DNA of 58,758 nt, from assembly GCA_949299395.1 (NCBI GenBank), contig CASGAB010000006.1, forward strand, positions 1 through 58,758, written 5' to 3'. The translations under genes were made by a program, and so were the position numbers. Under the pieces are notes generated by a model. It was not told where the DNA came from, made no database searches, and saw only the letters and a program-made list of their open reading frames with translations. This DNA comes from an uncultured bacterium (GTDB lineage: Bacteria > Bacillota_I > Bacilli_A > RFN20 > CAG-826). Of this stretch, positions 1 through 58,758 are shown in pieces; the stretch's first letter is position 1, and every line of letters begins with the position of its first letter.

Positions 1-99
1 TAATGAATTTTATATTAGAACATATTGAGGTTAATATTAATGGACAATGGGTTCAATTTAAAGAAACCGGAAGAGATGTGTATTATCCAGTAGGAATTG
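1..99. repeat. Terminal overlap, left copy
   Basis: Positions 1-99 are identical to 58660-58758, so the two ends of the window are the same sequence. The repeat lies inside one continuous reading frame (the tail assembly chaperone), which continues in frame through the join. This is what a circularised assembly with a k-mer-sized overlap looks like, and the unique genome is then 58,659 bp. A genuine short direct terminal repeat is the alternative, but it would place a chromosome end in the middle of a coding gene. Confidence 0.95.
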
Positions 100-185
100 A
101 AAAAGATATTTCTTTTTTAACTTCACTTGTAACTAAATTTTTAACTGATTATTTACAACCACTTTTTACGAAATCCAACGTATAG
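3..185 (+). CDS. Tail assembly chaperone (gpG-like), 3-prime part; gene starts at 58530
   Basis: This is the C-terminal 60 residues of a 104-aa protein. The real start is the ATG at 58530, which has an AAGGAGG ribosome binding site, and the gene crosses the map join. It sits directly before the tape measure gene, where long-tailed phages encode the G/GT pair of tail assembly chaperones that coat the tape measure during tail tube assembly. The frame stops at 183-185, but the -1 frame is open from 149 to a stop at 413-415. This gives the classic short and frameshifted long product arrangement. No family domain was recognised directly; the call rests on position, size and the overlapping frame. 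Confidence 0.75.
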   Translation: MNFILEHIEVNINGQWVQFKETGRDVYYPVGIEKDISFLTSLVTKFLTDYLQPLFTKSNV

Positions 186-415
186 AGTCTTTAACTCGTG
201 TTTCAACAGGACCAGAAGCGAAGTTATTATTAAATTGTAAGAATTTACATTATATAATATATACATTAATAACAAACAATTATGCTACTTATAAAGAAAT
301 ACGAGATGATTATACGTTGGAAGAAGTAGTTGCAATGTACGAAGCGTGTTTGGTTCATTTATATAATAAAAATGTTTTAAATGAATATTATAGAAAGAAT
401 CAAAAGAGGAGGTAG
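149..415 (+). CDS. Tail assembly chaperone frameshift extension (gpT-like)
   Basis: The -1 frame relative to the upstream chaperone is open from 149 and runs to TAG at 413-415. From about 188 it encodes a well-formed helical protein (beginning SLTRVSTGPEAKLLLN). It has no ribosome binding site or good start of its own, so it is most likely made only as a fusion by -1 ribosomal slippage. If the shift occurs at about 162-168, the fusion protein is about 181 aa: 99 residues from the first frame and 82 from the second. The tape measure ATG follows at 425 after a GAGGAGG sequence. Programmed frameshifting here is known from lambda gpG/gpGT and many other tailed phages; its use in this phage is inferred. 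Confidence 0.7.
   Translation, partial: LFTTTFYEIQRIESLTRVSTGPEAKLLLNCKNLHYIIYTLITNNYATYKEIRDDYTLEEVVAMYEACLVHLYNKNVLNEYYRKNQKRR
162..168 (+). other. Candidate -1 frameshift site
   Basis: CTTTTTA lies inside the short window (149-183) where both the chaperone frame and its -1 frame are open. The run of five T allows tRNA-Phe on UUU to re-pair one base back. In the zero frame the codons read CTT TTT ACG, so this is not a perfect X XXY YYZ heptamer and the exact slip point is uncertain. Confidence 0.45.
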
Positions 416-424
416 GAGTAATAT

Positions 425-1639
425 ATGGCTCAAAAAGAAACTTATTATACTAATTTACAAGTTGATGTTACTACTAACACCTCTCAATTTGAGAAATTTA
501 AAAAAAGTACTGATAAATGGATCAATAATTTTAATTTAGATGATACTATTAAAAAACAATTAAGTGATGCTGCTTTACAAACGAAGAAATGGGAATTAGA
601 GTTTCAAAATATTTTAGAACTTCGTGATAAATTAAATGATGTTTTAAAAAATAATAATTTATCAGATGAAGCTAGAGTTAAAGCAAATGAACAAATAGTC
701 GAGGCTAATAGGGAATTAGCAGAGTTATTTGAGAAACAAAAAGAAGCTGGAGTTTTAAGCGAAAGAGAGATTAAAAAAGGAGAGAGGGTTATTGGAACAG
801 GTGAAAAAGAAGAATCTTTTTTATCTGAATTTATTAAAGGTGATGAAGGTAGTTTTGGTAAATCTCTTAAATCAGCTGCTCTTGATACTTTTGGTCCTAA
901 AAGTTCTTTAGCTGAAACGGTTGTTGGTGGATTTAAAGACATACTTGATTCTATTGTTAGTTTTGTAGCAGATATAATTAAAGAAGCTTTTGAAAAAATA
1001 GAAAACATGGCTTCTTTTAATCTTGGATTAACTAATAGATATAATGAATCTGCTATATCTTATTTTGAAAACTGGGGATTAACTGGTGCAAATGCTTATG
1101 CGATGCAACAAGCATTAGAATCTGTCGGAATGAATGATGTTGAAGATTTGTTTATGGCACAAGGTTATGGAATGACTGAAGTGTTAGAAGAATTTAAAAC
1201 ACAGTTCGAATATTTTAAAAATGAATATGAAACAACTGATGAAGAAATGATTCTCACATATCAACAATTTCAAAAAGACTGGAATGATTTTAAACAACAT
1301 TTTCAACAAGAAATAATTACTTTCTTTTCTAATAATAAAACTCTTCTAACAGATACTTTAAATACTTTAATCGATGTATTACCTTCTTTATTAGAAGTAA
1401 CAAAAGGAATATTAAGTGCAGTAAAGTGGTTATTACCGCATTCAGTAGGAGAAACTACAAAACAAGCATCAGATATTTATGAAAGTATTGGAGCAGTTAG
1501 TAATAATAGTCAAATCATTGACTCACATGCTGTTACTAATTACACATTTAATGGTATGACACAATCACAATTAAACGAAATTAAATCGTCAATAAATAAA
1601 GGAAACACTGAATACTATAATTCTAAAGCCGTGAGGTAA
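425..1639 (+). CDS. Tail tape measure protein (short)
   Basis: The 404-aa protein has heptad-rich, Glu/Lys-rich coiled coil at residues about 15-130, a hydrophobic/amphipathic middle around 165-200 (DSIVSFVADIIKEAF), more helix, and a hydrophobic segment near 310-340 (IDVLPSLLEVTKGILSAVKW). Position after the frameshifted chaperone and before baseplate genes identifies it as the tape measure, which sets tail length and fills the tube. At the usual 1.5 angstroms per residue this would give a tail of only about 60 nm, short for a contractile tail. I see no peptidase or lysozyme domain in it, unlike many longer tape measures. The start has a GAGGAGG site 10 bases upstream. Confidence 0.8.
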   Translation: MAQKETYYTNLQVDVTTNTSQFEKFKKSTDKWINNFNLDDTIKKQLSDAALQTKKWELEFQNILELRDKLNDVLKNNNLSDEARVKANEQIVEANRELAELFEKQKEAGVLSEREIKKGERVIGTGEKEESFLSEFIKGDEGSFGKSLKSAALDTFGPKSSLAETVVGGFKDILDSIVSFVADIIKEAFEKIENMASFNLGLTNRYNESAISYFENWGLTGANAYAMQQALESVGMNDVEDLFMAQGYGMTEVLEEFKTQFEYFKNEYETTDEEMILTYQQFQKDWNDFKQHFQQEIITFFSNNKTLLTDTLNTLIDVLPSLLEVTKGILSAVKWLLPHSVGETTKQASDIYESIGAVSNNSQIIDSHAVTNYTFNGMTQSQLNEIKSSINKGNTEYYNSKAVR

Positions 1640-1644
1640 GTAAA

Positions 1645-3078
1645 ATGGATGAAAATAGATATAATGAATTACAACGAAATAAAAGAAGTTCCTTAAATGG
1701 AGCAGGATATATGTGTGCTCTTGTGGTTGAAGATTTAGAGGGTAATCAAGAAACTATCAATTTTGATTTAATAAGTAGTATAAGTGTAACCTCATCTTCT
1801 AATTTAACTGAAAATACGATGATGAACGGTGATATAATTGCTGATCATATTTATAGAGAACCAAATGAAGTTACTATATCTGGATCATATGGATTATTTA
1901 GTAATAGAAATGTTCAATTTTCAGGTCCTTGGGATAAGTTAGGAAATGTAGAAGAGTATTTTGAAAATATAAAAAATAAAGGATATAAATGTTCTATTAT
2001 TACTCGTTCTTTATTAAATAATAGCAGTACGAGATTTAAAACTCGTGAAAACATGGTTTTAACAAATATTGAATGGACACATCATCAAACTTCGATTGAA
2101 TTTTCATTAACTTTTACTGAACAAAAAACTGCTTCCTTACAAACACAAAACATTCCTTATACTGAAGAAGATGAAGATGGTCCAGAGATTACAGATGGTA
2201 TAGCTACTTTTTTTACTGAAGAAGTTTTAGATTGGGATATGATTTACACACTTATCATAAGTTTATTAAACGAAGATAATATGATGACTGAAGAATTTAA
2301 AAATGAATTGCAAGAATTATCTTTTAGTGAAAGCGGAGCAGCTTTAGTAGCAGGAGGTGTTTTAGGAGGATCGGTAGTTGCAGTTGGTGCGATAGTAGCT
2401 GCAGCATTAGGAAGTAATCCTATTGGTTGGATAATAGCAGCTGTTGGTATAGCCCTTGGAGGAATTATATGGGGTATTTGTAATATGGTTAACGAAAATC
2501 AAAGAAGACAAGAATTAATAGCTGCTCAAGAAAAATGGGGTCACGAACAATTTCAATATTTTGAAGGTGATGATGAAAGAAACGAAGAAGAATTAGAAGA
2601 TTTCTTTAATTTTGTAGGCGGAATTGCTGATTATATTAAAACTCTTGATAACTACATAACTGTTTACAAAATTCCTACAGACGCTCAACAAGAAATGACA
2701 ATTTATATTGATGATAATAATTATGTTTTTAAATTTAATAAAATTTCAGATAGTGAAGGTTATCAATTAACTCTTTCTACTCCGTCAAAAGTTATAAAGC
2801 AAAGTACTTGTTGGAATGAATGTAAATCTGATATTTCAAAATTAACTGATAATAATTATCTATATAAAACTTCTAATAGATATCGTATTTATTTAATGTA
2901 TTCAAATTTGGATGAAGATGGAAATCCTAAATCATCTGGTAAAAATATTTTAACGAATTATTTTATTTTAGTATCGACTATTAATTTTGAAAACTTTAGT
3001 GACTTATTAACTGAATTAATTCAAAATGGTGGAACAGTTCCACAAGATAGAATACAAGAATTTAGTAATATGGGGTAA
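1645..3078 (+). CDS. Dit-like baseplate/distal tail protein with internal hydrophobic hairpin
   Basis: This 477-aa protein follows the tape measure. Its first 170 residues resemble the N-terminal domain of Dit-like baseplate proteins: a beta-rich segment with DHIYREPNEVTISGSYG followed by a domain ending FSLTFTEQKTAS. Residues about 230-282 are strikingly hydrophobic and Gly/Ala-rich (AGGVLGGSVVAVGAIVAAAL, then PIGWIIAAVGIALGGIIWGI), long enough for two membrane-spanning helices. The C-terminal 150 residues are beta-rich again. A membrane hairpin in a distal tail protein is unusual and suggests membrane insertion or fusion during DNA delivery, although it could pack inside the tail. It is separated from the next gene by six bases, so the two are co-translated. 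Confidence 0.6.
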   Translation: MDENRYNELQRNKRSSLNGAGYMCALVVEDLEGNQETINFDLISSISVTSSSNLTENTMMNGDIIADHIYREPNEVTISGSYGLFSNRNVQFSGPWDKLGNVEEYFENIKNKGYKCSIITRSLLNNSSTRFKTRENMVLTNIEWTHHQTSIEFSLTFTEQKTASLQTQNIPYTEEDEDGPEITDGIATFFTEEVLDWDMIYTLIISLLNEDNMMTEEFKNELQELSFSESGAALVAGGVLGGSVVAVGAIVAAALGSNPIGWIIAAVGIALGGIIWGICNMVNENQRRQELIAAQEKWGHEQFQYFEGDDERNEEELEDFFNFVGGIADYIKTLDNYITVYKIPTDAQQEMTIYIDDNNYVFKFNKISDSEGYQLTLSTPSKVIKQSTCWNECKSDISKLTDNNYLYKTSNRYRIYLMYSNLDEDGNPKSSGKNILTNYFILVSTINFENFSDLLTELIQNGGTVPQDRIQEFSNMG

Positions 3079-3084
3079 AGTAAG

Positions 3085-4041
3085 ATGGATTGTTGGATGA
3101 GGGTTTTAAAAGTTAAATTTACTTCAGATACTTTAAAAAAATCTATTATTTTTGGTGAAAACTATTTAAAAGGCGAAGATGATATTGAGATGGAGATAGA
3201 AGGAACTAAATATCTATCTGCCGTTAAAGATACTTTTACAATTAACTTATATAATCTAACTTATAATGAAATGTCTCAACTTATAAATGGAAAATATTAT
3301 AAAGTCGAGATAATATGTGGGTATAGAAATGCAAATACAATGACTATATTTAATGGTTCTGTAATTTATATTTCGAATGATAAATTTAAATTTAATACTA
3401 ACAGATGTATAGTTTTATGTGGTAATAATTTTATTGCTAATTTTGGTCAAAACAGAATGAATTTATCGCTTAATTCAGGATTAAATTTATATGATGCTAT
3501 TAAATTTATTTTAAGAAGACAAGGTATTACAAAAGTTAAAATAGATGAATCACTCAAGAATAGAGTTATAAAAGAGGTAGAAAGTATGAAAGAAAGTCCT
3601 CAAAGTTGGATTGATAATTTTTGTAATACTAACGGTCTTATAATTAATGTTGATAGTACAAGCGGATCTGATGTAACAGTATTATCTGCTTATAAAACAA
3701 ACAACAGATTAATTACTTTAAATCCTGAAAACTTAATTCTAACTAATGGATATCCTAAAATTAGTAGTGAAGGAATTGAGATTACTTGTTTACCGACTTT
3801 TGATTTTATACCAGGGGATGTGATTCAACTCGATAACTCTATCATAAATACTTCAACTGATTCTATTGAAGGAGAAGAGTTTATGAAGAGTATTTGGATG
3901 GATGTTGATGGCAGATATATGGTTTATGAAGTTAGTTATAAGTTAGATAATATGAGCGGGGAATTTAGTTGTTCGCTAAAAACAAAAGCTCGTTCTTTAT
4001 ATAATTCGATACCAGGATATCAAGGAGCTACTCAATCATGA
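3085..4041 (+). CDS. Baseplate hub protein (gpD/XkdQ-like)
   Basis: The 318-aa protein has the gp27/gpD-type hub pattern: an N-terminal beta domain with a D-x-F-T-I-N-L-Y-N-L segment near residues 49-60, a central helical part (LNLYDAIKFILRRQGI, about 136-151), then a second beta domain. It sits between the Dit-like gene and a small OB-type spike candidate, the normal order in simple contractile baseplates. The hub trimer connects the tail tube to the spike. It overlaps the next start by four bases (ATGA), indicating translational coupling. I see no lysozyme insertion. Confidence 0.65.
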   Translation: MDCWMRVLKVKFTSDTLKKSIIFGENYLKGEDDIEMEIEGTKYLSAVKDTFTINLYNLTYNEMSQLINGKYYKVEIICGYRNANTMTIFNGSVIYISNDKFKFNTNRCIVLCGNNFIANFGQNRMNLSLNSGLNLYDAIKFILRRQGITKVKIDESLKNRVIKEVESMKESPQSWIDNFCNTNGLIINVDSTSGSDVTVLSAYKTNNRLITLNPENLILTNGYPKISSEGIEITCLPTFDFIPGDVIQLDNSIINTSTDSIEGEEFMKSIWMDVDGRYMVYEVSYKLDNMSGEFSCSLKTKARSLYNSIPGYQGATQS

Positions 4042-4625
4042 TAGAAAAGAAATTAACTACTAATAGATTAGTGACTGTAAATAGAAGTAATCAATATAGT
4101 AACGTTCAATCAACCACAAAAACTAATCAAGCATCTACGAGAGATGTTGAAAAGTATGGAGGATTAGGTAGTAATCAATCTTCTAATTTAACTACTTTAA
4201 CAGCGATGAGAGAAGCTATTTTACCAATGATTAATGTAGGAACATTAGCAAAAGTAGTTACTGTTGATAGATTAAGTAACAAGATATTAGTAAAACCATT
4301 TCCTCTTCTTGATAGTGAATCTCAAAAAAATATAGAATGTACTTGTTCTCTCTATCGTGATATTAAAAAAGTAACTGTTAATTGTCCAGCATTAGGAGGA
4401 AGTACAGAAGATGTTAGTATAGAGTGGGAATGGAAGAGTTTGATAGACATATTAGAAGTAAATGATACAGTATGTGTCGTGTTTATGGATAGAAATTTTA
4501 AACAAAATTTAAAACAAGCTCGTTCAAATAATAAACTTTCTAATTTAAATGACGAGCAAAAATACCATTCAGATTCATACGGAATCATTGTAGCTGTTAT
4601 GAATAAATATAATTTGAATATATAA
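4038..4625 (+). CDS. Baseplate spike/OB-fold protein (tentative)
   Basis: This 195-aa protein starts within the stop of the hub gene (ATGA overlap). The first 75 residues are Asn/Ser/Thr-rich and probably flexible. From about 75 on it is beta-rich (GTLAKVVTVDRLSNKILVKPF, read in two parts, then NDTVCVVFMDRN), in keeping with the OB-like domain of XkdS/gp45-type baseplate proteins that cap or plug the hub. Position between hub and J-type wedge supports this. No metal-binding HxH tip motif typical of long P2-type spikes is visible, so an apex spike is not certain. Confidence 0.5.
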   Translation: MIEKKLTTNRLVTVNRSNQYSNVQSTTKTNQASTRDVEKYGGLGSNQSSNLTTLTAMREAILPMINVGTLAKVVTVDRLSNKILVKPFPLLDSESQKNIECTCSLYRDIKKVTVNCPALGGSTEDVSIEWEWKSLIDILEVNDTVCVVFMDRNFKQNLKQARSNNKLSNLNDEQKYHSDSYGIIVAVMNKYNLNI

Positions 4626-4669
4626 ATATTTAGTAAAATATTTTATAATTATAGTAGGAGATAAAAAAA

Positions 4670-5989
4670 ATGTCATTATTAACAAGTTATGAGATAGATT
4701 GGAATAATTTCTTGCAATTTAATGGTAATGGAGTAGTAGTTGCTACTTATGCTGAAATTTATAAAGCGTTAGTTAAAAAATTTCAAGATATATGGGGAAG
4801 CGATATAGATTTAAGTTCAGCTAGTGCAGATGGTGTATTTGTAAATACATATGCTTTAATAATTAATAATATATTACTTTCTTTTAAAAAATTTTATGAG
4901 TCTTTAAATGTTAATACAGCAACTGGAGCAGCATTAGATGTTTTATGTAATTTAACAAACGTTACTCGTAAATCAGCAACAGCTTCAACGTGTCCGGTAG
5001 TTTTAACTCTTGATAATAGTGAGACAGAAAATTATATTACTAATGAAATTGATTTAGTAGATATAAATGGAAATATTTGGATTGCTAGAAATATTGAGGG
5101 ATTTATTTTAGAGCCAGGTGTTCCACAAACAATCATATTTACTTGTTCACAACTTGGTCCTATCGAAGCACCAAAAGGAACTATTGATAGATTAATTAAT
5201 AATGATGTTGTTATTAATATAGAGCAATCACAAGATGCGAATAAAGGATTTAATGTGGAAAACGATAGTTCTTTAAGAAAAAGAAGAACTCAAACTTTAG
5301 GCAGTCGCGGAACTACAGTATTAGAAAGTTTAAGTTCATCATTATTAAGTTTAACAGGAATAAGAGACGTTAAGATTTATAATAATGATACTGGGAATGA
5401 AATTACTGCAAAAGATGGAACAAAAATAGTTGCTCATAATGTTTATATAATTGTAAGAAGAGAAGCTAATATTACTATTTCAGACGCGACTATTGGTACT
5501 ATCATCTATGAAAAAATGACACCTGGTATATCTACCACAAAATCACAAGATCAATTACAATTCGGTATTTCACATGAATATCAATATGTACAAAGAATAT
5601 TAGGTCAACGTATAGATTCTGATATTAAACAAATCGTTTATTGGAAAGAAGCAACACCTACTAATAATGAAATAAAAATAGTTATCACACCAAATGTGTA
5701 TTTTGCTTCTTATGATAATTCTACTGCTAAAAAAATAGCACAAAAAGTTATTAACTATATGAATAATAAGTTGTTAGGTGAGAATGTTGAAAGTAGAGAT
5801 TTGTGGAATATAGTTCAATATGCAGATCCTAAATTTAGAGGTTCAAAAACATATGATATTAATAATATTACTATCGGAGGTAGTGATATTTATACTAATC
5901 CAGATACTTATTATGGTTATACAAAGGCTGATTATGAAGTATCTGATGAAGAAGAAACGAGGGGACAAGTTACAATTAAGATTAATTAA
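4670..5989 (+). CDS. Baseplate J-like wedge protein
   Basis: This 439-aa protein belongs to the baseplate J / gp47 / XkdT family. Features include the N-terminal helical part with VFVNTYALIINNILLSFKKF, GAALDVLCNLTNVTRKSATA near residues 80-100, the beta domain, and the GFNVENDSSLRKRRTQTLGS stretch near 190-210 that matches the E-x-D-x-x-x-R-x-R signature. The family forms the baseplate wedge arms that switch the contractile tail. A GTAGGAG ribosome binding site sits 10 bases before the ATG, after a 44-base AT-rich gap. It is followed three bases later by the next wedge gene. Confidence 0.85.
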   Translation: MSLLTSYEIDWNNFLQFNGNGVVVATYAEIYKALVKKFQDIWGSDIDLSSASADGVFVNTYALIINNILLSFKKFYESLNVNTATGAALDVLCNLTNVTRKSATASTCPVVLTLDNSETENYITNEIDLVDINGNIWIARNIEGFILEPGVPQTIIFTCSQLGPIEAPKGTIDRLINNDVVINIEQSQDANKGFNVENDSSLRKRRTQTLGSRGTTVLESLSSSLLSLTGIRDVKIYNNDTGNEITAKDGTKIVAHNVYIIVRREANITISDATIGTIIYEKMTPGISTTKSQDQLQFGISHEYQYVQRILGQRIDSDIKQIVYWKEATPTNNEIKIVITPNVYFASYDNSTAKKIAQKVINYMNNKLLGENVESRDLWNIVQYADPKFRGSKTYDINNITIGGSDIYTNPDTYYGYTKADYEVSDEEETRGQVTIKIN

Positions 5990-5992
5990 AGT

Positions 5993-6652
5993 ATGTTAAA
6001 AAGTAAATTATTGAGTTGGACATATTATGAAAGAAAGATACCTCTTTATGTATTAAATGCTTATGGTGTACAAGAGTTCTTTAAGATAATGGTTAATTTT
6101 TTAATTAATCAAGATAATGTTGAAGACACTATTTGTTATGCTTTTAATATATATGATGAAGAGTATAGTTCTTTTATGATGGGTTACGATAAAACATCTT
6201 TTAACTATACTTTTTTAGATTTAATTGCTAATTTATATGGAGTTTCGAGAGCGTTCGGGGTCGAATATGTTGATGAAGACGGAGTATTTTATCATAAAGA
6301 TTTATATTTAAATAATGATGAATTATTAATGTTAATAAAAGCTCGAATTATTCAAAATAATTTCGATGGTACTTATGAATCAACAAGAGAGTTTTATGAT
6401 AGAGTAAATATGCCAGTATATTTATTTCAAAGTAATAATCCAGCGGAAGCTTATGTTTATATATCAACTAAAAATCCAGATGGAACAGAAAACGTAATGT
6501 CTAATAATATTAAAGATATGATTTATGCAGGATTGTTTACAATTAAATCGATGGGTATTACTTATCACACTTATATTAGAAACGTTTTGAATTTAGGTAT
6601 ATGGGATAGTGAAAGTAATAATAGAACATGGGATGTTGCTTTGTGGAGTTAG
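5993..6652 (+). CDS. Baseplate wedge protein (gpI/DUF2612-like)
   Basis: The 219-aa protein has the DUF2612/gpI-like pattern: a helical N-terminus ending in LDLIANLYGVSRAFG (about 75-90), then LNNDELLMLIKARIIQNNFDG..EST..EFYDRV (about 103-140), then a small beta domain ending GITYHTYI. Such proteins follow the J-like gene and link wedges to tail fibres. The C-terminus ends in a repeated Trp-Asp pattern (LGIWDSESNNRTWDVALWS), resembling a fibre-attachment tail. Confidence rests largely on order and pattern. Confidence 0.65.
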   Translation: MLKSKLLSWTYYERKIPLYVLNAYGVQEFFKIMVNFLINQDNVEDTICYAFNIYDEEYSSFMMGYDKTSFNYTFLDLIANLYGVSRAFGVEYVDEDGVFYHKDLYLNNDELLMLIKARIIQNNFDGTYESTREFYDRVNMPVYLFQSNNPAEAYVYISTKNPDGTENVMSNNIKDMIYAGLFTIKSMGITYHTYIRNVLNLGIWDSESNNRTWDVALWS

Positions 6653-6658
6653 TAAGAT

Positions 6659-7165
6659 ATGAGATGTAGAAGAATTGTTAAATCACCAAGCGGTGTTAAG
6701 AATATAGTTTGGTTTGGGAGTAGCGGAGTAAGGTATGTTCCGGTTGATTATGGATTTGTATGCGGAGAAGATAAAATTTGTGGAAATCCCTATAAATATA
6801 AAAATATTAACATGGATGTTATAACAATATTAGATACTGAAACTCAATATAACAAACAAGCTGTTTTTTATAATGAAAAAGATAAACATGATAACTATGC
6901 TTCAGAAAAAGAAGCAGTAAGAGATAGTTTAATGCAAAGATTATCAGTTATTAAAAATGAATTATGGTATGATTTTAATTATGGAGTACCGCTCGTAGAT
7001 CAAGTTCGCGATAAATCCATTATTGATACTTGGATAATAAGGGAAATAAGTAGACACCCTGATGTTAATATGATAATAGGATTTGAGAGTGAAGTAGTTA
7101 GACACGAATATAGTTGTTTTTTTATAGTTAATACTGTTTACGGAGAAATAAAATTAGAAATGTAA
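6659..7165 (+). CDS. gp25-like baseplate wedge protein
   Basis: The 168-aa protein ends in the signature of the gp25/GpW wedge family: EAVRDSLMQRLSVIKNELWY, then DFNYGVPL, then a helix (IIDTWIIREISRHPDV) and two closing strands. It nucleates baseplate wedge and sheath assembly in other contractile-tail systems. Residues 1-70 form an extra N-terminal part with Cys residues (CRR, YGFVCGEDKICG) that I do not recognise. In most simple phages this gene comes before J; here it follows the DUF2612-like gene and closes the baseplate operon, with a strong terminator right after its stop. Confidence 0.65.
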   Translation: MRCRRIVKSPSGVKNIVWFGSSGVRYVPVDYGFVCGEDKICGNPYKYKNINMDVITILDTETQYNKQAVFYNEKDKHDNYASEKEAVRDSLMQRLSVIKNELWYDFNYGVPLVDQVRDKSIIDTWIIREISRHPDVNMIIGFESEVVRHEYSCFFIVNTVYGEIKLEM

Positions 7166-7166
7166 G

Positions 7167-7197
7167 AAAAAGATACTTAATTAAAGTATCTTTTTTT
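7167..7197 (+). terminator. Rho-independent terminator after baseplate operon
   Basis: A perfect 12-bp stem (7167-7178 with 7184-7195), AAAAAGATACTT pairing with AAGTATCTTTTT, closes on a 5-nt loop and is followed by a T run. It begins two bases after the gp25-like stop codon. Confidence 0.85.
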
Positions 7198-7217
7198 ATG
7201 CATTTTAAAACTGGTAG

Positions 7218-7246
7218 TTGATTTTTATATAAAAATCCTTTAAAAT
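7218..7246 (+). promoter_or_regulatory. SigmaA-like promoter, plus strand
   Basis: TTGATT (7218-7223), a 17-bp spacer beginning TTTATATAAA, and TAAAAT (7241-7246) precede the small genes at 7282 and 7518. It closely resembles the promoter repeated along the minus strand (TTGATT plus TTTTAA-like extension), so these two small genes may be expressed early even though they lie in the late block. Confidence 0.65.
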
Positions 7247-7281
7247 ATGGGTATAAGATAATTAATAAGGAGATTTAAATT

Positions 7282-7506
7282 ATGACATTAAAAGAACAAT
7301 TATTAAAAAGATTACCAAAGAAATATCATGAAAGATTTAAAATGATAGAAGAGGAAGATGGTTTAGTTGATGATTGTAAGTATATGCTTTATTGGAATGC
7401 GCCTTGGACCGATGATGATGAATGTGGAGTTGGGAGTTGTTTTCCAGTAAAATCTATAACTGAAGCAATCGAACATATTAAAAGTTTATATAGAATAGAC
7501 GAATAA
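7282..7506 (+). CDS. Small acidic protein, unknown
   Basis: A 74-aa protein with an AAGGAG site nine bases upstream of the ATG. It has a basic N-terminus (LKEQLLKRLPKKYHERFKM) and an acidic centre with Trp and Cys residues (WNAPWTDDDECGVGSCFPV) and ends HIKSLYRIDE. I do not recognise it. It lies between two terminators with its own early-type promoter and with the 60-aa gene behind it, making a two-gene moron-like insertion between baseplate and head genes. A decayed copy of its last 10 codons lies at 7709-7741. Confidence 0.75.
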   Translation: MTLKEQLLKRLPKKYHERFKMIEEEDGLVDDCKYMLYWNAPWTDDDECGVGSCFPVKSITEAIEHIKSLYRIDE

Positions 7507-7517
7507 GGAGATAGAGT

Positions 7518-7700
7518 ATGATAGTATTAACATTAGAACATAAAGAAGTAAAAAAGATTTTAAAAAGTATTAAACATAATAAAACTCATAAGAAAGCCCT
7601 TAAAAAGAATGGTGCATTCTATCATTATGAAGATGGTAAAAAGTATTATATAGAAGATGTTCAACTATTAAGAAAGATTTATAAATCATTTCAAAAATAG
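7518..7700 (+). CDS. Small protein, unknown (related to 53812-54066 C-terminus)
   Basis: A 60-aa basic protein 11 bases after the previous stop, with an AAGGAG site. The C-terminal half (ALKKNGAFYHYEDGKKYYIE) resembles the C-terminus of the 84-aa protein after portal (ALKNNGTTTILDGRKLYVYI), so the two seem to share a small HTH-like or phage-accessory domain. Function unknown. A truncated relative lies just downstream (7776-7838). Confidence 0.7.
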   Translation: MIVLTLEHKEVKKILKSIKHNKTHKKALKKNGAFYHYEDGKKYYIEDVQLLRKIYKSFQK

Positions 7701-7708
7701 AACTTTAG

Positions 7709-7741
7709 AATTTTAAAAGTTTATATAGAATAGATGGATAA
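7709..7741 (+). pseudogene. Remnant of the 74-aa gene C-terminus
   Basis: The in-frame string NFKSLYRIDG-stop here matches the end of the protein at 7282-7506 (IKSLYRIDE-stop), and the DNA is nearly identical over about 25 bases. No start or upstream coding sequence remains. It appears to be the left part of a decayed tandem copy of the two-gene cassette. Confidence 0.6.
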
Positions 7742-7775
7742 AAAAAATCCCTAAAATTAAAGGGATTTTTTTTAT
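7742..7775 (+). terminator. Rho-independent terminator
   Basis: An 11-bp stem, AAAAAATCCCT (7742-7752) with AGGGATTTTTT (7761-7771), has an 8-nt loop and ends in a T run. It closes the small two-gene unit. Confidence 0.85.
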
Positions 7776-7838
7776 CATATATTAGACGAAGTAAAATATA
7801 GAGTTAGAGACGTAAAAATATTAAGAAAAAAATTATAG
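7776..7838 (+). pseudogene. Remnant of the 60-aa gene C-terminus
   Basis: The frame ending at TAG 7836-7838 reads LDEVKYRVRDVKILRKKL, matching YEDGKKYYIEDVQLLRKIY near the end of the protein at 7518-7700. It lacks a start codon and ribosome binding site. Together with 7709-7741 it shows that the small cassette was once duplicated in tandem. Confidence 0.55.
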
Positions 7839-7876
7839 ATAGTATTTATTATATAAATTTTATTGCGACTTTAATA

Positions 7877-7893
7877 TATAATATTAATATATA
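7877..7893 (+). promoter_or_regulatory. Late leader block, copy 1
   Basis: TATAATATTAATATATA occurs here, at 17879-17895 and at 22650-22666, each time 18-31 bases before a strong ribosome binding site and start codon on the plus strand. The first six bases are a perfect -10 hexamer. No good -35 is visible here (TTGCGA at 7863-7868 is the nearest). Confidence 0.55.
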
Positions 7894-7923
7894 GAAATAT
7901 GATAAAAAGGAGAATTTTAATAA

Positions 7924-9690
7924 ATGAAAATATTAGCTAGCGAAAAATTAAGTTCTCATAAATACAAAACTCCAGAAGGTTATCTTATATGTACTGATGC
8001 TATTTTAGCTCGTACTGGTAAACAAGATTATATGAGGAGAGAGTTGTTTGGAGACAGCTGTGAAAATCCTGATGAAGTAATTTGGGTTGATCGAAAACCA
8101 GAAGAAGTATTTGACGAATCTACTTTATCCTCTTTTGAAAATAAACCAATTACTGTCGAGCACCCTGATGAAGACGTTAATCCATCTAACTATAAAGAAT
8201 TAGCAGTCGGGTATGTAAGAGATGTTAGAAGAGATAAGTTAGAAGATGGGACTGAAGTTATTAAAGGTAATTTAGTTATTACTGATGAACAAACAATTGA
8301 AGAAATTTTAAATGGTGAACATACTGATTTATCTTGCGGATATGATTGTGAAATATTAGATGAAGATAATCCACAACAAAGACGAATTAGAGGAAATCAT
8401 GTAGCTTTATGTGAAGAAGGGAGAGCAGGAGTGGCTAGAATAATTGATAGCAAAATGAAAGATAAAAAATATTATATTGTTAAAAATGGTAAGTATATGT
8501 TAACATCCGGTAATTTCGCTAATTGGGGTCATAAAAATATTTTATCTTTCTTTACAGTTGAAAGTGCTGAAAAATATGGTCAAAGATTTTTAGGTAGAGG
8601 TGACTGGGAAATTGAAATGAAAGATAGCAAAGTAGAAGATAGTGATGAATGGACTATCAAAAACACTGGTTTGGCTTATGAAGGTTGGAATGGTAGAAAA
8701 CTCATTAAAAAGTTTACTACTAAAAAACAAGCTATTGAGTGGATTCAAAGTAGATTCCCAGAAGACAAGATTGTTGAAGATAGTAAAATGAAAGATAAAC
8801 ATGAATTATTAGAAAATATTGATAGATTAAAAGAAGTTAGCGGAGTAGAAAACTATACTATAAAAGAAGGTAAAAATAAGAATAATGGTCATCGCATTAC
8901 TCAATATGTTTTTAACAGAGCTAATTTAATTGTTTATGATAAGAACGAAGATGAAATTATTGCTTTAATTGAAAATGGTAAAACAAAAATTAATAAACTT
9001 CATGACTCTATAATTGAAGATAGTAAAGTAAATGATAGTTATATTGAAATTAGTAAAGATGAAATTGATGATGAAGATGAATTAGAAAAAGATTGTTCTA
9101 ATTTAAGATTAGAATGTAATGACCAAGGAAAATACTATGGTATTAGAGGTGCTAAAAAAGATATTTGGAAATTGCTTGCTATGTATAATATGAATGAAAA
9201 GAAAAAATATATTGAAGATATCAAAATAAAAGATATGGCTCATTTTGATATGAGTGAAGATGATTGGGATGAAATTACAAATAATGGTGATGATGAGAGT
9301 TGGATTGTAAATCACTATGATATTTCTATTAAAAGAGAACGGGGAAGAGTTAAAGTAGCTGCTACAGGTTCTAGAACAGATTTAGAAAAGTTCTATAAAG
9401 ATTATCATTTAAGAGATTACGGAGTTAAAATTATAGATAGTAAAATTGAAGATGATAATTTACAAAATGATGATTATTCAACAAAAGAAATTAAAGAAGC
9501 TGTTAAGAAGTTATTAAAACAAAAACCATTTTTAAGTTATAAAGAAGCTTTACAAAAAGTAAAAGAAAATATTAAAAATGGTAACTATTTATTAGATAGT
9601 GAAATTGAAGATTCTAAAAAATCATTACATTGGAGTGATACTATTAAAATAATTAAAATTATCAAAGATATTAAAAAGACAAAAAAGTAA
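7924..9690 (+). CDS. DUF2213 prohead protease with multi-module acidic C-terminus
   Basis: This 588-aa protein has an N-terminal DUF2213 domain (about 1-170), a family of HK97-type prohead serine proteases. ITVEHP gives His80 and HTDLSCGY gives Ser137 as the likely catalytic pair. Residues 175-588 are a string of small modules separated by the linker DS(K/E)-(M/V/I)-(K/E/N)-D at about 175, 234, 286, 366, 505 and 558. This looks like a fused scaffold or internal head protein with repeated linkers, perhaps cleavage sites for the protease itself. The same DSK linker appears in the 234-aa protein at 20092. It lies about 9 kb before the rest of the head genes, separated from them by tail-fibre genes, which is unusual. 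Confidence 0.8.
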   Translation: MKILASEKLSSHKYKTPEGYLICTDAILARTGKQDYMRRELFGDSCENPDEVIWVDRKPEEVFDESTLSSFENKPITVEHPDEDVNPSNYKELAVGYVRDVRRDKLEDGTEVIKGNLVITDEQTIEEILNGEHTDLSCGYDCEILDEDNPQQRRIRGNHVALCEEGRAGVARIIDSKMKDKKYYIVKNGKYMLTSGNFANWGHKNILSFFTVESAEKYGQRFLGRGDWEIEMKDSKVEDSDEWTIKNTGLAYEGWNGRKLIKKFTTKKQAIEWIQSRFPEDKIVEDSKMKDKHELLENIDRLKEVSGVENYTIKEGKNKNNGHRITQYVFNRANLIVYDKNEDEIIALIENGKTKINKLHDSIIEDSKVNDSYIEISKDEIDDEDELEKDCSNLRLECNDQGKYYGIRGAKKDIWKLLAMYNMNEKKKYIEDIKIKDMAHFDMSEDDWDEITNNGDDESWIVNHYDISIKRERGRVKVAATGSRTDLEKFYKDYHLRDYGVKIIDSKIEDDNLQNDDYSTKEIKEAVKKLLKQKPFLSYKEALQKVKENIKNGNYLLDSEIEDSKKSLHWSDTIKIIKIIKDIKKTKK

Positions 9691-9700
9691 GGTGATTAAA

Positions 9701-9853
9701 ATGTATTTAGAAGAGCAAGACAACATAAATGAAGCAAATGAAAGTTTTTATACATTTAATGTAGAAGGTTACTTAAATATACCACAAACAACAATTGTCG
9801 ATACTGTAGTTGTTGGTTCTTCTGTAGTAAAAAGTGGAGGACAAAAACAATGA
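9701..9853 (+). CDS. Small protein, unknown (50 aa)
   Basis: The ATG at 9701 has a GTAAGGTG ribosome binding site, and the frame runs 50 codons to TGA at 9851-9853. The acidic N-terminus (MYLEEQDNINEANESFYTF) is followed by a beta-like, Val-rich part (TTIVDTVVVGSSVVKSGG). The stop overlaps the next start in ATGA, so it is coupled to the membrane/coiled-coil gene. Function is unknown; size and position fit a small tail-fibre or lysis accessory protein. Confidence 0.6.
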   Translation: MYLEEQDNINEANESFYTFNVEGYLNIPQTTIVDTVVVGSSVVKSGGQKQ

Positions 9854-10152
9854 ATGAAAATGAAGTTATGTGGGTTGTGGTAGCAGCATTAGTTGTATTA
9901 GTAGGGTTATTTATTAGTCTTGCTACTCCTTTGATTAAACTTAACAAAACTATTCAAAAGCTTAATGATTCTATTGATAGACTCAATACCGATACTAAAG
10001 TCATTAATGAAACAGTTAATAGATTAGATGATAAATTAACTACTCATGATAAGTGGCTTTTAATGGACAAGAAAAGATTGGATAATCATGAAGAAAGATT
10101 ATGTAAGTTAGATAACAATATTGGAATTAAGGATAAGGAGCATAGATTATGA
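9850..10152 (+). CDS. Membrane-anchored coiled-coil protein (holin-accessory-like)
   Basis: The 100-aa protein has one N-terminal transmembrane segment (VMWVVVAALVVLVGLFISLA, about residues 6-25). A long coiled coil follows (KLNKTIQKLNDSIDRLNTDT and on to about residue 85). The layout resembles XhlA-like or other lysis accessory proteins turned round (membrane anchor first), but no family was recognised. It is coupled to both neighbours by ATGA overlaps. A role at the membrane in lysis or superinfection exclusion is possible; neither is shown. Confidence 0.55.
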   Translation: MNENEVMWVVVAALVVLVGLFISLATPLIKLNKTIQKLNDSIDRLNTDTKVINETVNRLDDKLTTHDKWLLMDKKRLDNHEERLCKLDNNIGIKDKEHRL

Positions 10153-10298
10153 TCGAATATGAAAAAACTATTTGGGTTGATGGTGAAACTAAACTAAATG
10201 CTGAAAATTTTAATAAATTAGAAAACATAATCTCAACTCTTGTTGATAAAGTTAATGAGTTAGAAACACAGATTAACTCATTAAAAGGAGAACAATAA
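10149..10298 (+). CDS. Small coiled-coil protein, unknown (49 aa)
   Basis: The ATG at 10149 overlaps the preceding TGA, and an AAGGAG site is present. The product begins IEYEKTIWVDGETKLNAENF and ends in a heptad-like coiled coil (LENIISTLVDKVNELETQIN). The pattern W-x-DGxTKLNAENFNKLE is common at the N-termini of phage tail and neck-fibre proteins, so this may be a trimerising base for the fibre gene that follows. Confidence 0.6.
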   Translation: MIEYEKTIWVDGETKLNAENFNKLENIISTLVDKVNELETQINSLKGEQ

Positions 10299-10337
10299 TT
10301 GGTTAATAAACTTATAAAAAAGGAGGAATTATAGAAT

Positions 10338-11513
10338 ATGCCTGTAAAAAATAAAGCTAGACCTACACAATCTGGATTTGAAGGAGAGATTGTGGGTCTA
10401 AATGATAATGAAAGAAAAATTATCAAAGAAGAAATAGAAGATACTGATTTAGAAGGTTATGTTCAAGTAGATAAAGCAAATACTTTTACTGAAACACAAA
10501 CTTTTGATGCTACACTTGGTATTAATATTGGCAGTGTTCATCTTACTGAGGCTGGTTTAACCGAGTTAGAAACACAAGCGGAAAAAATACCTACTATTGA
10601 AAGTAAAGCAAATAATGCTATCCCTTCTTCAGAAAAAGGTGCAAATAATGGTGTAGCAGAGTTAGATGCTACTGGTAAAGTTCCATCATCTCAACTTCCT
10701 TCTTATGTTGATGATGTTATTGAAGTCGCTAATTATGAAGCTCTTCCTAATCCAGGAGAAAGTAGTAAGATTTATATTACATTAGATGACAATTTAGAGT
10801 ATAGACGGAGTGGTTCTACTTATGTTCAAATTTCAAAATCATTAGCATTAGGTGAAACTGCTTCTACTGCTTATGCTGGAAATAAAGGTAAGAAAAATGC
10901 AGATGATATTGCTACTCTAACAACAAACGTTAATGGTAAGTATGTAAAACCTTCAACTGGTATACCTAAAACAGATTTAGCAAATGATGTTCAAACAACA
11001 CTAAATAGTGTTGCTAATAAAGCAGATACATCTTATGTTGATACTGAAATTCAAAATATTGAATTAACTCCTGGTCCACAAGGTCCTGAAGGTCCACAAG
11101 GTCCTGAAGGTCCACAAGGTCCTGAAGGTCCACAAGGACCAGCAGGAGCAGATGGTGCAAAAGGTGAAGATGGAACAGGTATTACAACAGTCAATGTTGT
11201 TTATCAAGTCGGTGATAGTGGAACAACTGAACCTACAGATAATGATGGATGGACTGTTGAAATACCACAAACAAATCCTGGTCAATATTTATGGACTAGA
11301 ATTACGTTAGTTCTTTCAACAGGTGGTGCTAAAACATTCTATTGTGTAAGTAGAAATGGTAATAATGGAACAAATGGAACGAATGGTCAAGATGGTGCTC
11401 AAGGTCCACGAGGAGAACCAGGTTATCCAACTTTACCAGAAGATTCTTCTACAAAAACATATATATTAAAAGCAGTTAATGGAACATTAACATGGGTTGA
11501 AGAAACCGCATAG
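10338..11513 (+). CDS. Tail fibre with collagen-like repeats
   Basis: The 391-aa protein has typical fibre segments: [20 protein letters not shown] near 38-57, [20 protein letters not shown] near 110-130, and a triple-helix-forming collagen stretch of GPQGPE units at about 246-275 (18-bp DNA repeats). A second Gly-x-y part ([20 protein letters not shown]) lies near 336-356. Such trimeric fibres project receptor-binding tips. The downstream LRR and lectin-like genes probably supply or attach to those tips. A strong AAGGAGG site precedes the start. Confidence 0.85.
11072..11143 (+). repeat. Collagen-coding 18-bp tandem repeats
   Basis: GGTCCACAAGGTCCTGAA is repeated three times without change, followed by a diverging unit. 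It codes for GPQGPE. Exact repeats suggest recent expansion by slippage or recombination, a likely source of length variation in the fibre. Confidence 0.9.
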
Positions 11514-11527
11514 GAGGACTTTAAAGT

Positions 11528-12466
11528 ATGAGTGTAGAGTATAATAAAGGAAGTATTACATTAACTGGACCAGATGGACCAAAAACATACGAAAGTGTAA
11601 AAGCAGATTATGGAGAAAGCAAATTACCTGATTATACTGGTGCTACAGTTGTTGTTCCTTCTACAGTAGAACAAGTTTTAGAAACAGCAAATACTACTCT
11701 TACTACAGATATAGTTGTTAGTGCAGTAACTGCAGATATTGACAGCAATATTAAAGCTGAAAATATTAAAAAAGATGTTGAAATATTAGGTGTTAAAGGC
11801 ACATTAGAAAGTAGCGGTGGTTCATTAAAAACATTGTTAGATGCTACACGATCGACATATAACTTATTTTTTGGCTATGGTAGTAGTAATATAGACGGAT
11901 TAATATCATATAATGATACTTCCAACGTTACTAATATGAGACAGATGTTTTATAATTGTAGTAGTTTAACAACAATACCACAATTAGATACTTCTAACGT
12001 TACTAATATGAGTCAGATGTTTTATAATTGTAGTAGTTTAACAACAATACCACAATTAGATACTTCTAACGTTACTAATATGGTTAGTATGTTTTCTGGT
12101 TGTCGACGTTTAACATCTATTCCTCAATTAGATACTTCTAACGTTACTAATATGAATAGCATATTTGTTAATTGCTTCTATTTAACATCTATTCCTCAAT
12201 TAGATACTTCTAACGTTACTAATATGTATCAGATGTTTCATAGTTGTAGTAGGTTAACTGAGATTAAAATGATAAACATAGGTGCAGATTTAGATATTAG
12301 CCATTGCACTAAAATGGAAAGAGAAGCATTACTTGAAGTTTTAGGTAATTTAAAAGATTTAACAGGTTCATCAAGTAAAACTCTTACATTACGTTCAACT
12401 TTACTAGCAAAACTTACTGATGAAGATAAATTAATTGCAACTAACAAAAATTGGGTATTAGAATAA
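11528..12466 (+). CDS. BspA-type leucine-rich repeat (DUF285) tail adhesin
   Basis: The 312-aa protein has an N-terminal beta part (to about 100) followed by five 24-residue repeats of the pattern LDTSNVTNM-x-x-MF-x-x-C-x-x-LT-x-IPQ (about 130-250) and a C-terminal cap (about 255-312). These are the DUF285/BspA-like repeats best known from surface proteins of mycoplasmas and other low-GC bacteria. In a phage tail-fibre cluster they probably bind a host surface protein or polymer. The N-terminus (GSITLTGPDGPKTYESVKAD) resembles fibre-attachment segments. Two adjacent repeats are almost identical in DNA, showing recent duplication. Confidence 0.8.
   Translation: MSVEYNKGSITLTGPDGPKTYESVKADYGESKLPDYTGATVVVPSTVEQVLETANTTLTTDIVVSAVTADIDSNIKAENIKKDVEILGVKGTLESSGGSLKTLLDATRSTYNLFFGYGSSNIDGLISYNDTSNVTNMRQMFYNCSSLTTIPQLDTSNVTNMSQMFYNCSSLTTIPQLDTSNVTNMVSMFSGCRRLTSIPQLDTSNVTNMNSIFVNCFYLTSIPQLDTSNVTNMYQMFHSCSRLTEIKMINIGADLDISHCTKMEREALLEVLGNLKDLTGSSSKTLTLRSTLLAKLTDEDKLIATNKNWVLE
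11915..12274 (+). repeat. Five 72-bp tandem repeats in the LRR adhesin
   Basis: The phrase GATACTTCTAACGTTACT (or one base different) begins units at 11915, 11987, 12059, 12131 and 12203, exactly 72 bp apart. The second and third units are almost identical over their full length. The unit encodes one 24-aa LRR turn. Confidence 0.9.
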
Positions 12467-12483
12467 TAAGGAGGTATTAAAAT

Positions 12484-13293
12484 ATGGGTAAAATTACATC
12501 AATTACATCTAAAAAAGATTTGAAGGTATTACAAAGAACAATGAATAAAAAAGATGCTGATGACAAATATTTTTTAGATACTAATCGTCCAACAGAATCA
12601 TTTAATAGATTATATTCTAGTGAAACAGGACTAATAAAAGATATTACATCTTTATCTTGGCCAGAAATTATAGAAGGTGCTAATAAAAATTTAATTCAAG
12701 AAAGTTGTGTAGGACAAGAAAAAACAATAATGATAGGGGATACTTCTTATGATGTTGTTTTAATCGGAGTAAACCATGATGATAAAGTTTCAGGTGGGAA
12801 AGTTAATACAACTTGGCAATTAAAAAACTTATATAATACTACATATCCTATGAACTCAAGTATTACTAATAGTGGTGGATATGGTGCAACTGAAATGCAT
12901 AAAACAACTCTAGCTAGTATTTTCAACCAAATTCAAGAAGACGTTAGAAATGCAATTAAACCAGTTATTAAAAAAGCAAGTAGAGACAGTGGATCACCTA
13001 CTATAGTAGAAACTAATTGTAATTTATTCCTATTAAGTGAGATAGAGATACTTGGTTCAATCGAGTACTCTGCAAGCGGAGAAGGCACTCAATATACTTA
13101 TTGGCAACAACACAATAACAATAATGATAGAAGCAAAAGATTTCAAAATAATCCTACTCATTATCAGTTTTGGCGGGAACGTTCTCCTTTTGGTTCGAGT
13201 TCTCTCAGTTTCTGTGTTGTCTCCAACTCTGGTGTTGCGAGTGTCACCAATGCCAATGATTCGGATGGTGTTTCTTTCGCATTCTGCATTTAA
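12484..13293 (+). CDS. DUF6273/C-type-lectin-like tail protein with possible DGR-type variable end
   Basis: The 269-aa protein starts with a fibre-attachment segment. A DUF6273-like domain (about 55-269) follows, ending in W-R-E-R-SP, SFCVV and GVSFAFCI. This tail is the hallmark of lectin-fold proteins that are common targets of diversity-generating retroelements (DGRs). The last 120 bases (13171-13290) have 57 G/C (47.5%) and only 16 A, very unlike the AT-rich neighbours. Codon use shifts to TCC, CTC, GCG and GTC. This fits a transferred or retro-mutagenised variable region, but no reverse transcriptase or template repeat is seen in the whole genome. The likely role is receptor binding. Confidence 0.7.
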   Translation: MGKITSITSKKDLKVLQRTMNKKDADDKYFLDTNRPTESFNRLYSSETGLIKDITSLSWPEIIEGANKNLIQESCVGQEKTIMIGDTSYDVVLIGVNHDDKVSGGKVNTTWQLKNLYNTTYPMNSSITNSGGYGATEMHKTTLASIFNQIQEDVRNAIKPVIKKASRDSGSPTIVETNCNLFLLSEIEILGSIEYSASGEGTQYTYWQQHNNNNDRSKRFQNNPTHYQFWRERSPFGSSSLSFCVVSNSGVASVTNANDSDGVSFAFCI

Positions 13294-13307
13294 AGGAGGT
13301 AAAAACA

Positions 13308-13511
13308 ATGGGTTGTGACATGAATGAATTTTTACCTAACGGAGATTTTTACAAAAGAAATGTTCGTTCAAATATTTTTATTTTAAACGAGCTTTATAAG
13401 CTAAATTTAAAAGTAGATAACATTACAGCAATTGATGAAAGTGTTCTTGTTAAAATCCAAGAATTAGATAAAAGAGTGACATTTGTTGATTATACAATTG
13501 ATGTTAAATAA
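13308..13511 (+). CDS. Small tail-fibre-associated protein, unknown (67 aa)
   Basis: The ATG at 13308 has an AAAGGAGG site eight bases upstream. The product (beginning MGCDMNEFLPNGDFYKRNVR) is soluble and mixed alpha/beta, with no recognised domain. It sits between the lectin-like gene and the next fibre gene. A place next to a variable-region gene recalls Avd accessory genes of DGRs, but the sequence shows no support for that. A small fibre chaperone or connector is as likely. Confidence 0.65.
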   Translation: MGCDMNEFLPNGDFYKRNVRSNIFILNELYKLNLKVDNITAIDESVLVKIQELDKRVTFVDYTIDVK

Positions 13512-13522
13512 AGGAGGCAGAC

Positions 13523-14644
13523 ATGGCACAAGTTTTAACAAAATATTTAAAATTTGATGGAGAAATACCTGTTTTAGTAGATTATGCAAGGTATGATGGT
13601 TCAGGATTAGAAATTTCATCTACTTACTTAAAAAAGATTGAATATACTCCTTATACATTACCAATTGCTACAAATGCTGTTCTTGGTGGTATTAAAATTG
13701 GAGCTGGATTAGCTATTTCAGAAGATGGGACTGTTTCTGTTCAAGCAGGAGGTGTTGCAGATGCAGTTAATTGGTCAGATGTTATTGGAAGACCATTTAA
13801 TTCAGTTAAAGAGGAAGATTTTACTATTATAGGAGATAGTGATTCTAATAAAGTATTAGCAATTAATCCAGATAATTGGGTTTCTACTTTAACTTTTGCA
13901 GAAGCTGCAAGTGTCATACAAAGTGCATTAGAGGATAAACAAGATAAATTAATTGCTGGTGAAAACATAACAATTGTTGATAATGTTATTAGTGCAACTG
14001 GTGATGTTGGTTCAAATGTAGTTGCAAATCCTGTTGCAAGTGCAACACAAAAATTAACTAAACTACAAGTTGGCGACACTATTTATAATGTAGCAAGTGA
14101 TGCACAAGAATACGAACTTCCTATTGCTAGTGCAACACAACTAGGTGGTATTAAAATAGGCAATAATTTAAGTATAGATGATGATGGTGTATTAAGTGCA
14201 AGTAGTGGTGACTATGCTAATTTAACAAACGCACCAGTAGAAAAAGAGTTTGCTCAACAAATCTATGATTTTTTTGCAGAAGTAGTAGAAGAAATGTCCG
14301 CAAACGAAGTAAGTGTCATATCTAAAACTTCCACGCTTTATGAAGGAACTACAAAGCCAGAAATATATGACCTACTTGGCAAAGCACCATGCATTATTAT
14401 TGTACTTGGTAAATTTGTGTATTTTGTATTAGTAAATACTGCTCATGGGATTGATGACTTCAGTGAGGATTATATTTATTCATGCACTACTATTTCAGAT
14501 AGTTTATTATATAGTATAAGTTTAACGTATACTCAGGCGAGCGACCCAGACTCATATAGATTAGACGCAACTATAACTTTAATGTCGATTGCACCAACGA
14601 ATTACGCTACTGATAAAAATATTGATGATTTATTTACTAATTAG
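13523..14644 (+). CDS. Tail fibre protein
   Basis: The 373-aa protein carries two copies of the fibre motif (LGGIKIGAGLAISEDGTVSV near 53-72 and LGGIKIGNNLSIDDDGVLSA near 209-228) and other typical fibre phrases (ALEDKQDKLIAGENITIVDN). The C-terminal 130 residues form an unrecognised domain rich in Tyr, Ser and Ile, probably a receptor-contact tip. An AAGGAGG site is present. It belongs to the run of fibre genes 10338-16690, each with its own strong ribosome binding site. Confidence 0.75.
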   Translation: MAQVLTKYLKFDGEIPVLVDYARYDGSGLEISSTYLKKIEYTPYTLPIATNAVLGGIKIGAGLAISEDGTVSVQAGGVADAVNWSDVIGRPFNSVKEEDFTIIGDSDSNKVLAINPDNWVSTLTFAEAASVIQSALEDKQDKLIAGENITIVDNVISATGDVGSNVVANPVASATQKLTKLQVGDTIYNVASDAQEYELPIASATQLGGIKIGNNLSIDDDGVLSASSGDYANLTNAPVEKEFAQQIYDFFAEVVEEMSANEVSVISKTSTLYEGTTKPEIYDLLGKAPCIIIVLGKFVYFVLVNTAHGIDDFSEDYIYSCTTISDSLLYSISLTYTQASDPDSYRLDATITLMSIAPTNYATDKNIDDLFTN

Positions 14645-14653
14645 GAGATATAT

Positions 14654-16690
14654 ATGGCAACAATAACATTAAAATTAGAAAATATAAGTGTAGATGGTGT
14701 TCAAGTAAAATTAAGTGATGGTAGTAAAATTACTTTAACTTCAAATGACAATTTAGAATATAGTGGAGAATTTGAAAATTCAACTCCTAATTTAAATTTA
14801 AAAGAAATAATTTTAGGAAACATCAATGGTTTAGATACAAACGATGACAGATTTTTTATGTCTGTTAATGACGATTTTTTTAGTCCTCATATTGAACAAA
14901 TTAAACCAGATGAAAATATCGGATATATCGGATATGTTTATAGATTTTATTTTTATAGCAACATTCCGTTAAATTCTGATACTACTAATATTACTTTAAA
15001 ATACAATCCTATTGTTGATTGTTATTGGAATGGGCAACTTGGTGGCTTTGATAGTTTAATAGGTAAATATGTATTTTTTATTCACAAAAATAGCACTATA
15101 AATAATATAGCCGAATATGTTTTTACAATAAAAAATATTGATACAATTGAGAGAAAATTATCGTACATTAAGAATTCTCAAAAAGTTAAAGAATGGACAA
15201 TTAAACCACAAGAAGAAATTACATTTAGATTTGATTTTACAGCAGGTTATTTAAATCAAAGTTATTTTGTAGATAACACAAATGATGATGTAGGTATTTT
15301 TGGAGGCTGGGAAGATACTTATGGTTTTAAGGAGTTTACTTCTAGTAATGCTGATACTTTTAAAGTGACTTATAATTATGACCCTTCTTCAAAAAAAATT
15401 ACGATTACTGATATTAATAATATTAATAGTATGTATGGTTATTCTATATATGGAAATAATGGTTATAGTGCTGAGGTTGATACTGATAATGGAAATATTA
15501 TCAATGATAACTCTGATACACTTTCTATTGTTGCAATTGATTATGATTATACATATTACTATAAAAATATTTATATTGGTGATGGTAATGAAATATTTAA
15601 GAAATTTATTAATATAAATTTTGCTAATTTTAGATTTGATAAGGTTTCAATAAAAATTAGTAATAATAGTGATGTAAAAACAATAGTTTTAAATACAAGT
15701 GATGACATTAATTTTGTTGGAAGTTTTGATACACTTGAGAATGAAACTTGGTATTTACAAGAAATTAGTTTTGAAACTGAAAAAATACTTGACATTTCAG
15801 CATCGTTGTATTCAATTAGTGGTTTAACTATTAATTCTGTAGGAGGAGGCAATGGAACTTACACAATTGGAGTTGAGGATTATGAATTAAGCAATGATAA
15901 TAATTTTAATTTTAATTATACAGGTGAAGTATCTTTATCAAATAAAACAATTTCATTACCTAATTTACAAAGATTTTTACAAAATTGTGATGATAGATAT
16001 GGTCCAGTTGTTGATTATTCAAACGAAATTAACATACCTACAACGCCAAACACTTCTTTAATGGGTATTATTACTAATGATGCATATAAAAATGCAAAAG
16101 CAATAAAGGTTAGAAGTGCTGCATTATATTTAGCATTTGATACTACATTAAATTTAATAGAAAAAGGTGATATTTCAGGAATGGGGTATTATATTTTCGG
16201 TAGTACTACTTTTAATAATTTTTTAAATACTCTTGCTAATTCTGAGGGTCTGAATAACATTTCTTTATATGGAATTTATGTTTTAATTACTGCAACAGAG
16301 GAAGCGACTTATTATATAGCTTCTTTATATACTTATAATCTTCCTTGCTATGCAAGTTCTGATATGCCAGCAAATAGTTATACTTTGCCTGTTGTTTTAA
16401 ATAAAGATATTTATACTGATGACACTTCAATGTATGCATTAATACCAGAACCATCAACTTTACAATATGATTTTAATGATAGTATAGCACAAAATACAAG
16501 TGCTAAAATAGTTTTAGATTCACTTGGCAATCCGTTCTTAATTAGGTCAATAACACCTAGTATAGATGGTATAGACGTTAGTTTTCCATTTATAGATAGT
16601 GCAACACAAAAAATAGCATTTTATATTAAGAACAATACGCAAGATTCAGTAAGCAATTTCACGCTTACTATTACATATTTTCAAAAATAA
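14654..16690 (+). CDS. Large beta-rich virion protein, probable fibre/adhesin
   Basis: The 678-aa protein is rich in Asn, Asp, Tyr, Ile and Thr and almost wholly beta in character. Similar strands recur: VDGVQVKLSDGSKITLTSND near 15-34 and FDKVSIKISNNSDVKTIVLN near 330-349, each followed by an EFENSTPNLNLKEI- or FDTLENETWYLQEI-type segment. This points to at least two repeats of one domain. No enzyme motif was found. It closes the fibre cluster and probably forms a distal adhesin. GGAG lies eight bases before the start. Confidence 0.6.
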   Translation: MATITLKLENISVDGVQVKLSDGSKITLTSNDNLEYSGEFENSTPNLNLKEIILGNINGLDTNDDRFFMSVNDDFFSPHIEQIKPDENIGYIGYVYRFYFYSNIPLNSDTTNITLKYNPIVDCYWNGQLGGFDSLIGKYVFFIHKNSTINNIAEYVFTIKNIDTIERKLSYIKNSQKVKEWTIKPQEEITFRFDFTAGYLNQSYFVDNTNDDVGIFGGWEDTYGFKEFTSSNADTFKVTYNYDPSSKKITITDINNINSMYGYSIYGNNGYSAEVDTDNGNIINDNSDTLSIVAIDYDYTYYYKNIYIGDGNEIFKKFININFANFRFDKVSIKISNNSDVKTIVLNTSDDINFVGSFDTLENETWYLQEISFETEKILDISASLYSISGLTINSVGGGNGTYTIGVEDYELSNDNNFNFNYTGEVSLSNKTISLPNLQRFLQNCDDRYGPVVDYSNEINIPTTPNTSLMGIITNDAYKNAKAIKVRSAALYLAFDTTLNLIEKGDISGMGYYIFGSTTFNNFLNTLANSEGLNNISLYGIYVLITATEEATYYIASLYTYNLPCYASSDMPANSYTLPVVLNKDIYTDDTSMYALIPEPSTLQYDFNDSIAQNTSAKIVLDSLGNPFLIRSITPSIDGIDVSFPFIDSATQKIAFYIKNNTQDSVSNFTLTITYFQK

Positions 16691-16707
16691 GAAAGGAGCA
16701 AAATTTT

Positions 16708-16950
16708 ATGGAAGATTTAACAATATGTGATAAAAGAGCATTGGCAATTTGTAAAAAAGCAGCCGAGCAAAATTGGACCAGGAAAAGAGTAATGATTTAT
16801 GCAAAATGGGCTTTTCCGATTATACAAAATAATTTAAAAGCTGATGAAAAAACAATAGATGAATTAATGAATGTTTTAGAGAATTATAAGAAAACACATG
16901 ATGAAGATTATGTTGTAAAAGAATGGAGAAGAATAAGAGATGGCAGATAA
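16708..16950 (+). CDS. Small helical protein before holin, unknown
   Basis: The 80-aa protein is basic and Trp-rich (EQNWTRKRVMIYAKWAFPII, about 21-40), with an AAAGGAG site. It is predicted helical, has no signal peptide or clear membrane segment, and lies directly before the holin gene. It could be an antiholin-like or lysis regulator, but this is only from position. Confidence 0.6.
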   Translation: MEDLTICDKRALAICKKAAEQNWTRKRVMIYAKWAFPIIQNNLKADEKTIDELMNVLENYKKTHDEDYVVKEWRRIRDGR

Positions 16951-16971
16951 AAATATTTAAGGAGGTAAAAA

Positions 16972-17310
16972 ATGAGTATAGACACAATCATTAAAATAAT
17001 AGAATTTTCAGTAATAGCATTAATTGTGTTGATATTAACCATCTATTATCTTGTAAAAGCAATTAAAAATAAATGGTTAAGTAAAATTACTCAAACAATT
17101 AATGATGCTATTGCTGAAGCTGAAAAGAAATTCGCTGAAAGTGGACAAGGTGAAAAAAAGAAAAAATATGTATTAGAAAAAGTAGCTAATACATGTAATG
17201 AATTAGGTATACCATTCAATCTTATCTATAAGCTTATTAACAAGCTTATAGATAAGACAATTGAATGTTATAATGTAATTAGTAAATCAAAAGATAAAAA
17301 AGATGAATAA
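16972..17310 (+). CDS. Holin, LLH-like
   Basis: The 112-aa protein has one N-terminal transmembrane helix (IIEFSVIALIVLILTIYYLV, about 9-28). A basic, cytoplasmic helical region follows with AIAEAEKKFAESGQGEKKKK and EKVANTCNELGIPFNLIYKL, which match the pattern of the phage LLH holin family (one membrane segment, then an AEKK-x-x-G-x-G-x-x-K-K-x-x-V-L motif). Holins make the timed membrane lesions that end infection. No endolysin gene is next to it or elsewhere. A perfect 15-bp inverted repeat lies inside the gene. AAGGAGG precedes the start. Confidence 0.75.
   Translation: MSIDTIIKIIEFSVIALIVLILTIYYLVKAIKNKWLSKITQTINDAIAEAEKKFAESGQGEKKKKYVLEKVANTCNELGIPFNLIYKLINKLIDKTIECYNVISKSKDKKDE
17221..17256. 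repeat. Perfect inverted repeat inside the holin gene
   Basis: CTTATCTATAAGCTT (17221-17235) and AAGCTTATAGATAAG (17242-17256) are exact reverse complements around a 6-nt loop (ATTAAC). The RNA hairpin would be stable for such AT-rich sequence and lies 50 bases before the holin stop, with no T run behind it. It may slow translation or mRNA decay, or bind a protein. Confidence 0.85.
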
Positions 17311-17334
17311 CTTTACTAAATAGGATAATAATAA

Positions 17335-17847
17335 ATGCGAGTTAAAAAAAGTATATTACAAAACATAGAAGATGAGTTATTAAAAAAATTACCTAAAAAA
17401 TCTTATACAATCGAAATAGGTATAATAGATGGTGTTAGTGAGAAAAGGGATGAAATAAAAGATGTTGAAAAATATGGTCATCCTTCTCCACAAACTAATG
17501 CTGAATTATTATATTTACATTGTAATGGTAGTCGTCCTAATAAAATACCGAAAAGAGATGTTTTGAAGTATACGTTAGATGACTGGCAAAATAAACTTTC
17601 TGAACCTGTTTTAAGAGATTTAGAAGAAACTCTTATATATGAGGATGGTTGGGATGAAAAAGATACCGATGATTATATGGATAAGGTAGCTGAAATGTTA
17701 GGTAATTACTGTCGTGATTTAATTTCGGATAGAGATAGTAGAATTAAACCTAATTCCCCTAAAACCATCAAATTAAAAGGTTCAGATACCCCTCTTATTG
17801 ATACCGGTAATATGAGGAGAGCTATAGTAGGTAGAGTTAAAAAATAA
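17335..17847 (+). CDS. Virion morphogenesis / HK97 gp10-type protein
   Basis: The 170-aa protein ends in the recognisable motif IKPNSPKTIKLKGSDTPLID followed by TGNMRRAI, typical of phage virion morphogenesis and tail-completion proteins of the Mu gpG / HK97 gp10 group. These join head and tail. The middle contains the usual helical region. Here it lies between the holin and the capsid operon, and right before a late leader block. Confidence 0.7.
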   Translation: MRVKKSILQNIEDELLKKLPKKSYTIEIGIIDGVSEKRDEIKDVEKYGHPSPQTNAELLYLHCNGSRPNKIPKRDVLKYTLDDWQNKLSEPVLRDLEETLIYEDGWDEKDTDDYMDKVAEMLGNYCRDLISDRDSRIKPNSPKTIKLKGSDTPLIDTGNMRRAIVGRVKK

Positions 17848-17852
17848 TTTTT

Positions 17853-17909
17853 ATATAAAAAATTAATGATTTTTAAATTATAATATTAATATATAAAAGG
17901 AGAGATATA
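17853..17909 (+). promoter_or_regulatory. Duplicated late leader, copy A
   Basis: Bases 17853-17898 are identical to 22624-22669, and after a one-base indel the match continues through GGAGAGATATA. Both copies end just before a strongly expressed head or tail operon (scaffold/capsid here, sheath/tube there). The block holds a TATAAT (17879-17884) and the ribosome binding site, so it is probably a late promoter plus leader. No consensus -35 is present. Confidence 0.7.
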
Positions 17910-17912
17910 AAA

Positions 17913-18356
17913 ATGAAAAAATTTCGTATTACTGACGATGAAGGCGCAGTTTATGAAGTAGAACCTGTCGAAGAGGAAAAAGAAGTCTTCGAAACAGGTG
18001 ATGAAGATAAAACAAAATGCGCTGATGAAGAATTATCTGATGAAGAAATTATGGCTTTAAAAAGATTAGCCGCTATTGCAGATGATTTAATTAAATTATT
18101 AGATGTAGAAAATAAAGAACATGCTACTACACCTGATGATGAAGTAGAAGAAACATTGGGCGATGAAGATGAAGAAAAAATCGACGATGAAGTTAAAGAA
18201 GAGGTGATTGATACAGATGAAGATAAAACATCAAAAAAAGACTCTAGAAAATCATTTGGTTCTTTATTAAAAGGTAAAAATATTAATGATTCATCGATAG
18301 ATTATTCTCTTGATGTTGAACAAGCTTGGAATCATCGTTATAAAAAAGACAAATAA
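17913..18356 (+). CDS. Acidic scaffold-like head protein
   Basis: The 147-aa protein is strongly acidic (long Glu/Asp runs, for example TLGDEDEEKIDDEVKEEV), with a helical part (DEEIMALKRLAAIADDLIKL, about 43-62) and a basic C-terminus (SLDVEQAWNHRYKKDK). Such acidic helical proteins directly before capsid genes usually act as scaffolds or capsid delta domains removed by the prohead protease. KKDSRKSFGSLL near 109-120 resembles the DS-type linkers in the protease-scaffold gene at 7924. It opens the capsid operon. Confidence 0.6.
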   Translation: MKKFRITDDEGAVYEVEPVEEEKEVFETGDEDKTKCADEELSDEEIMALKRLAAIADDLIKLLDVENKEHATTPDDEVEETLGDEDEEKIDDEVKEEVIDTDEDKTSKKDSRKSFGSLLKGKNINDSSIDYSLDVEQAWNHRYKKDK

Positions 18357-18383
18357 TTATAAAATTAAATAAGGAGATTAGAT

Positions 18384-18869
18384 ATGGGTTTAATTTTAAA
18401 AGATAAAATTCCAATGTTTATCGTTGGTTTTCCAACAGTTAGTGATAAATATAACATTACTGGTGGAGTTTTAACAGGTGAAACACCGGTCAAATTTGGT
18501 GATTTAGTTAAATTTTCAACTGAAAAAGGTTATTACGAAGCAATTACTGGAGCTGTTACTTTAGCAGATATTGCAGGATTTGTTTTAGGAACAAATGTTA
18601 AGTTAAATGAATTATGGCCAGAAGGACAAGTTCAAGTTAACCCAGGTGAAGCATTTAATTTAGTTTTACCTAATTCATATTTAGCAATTGAACTTGATAC
18701 TACTGCAGTTGAAACAAATGTTAAAGCTAATGCTCAAGTTTATGTTATTCCAGCAACTGGTAAATGTACTACTGTATCAGCAAGTAATTTAGCTTTACCA
18801 GGAGTTGTTTTTACTGGTATGGTTGAGAAACATGGCGAAACATTAGTTGCTGAAATTTTAGTTAAATAA
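18384..18869 (+). CDS. Capsid decoration / structural cement protein
   Basis: The 161-aa protein is beta-rich, with a pattern typical of phage structural cement proteins: GETPVKFGDLVKFSTEKGYY, AGFVLGTNV, PGEAFNLVLPNSYLAIEL, NAQVYVIPATGKCTTVS and FTGMVEKHGETLVAEILV. These proteins bind the outside of the capsid and strengthen it. Its place, directly before the major capsid gene, is the usual one. Confidence 0.75.
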   Translation: MGLILKDKIPMFIVGFPTVSDKYNITGGVLTGETPVKFGDLVKFSTEKGYYEAITGAVTLADIAGFVLGTNVKLNELWPEGQVQVNPGEAFNLVLPNSYLAIELDTTAVETNVKANAQVYVIPATGKCTTVSASNLALPGVVFTGMVEKHGETLVAEILVK

Positions 18870-18887
18870 AAAAGGAGACTAATATAG

Positions 18888-19994
18888 ATGGAAAATATTT
18901 TTCAAACTTCTGAAATTCAAAAGAATTTCTATGTAGATAATGTAGATGCTTCTAAAAGAGGCAAATGCTTTTCAATCAGCGACACTTACGGATATAAAGT
19001 TGAAAAAGCAAGAGTAGGTGATACAAGAGTTCATGATGCTAACTTTGCATTTTTATCAACAACTTTAGCAAAATTACATACTAAATTATATGAACCATTA
19101 TACTTTGTAACTTACGCAAAAGATGTTCCTATTAATGTAGGAGGTGGATTTGTTGATTATGTAAGTTATTACACGGTTGATTGGGCTGGTATTATGAATG
19201 AGTTTAGAAACGTTATGGGAAATAACGCTAACTACATTCCTCGTGTTAATGCTGGTTTATCACAAAAAAGAGTAAATGTTTATACTTGGGAAGTTGCATA
19301 TGATTTAAGATTTATTGAGTTAGAAAAAATGAAGAAATTAGCTCTTCAAAAATCTATCGAAGAAATTTATCAAAACGCAATTGTTGCAGGTTGGGATTTA
19401 TTCTGTCAAAAAGTTGCTTATGAAGGTATTGAAGGTGGTCACGGATTATTTAATAATGATGATAATGTCGTAACTACTACTATCGATAACTCAACAACTA
19501 CTGGTAAAGGATTTGAAGGAATGTCAGATGAAGCTGTTGTATCATTCTTTAATGGTATCTTTAGTTATTACTTATCTGATTCTAACATGAACTTAGCCGT
19601 TTTACCAGATACTATTTTAGTTCCAACATTCGTTGGTTCAGATTTAACTTCAAGATTTAGTGCTTTATACACATCTTCTTTAAGAAAATTCTTACTCGAT
19701 CATAACTTAGCAGTTGATGAATCAGGCGGTGAAGTTAAATTAACAATCGCATCAAGACCAGCTCTTGATACAATGGGAACTGCCGGACATGGTAGAATTG
19801 TTGCTTATAAAAAGGATGAAACATTCTTAAGACTCGATATGCCTTATCCAATGCAACATTATATTACTTTACCAAATATCGATAAAATGTCTTATACATC
19901 TGCATTCGTTGGTCAAGTTAGTGAAATTCAAATGCCATATAACCAAAATGATACTGAATTAGGTATTATTACTTATTGGGATTTTACAAATTAA
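18888..19994 (+). CDS. Major capsid protein (HK97 fold, DUF2184-like)
   Basis: The 368-aa protein lies behind scaffold and cement genes and before neck genes, with a strong terminator after it. It shows the pattern of DUF2184-type capsid proteins: an E-loop/P-domain region (LYEPLYFVTYAKDVPINVGG), the long spine helix with YTWEVAYDLRFIELEKMKKL and QKSIEEIYQNAI (134-165), and an A-domain with LAVLPDTILVPTFVG and HGRIVAYKKDETFLRLDMPY. Codon use is enriched for TTC, CCA and AAC as in highly expressed genes. A 96-bp piece coding for residues 134-165 has a diverged copy in the small gene at 44746-45090. Confidence 0.88.
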   Translation: MENIFQTSEIQKNFYVDNVDASKRGKCFSISDTYGYKVEKARVGDTRVHDANFAFLSTTLAKLHTKLYEPLYFVTYAKDVPINVGGGFVDYVSYYTVDWAGIMNEFRNVMGNNANYIPRVNAGLSQKRVNVYTWEVAYDLRFIELEKMKKLALQKSIEEIYQNAIVAGWDLFCQKVAYEGIEGGHGLFNNDDNVVTTTIDNSTTTGKGFEGMSDEAVVSFFNGIFSYYLSDSNMNLAVLPDTILVPTFVGSDLTSRFSALYTSSLRKFLLDHNLAVDESGGEVKLTIASRPALDTMGTAGHGRIVAYKKDETFLRLDMPYPMQHYITLPNIDKMSYTSAFVGQVSEIQMPYNQNDTELGIITYWDFTN

Positions 19995-20027
19995 TTAAAA
20001 AGTTCTGTCATAAGCTTTTTCCTTTCT

Positions 20028-20069
20028 AAAATAGAGAATAGAGAACACTATCTCTATTCTCTATTTTTT
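20028..20069 (+). terminator. Strong terminator after the capsid gene
   Basis: A perfect 17-bp stem (20028-20044 with 20051-20067) and a 6-nt loop, followed by T-rich sequence, lie 34 bases after the major capsid stop. It probably keeps capsid transcripts more abundant than those of the neck genes. Confidence 0.85.
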
Positions 20070-20091
20070 ATAAATATTGAGGAGATAAAAG

Positions 20092-20796
20092 ATGAAATAT
20101 AAAATTACAAAGATAAATGATAAAACAATTCATTATGAGTGGTTAATGGAACATGTTAATAAGTTAATGAGATATGCCAAAAACGAAGATTTTAAATCAG
20201 TAGTCTATGAGTGTGAAAATATTTTAGAAGGTTTAAGAGTGAATAAGTTAGATAGTAGAAGTAAGAAAGATTCGAAAGTTAAAGACGAAGAAATTAATTT
20301 TGATACTCTACTTAAATCCGAATATGAAGCAATTTCACTCTATACAAGTATGTTAGCTAAAAGTGATGATGAAAACATCGAGATGGTTTTAAAACATATT
20401 TTAGATGAAGAAAATGAACATATTATCGAATTAAAAAAATTAATGACTATTATTAAAAAAGATAATATTGTTGGGGATATGGGTAGACTTGTTAAAGGTA
20501 GACGAATCGAAGCGCATAATACATATAATAACAGAATAACACCTGAGGATTTACATTCGACTTTAAAACTTGTTCAAAAAACAGGTAGTGAAGATGATGT
20601 AAAAATTTTAGAAGGTCAATTAATAGAAATAGCAGGAGATTATTTAGCTGATATATCAGATCCTGATTTGAATGAAAAAGATACTTTAAAACATTATGAA
20701 AAATATAAAAATTTGGTCGAAAAATTTAAAAATTCAAAAATATCCAAGGATTATTCGAATGCTATTAATAAATTTTTATCAAAAGTAAACGTGTAG
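20092..20796 (+). CDS. Head protein with ferritin-like two-helix domain
   Basis: The 234-aa protein has an N-terminal helical part, a linker with the DS motif also found in the prohead protease gene (LDSRSKKDSKVKDEE, about 56-70), then a domain resembling half of a ferritin or rubrerythrin bundle: LLKSEYEAISLYTSML with an early Glu, and HILDEENEHIIELKKLM with the E-x-x-H metal-ligand pattern (about 75-125). A C-terminal helical part follows. It lies between capsid and neck genes. Whether it binds metal or has kept only the fold is unknown; one domain has just one E-x-x-H, so a dimer would be needed for a di-iron site. Confidence 0.6.
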   Translation: MKYKITKINDKTIHYEWLMEHVNKLMRYAKNEDFKSVVYECENILEGLRVNKLDSRSKKDSKVKDEEINFDTLLKSEYEAISLYTSMLAKSDDENIEMVLKHILDEENEHIIELKKLMTIIKKDNIVGDMGRLVKGRRIEAHNTYNNRITPEDLHSTLKLVQKTGSEDDVKILEGQLIEIAGDYLADISDPDLNEKDTLKHYEKYKNLVEKFKNSKISKDYSNAINKFLSKVNV

Positions 20797-20799
20797 ATT

Positions 20800-21651
20800 A
20801 TGGCTATTATTGGTATAAACACAAATAAAATAAATCCTCTTTTTAGAATTTCTGATTTCTTATTATGGATGCCGCAATATAAGAATTTTTTAAATACTCT
20901 TGATGGTTTAAAGTATTTTAATAGTTTGTTTGAAGTAGCTGATAATAAGATTTTTTATTCAATATTTGGAACAGATTGGAGATTAGCAATGAGTTATTGT
21001 ATTGCTCACTATCTAACTTTAATTAGTAATCAACTCGGAGCTCCTTCTGGATCTTCATTAGAAACAATAGCAGGAGGAGGAAACTTTAAAGGAGTCTTAT
21101 CAAGTGCTACGATCGGTGATTTTTCTAAATCCTATGATATTGACAAAACTATGTTATCAAGCGATGAAGCTTTGTTTTGGAATCAAACATCTTATGGAGC
21201 TTCATTAATGGCTCTTTATAAAACAAAAGCCATTCCATCAATGTTTGTAGTAACCTCAAATCCAGTTTATGGAACTCAAGATTGTTTTTATAATGAATGT
21301 AAAGTAGAAAATCTATTTAGTGATAAAAACGAAGAAAACTGGATAAGTGAAGATCTAACAAGCGATTTTGATCAAGGGACAGTTTCTTTTATATTAGAAA
21401 GTAGTGGTAGATTATACACTCGCAATATAAATTTTAAAAAAGTTACTTTCGATATTGTAGTTAATGGAAGATTTGAAATTACTTACAAAGGTCAGACTAT
21501 TTTACCATTCGATACTTATAAAAATAAAGAAATTAAAGCAACAATGGATTTTACAAACAATCATAATGAAGATTTATTAAATATTAATGTTGAAAAAGTT
21601 CCTGAAATAGAACAAACATATATTGGGAGATTTGTAATTAAGAGAGGTTAA
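20800..21651 (+). CDS. Head-tail adaptor (DUF4054-like) with beta extension
   Basis: The first 160 residues of this 283-aa protein match DUF4054 head-completion proteins: FGTDWRLAMSYCIAHYLTLI, a Gly-rich loop (SLETIAGGGNFKGVLSSATI), GDFSKSYD and FWNQTSYGASLMALYK. The family forms the first ring below the portal. Residues 160-283 are an unrecognised beta-rich addition (VTFDIVVNGRFEITYKGQTI), which could be a neck whisker or decoration. The start follows the previous stop by only three bases. Confidence 0.75.
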   Translation: MAIIGINTNKINPLFRISDFLLWMPQYKNFLNTLDGLKYFNSLFEVADNKIFYSIFGTDWRLAMSYCIAHYLTLISNQLGAPSGSSLETIAGGGNFKGVLSSATIGDFSKSYDIDKTMLSSDEALFWNQTSYGASLMALYKTKAIPSMFVVTSNPVYGTQDCFYNECKVENLFSDKNEENWISEDLTSDFDQGTVSFILESSGRLYTRNINFKKVTFDIVVNGRFEITYKGQTILPFDTYKNKEIKATMDFTNNHNEDLLNINVEKVPEIEQTYIGRFVIKRG

Positions 21652-21657
21652 AAAAAT

Positions 21658-22077
21658 ATGAGTAACTATCAAAATCATTTAGTAGATCCTACTTATTTCT
21701 TTGATGCTATTGAAGAATTTGCTTTTGATTATGATATTTATGTCGAAAATGGTAAAAAAATTGATGATAGAGGAAGAATTCAAATGTCTTTCACTAAAAC
21801 AACCATTCGTGGTTCTCTTCAATCTCAAGGAACTTCTATTAATCGTAATAAGCAAGGTAATTATGAAGAAATGCAATATAATTTTTATTGCAAGTCGCTT
21901 TATAGAATTAATATAGGTGATTTTATTTTTTATAAAAAAAGACGGTTAATAGTTAACAGTGTACAAGATTACGACGAATGGGGATGCAGAAGTGCTTCAT
22001 TATCAATGGTAAATTTAAATAATTATAAAGACTTTAGAGAGTGGTTAAAGTATCAAGAAGGTGAGGTGATTATATAA
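21658..22077 (+). CDS. Neck / head closure protein
   Basis: A 139-aa protein, third in the neck operon, with beta-rich content (RIQMSFTKTTIRGSLQSQGT; KSLYRINIGDFIFYKKRRLI; NSVQDYDEWGCRSASLSMVN). This pattern of short strands plus the I-x-x-x-D-F-I-x-Y motif is typical of phage head-closure/stopper proteins. Its last base is shared with the next start (ATGG after TAATGG). Assignment is from position and pattern. Confidence 0.6.
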   Translation: MSNYQNHLVDPTYFFDAIEEFAFDYDIYVENGKKIDDRGRIQMSFTKTTIRGSLQSQGTSINRNKQGNYEEMQYNFYCKSLYRINIGDFIFYKKRRLIVNSVQDYDEWGCRSASLSMVNLNNYKDFREWLKYQEGEVII

Positions 22078-22637
22078 TGGGATATTTTAAAGATATTGCC
22101 AGCATAGAAATTGCTTTGCGAAAGATGCTTATTAAACAATCTGAATTAGAAGATAAGAGAGTTCTTAATGGACGTAATTTTAGAGGTATTGATTTAAATA
22201 AAATTATTTCTGATACTGAAGAATTTTCTATTGATTTAAATGATTTATTTATTTTGTTTGATTTATATAATGATAGAGATTTGAATTTTAGTGAAGAAAT
22301 TGATAATAAACACATTCGTTTAGTAAGTTCTTTTACTTTACAAATAACTATATATGGTACAGATGCTTTGGATTTAGCACAAAAATTAAAATCTAGATTA
22401 GATAGTGAACAAGTTTTGTTAGAACTTCAATCACAAAATATTCATATAAAATCAGTTTCTTCTCCTAGTGATATAGCTGAATATATAAATGATACTTTTT
22501 GGAATAGATATGATATTGAAGTTAAATTAGAAGGAGAGAGACTTATTAATAAAGTCGAAGATGATTACAATATAAAAGAAATAGATTATAATACTGAATA
22601 TAGTGAGAGTAATTATTGGAACAATATAAAAAATTAA
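22077..22637 (+). CDS. Tail terminator/neck protein
   Basis: The 186-aa protein sits just before the sheath gene, where the tail terminator is normally encoded. It contains a long helical N-terminal part, then the beta-alpha-beta pattern expected for the family: HIRLVSSFTLQITIYGTDAL and ALDLAQKLKSRLDSEQVLLE, followed by FWNRYDIEVKLEGE. The helix with AQKLKSRL after an I-x-I-Y-G strand matches phage tail-terminator proteins of the gpU/minor-tail Z type. The stop lies inside the duplicated late leader. Confidence 0.6.
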   Translation: MGYFKDIASIEIALRKMLIKQSELEDKRVLNGRNFRGIDLNKIISDTEEFSIDLNDLFILFDLYNDRDLNFSEEIDNKHIRLVSSFTLQITIYGTDALDLAQKLKSRLDSEQVLLELQSQNIHIKSVSSPSDIAEYINDTFWNRYDIEVKLEGERLINKVEDDYNIKEIDYNTEYSESNYWNNIKN

Positions 22638-22679
22638 TGATTTTTAAATTATAATATTAATATATAAAAAGGAGAGATA
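22624..22679 (+). promoter_or_regulatory. Duplicated late leader, copy B
   Basis: This is the second copy of the block at 17853-17909, with TATAATATTAATATATA at 22650-22666. Its left end overlaps the last codons of the tail terminator gene, so the element has spread into coding sequence. It precedes the sheath gene. Confidence 0.7.
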
Positions 22680-22685
22680 TAGACG

Positions 22686-23750
22686 ATGAGTAATATAGAC
22701 ATTAGAAGATTTGTAGATATAAATATTATTCATAATGCAGAAACTGTTGTCAATTCGACTCGTGATACTGTTGTTTTATTAACAACAGAAGGGACGAAGG
22801 GAACCGTTAATGTTTTTGACAATATAGTAGATTTATTAGATACACTTAATAACTCAAGTTATCCTAATACAAATAAATATGCTTCTATTTATTTTAACAA
22901 TGGAGGAGCTAAGATTAAAGTTATCGAAGGAATACAACAAGCTGATTTAGCAACAACTATAGCTTCTTTAGATATAACCGAAATTGTTGTAGCTTATACT
23001 GGAGAATACGATGATATTAAATCAGTTGCAAAAACAAGAGAAGCAGACGCTACTATTTATGGTATTAATCAAAAAATATTATTAGGTAGAACAAACGCAG
23101 ATGATGAAGATTCTGTTAAGAACTTTGCTGTTAAATATAGTAATGTAGTAGGAGCAGAAATGACGATCGCTGCATATTTATCTACTATTAATATTAATAA
23201 TGCTAATGCCGTTAAAGATTATAGTTTTACAAAAGAAAACGTAGAACAAGAGTCAAATAATGATGAAGTTTTAGGAAAGTGTTTAGAAAATAACATGAAC
23301 GTAGATATGTATTTAGCTTCATCTACTATGAATTTAGGCGGTAATCTTAAAGATGGATTAGATCTTACAAATGAATATGTTTTAATTATTTTACAACAAA
23401 CAATAACTGAAAAATTATTAAATTTATTAACAGAAAAACTAGCCGGTTCTTCAGGAGTTAATAAGATTAAAACCGCTATTTCTTCAGAATTAGGAAGATA
23501 TGCTAATTGTGGATATTTAAGTTTAGATAAAAGTTGGGGAAGTAAGGATAAGAATATAGTATATAATAATAAAACATATACAGTAATTGAAGCTAACACT
23601 CCGTTAATATTAGGTTATCATATATTCGTAGTTCCTTTAAATGATTTATCCGAACAAGATAAAGCTCTTCATAAATGTCCTCCTGTCTATTTAATTCTTG
23701 CAGATAGATATGGTATTAGAGCTGTAACTATAAATGGAGAAGTTATTTAA
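22686..23750 (+). CDS. Tail sheath protein (DUF3383-like)
   Basis: The 354-aa protein has the layout of small contractile sheath proteins of the DUF3383 type: an N-terminal strand region (RDTVVLLTTEGTKGTVNVFD), YASIYFNNGGAKIKVIEG, the central domain with KFAVKYSNVVGAEMTIAAYL-like sequence, a helix with NEYVLIILQQTITEKLLNLL, and a final beta domain ending DRYGIRAVTINGEV. It forms the contracting outer tube. It is followed by the tube gene, the standard pair, and both are driven by the strong late leader. Confidence 0.8.
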   Translation: MSNIDIRRFVDINIIHNAETVVNSTRDTVVLLTTEGTKGTVNVFDNIVDLLDTLNNSSYPNTNKYASIYFNNGGAKIKVIEGIQQADLATTIASLDITEIVVAYTGEYDDIKSVAKTREADATIYGINQKILLGRTNADDEDSVKNFAVKYSNVVGAEMTIAAYLSTININNANAVKDYSFTKENVEQESNNDEVLGKCLENNMNVDMYLASSTMNLGGNLKDGLDLTNEYVLIILQQTITEKLLNLLTEKLAGSSGVNKIKTAISSELGRYANCGYLSLDKSWGSKDKNIVYNNKTYTVIEANTPLILGYHIFVVPLNDLSEQDKALHKCPPVYLILADRYGIRAVTINGEVI

Positions 23751-23768
23751 TTAGAGGAGGTAAATAAG

Positions 23769-24227
23769 ATGAATATTGGTAAAAGATATAGTTTAGCTGA
23801 TTATCAAGTAACTATTAATATTCCAGAATCGTTAGGATTTGGAGTAACAAGTTTGACGATTGGTGGAGATGGAGATTATTTAAGTTCAATTTCAATTTCA
23901 ACTGAAAATAACTTATATGAAATTGCTATAGATCCTGCTGGTAATTGGTTATATAATAAGAATTTAGCTAGAAACGGAACTATCGAATTAAATATTCAAC
24001 AAGTTTCTGATAGAGTAGCTCAATTAAAAACTTTATTTAATTTATTTTATAAATCACAAACACAATCTGAAGGATTAACTATTACTGTTGCGGATACTGA
24101 AGGAAATGAAGTCGCCACTTGTGAAGATTGTGTAATTGCTAATCCACCAAATCAAACTTTCGGTGAAACTAGCGAAACTCAATCTTGGTCCTTATTATCA
24201 GGTAAAATAACTTATTCAACTAATTAG
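23769..24227 (+). CDS. Tail tube protein
   Basis: The 152-aa protein follows the sheath gene with GAGGAGG nine bases before its ATG. It has the mixed beta pattern of contractile tube proteins (YQVTINIPESLGFGVTSLTI; IDPAGNWLYNKNLARNGTIE; QTQSEGLTITVADTEGNEVA). Its end (TWSL-like QSWSLLSGKITYST) resembles the W-x-L-x-x-G closing strand common in P2 FII/gp19-like tubes. This is the last gene of the plus-strand block. Confidence 0.75.
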   Translation: MNIGKRYSLADYQVTINIPESLGFGVTSLTIGGDGDYLSSISISTENNLYEIAIDPAGNWLYNKNLARNGTIELNIQQVSDRVAQLKTLFNLFYKSQTQSEGLTITVADTEGNEVATCEDCVIANPPNQTFGETSETQSWSLLSGKITYSTN

Positions 24228-24273
24228 GGTCTTTCGGTAATTTGTCGTTTGCCGTTGACATATACTCCTTAAA

Positions 24274-24326
24274 AAATAAAAAGAACTACTGTTTCATATA
24301 CTTCTTTTCAGTAGTTCTTTTTATTT
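24274..24326. terminator. Bidirectional terminator between convergent blocks
   Basis: An 18-bp perfect stem, 24274-24291 with 24309-24326, has a 17-nt loop. It is flanked by A-rich sequence on the left and T-rich sequence on the right, so it can end transcription from both directions. Confidence 0.85.
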
Positions 24327-24366
24327 ACTCATATTTAATCATAAACATATCAAATTTAAACGATTT

Positions 24367-24405
24367 TGATATTCCTTATGATTTAATAAGGAATATCATT
24401 TTTCT
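24367..24405. terminator. Second hairpin terminator at the convergence
   Basis: A 13-bp stem, TGATATTCCTTAT with ATAAGGAATATCA (24367-24379 with 24386-24398), has a 6-nt loop and is followed on the plus strand by TTTTTCTTTTT. It acts as a back-up for plus-strand transcripts; on the minus strand it lies just past the stop at 24418. Confidence 0.75.
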
Positions 24406-24417
24406 TTTTAAATCGCA

Positions 24418-24957
24418 TTATTTAACGATTAATTCTACTTTTTTAATTTCTAATGTTGAAAATTGTCTTTCAAGCTCGTTATCTGTATAGTTTTCTAACT
24501 TTTCTTTATAAATTGTTTTATATTGCCTCCACCCGATACATTCTTTTTCTTCTTTATAAATTTTAACTAATTGCATATTTTGAAATTGATAAACTATAAC
24601 TTCTCTAATATCATTTACGAGTGAATTATATTTATCAATTAAAGTAATAACATAATCTACGTCATCTTTATAAGATTCTAATGTTTCATTATCAACTAAA
24701 TAAGAACCAACTCCATTATATCTATCTAAAATAGAAATAATTTTATTTCCTAATTCTGCTAATTCTTTATTTAATAATTCTTTATCATATGTTCTAGAAA
24801 ATCTACCTGATAAATAAACTTCGCCGTATGCTTTTAAATAACTAAATTCAATTCCTTTATAATCATAAGCTTTAAAACGATTTCCATCATCTGAAAAGTC
24901 GTTTTCTGGTGTTCTAATAAATCCATATTTTTTAAAATTTAATGTTGTTCCTGACAT
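24418..24957 (-). CDS. Unknown helical protein (last minus-strand gene)
   Basis: The 179-aa protein has an N-terminal beta part (NFKKYGFIRTPENDFSDDGN; FSYLKAYGEVYLSGRFS), then long helices (ELLNKELAELGNKIISILDR onward). I do not recognise it. It has its own copy of the early-type promoter at 24993-25021 and a GGAG site, so it is transcribed separately from the helicase upstream. Function unknown. Confidence 0.7.
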   Translation of the reverse strand: MSGTTLNFKKYGFIRTPENDFSDDGNRFKAYDYKGIEFSYLKAYGEVYLSGRFSRTYDKELLNKELAELGNKIISILDRYNGVGSYLVDNETLESYKDDVDYVITLIDKYNSLVNDIREVIVYQFQNMQLVKIYKEEKECIGWRQYKTIYKEKLENYTDNELERQFSTLEIKKVELIVK

Positions 24958-24992
24958 ATCTTTAAATCTCCTTTATTTATTTTATTAATTAT

Positions 24993-25021
24993 ATTATAAA
25001 GGAGATTTATATTAAAATCAA
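24993..25021 (-). promoter_or_regulatory. Repeated minus-strand promoter, copy 1
   Basis: Read on the minus strand: TTGATT (25021-25016), 17-bp spacer starting TTAATATAAA, TATAAT (24998-24993). It drives the gene at 24418-24957. Confidence 0.85.
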
Positions 25022-25030
25022 CTATTTGTT

Positions 25031-26542
25031 TTAAATATTATTAAAATTATTTAATTCCATCTTAAACATTTTTTCATCATATTGTTTATTTTCTTTTAAT
25101 GCTTTTAACATTGATTTATCTAAAAAATTATTTCCATAAAATATATAATAAAATACCATTTCTTTTTGACCTACCCTATGAACTCTTTTAAGAGATTGTT
25201 CATAATCTTTAAAAAGTGGAATCGAAAATAAAATACATTTGTTATATAATTGCCAATTCATTCCAGTTGAACCACTAGCAAAATTAGATATGATTATATT
25301 ATTTTTATGATTAATCCTATCTTCTTCTTTTAACTTACTATATTCATCATAGAAATAAAGTGATTTTATTTCTCCGCAATAAATATCTATATTATATTTT
25401 AACTTTTCCGCAATTTCATATATAAGAAAAAGTTCAGGAGTATAGTTATAAAAAATAACGTAATTATCTCTATTTTCTTCTAAAAACTTTTTAAGTAATT
25501 CTCCTCTCTTACAATCATACCATTTATAATTATCTTTATTACCTTGAAACCCGATTGACATTTCTCTACATCTTAACCGCATTTGGCCGGCTGTTTCAGC
25601 TAACCATTCAAAATTAGGATATTCGATGTTTCTGTAAAAAGGATTATTAATTACTCTAACACTATTTGTTAATTCATTCTTAACTCCTCTACTCTCTAAT
25701 TCTTTTTTTATAATTTTTTCAGCGCCTTTTTCGCTTGTTAATAAATTAAAGTGGTAAGAGAAGGGGGTTATAAATTCTTTAAATACTTGTTCAGGTAATT
25801 TTAAAACTTCTTTTGATTTAATAGTAATAGCATATTTGTGAATTAATCTATATAATTCGTTAATATTTTTATATCCGACTATTGGTTGCTGCCATCCCAT
25901 CAATCCTGCTATATTAGCTCTCACACAATATTCGTCAATAAAATAAGTTTTAGTCATATTTAAACCTAGTAATTTAAGTTGAGTATATAGATCGAGATAA
26001 GATTGTGTAAAAGGAGTTCCTGTTAATAGATAAGTATGTAAAGAAGATGATGTTAAAGAAAGTTCCTTTTGAAGTTTAAAAACAGATAAGGTTTGTAAGG
26101 AATTTGAGGTTTTTACTTTATGTGATTCATCTAATATAATAGCTACTTTTTTGTTTTTACAACTTTTAATAAATTTATTTATATTATCATTTAATCTAAC
26201 TTTTTCTTTTGCATCTTTTTTTCTGCTAAATAAAGACTCATAATTAATTATTAAAAATTCATTCTTATTATCAAATTCAACATCTTTTTTATCTTTAATT
26301 TTATAATCAATATTACTTTTTTTAATCCACCGTTTCCAACTTCCACCTTCTTCTTCATTTTCTAAATATTTAGAATTAATAGTAATTACGATAATTTTAT
26401 CAATTTTATTATATTCACAAAAAGCTAAAGATAGTGGAGTTTTACCTAAACCCATATCTAAAAATAAACCTAATGAATTTCTATCTTTAAACTTATTTAA
26501 AATTTCTTTTTGATAATCATAAAGCATTTCACAAATACTCAT
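25031..26542 (-). CDS. SNF2-type DEAD/H helicase
   Basis: The 503-aa protein has all main SF2/SNF2 motifs: LYDYQKEIL (Q-like), Walker A DMGLGKT (29-35), DESH for motif II (about 147), LTGTPF for motif III (about 178), and the C-terminal lobe with STGMNW and QSLKRVHRVGQ (motif VI). The latter is the RxHRxGQ signature of SNF2 helicases. In phages such enzymes act in replication initiation, recombination or chromosome remodelling. It follows a 263-base structured, non-coding leader, the longest gap within the minus block. Confidence 0.88.
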   Translation of the reverse strand: MSICEMLYDYQKEILNKFKDRNSLGLFLDMGLGKTPLSLAFCEYNKIDKIIVITINSKYLENEEEGGSWKRWIKKSNIDYKIKDKKDVEFDNKNEFLIINYESLFSRKKDAKEKVRLNDNINKFIKSCKNKKVAIILDESHKVKTSNSLQTLSVFKLQKELSLTSSSLHTYLLTGTPFTQSYLDLYTQLKLLGLNMTKTYFIDEYCVRANIAGLMGWQQPIVGYKNINELYRLIHKYAITIKSKEVLKLPEQVFKEFITPFSYHFNLLTSEKGAEKIIKKELESRGVKNELTNSVRVINNPFYRNIEYPNFEWLAETAGQMRLRCREMSIGFQGNKDNYKWYDCKRGELLKKFLEENRDNYVIFYNYTPELFLIYEIAEKLKYNIDIYCGEIKSLYFYDEYSKLKEEDRINHKNNIIISNFASGSTGMNWQLYNKCILFSIPLFKDYEQSLKRVHRVGQKEMVFYYIFYGNNFLDKSMLKALKENKQYDEKMFKMELNNFNNI

Positions 26543-26559
26543 TTTTATCTACCTCTTTT

Positions 26560-26805
26560 AATTTTATAAAGAGGGGAAAGCATTACCCTTCTCTTAACTT
26601 ACCTTACTTGGTTTTTTATATATGCTTCCTTTCAGTGCTCCAAGTTTAACGTCATATGAGCGGACGAATATTTAGAAAGTTAGTAGGAATACCTCAACCT
26701 TGCTAACTTAACTTTACCTAATCAACTCTTACAAGGTTTGTCTTTCGGACCAAATATAATTTGAACAATAATAGTTTAACGACTTAATATTGATCGGTCA
26801 TGTTT
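26560..26805 (-). ncRNA. Candidate structured RNA / leader upstream of SNF2 helicase
   Basis: This 246-base stretch has no open frame and is visibly richer in G and C than its neighbours. On the minus strand it can pair AACCTTG with CAAGGTT, GGAAGCAT with ATGCTTTCC (one bulge), ACTTGG with CCAAGT, GTTAG with CTAAC, and has a GTC-CGAAA-GAC hairpin. Several stems may be mutually exclusive. It lies between the end of the 104-aa gene and the helicase start, so it would be part of the same transcript as a long 5-prime leader. No known riboswitch, tRNA or group I intron core was recognised. Confidence 0.45.
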
Positions 26806-27120
26806 TTAAAGTCGATTTAAGTATTTATTAATACTCTCTTCTACTATTTCTTTTGTAACACCTCCTCTTACCGATTCATTATAATCAAAATTCCATAGAT
26901 GTTTTTGTTTTTTATTAATAGGGTGACCTACTCTTAACATTTTTCTACTTCTTGACTTAAATATATAAACCGCATCTGATTTATTGCTTCTACTAATCTT
27001 AACTCCGTATTTGGATTGTAAATTATATAGCTCATCATTAGGATCTGTAATAATAGCATCTTCTATTTCTACTGGTGTTAATGTTTCATCTTTGATTAAT
27101 ATATTAATATAATCTTTCAT
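26806..27120 (-). CDS. Unknown small protein (104 aa)
   Basis: The 104-aa protein overlaps the upstream gene by 17 bases. Acidic N-terminal helix, then a basic stretch (KISRSNKSDAVYIFKSRSRK, about 40-59; VGHPINKKQKHLWNFDYN) that could bind nucleic acid. I do not recognise a family. Because it ends exactly where the structured leader begins, the two may be functionally linked. Confidence 0.65.
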   Translation of the reverse strand: MKDYINILIKDETLTPVEIEDAIITDPNDELYNLQSKYGVKISRSNKSDAVYIFKSRSRKMLRVGHPINKKQKHLWNFDYNESVRGGVTKEIVEESINKYLNRL

Positions 27121-27496
27121 CTATATTTCTCTCCTTCATTAATCTCTCTATCACACTTATATGATTTTTTGCGCTTTGATTATTTGGTTCTATTTCTAAT
27201 AACGAATTAAACACTTTTAATTGTTTTACTAATACCTCATCAGAATGTGTTTTAAATAAATCATACAAATCATGTCTTTCATTATAATTATTTAATTGTT
27301 TTAAATCTTTATTTAATACGTTAAAAGCAAGTTGGATTTCATCAATTTCTTTTTGAGTATATATGTTCTCTACCTTAATATAACCTGTATGTTTAACAGA
27401 ATCTAATATAATAGTTTGTGAATACCATTGTTTTTTATATATTCCATTTTTTAAATATTTATATCCCATTCTTTCTAAATATTCTCTTTTTAACAT
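27104..27496 (-). CDS. Unknown protein, related to 49868-50149
   Basis: The 130-aa protein begins LKREYLERMGYKYLKNGIYK and then has a small beta part (YSQTIILDSVKHTGYIKVEN) and KEIDEIQLAFNVLNKDLKQL. The first 80 residues show the same order of elements as the 93-aa protein at 49868-50149, so they are probably paralogues of a small phage family with unknown function. The promoter copy at 27525-27553 and an AAGGAG site precede it. Confidence 0.65.
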   Translation of the reverse strand: MLKREYLERMGYKYLKNGIYKKQWYSQTIILDSVKHTGYIKVENIYTQKEIDEIQLAFNVLNKDLKQLNNYNERHDLYDLFKTHSDEVLVKQLKVFNSLLEIEPNNQSAKNHISVIERLMKERNIDERLY

Positions 27497-27524
27497 TTTA
27501 TCTCTCCTTTTAATTTATATTATA

Positions 27525-27553
27525 ATTATAATATATATTTATATTAAAATCAA
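27525..27553 (-). promoter_or_regulatory. Repeated minus-strand promoter, copy 2
   Basis: TTGATT (27553-27548), 17-bp spacer, TATAAT (27530-27525) on the minus strand, upstream of the three-gene unit ending in the SNF2 helicase. Confidence 0.85.
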
Positions 27554-27581
27554 CTATTTGTTTTAAATATTATTATTTTTT

Positions 27582-29591
27582 TTAAACTATTCCACCGTAA
27601 TATTTTAAAGCAATTCTCAAACAAGCTATAAATCCATCTTTTTCAGTTACATATTTAACATTGTCATTTTTTGATTTATTAAATTTAAAATTTTCAATTT
27701 CTGATTTACATAACTTACAACTTTTATCTAATAATACAAGGTTTTTAGAAAAAGCGAGAGAGAGCTGAGAAACACTTCTATCGAAATCATCTTCTTTATA
27801 TTTTTCAACTGAAACTCCTTTATTATAAATACCATATAAAGCATCAGTATTAGAACAATCAATTATTACATTTTTATTATATTTATTTTTTATTAGGTCT
27901 ATAGCGGTTTCAATAGAAGATTTAAATCTCATTTCAGATTTAACAATAATTTTAGTATGTTCTCCATATAAAACAACTATTTCTAATACCTTAAATATAT
28001 CACCTTCTTTATTAAAAAATATATTAGAATATTTAATGTTCTTTAAATTTTCGATATTAACTATATTATTATCATTAAAACTTCTAGCATATACACAATA
28101 TCTTTTATCCATAAATACAAACAATACTAATTGTGAAAAAGCATCTACTATATCATCATGATCGACAAAAGGGAAATTAAGTAATCTATTTTTTAAATTA
28201 ATAAGTGAGTTTCTTAAAACGTATTTATTATCTTTTATCTCATTTTTAACAAACTTAACGTTGTTAGAAATCATATATAAAGTAGCAGATTCAAGTCTTT
28301 GTGATTTAGAGTTTGAGCCTGGTTGGAAAGCTTGTAATCCAGGAACTTCGTCTTGTAATTGTTGTAAGATAGGAGAACCATTAGCTTTGTCTTCAATTAT
28401 TTGTATCATACCAGGATATAAACTATCTAATTGTTTAACGTAAGTAACCGATTTGTTATAAGCCATCTTTTTCTCTAACCCATCTATAATATAAAGATTG
28501 TTACCTACTCTATATGCTAACACGCTTCCTAAATTATCAGAATCTTCTTTATCCATGATTGGAAAGTCGTGAGAAGCATATATCATATCAGCATTTTCAA
28601 TATCTGGAGTATCTACTAAATCGATTTCGTTTATCATATCTTCTTTTACGATAGTTTTGTCAGTTGCTATAGGATTTTGAAGATATTGAGTCTCAAAGAT
28701 ACTTTCACCTACTTGAGCTCTTAAACTTTCATAATTACCAAACCTCTCTTTCCATAAAACATCACCTTTTTTAAATAATTTAATTTTACCTGATATTGGA
28801 TAAACTAAATAAGTATCTTTTGTAAAGATAGCAGGAAGCGTAATAAATATATATTGTTTGCTTAAATTATCATCGCTTAATATATGACCTGTAATATCAT
28901 TTGGAGCGAGTCTTTGTTGAATATTCATGATAATACATTTATTGATATCATTAATTCTAGAAGGCATAGTATTTTGGTAGTAAGACCATGCATTATTCAT
29001 TTCTTCTTTATCTTTTCTTGCAGTTTCCGCATTAGTTAAGTCATCATTAATAATAACATCTCCTCCATATCCAGTAAATGCATTTCTATTAAGCGAGTAC
29101 AACTCTCCTCCTCTACTATCACTTAAATAAGATTTAGTATTAGAATTAAGTTTAATTTCAGGAAAAAGTTCCTTAAATTTATCACTATTAATAATATTAT
29201 ATCTTTTACTATTCATCTGTGTAGCAAGACCTGATGTGTGAGAAATAGAAGCTACTTTAACTGGATAATGTATCCACAGCCAAACTGGACCAAATACATT
29301 AAAAATCATTGATTTAGTATGACGAGGAGGAACATTTAAACACAAATTGTGATTTTTCGATCGAATATCAATTATATCTATATCGTCAGTTAAAGGAGGT
29401 AAAGTGATAGATATTTCTGTATAATCTTCGGTCCAATTTCGACACATGTATTGAAATACCTCACAATAATATTCGATCAAATCCCCTCCTATGAATTTAG
29501 AAGGATCACATGTATCCCAAAAAGCCTTTACAAATTCGTAAAGGCTTCTTCTATAAAGTTCTTTATAAAGCAAACGAGTAATTTTATCCAT
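27582..29591 (-). CDS. terL: Terminase large subunit with a second nuclease-like C-terminal domain
   Basis: The 669-aa protein has the packaging ATPase motifs NVPPRHTKS (Walker A, about 85-93) and DVIINDDL (Walker B, about 177-184), plus a nuclease domain with SHDFP, IIEDKANG and DHDDIVDAFS (about 320-490). Residues about 500-669 look like another terminase_3C-type RNase H fold: NVIIDCSNTDALYGIYNKGV, RSVSQLSLAFSKNLVLLD, CKSEIENFKF and a closing EKDGFIACLRIALKYY. Acidic residues are only partly conserved in it. Typical TerL proteins are 420-580 aa. It is on the replication strand, far from portal. The start is TerL ATG overlapping the upstream stop. Confidence 0.88.
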   Translation of the reverse strand: MDKITRLLYKELYRRSLYEFVKAFWDTCDPSKFIGGDLIEYYCEVFQYMCRNWTEDYTEISITLPPLTDDIDIIDIRSKNHNLCLNVPPRHTKSMIFNVFGPVWLWIHYPVKVASISHTSGLATQMNSKRYNIINSDKFKELFPEIKLNSNTKSYLSDSRGGELYSLNRNAFTGYGGDVIINDDLTNAETARKDKEEMNNAWSYYQNTMPSRINDINKCIIMNIQQRLAPNDITGHILSDDNLSKQYIFITLPAIFTKDTYLVYPISGKIKLFKKGDVLWKERFGNYESLRAQVGESIFETQYLQNPIATDKTIVKEDMINEIDLVDTPDIENADMIYASHDFPIMDKEDSDNLGSVLAYRVGNNLYIIDGLEKKMAYNKSVTYVKQLDSLYPGMIQIIEDKANGSPILQQLQDEVPGLQAFQPGSNSKSQRLESATLYMISNNVKFVKNEIKDNKYVLRNSLINLKNRLLNFPFVDHDDIVDAFSQLVLFVFMDKRYCVYARSFNDNNIVNIENLKNIKYSNIFFNKEGDIFKVLEIVVLYGEHTKIIVKSEMRFKSSIETAIDLIKNKYNKNVIIDCSNTDALYGIYNKGVSVEKYKEDDFDRSVSQLSLAFSKNLVLLDKSCKLCKSEIENFKFNKSKNDNVKYVTEKDGFIACLRIALKYYGGIV

Positions 29592-29917
29592 TAGTTGTTA
29601 AATAAAGCCTCAAATAATTCTGATAACATTACATCTAATTCGTCTTTATTAGGTGATTTTTCATACCATTCAATAACCTCTGTAAGTTGATCTTTTCTTT
29701 TGAGAATATCACCGAATTGTTCATAATATTTTTGTAATTGATCTTCTAATCCTTTTTTAAATTTTTTTAAATCCTCAGATAAAATATCTGTGTTTTTATC
29801 TAAAATATCAATAAGTTCTTTTTGTTGATTAATAACTTTATTAATATTATTAATCCCTTTCTCCATTTCATCTTTCATTTCATAAACACGATACATTTGA
29901 GATTTGTTTTGTTCCAT
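29591..29917 (-). CDS. Coiled-coil protein coupled to terL
   Basis: The 108-aa protein is almost entirely helical with heptad pattern (NNINKVINQQKELIDILDKN; DLKKFKKGLEDQLQKYYEQF). Its stop shares a base with the terL start, so the pair is translationally coupled. No HTH is visible, so it is probably not the DNA-binding small terminase (a better candidate lies at 46313-46918). It may be a terminase partner or scaffold. Confidence 0.65.
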   Translation of the reverse strand: MEQNKSQMYRVYEMKDEMEKGINNINKVINQQKELIDILDKNTDILSEDLKKFKKGLEDQLQKYYEQFGDILKRKDQLTEVIEWYEKSPNKDELDVMLSELFEALFNN

Positions 29918-29941
29918 TTTAATTTTCCTCCATATATAAAT

Positions 29942-29969
29942 ATTATAAAATTTTTTAATTTAAAATCTA
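29942..29969 (-). promoter_or_regulatory. Repeated minus-strand promoter, variant
   Basis: TAGATT (29969-29964), a 16-bp spacer and TATAAT (29947-29942) on the minus strand, upstream of the coiled-coil/terL pair. It keeps the TTTTAA extension after the -35 but has one base change in the hexamer. Confidence 0.7.
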
Positions 29970-29978
29970 CTATTTTAT

Positions 29979-30830
29979 TTAAAAAATTTCTTCATTTTCT
30001 TGAGCTTCTTCTATCATTTCTAATAATTTCTTTTTACTAACTTGTTCAATTTTTTCAGTTTTATAATTATAAACTTTATACGAATTTCGAGTTAATTGAA
30101 CTTTTGGTAAAACTATACTGCTACAATCACATCTGCAATTTGGAAATTCTCCTGCATTCCCATACATATTATCTAAATGAGGTTTCTCCTCTTCATTATC
30201 TCTCCAAAAAACTACTACATTATTCATATTTCTATGTGATTCACGAACTCTTCTATCATTTGAGGTTTTCCATATATAACAAACACTTCCTAAATTAGTT
30301 GCTCTTTCTTTTTGAATAATGGTTTGAAGTTTAGCTGTTTCAGTGCGTGCTATTAATTCAGCGTTTTTAACTTTTTTCTCTTCTAAAAACTTTTTAAAAG
30401 AACCTCTATCAACTTTTCCTAAAGCAACTTCATTAACTAACTCTTTAACTCCTTTTTCTTTTAAAACTTTCATTATTTTTTCAGGAATAGATTTAATCAT
30501 TTTAAAGTTTTCTTTAACAGCCTTTTTCATTATATCTTTTTGATAACCAGTGTAAGTAGATTTTAAAGAAATTATTCCTTCTTTTTTAGCAACTTTATAA
30601 AGTTTTTTCCAAGTATCTTTTTTCCATTTTATATTTTTTTTAGCTAATTCTTTAGAAAATTTATTGCAAAATTCTTCATATTTTTTAGATGATGAAAATT
30701 CGATAAGTTTCTTTTTAGCTTTATCAATATCTAAATTTTTATTATTTTTAAAAACTTCATTAAAAACCTTTTTATAAATTTTATTAATTTCTTTTTCAAC
30801 ATCATGAGGATGAGTTGCTTTTTTAGCCAT
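29979..30830 (-). CDS. Mu gpF-like minor head protein
   Basis: The 283-aa protein has a long basic helical N-terminal region and a C-terminal phage head morphogenesis (Mu gpF / SPP1 gp7) domain: ARTETAKLQTIIQKERA, CYIWKTSNDRRVRESHRNMN, and PNCRCDCSSIVLP with Cys and His residues (about 165-250). These proteins enter the procapsid with portal and help DNA delivery. Its place on the minus strand behind the polymerase gene, with an eight-base overlap, is unusual for a head gene. Confidence 0.82.
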   Translation of the reverse strand: MAKKATHPHDVEKEINKIYKKVFNEVFKNNKNLDIDKAKKKLIEFSSSKKYEEFCNKFSKELAKKNIKWKKDTWKKLYKVAKKEGIISLKSTYTGYQKDIMKKAVKENFKMIKSIPEKIMKVLKEKGVKELVNEVALGKVDRGSFKKFLEEKKVKNAELIARTETAKLQTIIQKERATNLGSVCYIWKTSNDRRVRESHRNMNNVVVFWRDNEEEKPHLDNMYGNAGEFPNCRCDCSSIVLPKVQLTRNSYKVYNYKTEKIEQVSKKKLLEMIEEAQENEEIF

Positions 30831-32631
30831 ATATTGTAATATCCTTTATATTATAATCGTCAATAAATTCATATATTCTTTCATATATTCTATCTTCATA
30901 ATAATAAAGATTTAGATCAGAAAGAATTTTATTTCTAGCTCCTTCACTTATTATTTCATTATCATATACGAAAACAGAATCTGGTAAATTTGAAACTTTT
31001 GCTTTTGATAATTTTCCGTTTCTATCTTTATACTTGTAAATCATTCCTATTTTCTTTTTATCAAATAAAGCAAATGCTCTATTAACTCCTTGCAATTTAT
31101 TTGTTTCTTTTTCATTTGTTTCTAAATTTTCTACCTCATATTCTAAATAATCATATGAGTTCTTTTTACAAATATATTCAAAATTTCTTAAATCATCTAA
31201 ATTTTCATAAATTGTTTCGAGGGGTAATTTTTTATTCATAAAATAATTCACAATTCCCTTTGCTACAATAACTGGTTCTTTAGCATCAAATAATTTATTA
31301 CCAAAAATATTATCTAATGAGTTCCAATGTTTAAGAGCTTCTCCTTTACAATGTATACCACCATCTTTATCTTTATACATATAATTATTAACATCTCTTT
31401 GATAAATATCGTAAATATAATCAGGTTTAATCGTGAATCCAGTTCTTAAAGTCCATTCTTCAACAATACTTAAAACTAACTCCTCATCCCTCCAATCTTT
31501 TGGAACAATGATAATACCATCAGTATTAGTTTGAACTAAAATAATATATGGTTCTAATTTTTCTAATAAATCCATTATAAATAATTGACCCGTAATAGTC
31601 ATTAAAGCACCTTTTTCAGGATCATAAAAATCAGTATATTCATTTCTCATTGCCCCCCAGACAGCTAATAAAATAACCTTATAACTATTTCTTCTATCAG
31701 GATCTGTTTTCTTTAGTTTTAATTGCTCATGATACATTTGAATATATCTTTCTTTTGATTCTTTAGGCATCGTTCGTGGTAATAGATCTAGATTAATCAT
31801 TAATAAATTATAATAACCACTAACATCACAATATATACATTTATCAAAATGACAATTACTTAAAGCACCGTGTCCTCCACCATCTCCTAATTTATGTTCG
31901 ACTCCGCATATTGTAACATATAACTTTTCACCTTTTTTAAATCTTCCTTCTTTATAAAAGTTTAATAGCTCTTTATTTTTAAGTTCTAAAAAATCATACA
32001 TTGGTGGTTCGATATATTGATATTCAATTCCATCAATATGTTTAGCTCCTAAACAAACAGCTGCTAATTTAGCTTCAGTAACATTTAAATAACTATAATC
32101 TAAATTAAATTCTTTTATAATATTTAATCTAGTTTTAAAACGACCAAATATAGTTTTTTCTAAAAAATTAGTGAGAGTTTGATTTAAATCATCCCTATTA
32201 TAAGATTCTGTTAATTCTATTTCTTCTTGAGTAAGAGGTCTATCAATATCGAAACTAACTTGTGTTTCACTAATATTCTTTCCATAAACTAATTCTGTAG
32301 ATTTAAGAGAATAAAAATAACCATTCATTAAATCATAAGTTAAAAATTTAATAAGATCATAAGGTTTATATTTATTGTTTATTACTTTTAAAGAAGTTTC
32401 ATAAACGTTTTTATTTTTTAAAATAGCGTCTAAAATTATATTATCATAAAAAAGATTATTATGACCTATCCGCATAGCTTCTTCGTGAATATAAAAAAAC
32501 TTTTTAATTTGTTCAAGATCCCAAATTTGAAAAGTTTCTTGTTTATTATCTTTAATTAAAATAGCACCTAATAAGGTGTCATATTTAAAAACTTCGAAAT
32601 CGAATATGATTATTTCACCGCTCCATTTCAT
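30823..32631 (-). CDS. Family B-type DNA polymerase (compact)
   Basis: The 602-aa protein has an N-terminal 3-5 exonuclease (FDFEVFKYDT for ExoI near 10, GHNNLFYDN for ExoII near 56, ESYNRDD for ExoIII near 143) and a polymerase domain: CDVSGYYNLLM (motif A, about 265-275), KVILLAVWGAMRN (motif B, about 320-332) and TNTDGII (motif C, about 370). Motif C NTDG instead of DTD is common in compact phage polymerases. The length is short, as in protein-primed or related B polymerases, but no terminal protein is evident on this circular map. The product copies the phage genome with the SF3 helicase and primase-like protein. Confidence 0.82.
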   Translation of the reverse strand: MKWSGEIIIFDFEVFKYDTLLGAILIKDNKQETFQIWDLEQIKKFFYIHEEAMRIGHNNLFYDNIILDAILKNKNVYETSLKVINNKYKPYDLIKFLTYDLMNGYFYSLKSTELVYGKNISETQVSFDIDRPLTQEEIELTESYNRDDLNQTLTNFLEKTIFGRFKTRLNIIKEFNLDYSYLNVTEAKLAAVCLGAKHIDGIEYQYIEPPMYDFLELKNKELLNFYKEGRFKKGEKLYVTICGVEHKLGDGGGHGALSNCHFDKCIYCDVSGYYNLLMINLDLLPRTMPKESKERYIQMYHEQLKLKKTDPDRRNSYKVILLAVWGAMRNEYTDFYDPEKGALMTITGQLFIMDLLEKLEPYIILVQTNTDGIIIVPKDWRDEELVLSIVEEWTLRTGFTIKPDYIYDIYQRDVNNYMYKDKDGGIHCKGEALKHWNSLDNIFGNKLFDAKEPVIVAKGIVNYFMNKKLPLETIYENLDDLRNFEYICKKNSYDYLEYEVENLETNEKETNKLQGVNRAFALFDKKKIGMIYKYKDRNGKLSKAKVSNLPDSVFVYDNEIISEGARNKILSDLNLYYYEDRIYERIYEFIDDYNIKDITIYG

Positions 32632-33173
32632 AATCCGTTTTTACCACCTTGAAATTGCCCATTATATAAATCACAGTTTTCATTTTCAAAGACTAAAATT
32701 TGACATATTCTAGCGTTTTTTTCAACCACAAATCCTTTATCAGTATCAACTGTTAATCTAACCGACATTGTACTAATTTTATCGTTAGAAGCAGTAGTAT
32801 ATCCTGGGTCCCAAACTGCACTTTGAATAGTAACTCCGCATCTATTAAGTGAACTTCTCATTATAATTAAAGCAGTATCATTTTTACCTAACTTAACACC
32901 TTCATTTAATTCAACTATATAAGTTCCTTTTTCTAAATAAAACACATATCTATTTTCTTTATCAGTATGAGAAGGTGTTACTATACAAGGATGTTCTACA
33001 TATTCAGGAATGATAGTTTTATTTATCTCTACCATTCCTTTTGTATTTATATCAAATATTTTTTTAATTGTTAAATCAACACCTACTTGTGCTTTTTTAC
33101 AGTATTTTTTGGTAGTATTAATTTCATCAGCAATGATAATATTATTGTAAATATATTGTGAGTTTTTTAACAT
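32628..33173 (-). CDS. dUTPase / dCTP deaminase family enzyme
   Basis: The 181-aa protein contains the trimeric dUTPase/Dcd motifs: QVGVDLTI (about 30-37), IIMRSSLNRCGV (about 104-115), SAVWDPGYTT (about 118-127) and FQGGKNGL at the C-terminus, which closes the active site. The family hydrolyses dUTP to dUMP or deaminates dCTP, limiting uracil in DNA and feeding dTTP synthesis, useful for a very AT-rich genome. Its stop overlaps the polymerase start by four bases. Confidence 0.8.
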   Translation of the reverse strand: MLKNSQYIYNNIIIADEINTTKKYCKKAQVGVDLTIKKIFDINTKGMVEINKTIIPEYVEHPCIVTPSHTDKENRYVFYLEKGTYIVELNEGVKLGKNDTALIIMRSSLNRCGVTIQSAVWDPGYTTASNDKISTMSVRLTVDTDKGFVVEKNARICQILVFENENCDLYNGQFQGGKNGL

Positions 33174-33195
33174 TTTTTAATTACCTCTTTTATAT

Positions 33196-33224
33196 ATTAT
33201 ATGAAATTTTTATTTTAAAATCAA
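33196..33224 (-). promoter_or_regulatory. Repeated minus-strand promoter, copy 4
   Basis: TTGATT (33224-33219), 17-bp spacer, TATAAT (33201-33196) on the minus strand. The -35 directly abuts the stop of the upstream gene; it starts the dUTPase-polymerase-gpF unit. Confidence 0.85.
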
Positions 33225-33680
33225 TTATTTATTTATTAAAATACCTACTCCACCAGTTTCTCTCCACTCTTTTATGTTTTCTTCATAATCATCAATTAAA
33301 ACGTCTTGATTACTTTTACACCATTTACTTTTACTACCTTGATTAATAATAATTTTTTCTTTATTAATATCAAATCTTTTCTTAAACCATTTATATTTAT
33401 TACTAATAAGAGTTTCTTTTACTTTTTCAAAATTATCACCAGCATACTTTTTAATAAATTTATCTTCAGGTATATTAGTTAAGATATAACAATCATCATT
33501 TGATGTTAAAATATTATGTAAATTTAAAACACTACAAAAAGGAGTGGTTTCTAAATAAGCTCTTTCATAATTATTAATAATGGTTTTATTAACACTTTCT
33601 TCGTCTTTTAAATTAGCACCATTAACATATAACCATTCTTTAAATCTACCAAAAACACCGTCACTATCAATATAAATCAT
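33225..33680 (-). CDS. HAD-superfamily 5-prime nucleotidase-like protein
   Basis: The 151-aa protein has the HAD motifs IDSDGVF (about 4-10; the first Asp is the likely nucleophile), a T-N motif in ILTNIPEDKF (about 66-75) and LIDDYEENIKEWRETGG (about 127-143). This layout matches 5(3)-deoxyribonucleotidases and related phage enzymes. It is the last gene of the 7-deazaguanine operon and could trim nucleotide pools, for example dGMP or modified nucleotides that would compete with the DNA modification. Confidence 0.75.
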   Translation of the reverse strand: MIYIDSDGVFGRFKEWLYVNGANLKDEESVNKTIINNYERAYLETTPFCSVLNLHNILTSNDDCYILTNIPEDKFIKKYAGDNFEKVKETLISNKYKWFKKRFDINKEKIIINQGSKSKWCKSNQDVLIDDYEENIKEWRETGGVGILINK

Positions 33681-33690
33681 CCTTATACCT

Positions 33691-34281
33691 CTATTTAATT
33701 AATTCATAAAATTCTTGTCTTAATTGATAAACGTCTCTAAAACTACCTCTTAAACAAGCAGTTTTTGTAACAGCTTCTCTAGCTTTAATACCTCTAGCTG
33801 TCATACAACCATGTTTACCTTCAATAACAACAGCAATATCTTCCGTTCCTAATATTTTACTCAATACCTCAGCAATATCCATTCCAATTCTTTCTTGCAA
33901 TTGTAATCTTTTAGCACATAATTCAGCTACTCTAGCTAATTTAGATAAACCAATTACTTTACCATGAGGTATATAACCAATTGAAATCTTCATGTCATAC
34001 ATTAAAGCTAAATGATGTTCACAATTACTAAATACAGTAATTCCTTTTTCAACTACTAAACCTGTTTTATCACAGACTTCAAAACATTTATTATAAATAA
34101 CATCTTTAGCTATTTCATCGTTTGTTAACCATTGACCTTCTAATAACTCATTCCAATACTTCCAAACTCGATGTGGTGTTTCTTTTAAACCTTCTCTATC
34201 AGGTTGAGGATCCATTAAGTTAATTAATTTACCAACTAACTCTTCAAATTCTTCTCTATTTTTTTCTAACTTATTTTCCAT
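33691..34281 (-). CDS. folE: GTP cyclohydrolase I
   Basis: The 196-aa protein has the full family signature: NCEHHLALM (zinc and substrate binding), GYIPHGKVIGLSKLARV, ELCAKRLQLQERI and EGKHGCMTARGIKA. FolE turns GTP into dihydroneopterin triphosphate, the first step towards 7-deazaguanines. Length is normal for the catalytic domain. With queD, queE and queC next to it, it supplies preQ0. Confidence 0.95.
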   Translation of the reverse strand: MENKLEKNREEFEELVGKLINLMDPQPDREGLKETPHRVWKYWNELLEGQWLTNDEIAKDVIYNKCFEVCDKTGLVVEKGITVFSNCEHHLALMYDMKISIGYIPHGKVIGLSKLARVAELCAKRLQLQERIGMDIAEVLSKILGTEDIAVVIEGKHGCMTARGIKAREAVTKTACLRGSFRDVYQLRQEFYELIK

Positions 34282-34285
34282 TTTA

Positions 34286-34945
34286 TTATACTCCTCTCAT
34301 ACTTGGTTCCCAAATATATTTATGTAGTTGTAATTGCATTCTCACCATATTTAATTTATTATCCATCAAATATTTAACAATATCTTTAGCTTCTATTTGA
34401 TTAAATACAGGTGATACAAATATATTACATTTTAATTTATTATTTAAAACAATTTCTTTCATTTGTTCTAAATCTTCTTTATTAGCTACAACAAATTTTA
34501 AAACATCTTGCTTTCTTAATAGTTTTAAATTATCAACTATCATCTTATCACTCTCACCGCTATATCTACTCTTCCAATCCATTGTTATAATAACATTTTT
34601 TAATAAATAATCTCTTATATTAATAGAACCGTTTGTCTCAATATTAACTTCATACTTATTATTTAATAATTTATAAATTAATGAAAGTGAGAATAGATTA
34701 TTTAAAAGAGGTTCACCTCCAGTTAAAGTAACTTTTTTACTTAAACTTATCCTATTAACCTCATTAACTATCTCATCAGCAGTCATATCTTTGCAATTTT
34801 TTCTATCTTTATCACTATCAACAGCATACATGGAATCACAATATTTACATCTTAAATTACATCCGTATAATCTAATAAAAGTAACTAATTCTCCTGTTCT
34901 AATTCCTTCACCGTCAATAGAATTAAATATCTCACTAACTAACAT
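34286..34945 (-). CDS. queE: 7-carboxy-7-deazaguanine synthase
   Basis: The 219-aa radical SAM enzyme has the C-x3-C-x2-C iron-sulphur motif at Cys29, Cys33 and Cys36 (CNLRCKYC), FNSIDGEGIRTGE at the start and TLTGGEPL (about 73-80). QueE makes 7-carboxy-7-deazaguanine from tetrahydropterin using SAM. The next step is QueC. It is separated by four bases from folE downstream. Confidence 0.93.
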   Translation of the reverse strand: MLVSEIFNSIDGEGIRTGELVTFIRLYGCNLRCKYCDSMYAVDSDKDRKNCKDMTADEIVNEVNRISLSKKVTLTGGEPLLNNLFSLSLIYKLLNNKYEVNIETNGSINIRDYLLKNVIITMDWKSRYSGESDKMIVDNLKLLRKQDVLKFVVANKEDLEQMKEIVLNNKLKCNIFVSPVFNQIEAKDIVKYLMDNKLNMVRMQLQLHKYIWEPSMRGV

Positions 34946-35128
34946 TTATTCTTTTCTCCTATCTTTCACTTCTTCTAATATACCTAATATCTCAGCTACT
35001 AATAATAAACTACTCAATACTATAATAGAAGCTATTATATTAAAAAATATTAAAATAATAGATATAGTAGAAGCTAATATTCTAATAGCACTTTTAATAA
35101 AAGAAATATTTTTGTGATTAATCTTCAT
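34946..35128 (-). CDS. Small membrane protein in the 7-deazaguanine operon
   Basis: The frame codes for about 60 residues from the ATG at 35128 (longer in-frame starts exist at ATG 35137 and TTG 35170). Two hydrophobic stretches (SAIRILASTISIILIFFNII and ASIIVLSSLLLVAEILGIL) form a likely membrane hairpin. It overlaps the queD stop and abuts queE. Small membrane proteins are not part of known preQ0 pathways, so its role is unknown; membrane tethering or precursor uptake are guesses. Confidence 0.55.
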   Translation of the reverse strand: MKINHKNISFIKSAIRILASTISIILIFFNIIASIIVLSSLLLVAEILGILEEVKDRRKE

Positions 35129-35459
35129 CTTTTTCATAAATAGCTGTATTACCTTCACTTTCTTGAACAACTACCTTATAACAATGAGGAACGTTATCGT
35201 AGATCCATTTAGCAATATTTTCAGCTGTAGGGTTAATATTAGGAATTACTTCATTAATATATTGGTGATCTAATTTATCTGAAATCATATTTTTAATGTG
35301 TTTAAAATCTAAAATCATTCCATTCTCATCTAACTCTTTACTCTTACAACTAACATAAATAATCCAATTATGACCGTGTAATTTTTGACATTTACTTTCA
35401 TAATTTAATGTTAATTTATGAGCTCCTGCTATTTCTAATCTTTTAGTTACATAATACAT
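35118..35459 (-). CDS. queD: 6-carboxytetrahydropterin synthase
   Basis: The 113-aa protein has the QueD/PTPS layout: AGAHKL (His14), CQKLHGHNW (Cys24 as catalytic thiol, His28 and His30 as zinc ligands), MILDFKHIK, LDHQYIN and PTAENIAKWIYD. It converts dihydroneopterin triphosphate to 6-carboxytetrahydropterin for QueE. It begins one base from the queC stop. Confidence 0.93.
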   Translation of the reverse strand: MYYVTKRLEIAGAHKLTLNYESKCQKLHGHNWIIYVSCKSKELDENGMILDFKHIKNMISDKLDHQYINEVIPNINPTAENIAKWIYDNVPHCYKVVVQESEGNTAIYEKDED

Positions 35460-35460
35460 A

Positions 35461-36183
35461 TTATTTTACCCCTCCTTCTAACCAATTGTAAAAATCTATA
35501 ATATCACTTTCTTCTTCTTTCCCTCTTCCATAAACACCTTTCTTAATATCATCTACAATATTTTCTTTTAAGTATTTATAAAGAGTTTCTTTTTCATAAG
35601 TTGTAAAACTAGTGAAACTGTTTTTATAAAAAGCAACAGCTTTTCTAAAACAAGGTTTACAACTAAAACATGGTTTATTATCTTTTGATGGATTATAACA
35701 ACTAAAACTTTCACTCCAAGCTTTCTCAATATCTCCACCTTTATCTAAATACTCTTTTAATAACTGCTTCTTATCTTTATCTTTAAAACTAACTAATACT
35801 TTAACTACTCTACCTTTTTTAATCCAGTGTTGAGGTTGATATAAGTAAGATAATAAGTTAGTAGCTAATTTACTAAATTCAACTGATTTATCTAATACTC
35901 TATCTCCAGCTGTAGCTCCTAACATTATTTCTAAATCATCTTCTGTAAATTCGTTACAAATTATCATTGGTAGATATAAGTTTCTGAGCGGTAATATTAA
36001 ATCTTCTTCTCTTTCATACTTACTTAAATCAAAATCAATAACTTTTACGTCTTTTGGTAGTTTAGAAAGTTCAGTTTGACTATATTTAGTGTGTAAATTA
36101 ATATAAACCTTTACATCTGGTTCCCATAACTTATCTATTAACCAACTATCCATCCCTCCACTATACAATAATACTTTTTTCAT
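35461..36183 (-). CDS. queC: 7-cyano-7-deazaguanine (preQ0) synthase
   Basis: The 240-aa protein has the PP-loop ATPase motif SGGMDS (8-13) and the Cys-rich zinc site SCYNPSKDNKPCFSCKPCFR (about 161-180), both hallmarks of QueC. It converts 7-carboxy-7-deazaguanine to preQ0 with ammonia and ATP. No glutamine amidotransferase domain is fused to it, unlike Gat-QueC proteins linked to dG+ phages, so preQ0 is the expected end product. Confidence 0.9.
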   Translation of the reverse strand: MKKVLLYSGGMDSWLIDKLWEPDVKVYINLHTKYSQTELSKLPKDVKVIDFDLSKYEREEDLILPLRNLYLPMIICNEFTEDDLEIMLGATAGDRVLDKSVEFSKLATNLLSYLYQPQHWIKKGRVVKVLVSFKDKDKKQLLKEYLDKGGDIEKAWSESFSCYNPSKDNKPCFSCKPCFRKAVAFYKNSFTSFTTYEKETLYKYLKENIVDDIKKGVYGRGKEEESDIIDFYNWLEGGVK

Positions 36184-36202
36184 TTTTGTTCACTCCTTTC
36201 AC

Positions 36203-37471
36203 TTAATTTATATAGCTATTAAAAAGTTTTATATTTTTTAATAATAACTCTTCATCAATCTTATCTTTACTCCAATCCATTTCACCAACTTCTTCCCTAC
36301 TACTATCACTACTAATCTCCTTACCTTCATAAGTCATAATAGTAGCGAATGAAGTGTCTAATCCTCTAACTTTATTATATTTTTCGTGTATCTTTCTAAT
36401 ATCACTAACTTTCTCATTAAAACCTAATAAATGAATCCTAATATGATTTAATTTCTTTTTATTTAAAACCTCACAAGTTCTTCTAACTTCCTCTTCTCTA
36501 CTTTCACCGCTTATTAATAACTTACCTAATCCAACAGTATTAATTTTCTCTCCAATTTCATCTAACAACTTTTCTAAAAACCTAATTACTTCATCAATGT
36601 TATTACCGTGAGGAACAATCATAAATTGTGGTTTATATAGAAGATGTTTAGTTAAATAAGTAAATGATTGAATAGTTAGATTAAAACTCTCATTATAATT
36701 TTTAATACTATCACTTAAAATTATTTCACTTGGTCTAACTTCATTATATAATTTGACTAATTCTTCTTTACTTAATCTCTCTCCTTCATATTCACCATTA
36801 TCCATTATAACAAACTTTCCACTCTTTATCATTTCTTTATAAAACTTTCTATACTCATTATCTTTTTTAATTAAATGAGCTAAACACATATGATATGGTT
36901 GAGAAGAAATAAGAGGTAAAGAAGGTGTTAAAGTAATAGTAGCTATATGAAGTTTATTAATTTTTAAAATTAAGTTTTTAGTTTTTTCAAAAGTTTCTCC
37001 TTCAGATAAATTAGTTGTATCAATAATATGAATATTATTCTTATTTTTCTTACTAATCATTTTTAAATAATTATCATACTCCTTTTTAATCCCATCTAAT
37101 TCATCTTCATTAATAAATTCATCACCTCTATTTTTTAATCTTCTTTTTAATTCTTCAGTTTCAGCTGTAAAATAAATAATTTGATAATTACATAATTCGT
37201 TTAAATATTTATCAATCTTTTTTTCAAAAAAACTATTTTTTCCTTCTAATATTTTACTATAAACTAAATCTTCTAAATAAGGAACTCTTTCACCTATTAC
37301 GTCTTTATTTTCTAAATATAATTTATATAAATCTTTTCCTGCTTTAATTTTATATTTAAGTTCTTTTTTATATTTTTTTTCAAAAACATAATAATTTTTA
37401 AAGAAATCTTTTAATTTTACAAAACAAGAACTTTTTCCTGAACAATCACATCCTGTAATTAAAAATATCAT
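36203..37471 (-). CDS. P-loop nucleotide kinase fused to DpdA-like DNA transglycosylase
   Basis: The 422-aa protein has two parts. Residues 1-175 form a P-loop kinase (TGCDCSGKSS, Lys13; a thymidylate or deoxynucleotide kinase-like lid around ELKRRLKNRGDEF). Residues about 176-422 resemble the TGT-like DpdA family that swaps guanine in DNA for 7-deazaguanine: FVIMDNGEYEGE (Asp224 the likely nucleophile), FMIVPHGNN, IRIHLLGF and VRGLDTSFAT. It heads the folE-queE-queD-queC operon. The two halves together in one chain are unusual; the kinase may act on the released base pathway, on modified nucleotides or as a DNA-end kinase. dPreQ0 in phage DNA is the predicted outcome. Confidence 0.75.
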   Translation of the reverse strand: MIFLITGCDCSGKSSCFVKLKDFFKNYYVFEKKYKKELKYKIKAGKDLYKLYLENKDVIGERVPYLEDLVYSKILEGKNSFFEKKIDKYLNELCNYQIIYFTAETEELKRRLKNRGDEFINEDELDGIKKEYDNYLKMISKKNKNNIHIIDTTNLSEGETFEKTKNLILKINKLHIATITLTPSLPLISSQPYHMCLAHLIKKDNEYRKFYKEMIKSGKFVIMDNGEYEGERLSKEELVKLYNEVRPSEIILSDSIKNYNESFNLTIQSFTYLTKHLLYKPQFMIVPHGNNIDEVIRFLEKLLDEIGEKINTVGLGKLLISGESREEEVRRTCEVLNKKKLNHIRIHLLGFNEKVSDIRKIHEKYNKVRGLDTSFATIMTYEGKEISSDSSREEVGEMDWSKDKIDEELLLKNIKLFNSYIN

Positions 37472-37488
37472 CTTAATCTCCTCTTTTC

Positions 37489-37761
37489 TTAAAATTTATA
37501 AATTAAATAACCCTCATTCTCACTCTTAATTAAATATTTATTATCTTTATAACTAATCTCTCTATAACCACTTTTTAATAATTTTTCTTTAATTATTTTA
37601 AAAGCTTTTGAATCTTGAACGAATTCATTTATTATTTTGTTATTTTCAAATTTAATTAAAGCGTAGAAGGAGTTTCCTTTTCTTCTAATAAAATTATTAC
37701 AAACATAAGGTTTATAATTTTCATATTTATTAATTAATTCCTCTTTTTTAATCTCTAACAT
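37489..37761 (-). CDS. Unknown small protein heading the modification operon
   Basis: The 90-aa basic protein (RRKGNSFYALIKFENNKIIN; KEKLLKSGYREISYKDNKYL) has a repeated beta-alpha pattern and no recognised family. It is first in the operon behind promoter copy 5 and is followed by the kinase-DpdA gene after 17 bases. Confidence 0.6.
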   Translation of the reverse strand: MLEIKKEELINKYENYKPYVCNNFIRRKGNSFYALIKFENNKIINEFVQDSKAFKIIKEKLLKSGYREISYKDNKYLIKSENEGYLIYKF

Positions 37762-37787
37762 TTTTTAATCTCCTTTTATTAATTATA

Positions 37788-37815
37788 ATTATAAACCTTT
37801 TTATTTAAAAATCAA
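37788..37815 (-). promoter_or_regulatory. Repeated minus-strand promoter, copy 5
   Basis: TTGATT (37815-37810), 16-bp spacer, TATAAT (37793-37788) on the minus strand, heading the 7-deazaguanine operon. Confidence 0.8.
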
Positions 37816-37826
37816 GTAATTATTTT

Positions 37827-38189
37827 TTAAATTACTTCTTTTATACTATTTCTAACATTGTTATTATTTAAACATTTCATAGCAAATTTATCATATATTT
37901 TTAATTCATTATAATCCATTTCGAGTACTATAGTATCAGGAGAAGAACCTGCTGTATAAAACCAATCATACAAATCTCCTTTTAATATAAAATCTTTACT
38001 TTCTTTTAATTTTATTTTTTTAACCGAATTTAACCATCCTTGCATCTCACCGACCCAATGATTAACATTTATATCATCCGGATTTTTATAGATTTTGTGA
38101 AAATGTTCAATGAACTTTTCACCTAATTCTATACACCTATCTATAGCATCTTTTCTTTGCATAGTCATATCTATTATTTTATATTTCAT
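37827..38189 (-). CDS. Unknown protein (120 aa)
   Basis: A single-gene unit with its own promoter copy (38220-38248). It is helical at the N-terminus (QRKDAIDRCIELGEKFIEHF) and Trp-rich in the middle (NHWVGEMQGWLNSVKKIKLK). No domain recognised. The independent promoter suggests expression with other early genes. Confidence 0.6.
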   Translation of the reverse strand: MKYKIIDMTMQRKDAIDRCIELGEKFIEHFHKIYKNPDDINVNHWVGEMQGWLNSVKKIKLKESKDFILKGDLYDWFYTAGSSPDTIVLEMDYNELKIYDKFAMKCLNNNNVRNSIKEVI

Positions 38190-38219
38190 ATTATTTATTC
38201 CTTTTTTTTTATTAATATA

Positions 38220-38248
38220 ATTATATAATTTTTTTATGTTAAAATCAA
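38220..38248 (-). promoter_or_regulatory. Repeated minus-strand promoter, copy 6
   Basis: TTGATT (38248-38243), 17-bp spacer, TATAAT (38225-38220) on the minus strand. Its -35 overlaps the last codons of the primase-like gene. Confidence 0.85.
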
Positions 38249-39126
38249 CTAATTAATGTTTTACAAGTCTCATAAAAATACTTATAATTATTATTTGTAA
38301 ATTTATAAATATGTCTATTATCTTTACTTTTATAATAAGGAGACTCCATAAATAGTTCTTTAATTTGTTCAACATCTTTTGTGATATATTGATATAAATA
38401 ACAAATTAATTCATAATCAAGTTCGCTTTCATTTTTTCCACTTCCTGGAGCTTTTTTAAACCACACCTCTTGAAACCTATCATTTTTAAAATACAACTTT
38501 CTCACTTCTACTAATAAATCATCAATGTTTTTTTCACCTTTTACAAAAGACATAAGTTTTTCACTAGTTGGTTTTTTCATATATCTATCTAAAAATATCT
38601 CAAGTTGTTCGTATGTAATTTTTTTAACTTTATTATTTTTAATAGGTATTCCAGTTAAAGTTACGTAGCGATAAGAAAAAGAAGGATTATAAAATTCGAT
38701 ATTTTCTTTACTATTCTTAATATAATAACTGTCTTTATAACCCTTCTTACAATCTACTGTAAACAATATTCTAATACCTGTTCCACTAAAACTAAACTCA
38801 CAATAACAATTGTTGAAAATTTCTAAAATATCTTTTGCTTTTTGAGATATTGAATTAATATTAAAAGGAATGAGAAAGCATTTGTCAATATCGATAGCAG
38901 ATATTCCAGAGAAGTTAATTGAAAACCCAATTCCTTTAAATCTATTTATATTACTACAATTAATTAATTCATATAAATCACAGAAGTCTTCTTCTGTATT
39001 TGGTCTACAACGAACATTGTTTACAGTATATGGGATTTTATTTTCATCAACTAAACAACACTTTAATGATAGGAGGTTTAAATTTTCATTTTCAACTATG
39101 TTATATAAAGTATCTAAAGCAGACAT
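38245..39126 (-). CDS. Primase-polymerase-like protein (NrS-1 type)
   Basis: The 293-aa protein has the order of motifs seen in NrS-1/D5-type primase-polymerase domains: IGFSINFSGISAIDIDKCF (about 66-84, DxD-like acidic pair), CEFSFSGTGIRILFTVD (about 108-124, S-x-S-G-x-G/H-like nucleotide site), IEFYNPSFSYRYVTLTG (about 143-159), then a helical C-terminal part with KNESELDYELICYLYQYI. The SF3 helicase that is usually fused behind such a domain is encoded separately at 46915-48615. It probably makes primers for the B-type polymerase. Confidence 0.7.
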   Translation of the reverse strand: MSALDTLYNIVENENLNLLSLKCCLVDENKIPYTVNNVRCRPNTEEDFCDLYELINCSNINRFKGIGFSINFSGISAIDIDKCFLIPFNINSISQKAKDILEIFNNCYCEFSFSGTGIRILFTVDCKKGYKDSYYIKNSKENIEFYNPSFSYRYVTLTGIPIKNNKVKKITYEQLEIFLDRYMKKPTSEKLMSFVKGEKNIDDLLVEVRKLYFKNDRFQEVWFKKAPGSGKNESELDYELICYLYQYITKDVEQIKELFMESPYYKSKDNRHIYKFTNNNYKYFYETCKTLIS

Positions 39127-39136
39127 ATATGATTAA

Positions 39137-39658
39137 TTATTGTGGTAATCCTAAATTAATAACTCTTTTCCAAGAAATTAAGTTTCTCCATTGATTCTTT
39201 GATCCATCACTATTTTCAGTGGTAGATAAGTGAATGTAAATATTATAACCAATTAAAGCTTCAAGAGCTTGCATCATAGTCTCATCATCAACTGTAAAAT
39301 AAGATTTATCTAAAATAGACTCACCTTCACTATTTTCAAATTTTAACATATCAGAAACAAATCTTTTATATGATTTTTCATCTTTAATAACAAAATTCAT
39401 AAAAATCTTTCTTCCCTTTGTTTTTGAAATAGATAAAAATTGGGAACCGCTATCATCAATTTGAATAGCATCTTCTGCTACTTTAAATTGAATCATAACC
39501 ATAGGATTGTGAGTTTCTTTAGTTTCTCTTAATTCAACTTTTTCAACTTCACTTAAATAATACCCATCAGGTAATTCTTCAAAAGTAGCATTAGATTCAG
39601 AAGTAACATCTTCAAGTTGAACACCTTGAATAATTTTATTTAATTCTGCTAAATTCAT
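39137..39658 (-). CDS. DUF669-like ssDNA-binding protein
   Basis: The 173-aa protein (start at ATG 39658, eight bases from GGAG, preferred over ATG 39664, which is too close) resembles DUF669 phage proteins: FEELPDGYYLSEVEKVELRE, HNPMVMIQFKV, RKIFMNFVI and GYNIYIHLS. The family acts as single-strand DNA-binding proteins next to Sak4-type recombinases, which is exactly the neighbour here. Confidence 0.75.
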   Translation of the reverse strand: MNLAELNKIIQGVQLEDVTSESNATFEELPDGYYLSEVEKVELRETKETHNPMVMIQFKVAEDAIQIDDSGSQFLSISKTKGRKIFMNFVIKDEKSYKRFVSDMLKFENSEGESILDKSYFTVDDETMMQALEALIGYNIYIHLSTTENSDGSKNQWRNLISWKRVINLGLPQ

Positions 39659-39672
39659 AATCATTTCTCCTT

Positions 39673-40722
39673 TTATTTTTTAGCTGCTTTTAAAGCTGCA
39701 ATTTTAGCTCTAATCGCTGCTAATTTATCATTTGCGTTTAATCCACCGTCTGATGAAGTAGTAGGAGATAAAGGTTGAGAAGTAGATGATTCTTCAGTAA
39801 CAGAAGTATTTTCAACTGGTTTTTCATCTGCTTCAGTTTTAACACTTGGTTTTTCCACAACTTCTTTTTTATCTTCTTTCTTTTTATTTAATCTTTTTAA
39901 AGATTCTTCGATCAAATCTTTTTTAGAAGATGTTTCTTTAACAGGTTCTTCTACAACATCTTTGGTAACTTCTTCCTGAACTTTTTTAACTTCTTTAACC
40001 TCTTTTACTTTCTTAACTTTCTTACCATCAACATATCCTTCTAACCCAATTAATCTAGCAAAAGTATCAAAGTCGAGAGGAATATCAGTTGGAACTTTTG
40101 TTTCATCTAACCCTCTAGCTATTCCAAATTCACCTTCTTCAGGAATAAGTTTAAGATATCTTTTCTTAACTGATTTATCACCTACTAATTCATTCTTAAT
40201 ATAACATCTTAAACAATATCTAACAGCTCCTTCTAATACATCAGCTACTTTATCAGGAAGTCTGTTTGTTGGTGCATAAATAGTATGTTCAACACCTCTT
40301 CTATCTTTTAATACGCTTGTGATACCGTGCATAATTAAAATAATATTTTTATCTTCTCTTCCTAATAACTTCATCATTGCTGCATAGAAATTATTTCTTG
40401 AAATATCATAACCTTTTCCATATCCTAAATCACTAACATGATCAATTTTCTTTTCGATACAGAAATCGTTTTCACACATCTTAAAGGTATCTTCTAATAA
40501 ATCAACTACGATTGTATCGTACTCATCATATGGTTGAGAAAAAGCTTTTAAACACTCTTTCCAATTTCTAACTTGAATATGAGCTTCTTCTTTTGCACCA
40601 AAGTCTTCTAGAAATTCGTAATTGCCGTCGGTTGTAATGAAGAATGGATTTGGTGATTTAATTGCAAATGTTGATTTACCAACTCCTGGTTCTCCATATA
40701 AAATCATTTTAAAATGTCTCAT
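39673..40722 (-). CDS. Sak4-like RecA-fold ATPase (AAA_24)
   Basis: The 349-aa protein has Walker A GEPGVGKST (10-18), Walker B YDTIVVDLLED (about 67-77) and the segment IILIMHGITSVLKDRRG (about 129-145), typical of AAA_24/Sak4 single-strand annealing ATPases. Residues 235-349 form a Lys/Glu/Thr-rich low-complexity tail (VKKVKEVKEVKKVQEEVTKD) ending in a basic helix (LAAIRAKIAALKAAKK), an unusually long disordered tail. It should pair with the DUF669-like protein in recombination-dependent replication or repair. Confidence 0.82.
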   Translation of the reverse strand: MRHFKMILYGEPGVGKSTFAIKSPNPFFITTDGNYEFLEDFGAKEEAHIQVRNWKECLKAFSQPYDEYDTIVVDLLEDTFKMCENDFCIEKKIDHVSDLGYGKGYDISRNNFYAAMMKLLGREDKNIILIMHGITSVLKDRRGVEHTIYAPTNRLPDKVADVLEGAVRYCLRCYIKNELVGDKSVKKRYLKLIPEEGEFGIARGLDETKVPTDIPLDFDTFARLIGLEGYVDGKKVKKVKEVKEVKKVQEEVTKDVVEEPVKETSSKKDLIEESLKRLNKKKEDKKEVVEKPSVKTEADEKPVENTSVTEESSTSQPLSPTTSSDGGLNANDKLAAIRAKIAALKAAKK

Positions 40723-40725
40723 ACA

Positions 40726-41067
40726 TTACTCCTTATTAAATTTTTCTAAAACATCTTTAACGTCTTCTTCTGTTAATTCTTTTTGATATCCACTTCTTAA
40801 TATATTATAAGCATTTTGAATATCAAGTAAGTTATAATCTTCGATAAAACAATTTATCCATAAATTAATAACTTCGTGATTAATATTAACGGATCTCCCT
40901 TTATCAAAATAAATCTTAAAATCTTTATTTAAAGGATGTAGGGTAGGTCTGTTAAAATAGGAATTATGAACTAAAATATATTCGTCTTTAACTTCGAATC
41001 TAAATTTAGATTTAAGTCTATCGAGCATATCTTTATCCATAATACGAACATTAGTAACTATTGCCAT
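40726..41067 (-). CDS. Unknown protein in the recombination operon
   Basis: The 113-aa protein is first behind promoter copy 7 and three bases before the Sak4-like gene. It has the strands FRFEVKDEYILVHNSYFN and a C-terminal helix (ELTEEDVKDVLEKFNKE). It is not recognised; position suggests a recombination or replication accessory role. Confidence 0.6.
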   Translation of the reverse strand: MAIVTNVRIMDKDMLDRLKSKFRFEVKDEYILVHNSYFNRPTLHPLNKDFKIYFDKGRSVNINHEVINLWINCFIEDYNLLDIQNAYNILRSGYQKELTEEDVKDVLEKFNKE

Positions 41068-41094
41068 TTATTTACCTCCTTTCTTATTATAAAT

Positions 41095-41123
41095 ATTATA
41101 ATATAAATATATTTTAAAATCAA
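41095..41123 (-). promoter_or_regulatory. Repeated minus-strand promoter, copy 7
   Basis: TTGATT (41123-41118), 17-bp spacer, TATAAT (41100-41095) on the minus strand, heading the Sak4/DUF669/primase operon. Confidence 0.85.
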
Positions 41124-42254
41124 TTATTTATTTAGTAAAATAGTTAATTGTTTTTTGTATAAAAAAGTATTATAATATTTCTTTAATAACTTATCATCAC
41201 ATTCATATTTACTTTTTAAAAAAGGGAATAATTTATCTTTATTTAATATTTCACTATCAATAACTTCTTTTTCAAAAATATCATATTTATTTAAAATATT
41301 CTTTTTATCAATTACTAACATATCAATAGGAACACAATCTCTCTCATTCTTAATAACATCTTCTTCAGCATCGTATAAAGTATCTGAAATTTTATAAAGA
41401 AGATAGTTATCTTTTGTTTTATAGAAAATATCATAATATTGTGATTTCCCATATACTCCATTTGCATTTGAATAATTAATGTACCACATCTCATTCTTAT
41501 CAATAACGTTAGCCATATCGGCCATCTTTTTAAGATTTTCAATATATTCACTAATTAAATTTTCATCTAAATCAGAAGGATGATAGACGTGAGTAGTTAT
41601 GTATAATGAACTATTTTCTTTATATTCGTTTTTTAACCTAATTAAAAACCCTTCTTCATTTTCATCTTTCTTTTGACGAATCATTGATTTTCTTAAATTA
41701 ATAATACCTATTTTATAAACAGGAACTTCTGGAAATTGTTTTTTAAGTAAATAGATGTATCTATAAATTTGTTCAAGATATTGATTCCAATCAGGAACTT
41801 GTGAACTCGTTTTATAATCGACAACCACAAATCCTTTTTCGGTTAATATTAATAAATCTATAATTCCAACAAAATTATTAACTTCATTATTTTTATATCC
41901 TTCTAACTCAGCTTCTAAAAATAACTCGTGAGTTTCTTCTAACATTTCTAATTTATTACCATCATCATCTTTTAATAATTCATCAAATATTTCACTTTTA
42001 TGTTCTAAATATCCATAAACCATTGACTCTGCTAATAACTGCTCTCTCGTATAACCTTGTTCGTGTTTAAAAGAACCCGACTCTTTATAAAATTCGGTTA
42101 AATCATCAGTATTATGTTCAATCCCCCAGTGAACAGCACTTCCAATATATAAAGCAGGTTTTTCAATTTTTAACTTAATCCCTTCTTTATATTCTAAAAA
42201 ATAAGTCATCGGACAAGTTAAGATTGTTTGAAGTTTAGAATGTGATAATTTCAT
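41124..42254 (-). CDS. PD-(D/E)XK nuclease (Cas4/AddB-like)
   Basis: The 376-aa protein begins KLSHSKLQTILTCPMTYFLE, the usual opening of PDDEXK_1 nucleases with the conserved Cys-Pro. GSAVHWGIEH supplies the active-site His (about 38-47) and FVGIIDLLILTEKGFVVVDY followed by KTS supplies the catalytic Asp and Asp-x-Lys (about 127-150), then QLE-like YLEQIYRYIYLLKK. Such enzymes process DNA ends with recombinases of the Sak4 group. I see only one clear Cys (in the ACP/TCP motif), so a Cas4-type iron-sulphur cluster is not supported. Confidence 0.85.
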   Translation of the reverse strand: MKLSHSKLQTILTCPMTYFLEYKEGIKLKIEKPALYIGSAVHWGIEHNTDDLTEFYKESGSFKHEQGYTREQLLAESMVYGYLEHKSEIFDELLKDDDGNKLEMLEETHELFLEAELEGYKNNEVNNFVGIIDLLILTEKGFVVVDYKTSSQVPDWNQYLEQIYRYIYLLKKQFPEVPVYKIGIINLRKSMIRQKKDENEEGFLIRLKNEYKENSSLYITTHVYHPSDLDENLISEYIENLKKMADMANVIDKNEMWYINYSNANGVYGKSQYYDIFYKTKDNYLLYKISDTLYDAEEDVIKNERDCVPIDMLVIDKKNILNKYDIFEKEVIDSEILNKDKLFPFLKSKYECDDKLLKKYYNTFLYKKQLTILLNK

Positions 42255-42505
42255 AATTTAAATACTCCTTCTTTTAATAACTCTTTTTTAGTCATCCATT
42301 CATCTAAATGATTAACAGAATCTAAATTATAAGCTAAATTAATAACTACTTTTTCATCATCCATCATTGCATTAATAAAGTATTTATAGTAATTGTCGTT
42401 AATAAAATTTATACACTCTTTTTTATTTCCTTTAAAATAATTTACATTATAAATTTTATTATTTTCTCTATTTGCTATAGCGATGATATAACTTTCTTTA
42501 TTCAT
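42251..42505 (-). CDS. Unknown small protein (84 aa)
   Basis: The protein begins NKESYIIAIANRENNKIYNV and is mixed alpha/beta (KECINFINDNYYKYF). Its stop overlaps the nuclease start by four bases, so the genes are coupled. No family recognised. Confidence 0.6.
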   Translation of the reverse strand: MNKESYIIAIANRENNKIYNVNYFKGNKKECINFINDNYYKYFINAMMDDEKVVINLAYNLDSVNHLDEWMTKKELLKEGVFKL

Positions 42506-42523
42506 TTTTTATTTACCTCTTTT

Positions 42524-42754
42524 TTAAATTCTATACATTACTAAATGTCCATTCCAACGAACTTGAGCATACATCCCGTCTTCTTCGTCCTCAATAATCC
42601 ATTTATTTAACTCTTTATCAAATATCATTTTTGAGTAAGCTAAATGACCGTCTGCGAACTCACCTGAATTATAAAATCTTGCTTTTTCTTCGCTCCCATA
42701 AACTCTTCTTTCAATTGACATCTCATATTCGTAATCTTGAACTTCTCTATACAT
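42524..42754 (-). CDS. Unknown small protein (76 aa)
   Basis: First gene of the nuclease unit, behind promoter copy 8, with an AAGGAG site. It is acidic, beta-rich and Tyr/Trp-rich (REVQDYEYEMSIERRVYGSE; WIIEDEEDGMYAQVRWNGHL). Not recognised. Confidence 0.6.
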   Translation of the reverse strand: MYREVQDYEYEMSIERRVYGSEEKARFYNSGEFADGHLAYSKMIFDKELNKWIIEDEEDGMYAQVRWNGHLVMYRI

Positions 42755-42782
42755 ATAAATCTCCTTTATTAATTATATAAAT

Positions 42783-42811
42783 ATTATAAAGGAGATTTAT
42801 ATTAAAATCAA
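42783..42811 (-). promoter_or_regulatory. Repeated minus-strand promoter, copy 8
   Basis: TTGATT (42811-42806), 17-bp spacer, TATAAT (42788-42783) on the minus strand. The spacer is almost identical to copy 1 (ATATAAATCTCCTT). Confidence 0.85.
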
Positions 42812-42839
42812 GTACCAGATTTAAAAATATTAAAAAATT

Positions 42840-43145
42840 TTAACTATCTTTTAATTCTCTTTTATACTTTCTTGCTAAATCACAATATTTATCAAATTCA
42901 TTGTCAACTATTTTAATGCCATTACAATAAGCAGCGCGAAAAGGATTAGGAACATTATGTGGAGCGCATTTTTTCATCTCCATCATCCCACTAGCTACAT
43001 AAATATTTTTTAAAAACCAATCTAATAAGTTTAAACGATTAATTATATCTTTTACACGGACATCTAATTTAACATCATCAACGCCATCACTACTATCATC
43101 TAATATAATGTCTCTTAACTCATCAATTCTTTCTTCATTAGTCAT
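42840..43145 (-). CDS. Unknown helical protein (101 aa)
   Basis: The protein has a helical N-terminal part (ERIDELRDIILDDSSDGVDD) and a C-terminal part with Cys residues (MMEMKKCAPHNVPNPFRAAY). It overlaps the next upstream gene by eight bases in a chain of four very small, overlapping genes. Not recognised. Confidence 0.6.
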   Translation of the reverse strand: MTNEERIDELRDIILDDSSDGVDDVKLDVRVKDIINRLNLLDWFLKNIYVASGMMEMKKCAPHNVPNPFRAAYCNGIKIVDNEFDKYCDLARKYKRELKDS

Positions 43146-43287
43146 AAGTATACTCCCTTTTTTCTTTATATAATTTATTTAAATATTTTTTATAATCTTT
43201 TTTTAAATAAGGAGATGTAGTAGAATTTATTGCTCTTTTAACTCTACTTATCTCCTCATTTAATTCACTTAAATTACTTATTTTCAT
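43138..43287 (-). CDS. Very small basic protein (49 aa)
   Basis: The ATG at 43287 opens 49 codons ending TAA at 43138-43140, overlapping the next start. The product is a helical, Lys-rich peptide (LSELNEEISRVKRAINSTTS; YLKKDYKKYLNKLYKEKREY). It is supported by tight packing and overlaps at both ends. Function unknown. Confidence 0.5.
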   Translation of the reverse strand: MKISNLSELNEEISRVKRAINSTTSPYLKKDYKKYLNKLYKEKREYTYD

Positions 43288-43408
43288 AATAAGTTGTAAC
43301 TGTTATTAATCCTAATTTTTTTAATACTTCTAAATTTTCTAAAGTTTCATTTTGATATTCATTAGTAACATCTTTTCCATCTAAATTTTTAATTACAATT
43401 TTCATCAT
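43274..43408 (-). CDS. Very small protein (44 aa)
   Basis: The ATG at 43408 (or 43405) follows a GAGG site and runs 44 codons to TAA at 43274-43276. The product (VIKNLDGKDVTNEYQNETLE; LEVLKKLGLITVTTYYENK) overlaps both neighbours. Function unknown. Confidence 0.5.
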   Translation of the reverse strand: MMKIVIKNLDGKDVTNEYQNETLENLEVLKKLGLITVTTYYENK

Positions 43409-43563
43409 TATTTACCTCTTTTATTTATTTCGTTTAATCTTGCAGGGAGAACGTATTTGTAATTACATTCATCACAACATTCTCCTTCGTTTTTTACAGG
43501 ATATGGATCATTTCCCCAACCTTCAAATTCTTTACCGCAAATACAACATTTTTTCTTTTCCAT
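43408..43563 (-). CDS. Small zinc-ribbon protein (51 aa)
   Basis: The ATG at 43563 begins 51 codons. CCICGKEFEGWG and GECCDECNYKYVLPARL hold two C-x2-C pairs (CxxC at 7-10 and 30-33 region) that should bind one zinc. Small zinc-ribbon proteins of this pattern are common in phages of low-GC Gram-positive hosts. It is first behind promoter copy 9. Its role, perhaps in DNA or RNA binding, is unknown. Confidence 0.65.
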   Translation of the reverse strand: MEKKKCCICGKEFEGWGNDPYPVKNEGECCDECNYKYVLPARLNEINKRGK

Positions 43564-43593
43564 TTTTTAATCTCCTTTATTAATTATGTCTAT

Positions 43594-43622
43594 ATTATAA
43601 AGGAGGTTTATGTTAAAATCAA
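43594..43622 (-). promoter_or_regulatory. Repeated minus-strand promoter, copy 9
   Basis: TTGATT (43622-43617), 17-bp spacer, TATAAT (43599-43594) on the minus strand, heading the run of very small genes. Confidence 0.85.
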
Positions 43623-43631
43623 GTAATTGTT

Positions 43632-44372
43632 TTAAATATTTTTATAGAATTTTTCGTAATCTAATAATGCATTATAAACTTTTTCTGGATGATGAGCAGA
43701 AATACTATTCATAAATCTGTATTTATCTCTTCTACCAATTTTAACTAATGTTCCAACATGCGTGTAACCAAATAAAACAGGTGGAAGATGAGTTACGATG
43801 TCATTTGAATTTCTAAAGACATAACAATTATTCCATCTTTCTTTTAATTCTTTCTTAACTCTAAAATTAGCATAAACTCTAGGAGCTTCAAAAGCAAAAG
43901 TGTAAAGTTGATTATTATTAACAATATCTCTTCTATTAAACCAACAACATTCATGACATAATACCGCTAATGCGGCTCCATGACTATAACCACAAATAGT
44001 AATTCTTTTAACTAAAGGGTTTTTAATTCTTTCTTTTATTATATCTTCTACTTGTTTCCAGCATTCTAAAAAACCAGCATGAACTCTAAATTTAGTTTCC
44101 ATGTCCTTATAAGGTTTTCTACTATAAACTTTTTTATAGAATTTAAAGTTAGCTTTCCAGTCGCTTTCTCCTTCTGAACCTTGAAAATAAATTATTAAAT
44201 CAATAAATTCATTTTCTTCTCCTTCATTGTAAGTATATTCATTAATTTTATAACTAACAGAATCACCTATATTTTCATATGTATTTGAAAATGTTTCGTA
44301 AAATAGGTGACTTAAATGACGCTTACATAAGTCAAACCAATCATCATTTTTTACATATTCGTCTAAATCCAT
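43632..44372 (-). CDS. Class 3 lipase-like hydrolase
   Basis: The 246-aa protein shows the lipase_3 layout: DLIIYFQGSEGESDWKANFK (oxyanion-side strand), HAGFLECWKQV, the nucleophile elbow ICGYSHGAALAV (Ser130), then FAFEAPRVYANF, NSNDIVTHLPP (Asp191) and GYTHVG (His205). The full Ser-Asp-His triad is present. No signal peptide is visible, so it would act in the cytoplasm or be released at lysis. In a genome with a holin but no peptidoglycan hydrolase, an enzyme acting on membrane lipids is a tempting lysis candidate, but this is inference. Confidence 0.75.
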   Translation of the reverse strand: MDLDEYVKNDDWFDLCKRHLSHLFYETFSNTYENIGDSVSYKINEYTYNEGEENEFIDLIIYFQGSEGESDWKANFKFYKKVYSRKPYKDMETKFRVHAGFLECWKQVEDIIKERIKNPLVKRITICGYSHGAALAVLCHECCWFNRRDIVNNNQLYTFAFEAPRVYANFRVKKELKERWNNCYVFRNSNDIVTHLPPVLFGYTHVGTLVKIGRRDKYRFMNSISAHHPEKVYNALLDYEKFYKNI

Positions 44373-44391
44373 AATTATAACTCCTTTTTAA

Positions 44392-44589
44392 TTAATCTAT
44401 TACTATATAAGAAATATCATTTTTATCAATTATAACGTTTCCTAAAGATATAAAAGAAAACGAAACATCATTCAACTCACTTAATAATTTATCAATTATT
44501 TTATTATTACTATCTTCAACCACAAACTTCATAAAGCATCTTTTTTTATGTTTTTTATAAATTAAGATAGTTTTATTATTTATTTCCAT
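44392..44589 (-). CDS. Unknown small protein (65 aa)
   Basis: The ATG at 44589 overlaps the end of the upstream 55-aa gene. The product begins EINNKTILIYKKHKKRCFMK and then has a beta-alpha-beta pattern (FVVEDSNNKIIDKLLSELND; FISLGNVIIDKNDISYIVID). Not recognised. A shorter start at Met18 is possible. Confidence 0.55.
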   Translation of the reverse strand: MEINNKTILIYKKHKKRCFMKFVVEDSNNKIIDKLLSELNDVSFSFISLGNVIIDKNDISYIVID

Positions 44590-44743
44590 TTTTAATTATT
44601 TCCTTTATATATTTATTTCTATTAGTTTTATCAGTAATTTTTAATTTATTTTCTTTACACCATTTTTTATAAGTCTCATCATTAATACCATAAAGAGACC
44701 CTATTTTATTATTAATTATTTGATTTGGTTTTGATCTTTCCAT
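44576..44743 (-). CDS. Very small basic protein (55 aa)
   Basis: The ATG at 44743 gives 55 codons to TAA at 44576-44578. The product begins ERSKPNQIINNKIGSLYGIN and has a helix-turn-helix-like spacing (LYGINDETYKKWCKENKLKI), the look of a small HTH or HNH-recognition module. It starts two bases after the stop of the capsid-fragment gene. Function unknown. Confidence 0.5.
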   Translation of the reverse strand: MERSKPNQIINNKIGSLYGINDETYKKWCKENKLKITDKTNRNKYIKEIIKNGNK

Positions 44744-44745
44744 TT

Positions 44746-45090
44746 TTAATTCTCCTCATAAGTTATGCAATATTTTGCTTTCTTTTTATCTTTTTTATAT
44801 AAGAAATTACATAATATACGTTCTTCTTTACTATTTAGAAAATTATCTATTATACCTAAATTCCCTTTACTATTAATATAAATTTTACTAGCTAATATTT
44901 CTAAAGCTTGAAGTTTTAAATCATCTTGTTCAATTTTAATTGCGTTTTGATAGATTTCTTGAATTGATTTTTGTAAGACTGAGTTTTTCATCTTTTCTAA
45001 TTCAACAAATTTTGAATCATAAGCAACTTCCCATGCTATTTTATTTTCTTTTTCTTTACAACCGAATAACTTTCTTTCTATTTCATCCAC
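44746..45090 (-). CDS. Capsid-fragment protein (diverged copy of part of the major capsid protein)
   Basis: The 114-aa protein has its own start and AAGGAG site. Residues 20-51 (WEVAYDSKFVELEKMKNSVL and on to QNAI) match major capsid residues 134-165 with 25 of 32 identical. The 96 bases (45033 to 44938 against 19287-19382) match at 79 positions (82%), and 8 of 15 changed codons are silent. After that, GNLGIIDNFLN may align with GHGLFNNDD of the capsid protein. The flanks (1-19 and about 80-114) have no capsid match. The copied piece is the start of the capsid spine helix. The role is unknown: a decoy for capsid-sensing defences, an assembly regulator or an interference factor are all possible. 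Confidence 0.75.
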   Translation of the reverse strand: MDEIERKLFGCKEKENKIAWEVAYDSKFVELEKMKNSVLQKSIQEIYQNAIKIEQDDLKLQALEILASKIYINSKGNLGIIDNFLNSKEERILCNFLYKKDKKKAKYCITYEEN

Positions 45091-45108
45091 ATCCTCACTC
45101 CTTTATTT

Positions 45109-45597
45109 TTAATTTTCCAAAAACAACTCATCTCCGATATCAGTAGCAGAACCTTCAAACCAAATACTATCATAAGGTTTAACATATTCCCCTTTCTTCT
45201 TTTTGTGATTATAAATATGCCATCTAATAGCTGAAGGAATAGCAACTATAAATGGGAATAAAGGACCTAAAATACAGTTTTGATAGGTATGACCAACTTC
45301 GTGTCTATCAACTGAATCTGCTGAAGTAGTATCACGAATAAACATACATCCTAAACTAGCTCCACCCCAACTTTCAACTACTTCAAATTTCCATATTCCA
45401 TGCATAGCATAAGGCTTTTGTCCACTAATTAATAAACAAAGTGTTGTAAGTAGTCCAATAAATGACGTAGTAAAACCCCAAGTAAACATCAAGATGTAAT
45501 ATAACCATTTTTGTTTATGTAAGAATTTAGCACCATTCATACATAAGTCATACATCCATTTACCAGCTTTTGAATAACCATCATAATACTCTTTCAT
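45109..45597 (-). CDS. Membrane protein with HEVGH metalloprotease-like motif
   Basis: The 162-aa protein has two or three hydrophobic segments (WLYYILMFTWGFTTSFIGLL and on, about 32-58; ILGPLFPFIVAIPSAI, about 108-123) and HEVGH (about 98-102) followed by TYQNCILGP. HExxH is the zinc-metallopeptidase core, and a wider HE-x-GH-x-x-Q-x-x-x-LGP pattern occurs in a family of small membrane proteins in Bacillota. A third ligand (Glu in FEGSATDIGDE, about 148-158) is possible. It may process a membrane protein or act in exclusion; activity is unproven. Confidence 0.6.
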   Translation of the reverse strand: MKEYYDGYSKAGKWMYDLCMNGAKFLHKQKWLYYILMFTWGFTTSFIGLLTTLCLLISGQKPYAMHGIWKFEVVESWGGASLGCMFIRDTTSADSVDRHEVGHTYQNCILGPLFPFIVAIPSAIRWHIYNHKKKKGEYVKPYDSIWFEGSATDIGDELFLEN

Positions 45598-45599
45598 AT

Positions 45600-45848
45600 T
45601 TAAACCTCCTCATCTTTACATACCCATGATATTTTTTTAGGCCATAAAATAGTATATTGATCAAACATATTTATTTTGTAAGTATTTTTAAAATACCTTT
45701 CAGCTGCTTTTTTAATATAACTTACGTAAGGGTAGTAACCTAACGTTTGTTCTTTTAATGGATTAAGAGATGTTACGTAGGTTAATTCTAGATAAGCAGA
45801 ATTACCAGCATTATTAACTTTAAAACGATGCATTCTATTTCTTATCAT
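45600..45848 (-). CDS. Unknown protein (82 aa)
   Basis: The frame is open further upstream to 45935, but the ATG at 45848 has a perfect GGAGGAG site eight bases before it and avoids a 100-base overlap with the neighbour, so it is chosen. The protein is basic and aromatic (IRNRMHRFKVNNAGNSAYLE; LGYYPYVSYIKKAAERYFKN; YTILWPKKISWVC). Not recognised. It may be a nucleic-acid-binding or membrane-edge protein. Confidence 0.55.
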   Translation of the reverse strand: MIRNRMHRFKVNNAGNSAYLELTYVTSLNPLKEQTLGYYPYVSYIKKAAERYFKNTYKINMFDQYTILWPKKISWVCKDEEV

Positions 45849-46170
45849 ATTTAAACTCCTCCAAGTTATATCTATTATTACTAAACCGTTTTTTAATAGC
45901 TGTTCTTTCTGAACATTTATTAGATTCTTTTTCATAAACTATTATCACAATCTCTTTAATTTCATATCCTAACCCTCTTGATAACCTACTACTCAACTCC
46001 TCATACTTTTTAATAAACTTTTTAAAATCAATTGTTTGGAGGTAGTTGTAATAGAGATTGAGAAACTCACAATGTTCATAATCTTTCTCCTTGCAAGGAC
46101 AAGAATAATCATTTAAGCAAGAGTGAATCCTAGTTGAACTTAATTCATAACATATTATCCCTAACAACAC
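45835..46170 (-). CDS. Cys-containing unknown protein (about 111 aa)
   Basis: The frame starts at a GTG (46170); no ATG is in frame near the beginning, and no good ribosome binding site is visible, so the start is uncertain. The product has a Cys/His group (SCLNDYSCPCKEKDYEHCEF, about 17-36), which could bind zinc, then helices and IVIIVYEKE. It overlaps the start of the gene at 45848 by 14 bases. Not recognised. Confidence 0.45.
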   Translation of the reverse strand: MLLGIICYELSSTRIHSCLNDYSCPCKEKDYEHCEFLNLYYNYLQTIDFKKFIKKYEELSSRLSRGLGYEIKEIVIIVYEKESNKCSERTAIKKRFSNNRYNLEEFKYDKK

Positions 46171-46222
46171 TTCATTTTTATCAAAATGAAATAGAGCGTT
46201 GTTTGGATGGTTTTTAAAAAAG

Positions 46223-46309
46223 CTAGGGAGGAGATAAGATTGTAGATATAGGAAGAATGTGTTTATTCATATATCTAATATTACTAAAACAAGTTATCGA
46301 CCACTTCAT
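46223..46309 (-). CDS. Possible 28-aa peptide
   Basis: The ATG at 46309 lies nine bases from a GGAGG site just after the small-terminase stop and gives KWSITCFSNIRYMNKHILPI plus eight residues. The gap 46171-46312 holds nothing else. It is too short to be sure. Confidence 0.25.
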   Translation of the reverse strand: MKWSITCFSNIRYMNKHILPISTILSPP

Positions 46310-46312
46310 CCT

Positions 46313-46918
46313 TTACTCACCTCCATTTACTTCGTTTAAAAGAGTTACTAATTCATCAATTGAAAGAGATTGCATTAGAGCCTTATCTTCGATTGTTAAC
46401 AAACCTGCTCTATCAATTGTTTTAATTAACTCATTTTTCTTCTCCTCTTTCCCCTTTTCATTTAAGAGAGATTTGATTGAAGATAGTGATAATTTTTTTA
46501 TTTCTTCTTCTGTCGTATAATCATAAACGTTTAATTCAGCTGGATTATCAATTGCTTTATTTTTTAAATCGTATATATTAATCAACAATCTAACAGCATC
46601 TAATTTTTCTTTCTTATTAAGTTGTTCGTTTATTGGAACATCTTCGTTAGTTATAAGGGAGCTTATGTAAGAACCAAGTTCAGAAAGTGATAACATTTTA
46701 TTATTAAACTTTTTTCGATATAGTTCAGTGTTAATTCTCTTTATCTCCTCTTGTACTCCATACCCCTTAAATATATCAACAGCAAGTGCTTCATCGATCC
46801 CAATAAACTGTGCAGCGAGTGGGATATTTTTAAATTCAATATAATACTTCACAAACTCTTTTTGCACATCACTTAACTCGTATTTACCATCTTTATCAAC
46901 ATCATTTATATTAATCAT
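46313..46918 (-). CDS. terS: Terminase small subunit (probable)
   Basis: The 201-aa protein has the pattern of small terminases: LSDVQKEFVKYYIEFKNIPL then AAQFIGIDEALAVDIFKGYG (about 16-55; N-terminal HTH DNA-binding domain), then helices for oligomerisation and EKLDAVRLLINIYDLKN. The C-terminal 70 residues (EEIKKLSLSSIKSLLNEKGK; KNELIKTIDRAGLL) resemble a SAP-like helix pair and are extra. It overlaps the SF3 helicase stop by four bases, so packaging and replication genes are coupled. The large subunit is 17 kb away. Confidence 0.7.
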   Translation of the reverse strand: MININDVDKDGKYELSDVQKEFVKYYIEFKNIPLAAQFIGIDEALAVDIFKGYGVQEEIKRINTELYRKKFNNKMLSLSELGSYISSLITNEDVPINEQLNKKEKLDAVRLLINIYDLKNKAIDNPAELNVYDYTTEEEIKKLSLSSIKSLLNEKGKEEKKNELIKTIDRAGLLTIEDKALMQSLSIDELVTLLNEVNGGE

Positions 46919-48615
46919 TTAATAATCCTCAACCTATTATTACTAAACCTTACTTTAACATAAGGTAAGTTATTGTAAAGATATTTAAAGTCTACTAACG
47001 AATATATTTTTTTAAGAGACGAAGAAAATGAAATAGCAGTTCGATCATCACCTAATATCTTTTGTAAGGTTCTCACATTCATATATAAATCATACTCACT
47101 AAAATAAGCATTAATTAACTCTTCATCTTTAAAAAACTCTTTCACATCTTCAAACCCCTTCTTAAATCCCATTTCTTTAAACGAAGGTGAATTATATAAT
47201 CTATTTTTATTTTCATCAAAGAATAACGATTTAGATTCTTCTAAATGATTCTTCGAACTTAAATAACCACAAATATTCAAATTTGTTACATGTTCGATCT
47301 TATCTTTTAAATCAACATCAATATCAGAATACTTCTCTCTATAATCATTATATTTAAATTTAAAGGAATGAGTGAAAGAATCAGTTGCTTCTTTTATACC
47401 TAAAAAAGCAAAGTAAATAAAAGTAATCGTATTAATTAAATCATTTTTAATTTCTTTTAAATCATCACTAAATCTCACGTCATAATAACTACCTTTTTTA
47501 AGATATCTATTATCAGCATCCCACTTATAATAAACCTCAAACATATTAATTCTTCTCTTAAATCCTTCAGTCGTGTCTGAAAACTTAATTTTATCTTGAT
47601 CGTTAGCTGCAAATATAAATTTACAATTTATATACCCACTATACTTATTAATACCTTTTTGTTCGATAGTTTGGTAGGTTGAACCAGTTATTGCTTTAAT
47701 CATTTTAGATTCAGTATATGTTTTAGCGGAACTTTCTAAAAAGATATTTTGATATCTATTTTCTAATGAACCTGTTATGAAACGATCATTTTCAATACTA
47801 TCTAAATCGTTAGCAGATGGACGAGGGAAAAGAGTATGACTAATGCATCCATCAAAAAGAGAATTCTTACCGTTCTGCCCACTACCAATCAACATAACAA
47901 AGTTTTGTGAAAAATCTCTTAATAATGTATACCCTAATATCTCACACAAATGCTTAAACTTATTTAAATTAAACTTATTATTTAAATCAAAACTCATATT
48001 ATACATTAATCTAAAACAATAGTTTTTTGAATCTTTATCGAGTTCTTTAAAAAGAGATATGAGATATTCTATATCAATATTCATTATGTCAATGTCGAGA
48101 GGATCAAAATCAATATCGATATACCATAAAATACAATAACTATAATCATAATAATAAATTCGATTCTCTAAATTCTCTATTTCATATATATCATATTTAA
48201 GTGTCCAACAATTATTCTTAAAATCGTATATACCATTTCTAAAAGCACATTCGTAAGGAGCGAGCGTATTAAGATGTTTACAATCACAATTATTATCAAA
48301 TGATACTTTTATTAAAGAGGTTTTTAAGTTTGAACAAAAGTTACTAACAATTTGATCAACTTTTTTATCCAAATCATCATTTAAATTTTTAAAATATTTA
48401 TATCTTAAGAGGGCGTATAAGTTATCTTGAACAACTTCTTTAGCTTCACTTCTATCACAAAACTTATAATTGATTTGGTCGAATCTTTTAGCAAGATAGC
48501 TTTCTCCACAAACATATACTTGACACTCTTTTGCTAACGCTTTTCTCCATTCAACTAACGACATCTTTGATAACATCGCAGTATCTATTTTATTATTTAA
48601 TTCCATCATATTCAT
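46915..48615 (-). CDS. SF3 helicase (D5-like), leaderless
   Basis: The 566-aa protein has an N-terminal D5-type region and an SF3 ATPase core: LIGSGQNGKNSLFDGC (Walker A, about 241-256), NIFLESSAKTYTES (Walker B, about 285-298), KFIFAANDQDKIKFSDTTEG then FKRRINMFEVYY (sensor/arginine finger, about 330-360). It should unwind the origin with the separate primase-like protein. The start has no ribosome binding site. TATAAT of promoter copy 10 ends eight bases before the ATG, so the transcript should begin at or within a base or two of the start codon (leaderless mRNA). Confidence 0.85.
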   Translation of the reverse strand: MNMMELNNKIDTAMLSKMSLVEWRKALAKECQVYVCGESYLAKRFDQINYKFCDRSEAKEVVQDNLYALLRYKYFKNLNDDLDKKVDQIVSNFCSNLKTSLIKVSFDNNCDCKHLNTLAPYECAFRNGIYDFKNNCWTLKYDIYEIENLENRIYYYDYSYCILWYIDIDFDPLDIDIMNIDIEYLISLFKELDKDSKNYCFRLMYNMSFDLNNKFNLNKFKHLCEILGYTLLRDFSQNFVMLIGSGQNGKNSLFDGCISHTLFPRPSANDLDSIENDRFITGSLENRYQNIFLESSAKTYTESKMIKAITGSTYQTIEQKGINKYSGYINCKFIFAANDQDKIKFSDTTEGFKRRINMFEVYYKWDADNRYLKKGSYYDVRFSDDLKEIKNDLINTITFIYFAFLGIKEATDSFTHSFKFKYNDYREKYSDIDVDLKDKIEHVTNLNICGYLSSKNHLEESKSLFFDENKNRLYNSPSFKEMGFKKGFEDVKEFFKDEELINAYFSEYDLYMNVRTLQKILGDDRTAISFSSSLKKIYSLVDFKYLYNNLPYVKVRFSNNRLRIIK

Positions 48616-48623
48616 ATATTAAT

Positions 48624-48652
48624 ATTATATAATAAATATATTTTAAAATCAA
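48624..48652 (-). promoter_or_regulatory. Repeated minus-strand promoter, copy 10 (leaderless start)
   Basis: TTGATT (48652-48647), 17-bp spacer, TATAAT (48629-48624) on the minus strand. The block TATAATATTAATATATG runs straight into the start codon of the SF3 helicase at 48615. Confidence 0.85.
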
Positions 48653-48937
48653 TTATAGTTTTTTCAAATAATACTTATAACGATAAGTACGATTGTAGTA
48701 TTTAGGTGTTTTACGGAGAGATGTTAGTTTTTGAGTAAGGTGATAGAAGAGGGAGAGAAGAGATTCTTCATTATTTTTATCACTCTTACAAACTAACATC
48801 CCAGTTAATCCGTCATTAATACATATCTCATCATCTAATATATAAATAAAACAATTATTATCTATTTCTTCAGCATCTACTTTTTCTAATTTATAACGAT
48901 TAGTAGATTTATTTTTTAATAAAATATACTTCTCCAT
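48653..48937 (-). CDS. Unknown small protein (94 aa)
   Basis: The product begins EKYILLKNKSTNRYKLEKVD, has a beta-rich middle (CFIYILDDEICINDGLTGML) and a strongly basic C-terminus (TPKYYNRTYRYKYYLKKL). It may bind nucleic acid; not recognised. Confidence 0.6.
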   Translation of the reverse strand: MEKYILLKNKSTNRYKLEKVDAEEIDNNCFIYILDDEICINDGLTGMLVCKSDKNNEESLLSLFYHLTQKLTSLRKTPKYYNRTYRYKYYLKKL

Positions 48938-48967
48938 TTTTTTATATACCTCTTTTACTTATTATTT

Positions 48968-49114
48968 TTATTTATTTAAAAATTCAATTAATTTTTTAGT
49001 AATCTCATCTTCTATATTAATAGCAATATTTAAATTAAAATGTATTAAATCACGATTACTATATTCTGTTATATAAATATGTTCTTTTAAAAATCTTTCA
49101 AGTTCTTTATCCAT
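48968..49114 (-). CDS. Very small protein (48 aa)
   Basis: The ATG at 49114 gives 48 codons to TAA at 48968-48970 and overlaps the end of the VRR-NUC gene. The product is DKELERFLKEHIYITEYSNR then LIHFNLNIAINIEDEITKKL. Function unknown. Its overlap suggests translation coupled to the nuclease. Confidence 0.5.
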   Translation of the reverse strand: MDKELERFLKEHIYITEYSNRDLIHFNLNIAINIEDEITKKLIEFLNK

Positions 49115-49389
49115 TTTTCAACATCCTCCTTCGAACGAGCTTCAATGTAAGGGATTAAAAGTAAGTTACATCTTTCTTTCCATTTATCTTGCATTGGAGA
49201 CGTTATACCATCTTTCTTTTTAACTTCTACCTCAACATGTACTCCTTTATACACAAAAAACAAATCAGCAATACCTTTTTTATAGGAGAATCCAAGAGGT
49301 GATCTTCGTTCAACGTAACAATAAGGGAGTGATTTTAGGTAGTTAATGATCTCATTTTGTACTTTCTTTTCTTCAGTTATCTTACTCAT
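49087..49389 (-). CDS. VRR-NUC Holliday-junction-resolvase-like nuclease
   Basis: The 100-aa protein is a stand-alone VRR-NUC domain of the PD-(D/E)XK superfamily: VQNEIINYLKSLPYCYVERR (active-site Glu near 12), GFSYKKGIADLFFVY (Gly-x-x-Asp, about 33-47), HVEVEVKKKDG (Glu-x-Lys, about 51-61) and SPMQDKW. Such small nucleases resolve branched DNA before packaging. Length is normal. Confidence 0.85.
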   Translation of the reverse strand: MSKITEEKKVQNEIINYLKSLPYCYVERRSPLGFSYKKGIADLFFVYKGVHVEVEVKKKDGITSPMQDKWKERCNLLLIPYIEARSKEDVEKWIKNLKDF

Positions 49390-49485
49390 ATATTTATATT
49401 TAAATTATAAAATAACGAGAGGATTTTATAAATAGATATAAATATATAGAGTAAGATAAATCGTTAAAATTTGATATGTTTACGT

Positions 49486-49866
49486 TTAATTTAAACCTTC
49501 TATTTCATTCTCTCCTATTTCAATTTCAATTTCTTGGTCTAAAAACTCATCGCTGTAGAAACTTTTGTGATAAAACCAACAAATAGCATATAAACACTTA
49601 TTACAATCGGTACTAGAACATTCTTTTAATTTCCATTTTTTAATTTGAGCAGGTGTTAAATCTCTTAATTTAACTTTCTTTATTTCTTTTACTACTTCCC
49701 AATCATCGGCAACAATATCACAATATCTAAAAGCAAATGAAAAACTATCGCTCCCACAAATATACCCGTCATCATCTAAAAAGAGATAATAACTTTTATC
49801 ACCCCAGTCATTTCTTCTAATCTTTACTCCATTCTTTAATACTAACAATGCTTCTTCAAATTTCAT
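49486..49866 (-). CDS. Tad2/DUF2829-like protein with Cys-rich tail, paralogue 1
   Basis: The start is the ATG at 49866 with AAGGA nine bases before it; an upstream in-frame ATG (49896) would run into the neighbour. The first 60 of 126 residues are DUF2829-like (MKFEEALLVLKNGVKIRRND, then DDWEVVKE). Thoeris anti-defence protein Tad2, which sequesters the cyclic ADP-ribose signal of Thoeris, belongs to this family. A second domain follows (KVKLRDLTPAQIKKWKLKEC, then CSSTDCNKCLYAIC), a likely zinc site, and YSDEFLDQEIEIE. A paralogue of the whole protein lies at 50520-50930. Anti-defence activity is inferred from the family. Confidence 0.7.
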   Translation of the reverse strand: MKFEEALLVLKNGVKIRRNDWGDKSYYLFLDDDGYICGSDSFSFAFRYCDIVADDWEVVKEIKKVKLRDLTPAQIKKWKLKECSSTDCNKCLYAICWFYHKSFYSDEFLDQEIEIEIGENEIEGLN

Positions 49867-49867
49867 A

Positions 49868-50149
49868 TTAATTATCCTTCTCTTCCATAATATCAAAATA
49901 ATCGATTCTTAATTTATCAAGATATTTTTTAATTAAATATATATCCTCGTTAGAGTTAATATAACCATCAATTTTTAAATTATAAAATGAATCTAAATGA
50001 TTTCGATAACCGATATAGATTTGCTCAGTAATTATAATAGGAGTTTTTTTCTCCCCATCACAATTAATTAATTCATGAATCTTTTGATACATATTAGTAT
50101 CAGGCACTCTTTTAAATCCATAATAATGTAATAATTCGCTTCTAGTCAT
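49868..50149 (-). CDS. Unknown protein, related to 27104-27496
   Basis: The 93-aa protein begins TRSELLHYYGFKRVPDTNMY and goes on with beta segments (IIITEQIYIGYRNHL), GYINSNEDIYLIKKYLDKLR. Order and spacing resemble the first part of the 130-aa protein near the SNF2 helicase. Function unknown; a small phage-encoded regulator or inhibitor is possible. Confidence 0.6.
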   Translation of the reverse strand: MTRSELLHYYGFKRVPDTNMYQKIHELINCDGEKKTPIIITEQIYIGYRNHLDSFYNLKIDGYINSNEDIYLIKKYLDKLRIDYFDIMEEKDN

Positions 50150-50515
50150 TTATACAACCTCTCCTGCAAACTTGTTTAAATAATCTATAACTTCTTTTAC
50201 ATTTTCTAAAACTTCTTGTGTTGTCCACTTTTTGCCAAAAACATTATAAGGAAGATAGTCTCCCGAGTGAGCATAGTCCCAACCGATATAATAAGTTTCA
50301 TCGTTTTCATCCCAATATGCGTAATCATCATAAGTAATACTTCCATGACAAGGTGTATCATACCATTCATCACCTCCACGCTCGAATTCATTATGAAATT
50401 CAACATAAGCACAAGGATGAGACCCAAGACTTATAATAAAATATTTACGATCATGATAAACTCCACTATCTAATATAGACACCTCACGTTTATATAGATA
50501 TTCCATTTCTTTCAT
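50150..50515 (-). CDS. Conserved phage protein of unknown function
   Basis: The 121-aa protein holds YFIISLGSHPCAYVEFHNEF, WYDTPCHGSITYDDYAYWDE and IGWDYAHSGDYLPY. This Cys-His-Trp-rich pattern is familiar from uncharacterised proteins in phages of Gram-positive hosts. Two Cys and several His/Asp could bind a metal. It lies between the two Tad2-like paralogues in an accessory cluster next to the early promoter, a place where host-takeover and anti-defence genes are common. Confidence 0.6.
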   Translation of the reverse strand: MKEMEYLYKREVSILDSGVYHDRKYFIISLGSHPCAYVEFHNEFERGGDEWYDTPCHGSITYDDYAYWDENDETYYIGWDYAHSGDYLPYNVFGKKWTTQEVLENVKEVIDYLNKFAGEVV

Positions 50516-50519
50516 AATC

Positions 50520-50930
50520 CTAATTCCCCTCTATCTCTACTTCTTGGTCTAAAAACTTATCGCTATAAAGGTCTTTATTTAGATACCAACCATCATTCAT
50601 CTTTTCTCGGTTATCGCATTTGACTTTTTGAAAAGGGCAACCACGACAATAATCATCATATTTTGGACAATTATTTTTAACCCATTTATTGAATTGCTCT
50701 TCGGTTAAATCCCTTAATTTAACTTTCTTCTTTTCTTTAACGATTTCCCAATCGTCAGCATTTAAATCTTCTTTTGTAATTTTATAATTACAATTAACTA
50801 CATTATCTGAAAATATTTTATTTTCTGTTTTGCTCATAAAAATAAACCCGTAATAATTTTCCCAAACTGTATTTCTTCTTTTTATCTTTTTGTCTTCCCT
50901 TAATGCAGGTAATACTTCTTCAAATTTCAT
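50520..50930 (-). CDS. Tad2/DUF2829-like protein with Cys-rich tail, paralogue 2
   Basis: The 136-aa protein has the same two-part layout as 49486-49866: MKFEEVLPALREDKKIKRRN then DDWEIVKE (DUF2829-like), followed by KVKLRDLTEEQFNKWVKNNC, a Cys group (CPKYDDYCRGCPFQKVKC) and YSDKFLDQEVEIE. Identity is high in the second domain and low in the first, so the ligand-binding parts have diverged. This would fit two different cyclic nucleotide or signal ligands. Four bases separate it from the next upstream gene. Confidence 0.65.
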   Translation of the reverse strand: MKFEEVLPALREDKKIKRRNTVWENYYGFIFMSKTENKIFSDNVVNCNYKITKEDLNADDWEIVKEKKKVKLRDLTEEQFNKWVKNNCPKYDDYCRGCPFQKVKCDNREKMNDGWYLNKDLYSDKFLDQEVEIEGN

Positions 50931-50933
50931 TTA

Positions 50934-51197
50934 TTATACTCCTTTTCTTCTTAATGCTTTATTATAAATTTCTATTATATCTCTTATATCAGCGTTCTTA
51001 TGTAATAGTTCTTTTGTTTTAAGTAATAAATTTTTTGCTTCAATTAGATCTTTACTAACAAATTTGTTCCAACATTTATTATTTAATTGATTGTATTTAG
51101 CATTGTTTCTTTCCCACTCTTTTTGATATAACTCTCTTTCTTTAATTAATGTTTGTTTGTCTTTTTTAATTAAATCTTTTACTAATATCTTTTTCAT
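50934..51197 (-). CDS. Unknown helical protein (87 aa)
   Basis: A highly charged, all-helical protein (DLIKKDKQTLIKERELYQKE; LIEAKNLLLKTKELLHKNAD). It may form a coiled-coil dimer. Not recognised. It lies in the early accessory cluster. Confidence 0.55.
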   Translation of the reverse strand: MKKILVKDLIKKDKQTLIKERELYQKEWERNNAKYNQLNNKCWNKFVSKDLIEAKNLLLKTKELLHKNADIRDIIEIYNKALRRKGV

Positions 51198-51203
51198 AAT
51201 TTG

Positions 51204-51407
51204 TTATTCCTCCAAACCTAACACATAAATTCTATTAATAAAATCATAAAATACACTCTTTACTTTATAAGTATGAAAAATTTGAGTAAATTCAATTTTC
51301 ATACCAACTTCAATTATGTCATTAACGCAATCCTTATCAACTACTAATGAATAACCACCGTATCGCTCCATTAAGAAGCAATTATCTAATTCTAAATCAA
51401 AATTCAT
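51204..51407 (-). CDS. Unknown small beta-rich protein (67 aa)
   Basis: The product begins NFDLELDNCFLMERYGGYSL and continues VGMKIEFTQIFHTYKVKSVF. It looks like a compact beta barrel, perhaps an SH3- or OB-like accessory fold. Not recognised. GAGG precedes the start. Confidence 0.55.
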   Translation of the reverse strand: MNFDLELDNCFLMERYGGYSLVVDKDCVNDIIEVGMKIEFTQIFHTYKVKSVFYDFINRIYVLGLEE

Positions 51408-51423
51408 ATTTACCTCTTTATTA

Positions 51424-51612
51424 TTATTTTACTTTAATACTTAAGTTTTCTTTAAAGTGTTGAATTTGTTTATCGTAATCCCCTAATATGTTATCGATAA
51501 CTTCGTTTGTCCACATGTAATGAATGAAACCACAATATAATTGAGTATACTTTTTTCCTCTCACTAATGTGAATAATGTTCTTCCATCATTTGCTCTTAA
51601 TGTTTTTCTCAT
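51424..51612 (-). CDS. Unknown small protein, first early gene (62 aa)
   Basis: The first minus-strand gene after the intergenic region, behind promoter copy 11, with an AAGGAG site. The product begins RKTLRANDGRTLFTLVRGKK and has Trp/Tyr/Cys in the middle (YTQLYCGFIHYMWTNEVI). First genes in early operons are often host-takeover factors, but nothing in the sequence shows a function. Confidence 0.6.
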   Translation of the reverse strand: MRKTLRANDGRTLFTLVRGKKYTQLYCGFIHYMWTNEVIDNILGDYDKQIQHFKENLSIKVK

Positions 51613-51648
51613 TTTAATTCTCCTTTTTTTTATTTATCTTATGTCTAT

Positions 51649-51677
51649 ATTATAAAGGATATTCATATTAAAATCAA
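51649..51677 (-). promoter_or_regulatory. Repeated minus-strand promoter, copy 11 (first early promoter)
   Basis: TTGATT (51677-51672), 17-bp spacer, TATAAT (51654-51649) on the minus strand. It starts the whole leftward block. Confidence 0.85.
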
Positions 51678-52326
51678 CTATTTATTTTAAATATTTTTTA
51701 TAAATTTTTTAATGAAAAAATGCGCTTAAAAGTTGTCGCAGTTTTACTGCACAAAAATATGCCTAAAATTAATCACAAAAATGATGAAAATCATGATTGT
51801 TTTTGATATAAAAATGAGCAAAAAATTTTTATTAAACTAATTTATTAAACTCGTATTAAATTATTAAACTGAATTTGAGTTTAATAAAAATTTTGCAAAC
51901 AGGTACTAATTTCATAAATTAAGTAATTATTTTTAAAATAGCAAAATTTTATTAAACTCGAGGAATTTAATAATAGTTTAATAAACGAGTTTAATAAAAA
52001 ATATGTATATTTAATATATATTTATATATAAATAAATATATATTATTAATAAAATTATTAAATTATTAAATAAAAATATAATTTTAAAAAAAATATAAAA
52101 AATATATATAAATAAGGTAGTATATTTTATATATAAAAAATAAAATACGTTTTAGTTTAATAATTTAATAATTCGATGTTTAAATCAGATAAAATTATTA
52201 AATTATTAAACTCAAAGAACTCGCGAGTTTAATAATTTAATAATTTGCTATTTTTTCGCGTTAAAATTTTACATAAATTTGATATCTTTTTTTAAAATAA
52301 ATATTTTATTTTTTCTTAAAATCTTT
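51678..52326. other. Non-coding AT-rich repeat region, probable replication origin
   Basis: No gene is visible in about 650 bases. The right part is filled with TTATTAAACTC / GAGTTTAATAA in both orientations and the phrase TTTAATAATTTAATAATT. A perfect 22-bp inverted repeat lies at 52192-52246 with the palindrome AACTCGCGAGTT (52218-52229) in its loop. The left part holds small hairpins (GCAGT-TTT-ACTGC at 51737-51749; ATGAT-GAAA-ATCAT near 51780). Sited between divergent early and late blocks, this fits an iteron-type origin opened by the SF3 helicase, or operators for the divergent promoters. No clear DnaA box was recognised. Confidence 0.6.
52192..52246. repeat. 22-bp perfect inverted repeat with GC palindrome in the loop
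   Basis: Arms 52192-52213 and 52225-52246 are exact reverse complements (each made of two ATTATTAA-type units and ACTC/GAGT). The 11-nt loop and arm edge contain AACTCGCGAGTT, itself a 12-bp palindrome. One further arm-like unit, AGTTTAATAATTTAATAATT, lies at about 52154-52173. Confidence 0.9.
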
Positions 52327-52332
52327 TATAAT
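52327..52332 (+). promoter_or_regulatory. -10 element of a leaderless late promoter
   Basis: TATAAT at 52327-52332 is followed by ATTTATAT and the portal ATG at 52341, the same spacing as at the SF3 helicase. Transcription would begin at or next to the start codon. No good -35 is seen. Confidence 0.55.
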
Positions 52333-52340
52333 ATTTATAT

Positions 52341-53828
52341 ATGAATACAGATATGATTAAAAGCTTGGTTACAGCTTATACAAATAATGACAAAGTAACC
52401 TTAAAAGACAGTGTGATTGAAGGTGCTACTAATATAATTGAAAAATATATTGACAACGGTAACGCTCCACTTACTATTAAAGACCAATACGGTAATTATC
52501 TAACAGCAACTGGAACTGATGATAAGATAAAATCATTCACACAATACGGATTCTCCAATGATACTTTAAATTTCCCTCTATGGCTTGCTTTATATAACGA
52601 TAGTTGGGTATTTAGAAAAGCGATTGATAAACCATCTCAAGATATGATAAGAGCTGGGATTACTATTAATGGGGATTTTGATACTGAAGTTGTTTATAAG
52701 GAATTAAATAAACAAAGAAAAGAATTAATTAATTTGTTAAAATGGGGAGCTCTTTTTGGAGGAGCAGTTGCAGTAGTAATGTTCGATAATTTTAACGACG
52801 AAGACTACGCAAAAGAATTTGATAAGGAAAAAGTCAAACAATCTAAAATTATAAAACTATATGTTACTGATAGATGGTATGGAGTCGCTGAAGATACTTT
52901 ACATACTGTTACTAACATGAGTTCTTTAGATTATGGTAAACCACGTTCTTATGAAATTACTTTTTCTGACGGTAGAACTTTAAAAGTTAATCACGCTTAT
53001 GTGTTAAGGTATGAACATCGTTCAGCACCTCGTCTTATTAAACAAGGAGCGTTACAAGGTTGGGGGTATGCTGAAGGAGCTCATATTATTAATGAGTTAG
53101 CGAGAGATGATGATTTAAAAGCATCTATCACATCTTTATTAAATAAATCTCTTATTGAAGTTATTAAGATGAGTGGAATGAGAGGGTTATTTATGGGGAA
53201 TGATAAAGAGAGTGAGGAGCAAATTAAGAAGAGACTTGAAATGGTTAACTGGGCTCGTAATTATAACTCACTTACTTTTTTAGATAAAGATGATGATTAT
53301 CAACAAAACGAATACGGTGGATTAACAGGACTTGCTGATTTGTTAGATACTAATATGAAGTTAGTATCAGCTGCTATTGATATGCCTGGAGTTTTATTTG
53401 GTGATTTGAAAGACGGAATGGGTAATGATCAAGATGCGTTAGAAAGATATGATCAAGTTATTCAAGATAGATGTGAAGATTATTTAAGAGATATATTAAC
53501 TAAATTACTTTTTATTATTTATGTTAAGTATGGAGTAGATGAAAAAGTTGATTTTACTTTTAATTCATTATTGATGAAAAAACAAGCAGATGATAAGTTA
53601 GAAGGTATTAAGAACTTTCAAGAATTGTTATCAAATATGTTGAATGATGGAGTAATATCATTAGCTCAATATGCTAAATCTCTTCAAAACTTCTCACTTA
53701 CGGGAACAATTGATTTTAATATAGATAGTGAGGATATAGAGGAGCTTAAAAAGAAAGAAGTTGAGGAGAGCGAAGAAATTGATTTGGGGGAGAATGATGA
53801 AGATGAAGTAAATGGAAAAGTATTTTAA
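52341..53828 (+). CDS. Portal protein (DUF1073-like), apparently leaderless
   Basis: The 495-aa protein has the DUF1073-type portal pattern: FPLWLALYNDSWVFRKAIDK then PSQDMIRAGI (about 77-108), LLKWGALFGGAVAVVMFDN (about 132-150), VNHAYVLRYEHRSAPR, MVNWARNYNSLTFLDKDDDY (about 300-320) and DMPGVLFGDLKDGMGNDQDA (about 350-370). The portal ring is the gate for DNA. There is no Shine-Dalgarno sequence; a -10 box ends eight bases before the ATG, so the mRNA is probably leaderless. The terminase lies far away on the other strand. The C-terminus is very acidic. Confidence 0.85.
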   Translation: MNTDMIKSLVTAYTNNDKVTLKDSVIEGATNIIEKYIDNGNAPLTIKDQYGNYLTATGTDDKIKSFTQYGFSNDTLNFPLWLALYNDSWVFRKAIDKPSQDMIRAGITINGDFDTEVVYKELNKQRKELINLLKWGALFGGAVAVVMFDNFNDEDYAKEFDKEKVKQSKIIKLYVTDRWYGVAEDTLHTVTNMSSLDYGKPRSYEITFSDGRTLKVNHAYVLRYEHRSAPRLIKQGALQGWGYAEGAHIINELARDDDLKASITSLLNKSLIEVIKMSGMRGLFMGNDKESEEQIKKRLEMVNWARNYNSLTFLDKDDDYQQNEYGGLTGLADLLDTNMKLVSAAIDMPGVLFGDLKDGMGNDQDALERYDQVIQDRCEDYLRDILTKLLFIIYVKYGVDEKVDFTFNSLLMKKQADDKLEGIKNFQELLSNMLNDGVISLAQYAKSLQNFSLTGTIDFNIDSEDIEELKKKEVEESEEIDLGENDEDEVNGKVF

Positions 53829-54066
53829 AGATAAATATTTTATAGCTTTTTATGATGAAAGAAATGAATATTTAGTTACTACTTTTAATAATATTTATGA
53901 AGTAATTAAGTATATCAAAAAGAAAAAAAATATTAATGTTACTTATAATAAAGTATATTTTGCGATATATCACGCTCTTAAAAACAATGGAACAACTACT
54001 ATTTTAGATGGTAGAAAATTATATGTTTATATTTACGAAGCAGATGATTGCGAGGAGGAGAAATAA
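53812..54066 (+). CDS. Unknown small protein (84 aa)
   Basis: The start lies inside the portal end (17-base overlap). The product (YFIAFYDERNEYLVTTFNNI; EVIKYIKKKKNINVTYNKVY; YHALKNNGTTTILDGRKLYV) resembles small phage regulators or adaptors found in Gram-positive systems. Its C-terminus is related to that of the 60-aa protein at 7518. Function unknown. Confidence 0.65.
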   Translation: MEKYFKDKYFIAFYDERNEYLVTTFNNIYEVIKYIKKKKNINVTYNKVYFAIYHALKNNGTTTILDGRKLYVYIYEADDCEEEK

Positions 54067-54068
54067 TT

Positions 54069-54425
54069 ATGAAATATGTAAAGATTCAATCTAATAAGAC
54101 CATTCGTGTTACTGCTGGATTACAATTTATTGATAATACTAATCCACAAGCAAATACAGCAGATAAATTAAAAATTAGTGCTGAATGGCCAAAGTTAGCT
54201 TTTTTAATTGTTAAAGGTAGTCCACAGTGGTATCCTGAATACATTACTAAATGGAATACAGTTCAAACTTTAGTTAAAAGAGGAGTTATGACAATTTCTA
54301 ATGAAGTAAAAGATGATTGTGAAGATGAAAAAGTAAAAGAAATTGCTAATAAAGTAGATAACAATATGAAGCAATATAACAAGAAGGTTAAAAAAGAAGT
54401 TTCGCTTGATAAGCTAGGAGAGTAA
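54069..54425 (+). CDS. Small virion or head-associated protein (118 aa)
   Basis: The ATG at 54069 follows GAGGAGGAG at an ideal distance and is preferred over an in-frame ATG at 54048 inside the previous gene. The product begins KYVKIQSNKTIRVTAGLQFI and contains KLKISAEWPKLAFLIVKG, then a helical, Lys-rich C-terminus. It may be a small structural or head-fibre base protein coupled with the 703-aa protein five bases downstream. Not recognised. Confidence 0.6.
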   Translation: MKYVKIQSNKTIRVTAGLQFIDNTNPQANTADKLKISAEWPKLAFLIVKGSPQWYPEYITKWNTVQTLVKRGVMTISNEVKDDCEDEKVKEIANKVDNNMKQYNKKVKKEVSLDKLGE

Positions 54426-54430
54426 GTTAA

Positions 54431-56542
54431 ATGGCTTTAAATGCTAAAAATGAATTTCGTGTATTAAGTGAAAATTCAGAAAACGTACAAACATCTGAAG
54501 AATTTGATACTGATGAGGATAGAAAGTTAGGATTTCAACCAGGTCAGGTTATTGTATCAAAAAAAGTTAATACTGCTTTAAAACAAAATTCGCTCATTGT
54601 AGTAGCTTTAGTTGATGCTTTGATGAAAGAAGATTCACCTACTTTATCGATAGCTTCAACAGTTGAGGATTTAATATCTTTTTTCAAAAACTCTTTTTCT
54701 AATTTACAAAGTACAAGAAAAAAGCAAAATAGGTTGTTTGCGACGGCTTCAAGTATTGAGAGCGAGTGGAATACAACTTATGATATTATTACCTTACAAA
54801 CAGCAGGAACATATAATTTTACTTTTAACGATATTAATGATAACATCAAACAATCTTACGAATGCGTTGTAATTACTCAAGCAGGAGGAGTAGTATTATC
54901 ATTTCCAACAGGTTCAGCTATTTTACAATTAAATAAATTTAATTGTACTATTGGTGATCCTGCTAACACCATTACTCTTCCTACTGCATCTACTTATATA
55001 GTAGAAGTGGTTGTAATTAATTCACAAACTTATGAAGTTACAATATTAGACTATAATGGAGCAATTGCTCACGTTATTCAACAATTCACAATTACCACAC
55101 AAGATGGAACTAATCTTATTAATAGTAATAATGCTACTAATCCAACGTTTAATCTTAAACTTACTAATCCAAATACAGTTAATGTTAATTACGTTATTAC
55201 AGGTGATTTAAGTAAGAGTGGAGTAGCTAATGCTTCAACTGATACTATTGTTAGTGGTTCAGCTACTTCTTTAAAAGATAGTTATACGTTTAATTTTGCT
55301 TTTACTGCTGATGATTATTTTGAATCATCACAAACATCTACTTTTACAACTAAATATACAGTTGATGCTTGTAATGTAGTAGCTGATGGAACAGATGACT
55401 CTAATTCGAGAACAATTACTGTTACTGCTCCTACTTTATCTAACTCTGCTACTTATAAAATTTATTATAAGATATGGTGGGAGGATGAAGAGGAACCAGT
55501 TGAATATACAATGATTCAAACATCTCCTGCTACTGTTACAAGAACAAATTCAACATATAGTAATAGAGTAGTTAAAGTTAAACAGTATGTTGAGATGTAT
55601 ATTAGCGAAGTATTAAAAGCAACTTCTGAAGTTAAAACAACTGATATTAATATTAAAGGAAGAGAGATTCCAACTCTTACTTCACCAACTGTTGATTATA
55701 GAAGTAGAGGATATTGTGGAACTGGAACTCTTACAATCAACGTAACAAACCCAAATAGTGTAACAGTTAATGTTTATGCAAGAGCAGGAGCAGGTAGTTA
55801 TACAAACGTTGGAACTATAACAGCTAATTCTAATTCTAACTTTACATTAACTGGAGTCGCTAATTCAGCGGGAACAGTATATGCATATCTAACAGCTGTT
55901 AGTTATAACAATAGTGGGACAGGAAGTGATTCATATCCAGCTTGTACAAATCCATGTGATTGTGTAAGTTATGTTCCTACTCCTACAGTCGATTGTGTTG
56001 ACGTTACATCATTTACTGCAACTGCAATTGGAGGTAATTTCAGCTTGCAAAGCGGTCAAGGTACTGCATCTGCTACTTATGAATATACTAATAGCATAAC
56101 TAATAAAGTCACAGTTAGAATTAGGAATAATGCTTCTTATACAGTTAGTTATAGTGGAACAGTTGCTGGTGAAAGTGTTAGTGGTTCATTATCAGCTGGA
56201 CAAAGTGCAACATTAACTGGAACAACTGATAGCTCAAGTTGCTCATATAGAATTGTCACGTCTAGTCCAGGTTATGATTCTTGCACTACAAGTGATTCAA
56301 TGTTTAATACAACTACTTCTATGAGCATTTTTGTTTATTCACAAGGTTATTGTCCATCAGGAGGCGGTACATGTGATATAGATAAAGTCACAGGTGATAC
56401 AAACTATTGTTCTTATGACATCTCTCGTGGTTCGAGTAGATGTAGTAATTGTAAGCCAACTGGAACAAGCTTCTGTGCTATAGCAGATTTATGTCCTGTC
56501 TCTTTAACGAATATTAACTGGGATGAAAATATATCTTTTTAG
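54431..56542 (+). CDS. Large Ig-like virion protein with Cys-rich C-terminus
   Basis: The 703-aa protein has an N-terminal part (1-120) with helices, a beta part (about 125-220) and then Ig-like or fibronectin-like repeats (NPTFNLKLTNPNTVNVNYVI, about 240-260; GTLTINVTNPNSVTVNVYAR, about 435-455; VTVRIRNNASYTVSYSGTV). The C-terminus holds seven Cys in 48 residues, with spacings of 6, 11, 10, 2, 7 and 5 between them (CPSGGGTC, RCSNCKPTGTSFCAIADLC). Ser, Thr and Asn dominate. It is probably a head or tail adhesin. The next genes include a radical SAM/SPASM enzyme, so the Cys region is a candidate substrate for post-translational thioether or other modification. Confidence 0.65.
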   Translation: MALNAKNEFRVLSENSENVQTSEEFDTDEDRKLGFQPGQVIVSKKVNTALKQNSLIVVALVDALMKEDSPTLSIASTVEDLISFFKNSFSNLQSTRKKQNRLFATASSIESEWNTTYDIITLQTAGTYNFTFNDINDNIKQSYECVVITQAGGVVLSFPTGSAILQLNKFNCTIGDPANTITLPTASTYIVEVVVINSQTYEVTILDYNGAIAHVIQQFTITTQDGTNLINSNNATNPTFNLKLTNPNTVNVNYVITGDLSKSGVANASTDTIVSGSATSLKDSYTFNFAFTADDYFESSQTSTFTTKYTVDACNVVADGTDDSNSRTITVTAPTLSNSATYKIYYKIWWEDEEEPVEYTMIQTSPATVTRTNSTYSNRVVKVKQYVEMYISEVLKATSEVKTTDINIKGREIPTLTSPTVDYRSRGYCGTGTLTINVTNPNSVTVNVYARAGAGSYTNVGTITANSNSNFTLTGVANSAGTVYAYLTAVSYNNSGTGSDSYPACTNPCDCVSYVPTPTVDCVDVTSFTATAIGGNFSLQSGQGTASATYEYTNSITNKVTVRIRNNASYTVSYSGTVAGESVSGSLSAGQSATLTGTTDSSSCSYRIVTSSPGYDSCTTSDSMFNTTTSMSIFVYSQGYCPSGGGTCDIDKVTGDTNYCSYDISRGSSRCSNCKPTGTSFCAIADLCPVSLTNINWDENISF

Positions 56543-56551
56543 GAGAATAAT

Positions 56552-56809
56552 ATGAAAGGCTATTTTAAAACTAATTCAAATATTTTCTGTAGTCATCTCA
56601 AATTTGAAAATAATATTTATAATATTTATGTATTTTCACCTAACATATCTATTACACAAGATGTATTAGATGAAAAAGTTGAAATGACTGAAGACTTTAA
56701 ATTAAAGTATCTTGATAAAAGGTGGGGTTTAATTAAAGACTATGATGATAAACTTATTGAATATGTATTAAGCAAACATAAAGATTATGAATTTGTAGAG
56801 GTAGAATAA
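56552..56809 (+). CDS. Small protein in the radical SAM cassette (85 aa)
   Basis: The start has AGGAG seven bases upstream and lies ten bases after the stop of the 703-aa gene. Its stop overlaps the radical SAM start (TAATG). The product begins KGYFKTNSNIFCSHLKFENN and goes on (NIYVFSPNISITQDVLDEKV; LKYLDKRWGLIKDYDDKLIE). Size and position would suit a peptide-recognition partner (RRE-like) or a small substrate for the enzyme, but no PqqD-type pattern can be claimed by eye. Confidence 0.6.
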   Translation: MKGYFKTNSNIFCSHLKFENNIYNIYVFSPNISITQDVLDEKVEMTEDFKLKYLDKRWGLIKDYDDKLIEYVLSKHKDYEFVEVE

Positions 56810-58035
56810 TGAGTTGTTCTGTTTGTGAAGTAAAAGCATTAGCTAAAAATAGTAGAAAAGGCTTTCTAGATACTTTATTCATTACATTCATGATTACTAA
56901 TGATTGTAATTTTAAATGTAGCTATTGCTTTGAAACTAACAAGCAACATAGTTATTTGAAAGAAGAAGATGCTTTACAAGTTATTGATAGGATGTTCGAT
57001 TTTGAGGATAATTTAGATTATTGGAAATGCTTCTATAATAAAGAGCATCCTATCAAATTTATTCATCTTGCTTTTTTTGGAGGAGAGCCATTATTAAATC
57101 CAAAGTTAATTGAAAAGATATTAGATAGATTTGTTGATAATTGTAAAAAAAATTTAAGTAAATATGAAAAAAGATTAAATACATTTACTTCATCTATCAT
57201 CACTAATGGTTCGCTTTTAAAAACTAATGATACTATTCATCTTTTAAATAAATATCACGATAAAATCACGGTGAGCGTTACTTTTGAAGGTTCTAAAAAC
57301 TTTCATGATAGTTGTCGAAAAACGATTGATGGAAAAGGAACGTATGATTTAGTTAAAGAAAATATGTTGTTCTTTAAAAATAAATATAAAAAAGAATTGC
57401 ATCCTAAAATCACAATCTCTCCTTTTAACATCAAATACGTTTATGAAGCATATTTAGAATTAAAAAAGTTAGGAATTAAAGAAATTTACATGAAACCTTT
57501 AATTGATTCTAATTTGTGGAATAAACAACATTGTAAGATTTATGATGAACAACTTAAACTAATTGTTCAAGATTTATTAAAAGATGAAAATAAAGATATT
57601 TCATATACGATGTTTAAAATTAATGACATTAGTCCTCTTGAAGAAGTTATTAATCCAGGATGTGGGGTTGGAAGAGGTTCTATCACACTTAATGTTGATG
57701 GTAAGTTCTATCCTTGCTATTCGTTTACTGATATCGAACAAGATAAAGAAGATGCTAAAAAGTTTGTTATTGGTGATAGCGAAAAAGGAATATATGAATA
57801 TGGTAACAATCTAACGAATGAAGATTTAAATAAATGGATTGATTTAAAGAAATTAGCTAATGAAGATTGTCACCAATGTTTACTAACTAAATATTGCACA
57901 CCTTGTGTGGCTAATAATTATAAGTTTATGAAATCTTATTTAGAGTCTCCTACTTGGCATTGTAAATTATTACAAGTTCAAAATAAATGGGCTTTGATTT
58001 ATAACTATCTTAAGAAAGAAGGTAAATCATTATGA
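56809..58035 (+). CDS. Radical SAM/SPASM maturase
   Basis: The 408-aa protein has the radical SAM cluster motif CNFKCSYC (Cys33, Cys37, Cys40), GGEPLL (91-96) and TNGSLL, a TIM-barrel core to about 260. The C-terminal SPASM domain has C-x12-G-x4-C (CGVGRGSITLNVD, then GKFYPC), CHQCLLTKYC followed by TPC, and a last Cys in WHCKLL: seven Cys, enough for auxiliary iron-sulphur clusters. The last spacing (C-x2-C instead of C-x3-C) differs slightly from the usual pattern. SPASM enzymes modify peptides and proteins (sactipeptides, SCIFF, sulfatase maturation). Overlapping starts couple it to both neighbours and put it in the virion operon between an adhesin and the tail chaperone. Confidence 0.88.
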   Translation: MSCSVCEVKALAKNSRKGFLDTLFITFMITNDCNFKCSYCFETNKQHSYLKEEDALQVIDRMFDFEDNLDYWKCFYNKEHPIKFIHLAFFGGEPLLNPKLIEKILDRFVDNCKKNLSKYEKRLNTFTSSIITNGSLLKTNDTIHLLNKYHDKITVSVTFEGSKNFHDSCRKTIDGKGTYDLVKENMLFFKNKYKKELHPKITISPFNIKYVYEAYLELKKLGIKEIYMKPLIDSNLWNKQHCKIYDEQLKLIVQDLLKDENKDISYTMFKINDISPLEEVINPGCGVGRGSITLNVDGKFYPCYSFTDIEQDKEDAKKFVIGDSEKGIYEYGNNLTNEDLNKWIDLKKLANEDCHQCLLTKYCTPCVANNYKFMKSYLESPTWHCKLLQVQNKWALIYNYLKKEGKSL

Positions 58036-58526
58036 AAGAAATAAAAATATTGATGGAACCTATAGTTAAAACATATTCTTTGCAGATGCCATTTAACGCT
58101 AGTGGATTATTAGTTGCTTTAGTAAATGATGATAAAATTACTTATCTACAAAATCCATATATTAAATGGCCTAAATTTGATAAGGATGGTAAATATGAAG
58201 TAAAAGTTTACGAAAGTAAAACTAAAAAAGATATTTATACAACTTTTACTATTACGTATGATAATAAATTAAAACAAGATATATATTACGAAAGTAATGA
58301 TAAGAAAGGTTACTTTAAGATTAATAACAAAAATATATCGTTGTTTAGTTATAAAAAAGATGGTAAAGAAAAAGTTATTCCTATTTTTATAAGCGATCGA
58401 TATAATGGTGATTATGAGAAGTTTATGGAAGAATGGGGAGATAGATTTGATGAGGGGTTAATTAAAGAAGTTAAAGAAGAAGCTAAAAAACAAAATATTG
58501 AAATCGAATTTAAGGAGGTTAAATAA
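58032..58526 (+). CDS. Unknown protein coupled to the radical SAM gene (164 aa)
   Basis: The ATG overlaps the radical SAM stop by four bases. The product has an N-terminal beta part (KILMEPIVKTYSLQMPFNAS; GLLVALVNDDKITYLQ), a middle with many Tyr and Lys, and an acidic helix at the end (EEWGDRFDEGLIKEVKEEAK). It has no Cys, so it is unlikely to be a thioether substrate. It may be a structural protein or a maturation partner. An AAGGAGG site near its end serves the tail chaperone. Confidence 0.6.
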   Translation: MKEIKILMEPIVKTYSLQMPFNASGLLVALVNDDKITYLQNPYIKWPKFDKDGKYEVKVYESKTKKDIYTTFTITYDNKLKQDIYYESNDKKGYFKINNKNISLFSYKKDGKEKVIPIFISDRYNGDYEKFMEEWGDRFDEGLIKEVKEEAKKQNIEIEFKEVK

Positions 58527-58529
58527 AAA

Positions 58530-58758
58530 ATGAGAGAATTAGAAGTATTTAGAATGGAAGGAAAGAGTAATGAGTTTAGGGTAAAGAAAATATCACCTAC
58601 TACTTTACTCTCACTTCAAATTACATTAGATTTTAATGATTTAACTAAAACACAATCTTTAATGAATTTTATATTAGAACATATTGAGGTTAATATTAAT
58701 GGACAATGGGTTCAATTTAAAGAAACCGGAAGAGATGTGTATTATCCAGTAGGAATTG
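58530..58758 (+). CDS. Tail assembly chaperone (gpG-like), 5-prime part; continues at 3
   Basis: The ATG at 58530, with AAGGAGG nine bases before it, opens a frame that reaches the end of the window and continues in frame at position 3. The 44 residues before the repeated Met begin RELEVFRMEGKSNEFRVKKI and contain the beta-strand pattern of tail chaperones. The total short product is 104 aa, with a longer one by -1 frameshift near 162-168. Confidence 0.75.
   Translation, partial: MRELEVFRMEGKSNEFRVKKISPTTLLSLQITLDFNDLTKTQSLMNFILEHIEVNINGQWVQFKETGRDVYYPVGI
58660..58758. repeat. Terminal overlap, right copy
   Basis: Exact copy of bases 1-99; see the left copy. It shows that the map is circular or circularly permuted. 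Confidence 0.95.

Follow-up and report, generated by a model that had tools for sequence, protein, structure and literature searches.

The described systems closest to the locus of this study are three groups of radical SAM maturases. In the CXXX-repeat system, which is described in bacterial genomes, a TIGR04115 enzyme adjoins a target with tandem CXXX repeats (TIGR04114 or TIGR04117). PapB ranthipeptide maturases have a full SPASM domain and act on short peptides rather than on virion proteins. CteB, the SCIFF maturase (TIGR03974; PDB 5wgg and 5why), has an N-terminal RRE domain and acts with a short six-Cys SCIFF peptide. In this study, we compared these systems with a four-gene cassette in the virion module of a phage; the whole stretch of DNA that was analyzed (58,758 nt) is referred to as the window. 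The best profile of the window enzyme is that of the CXXX-repeat system, but the adjacent target with tandem CXXX repeats is absent from the window. In its place is a 703-aa virion protein, apparently anchored in the particle, whose Cys tail is irregular. The enzyme resembles PapB in its full SPASM domain, and its match to the PapB family covers the core, with no long N-terminal RRE. CteB is the closest solved structure; however, the window enzyme has no N-terminal RRE domain, and the cassette has no short six-Cys SCIFF peptide.

Radical SAM genes have also been found among phage structural genes. Examples are Aeromonas phage 332-Vera (PMC12390700), the host recognition cluster of pelagimyophages (PMC7029224) and a T4-like marine genome with 12 such genes (PMC5332604). 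In the accessible parts of these papers, radical SAM genes within phage structural clusters are called highly unusual, and those parts contain neither a link between such an enzyme and a Cys-rich tail nor a proposal of adhesin maturation (PMC12390700, PMC7029224, PMC5332604). A search of the open-access literature found no report in which a phage radical SAM enzyme is connected with a Cys-rich tail protein. The cellular CXXX/radical SAM pair is known (NCBIfam); as far as could be seen, its counterpart in a phage virion, with an adhesin tip that lacks the repeat, is undescribed.

The window is one whole contig (CASGAB010000006.1) of a 1.24-Mb bacterial bin. It is a phage with genes for baseplate J, DUF2213, major capsid, portal, terminase, DNA polymerase and primase. 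An exact 99-bp direct repeat lies at the contig ends, so the genome is a complete circle of 58,659 bp plus the repeat, a point that the initial annotation had missed. The same annotation had described four tightly spaced genes between portal and tail chaperone. All of its ORF coordinates and sizes were correct, and the four ORFs are separated by gaps or overlaps of 9, 1 and 4 bases (Table 1). The portal gene lies upstream of the 703-aa gene with two small genes between. On the other side, joining the ends gives a 104-aa tail chaperone that aligns with the same gene of four siblings, which confirms the chaperone. The base composition of the 408-aa enzyme gene matches that of the phage, and no second close copy of the enzyme was found in the host bin.

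Table 1. Features of the virion module in the window, in gene order from portal to tail chaperone
Feature	Position	Strand	Basis
Portal protein, conserved left border	52341..53828	+	PF06381 5e-53, PHROG 146 8e-57; 56-61% identical in siblings
84-aa conserved small protein	53812..54066	+	Homologues at same place in siblings
118-aa conserved small protein	54069..54425	+	33-48% identical homologues at same place in five siblings
703-aa virion protein/adhesin	54431..56542	+	Anchor common with siblings' first cassette gene, C-terminus not; Cys counts
Layout of 703-aa protein: N-terminal anchor ~8-97, Ser/Thr-rich middle, Cys-rich region 505-688 (13 Cys)			
First Cys cluster codons, residues 505-522 (C505, C509, C511, C522)	55943..55996	+	Cys count
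Presumed main target: codons of residues 641-688 (seven Cys over 48 residues)	56351..56494	+	Cys count
85-aa protein, no relatives found	56552..56809	+	Profile libraries and sibling comparison
408-aa radical SAM/SPASM enzyme, without N-terminal RRE	56809..58035	+	Radical_SAM 1.6e-9, TIGR04115 5e-49; AF2 pTM 0.84
164-aa protein, no Cys, no relatives found	58032..58526	+	
Tail assembly chaperone start	58530..58757	+	Continues over circular junction into window start

The 408-aa enzyme has the radical SAM motif C33xxxC37xxC40 and SPASM Cys residues at positions 285, 303, 354, 357, 363, 366 and 385. This is the combination of CxxxCxxC and seven SPASM Cys, with two auxiliary clusters, by which radical SAM/SPASM peptide maturases are recognized. 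All ten cluster Cys were located as the initial annotation had claimed, and they are invariant in 28 aligned relatives. The SPASM profile itself matched at 4.6e-4, just below its cut-off. Among family profiles, TIGR04115 scored best (167.6 bits; curated cut-off 350, not reached) and matched 28/28 of the aligned enzymes. NF047865, the PapB family, was second (5e-42, 144.3 bits, residues 25-372; cut-off 340, not reached). TIGR03974 gave 2e-30 and 106 bits, below its cut-off of 425, and this match begins at residue 26; the N-terminus is disordered in the model. By profile, the enzyme is nearer to the CXXX-repeat and PapB maturases than to those of SCIFF. It also matched PHROG 1802 (radical SAM, 8e-41).

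The AF2 model of the enzyme was built from 20 viral sequences, and the nearest solved structure was CteB (PDB 5wgg), both in sequence comparison (5e-18) and in fold comparison (TM 0.7). The enzyme is 20-30% identical to its kin and forms a lone long branch that is poorly placed in the tree. The tree neither groups nor excludes the Cys-rich label and leaves the window enzyme unplaced. Single-protein scans found no close kin of the enzyme in viral contigs or genomes. All named families are distant from the enzyme.

We then counted Cys residues in the 703-aa protein. It has 17 in total, and 13 of them fall within the last 200 residues, a number far above the 0.9% Cys background of virion genes (p ~5e-8). 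The seven Cys within 48 residues noted at the C-terminus were confirmed exactly, and the clustering extends further than had been noted, to the 13 of the Cys-rich region. The 703-aa protein is the most Cys-dense product of the 90 ORFs in the genome, and it is the only strongly Cys-rich one besides the enzyme. The spacing in the tail is irregular (7, 12, 11, 3, 8, 6), with no CXXX repeat. An Ig-like nature had been assigned to this protein; none of the libraries supports it, as the protein has no match in Pfam, PHROG or NCBIfam, including the NCBIfam target models, and its internal repeats are weak. No relative of the Cys tail itself was found, and a single-protein scan of viral contigs gave no close kin of the 703-aa protein.

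Sibling phages were identified by the capsid (65-75% identical) and portal (56-61%) genes. They keep the borders of the slot, with the portal and two small genes on one side and the chaperone on the other, and the contents between differ. In three siblings, the first cassette gene matches the N-terminus of the 703-aa protein over up to ~90 residues by database match, and in a fourth the anchor aligns more weakly. The endings of these first genes are an Ala/Asn-rich tail, a short tail with separate fibres, a short tail with holin and amidase, and an unrelated tail. The Cys tail is absent from the first cassette proteins of the siblings, and the enzyme is absent from 11 sibling records, several of which are fragments that end before the locus. 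The 703-aa protein thus shares its N-terminus with the syntenic sibling gene and diverges from it at the C-terminus. Because one end is conserved and the other differs among siblings, the protein appears, from these alignments, to be anchored in the particle by the conserved end, with the other end open to exchange. The end that is swapped is rich in Cys in this phage and is accompanied by a maturase.

To compare the enzyme with its relatives, a profile scan of viral contigs was performed and gave 55 relatives, 31 at E<=1e-8 and 24 weaker. A Cys-rich neighbour was defined as a protein encoded no more than 4 kb away whose Cys density reaches 10 or more per 50 aa. Such a neighbour was present in 24 of the 31 closer relatives and in 2 of the 24 weaker matches (Fisher p 3e-7); the scan was seeded with two enzymes of known Cys-rich neighbours, so the proportion may be inflated, and neighbouring cells in these collections are only partly independent of each other. 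Both seeds came from records labelled as phages; one (L002) lies in a real phage tail module and the other (L003) is probably cellular. They adjoin proteins with 22 and 32 Cys, and a single-protein scan of viral contigs found no close kin of the L002 enzyme. A second viral batch showed a Cys-rich neighbour in 20/31, and none of 306 ORFs at the sibling loci was Cys-rich by the same measure. The pairing was also seen in bacterial genomes, in 33/47 close relatives compared with 1/33 distant ones, and is therefore general. For seven of the 31 close viral relatives, no Cys-rich gene lies within 4 kb, although some of the seven are fragments or have one slightly beyond that distance. A survey for co-occurrence had been proposed in the initial annotation; most of the closer viral relatives of the enzyme show the pairing, and the unpaired minority goes part of the way to refuting the proposal.

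The partner proteins have diverse repeats, including CxxxC/CxxC (up to 131 Cys), CTCNCNY and DCVSRT-type. At L062 and L256, the partner is a tail fibre whose C-terminus is rich in Cys, and another phage locus (L071) has two Cys-tailed tail proteins downstream of the tape measure. At L048, L054 and L298, the Cys-rich gene sits between baseplate, fibre or tail genes and later fibre or lysis genes. L298 belongs to Neglectibacter timonensis SN17 (NZ_LT160640.1), a cultivable bacterium in which a prophage-like tail module contains the enzyme together with a protein of 59 Cys. Several viral partners match TIGR04114/TIGR04117, the target models that NCBIfam pairs with TIGR04115 enzymes, and Cys-rich partners of other phages match PHROG 6085, which has no assigned function. 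Many 'Bacteriophage sp.' matches (MT83xxxx) resembled bacterial SCIFF loci, with SecD/F-sized neighbours and SCIFF-like C-termini, and were left out as phage evidence. A reverse scan of viral contigs with a TGY-N9 repeat, tried as a reciprocal test, gave mostly wrong-frame low-complexity matches.

Taken at the level of sequence, these results make it reasonably probable that the cassette encodes a phage maturase that modifies the Cys-rich tip of the phage's own adhesin, probably by thioether bonds. The proposal that this phage modifies its own Cys-rich virion protein had been made before, and it is now supported in part, with strong comparative support from the pairing, the tail-fibre partners and the swapped slot; we infer the modification itself, the identity of the substrate, the thioether nature of the bonds and a function in the tip. 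The N-terminus of the 703-aa protein would anchor it in the particle, and its C-terminal part would lie distally, as a tip or receptor-binding region that can be exchanged. The enzyme, which is encoded in the same operon, would probably act on the 13 clustered C-terminal Cys inside the infected cell, either before the particle is assembled or while it is. If it works like CteB and PapB, it would abstract a hydrogen and join the Cys sulfur to a nearby carbon. The resulting thioether cross-links would outlast reducing conditions, unlike disulfides, and could make the tip stiffer or give it its shape. For the window, the claim about the substrate is weaker than for L048 or L298, because the Cys tail is non-repeat and less dense (7 Cys per 50 compared with 10-22 per 50 in the repeats of most relatives) and because the enzyme is a lone long branch.

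It is rather unlikely, though worth weighing, that the enzyme has a different substrate protein, or that the Cys tail takes no part in the bond it makes. It might, for instance, introduce a C-C cross-link, an epimerisation or a formylglycine into the 85-aa protein, the 164-aa protein or some other tail protein, and the Cys tail would then be an independent tip stabilised by disulfides or metal. The second-closest fold to the enzyme is anSME, which forms formylglycine, the Cys pattern of the window differs from the CXXX repeat of the matched family, and in Campylobacter phage CP20 and similar phages no Cys-rich gene lies next to the related enzyme. However, the Cys-rich tail and the enzyme are adjacent here and are both missing in the siblings, enzymes of this group generally adjoin Cys-rich proteins, and the 85-aa and 164-aa proteins have only 1 and 0 Cys. 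A small peptide or moron system in the tail module, such as a bacteriocin-like RiPP or a host take-over function beside an ordinary 703-aa adhesin, is improbable. Gut bacteria do have cellular TIGR04115 systems, CXXX peptides are not known in virions, and the slot is a variable cassette that holds lysis genes in one sibling (L040). Yet the cassette has no small Cys-rich precursor peptide, its only Cys-rich product carries the virion anchor, and elsewhere, in other phages, tail-fibre domains and the Cys-rich part form one protein. An action on host molecules (a surface protein or a nucleotide) during infection, unrelated to the adhesin, is very improbable: phage radical SAM genes are often labelled auxiliary metabolic genes and the enzyme is weakly similar to a viperin-type profile (3e-15), but it has a full seven-Cys SPASM domain, its best matches are peptide maturases, and its gene lies among virion genes rather than metabolic genes.

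Beyond modification of the adhesin in this phage, we suggest tentatively, with slightly more doubt than confidence, that many phage lineages encode radical SAM/SPASM maturases for their own Cys-rich tail tips, as a general class of covalently cross-linked virion proteins. In the window, such a maturase would have moved to an irregular, non-repeat tip, with receptor-binding modules swapped together with their modifying enzyme. If so, enzyme-made cross-links in phage receptor-binding parts would be a virion chemistry that we have not found described. They would explain the radical SAM genes of phage structural clusters and give PHROG 6085 a function. The CXXX-repeat enzyme family, which is poorly understood, would become testable through an abundant, purifiable virion. 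Redox-proof thioethers would suit particles in the gut or rumen, anaerobic settings in which disulfides cannot be relied on.

The other two cassette proteins may be accessory factors, acting as guide, chaperone or in assembly. No relatives were found for either, including in the Pfam, PHROG and NCBIfam profiles for the 85-aa protein. For the 85-aa protein, a comparison with RRE/PqqD had been proposed in the initial annotation; a single-sequence AF2 model did not resemble the winged helix of an RRE, though at low confidence (pLDDT 59), and was mostly beta, with seven strands and one helix.

Both ends of the window contig carry an exact 99-base direct repeat, in which window positions 1-99 are identical to positions 58660-58758. 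The contig is therefore a complete circular phage genome, and it was binned with a small-genome bacterium. The tail chaperone gene was read over the circular junction, as shown in the table below. Its 104-aa frame is followed by a second, overlapping frame in the window, and this two-frame layout resembles the programmed frameshift of tail chaperones. A QueC-like gene was also found at window 35461-36183 (PHROG 1550, 1e-13), which suggests 7-deazaguanine metabolism in this phage. In the sibling phage L040, the adhesin slot flanked by portal and chaperone contains a holin-like gene and an amidase at 3982-5177 (reverse-complement coordinates).

Intein-like inserts were found in the radical SAM genes of other, viral contigs. 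Each insert ends in HN before the next Cys. In addition, the Cys-containing protein adjoining the radical SAM gene of contig L068 (9758-10432) seemingly has a Hint/intein-like domain.

Coordinates of the tail chaperone and of radical SAM genes with intein-like inserts
Feature	Location	Detail
Tail chaperone	window 58530-58757, continuing at window 100-425	104 aa read over junction
Radical SAM gene with intein-like insert	L051 6780-9170	exactly at third Cys of CxxxCxxC
Radical SAM gene with intein-like insert	L056 2362-4737	exactly at third Cys of CxxxCxxC
Radical SAM gene with intein-like insert	L060 4825-7212	at first SPASM Cys

TAG codons occur in frame at several places in the radical SAM ORFs of phages L050, L070, L228, and L244, which therefore probably decode TAG as an amino acid. 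When L070 was translated in this manner, a 27-Cys protein adjoined its radical SAM gene. At 15871-16080, the Campylobacter phage CPt10-like contig L064 encodes a 69-aa protein whose CxxC repeats contain 12 Cys. This protein lies 6.8 kb away from the radical SAM gene of the contig and is possibly a distant partner. On the single contig L074 (1094-10927), multiple radical SAM genes surround a CTCNCNY-repeat protein. Several maturases may serve one fibre there, as in published phages with 8-12 radical SAM genes.

The radical SAM matches in the GenBank 'Bacteriophage sp.' MT83xxxx scaffolds (L004, L008, L012, L013, L015, and L016) resemble bacterial SCIFF loci. These scaffolds are likely to represent host contamination within phage collections.
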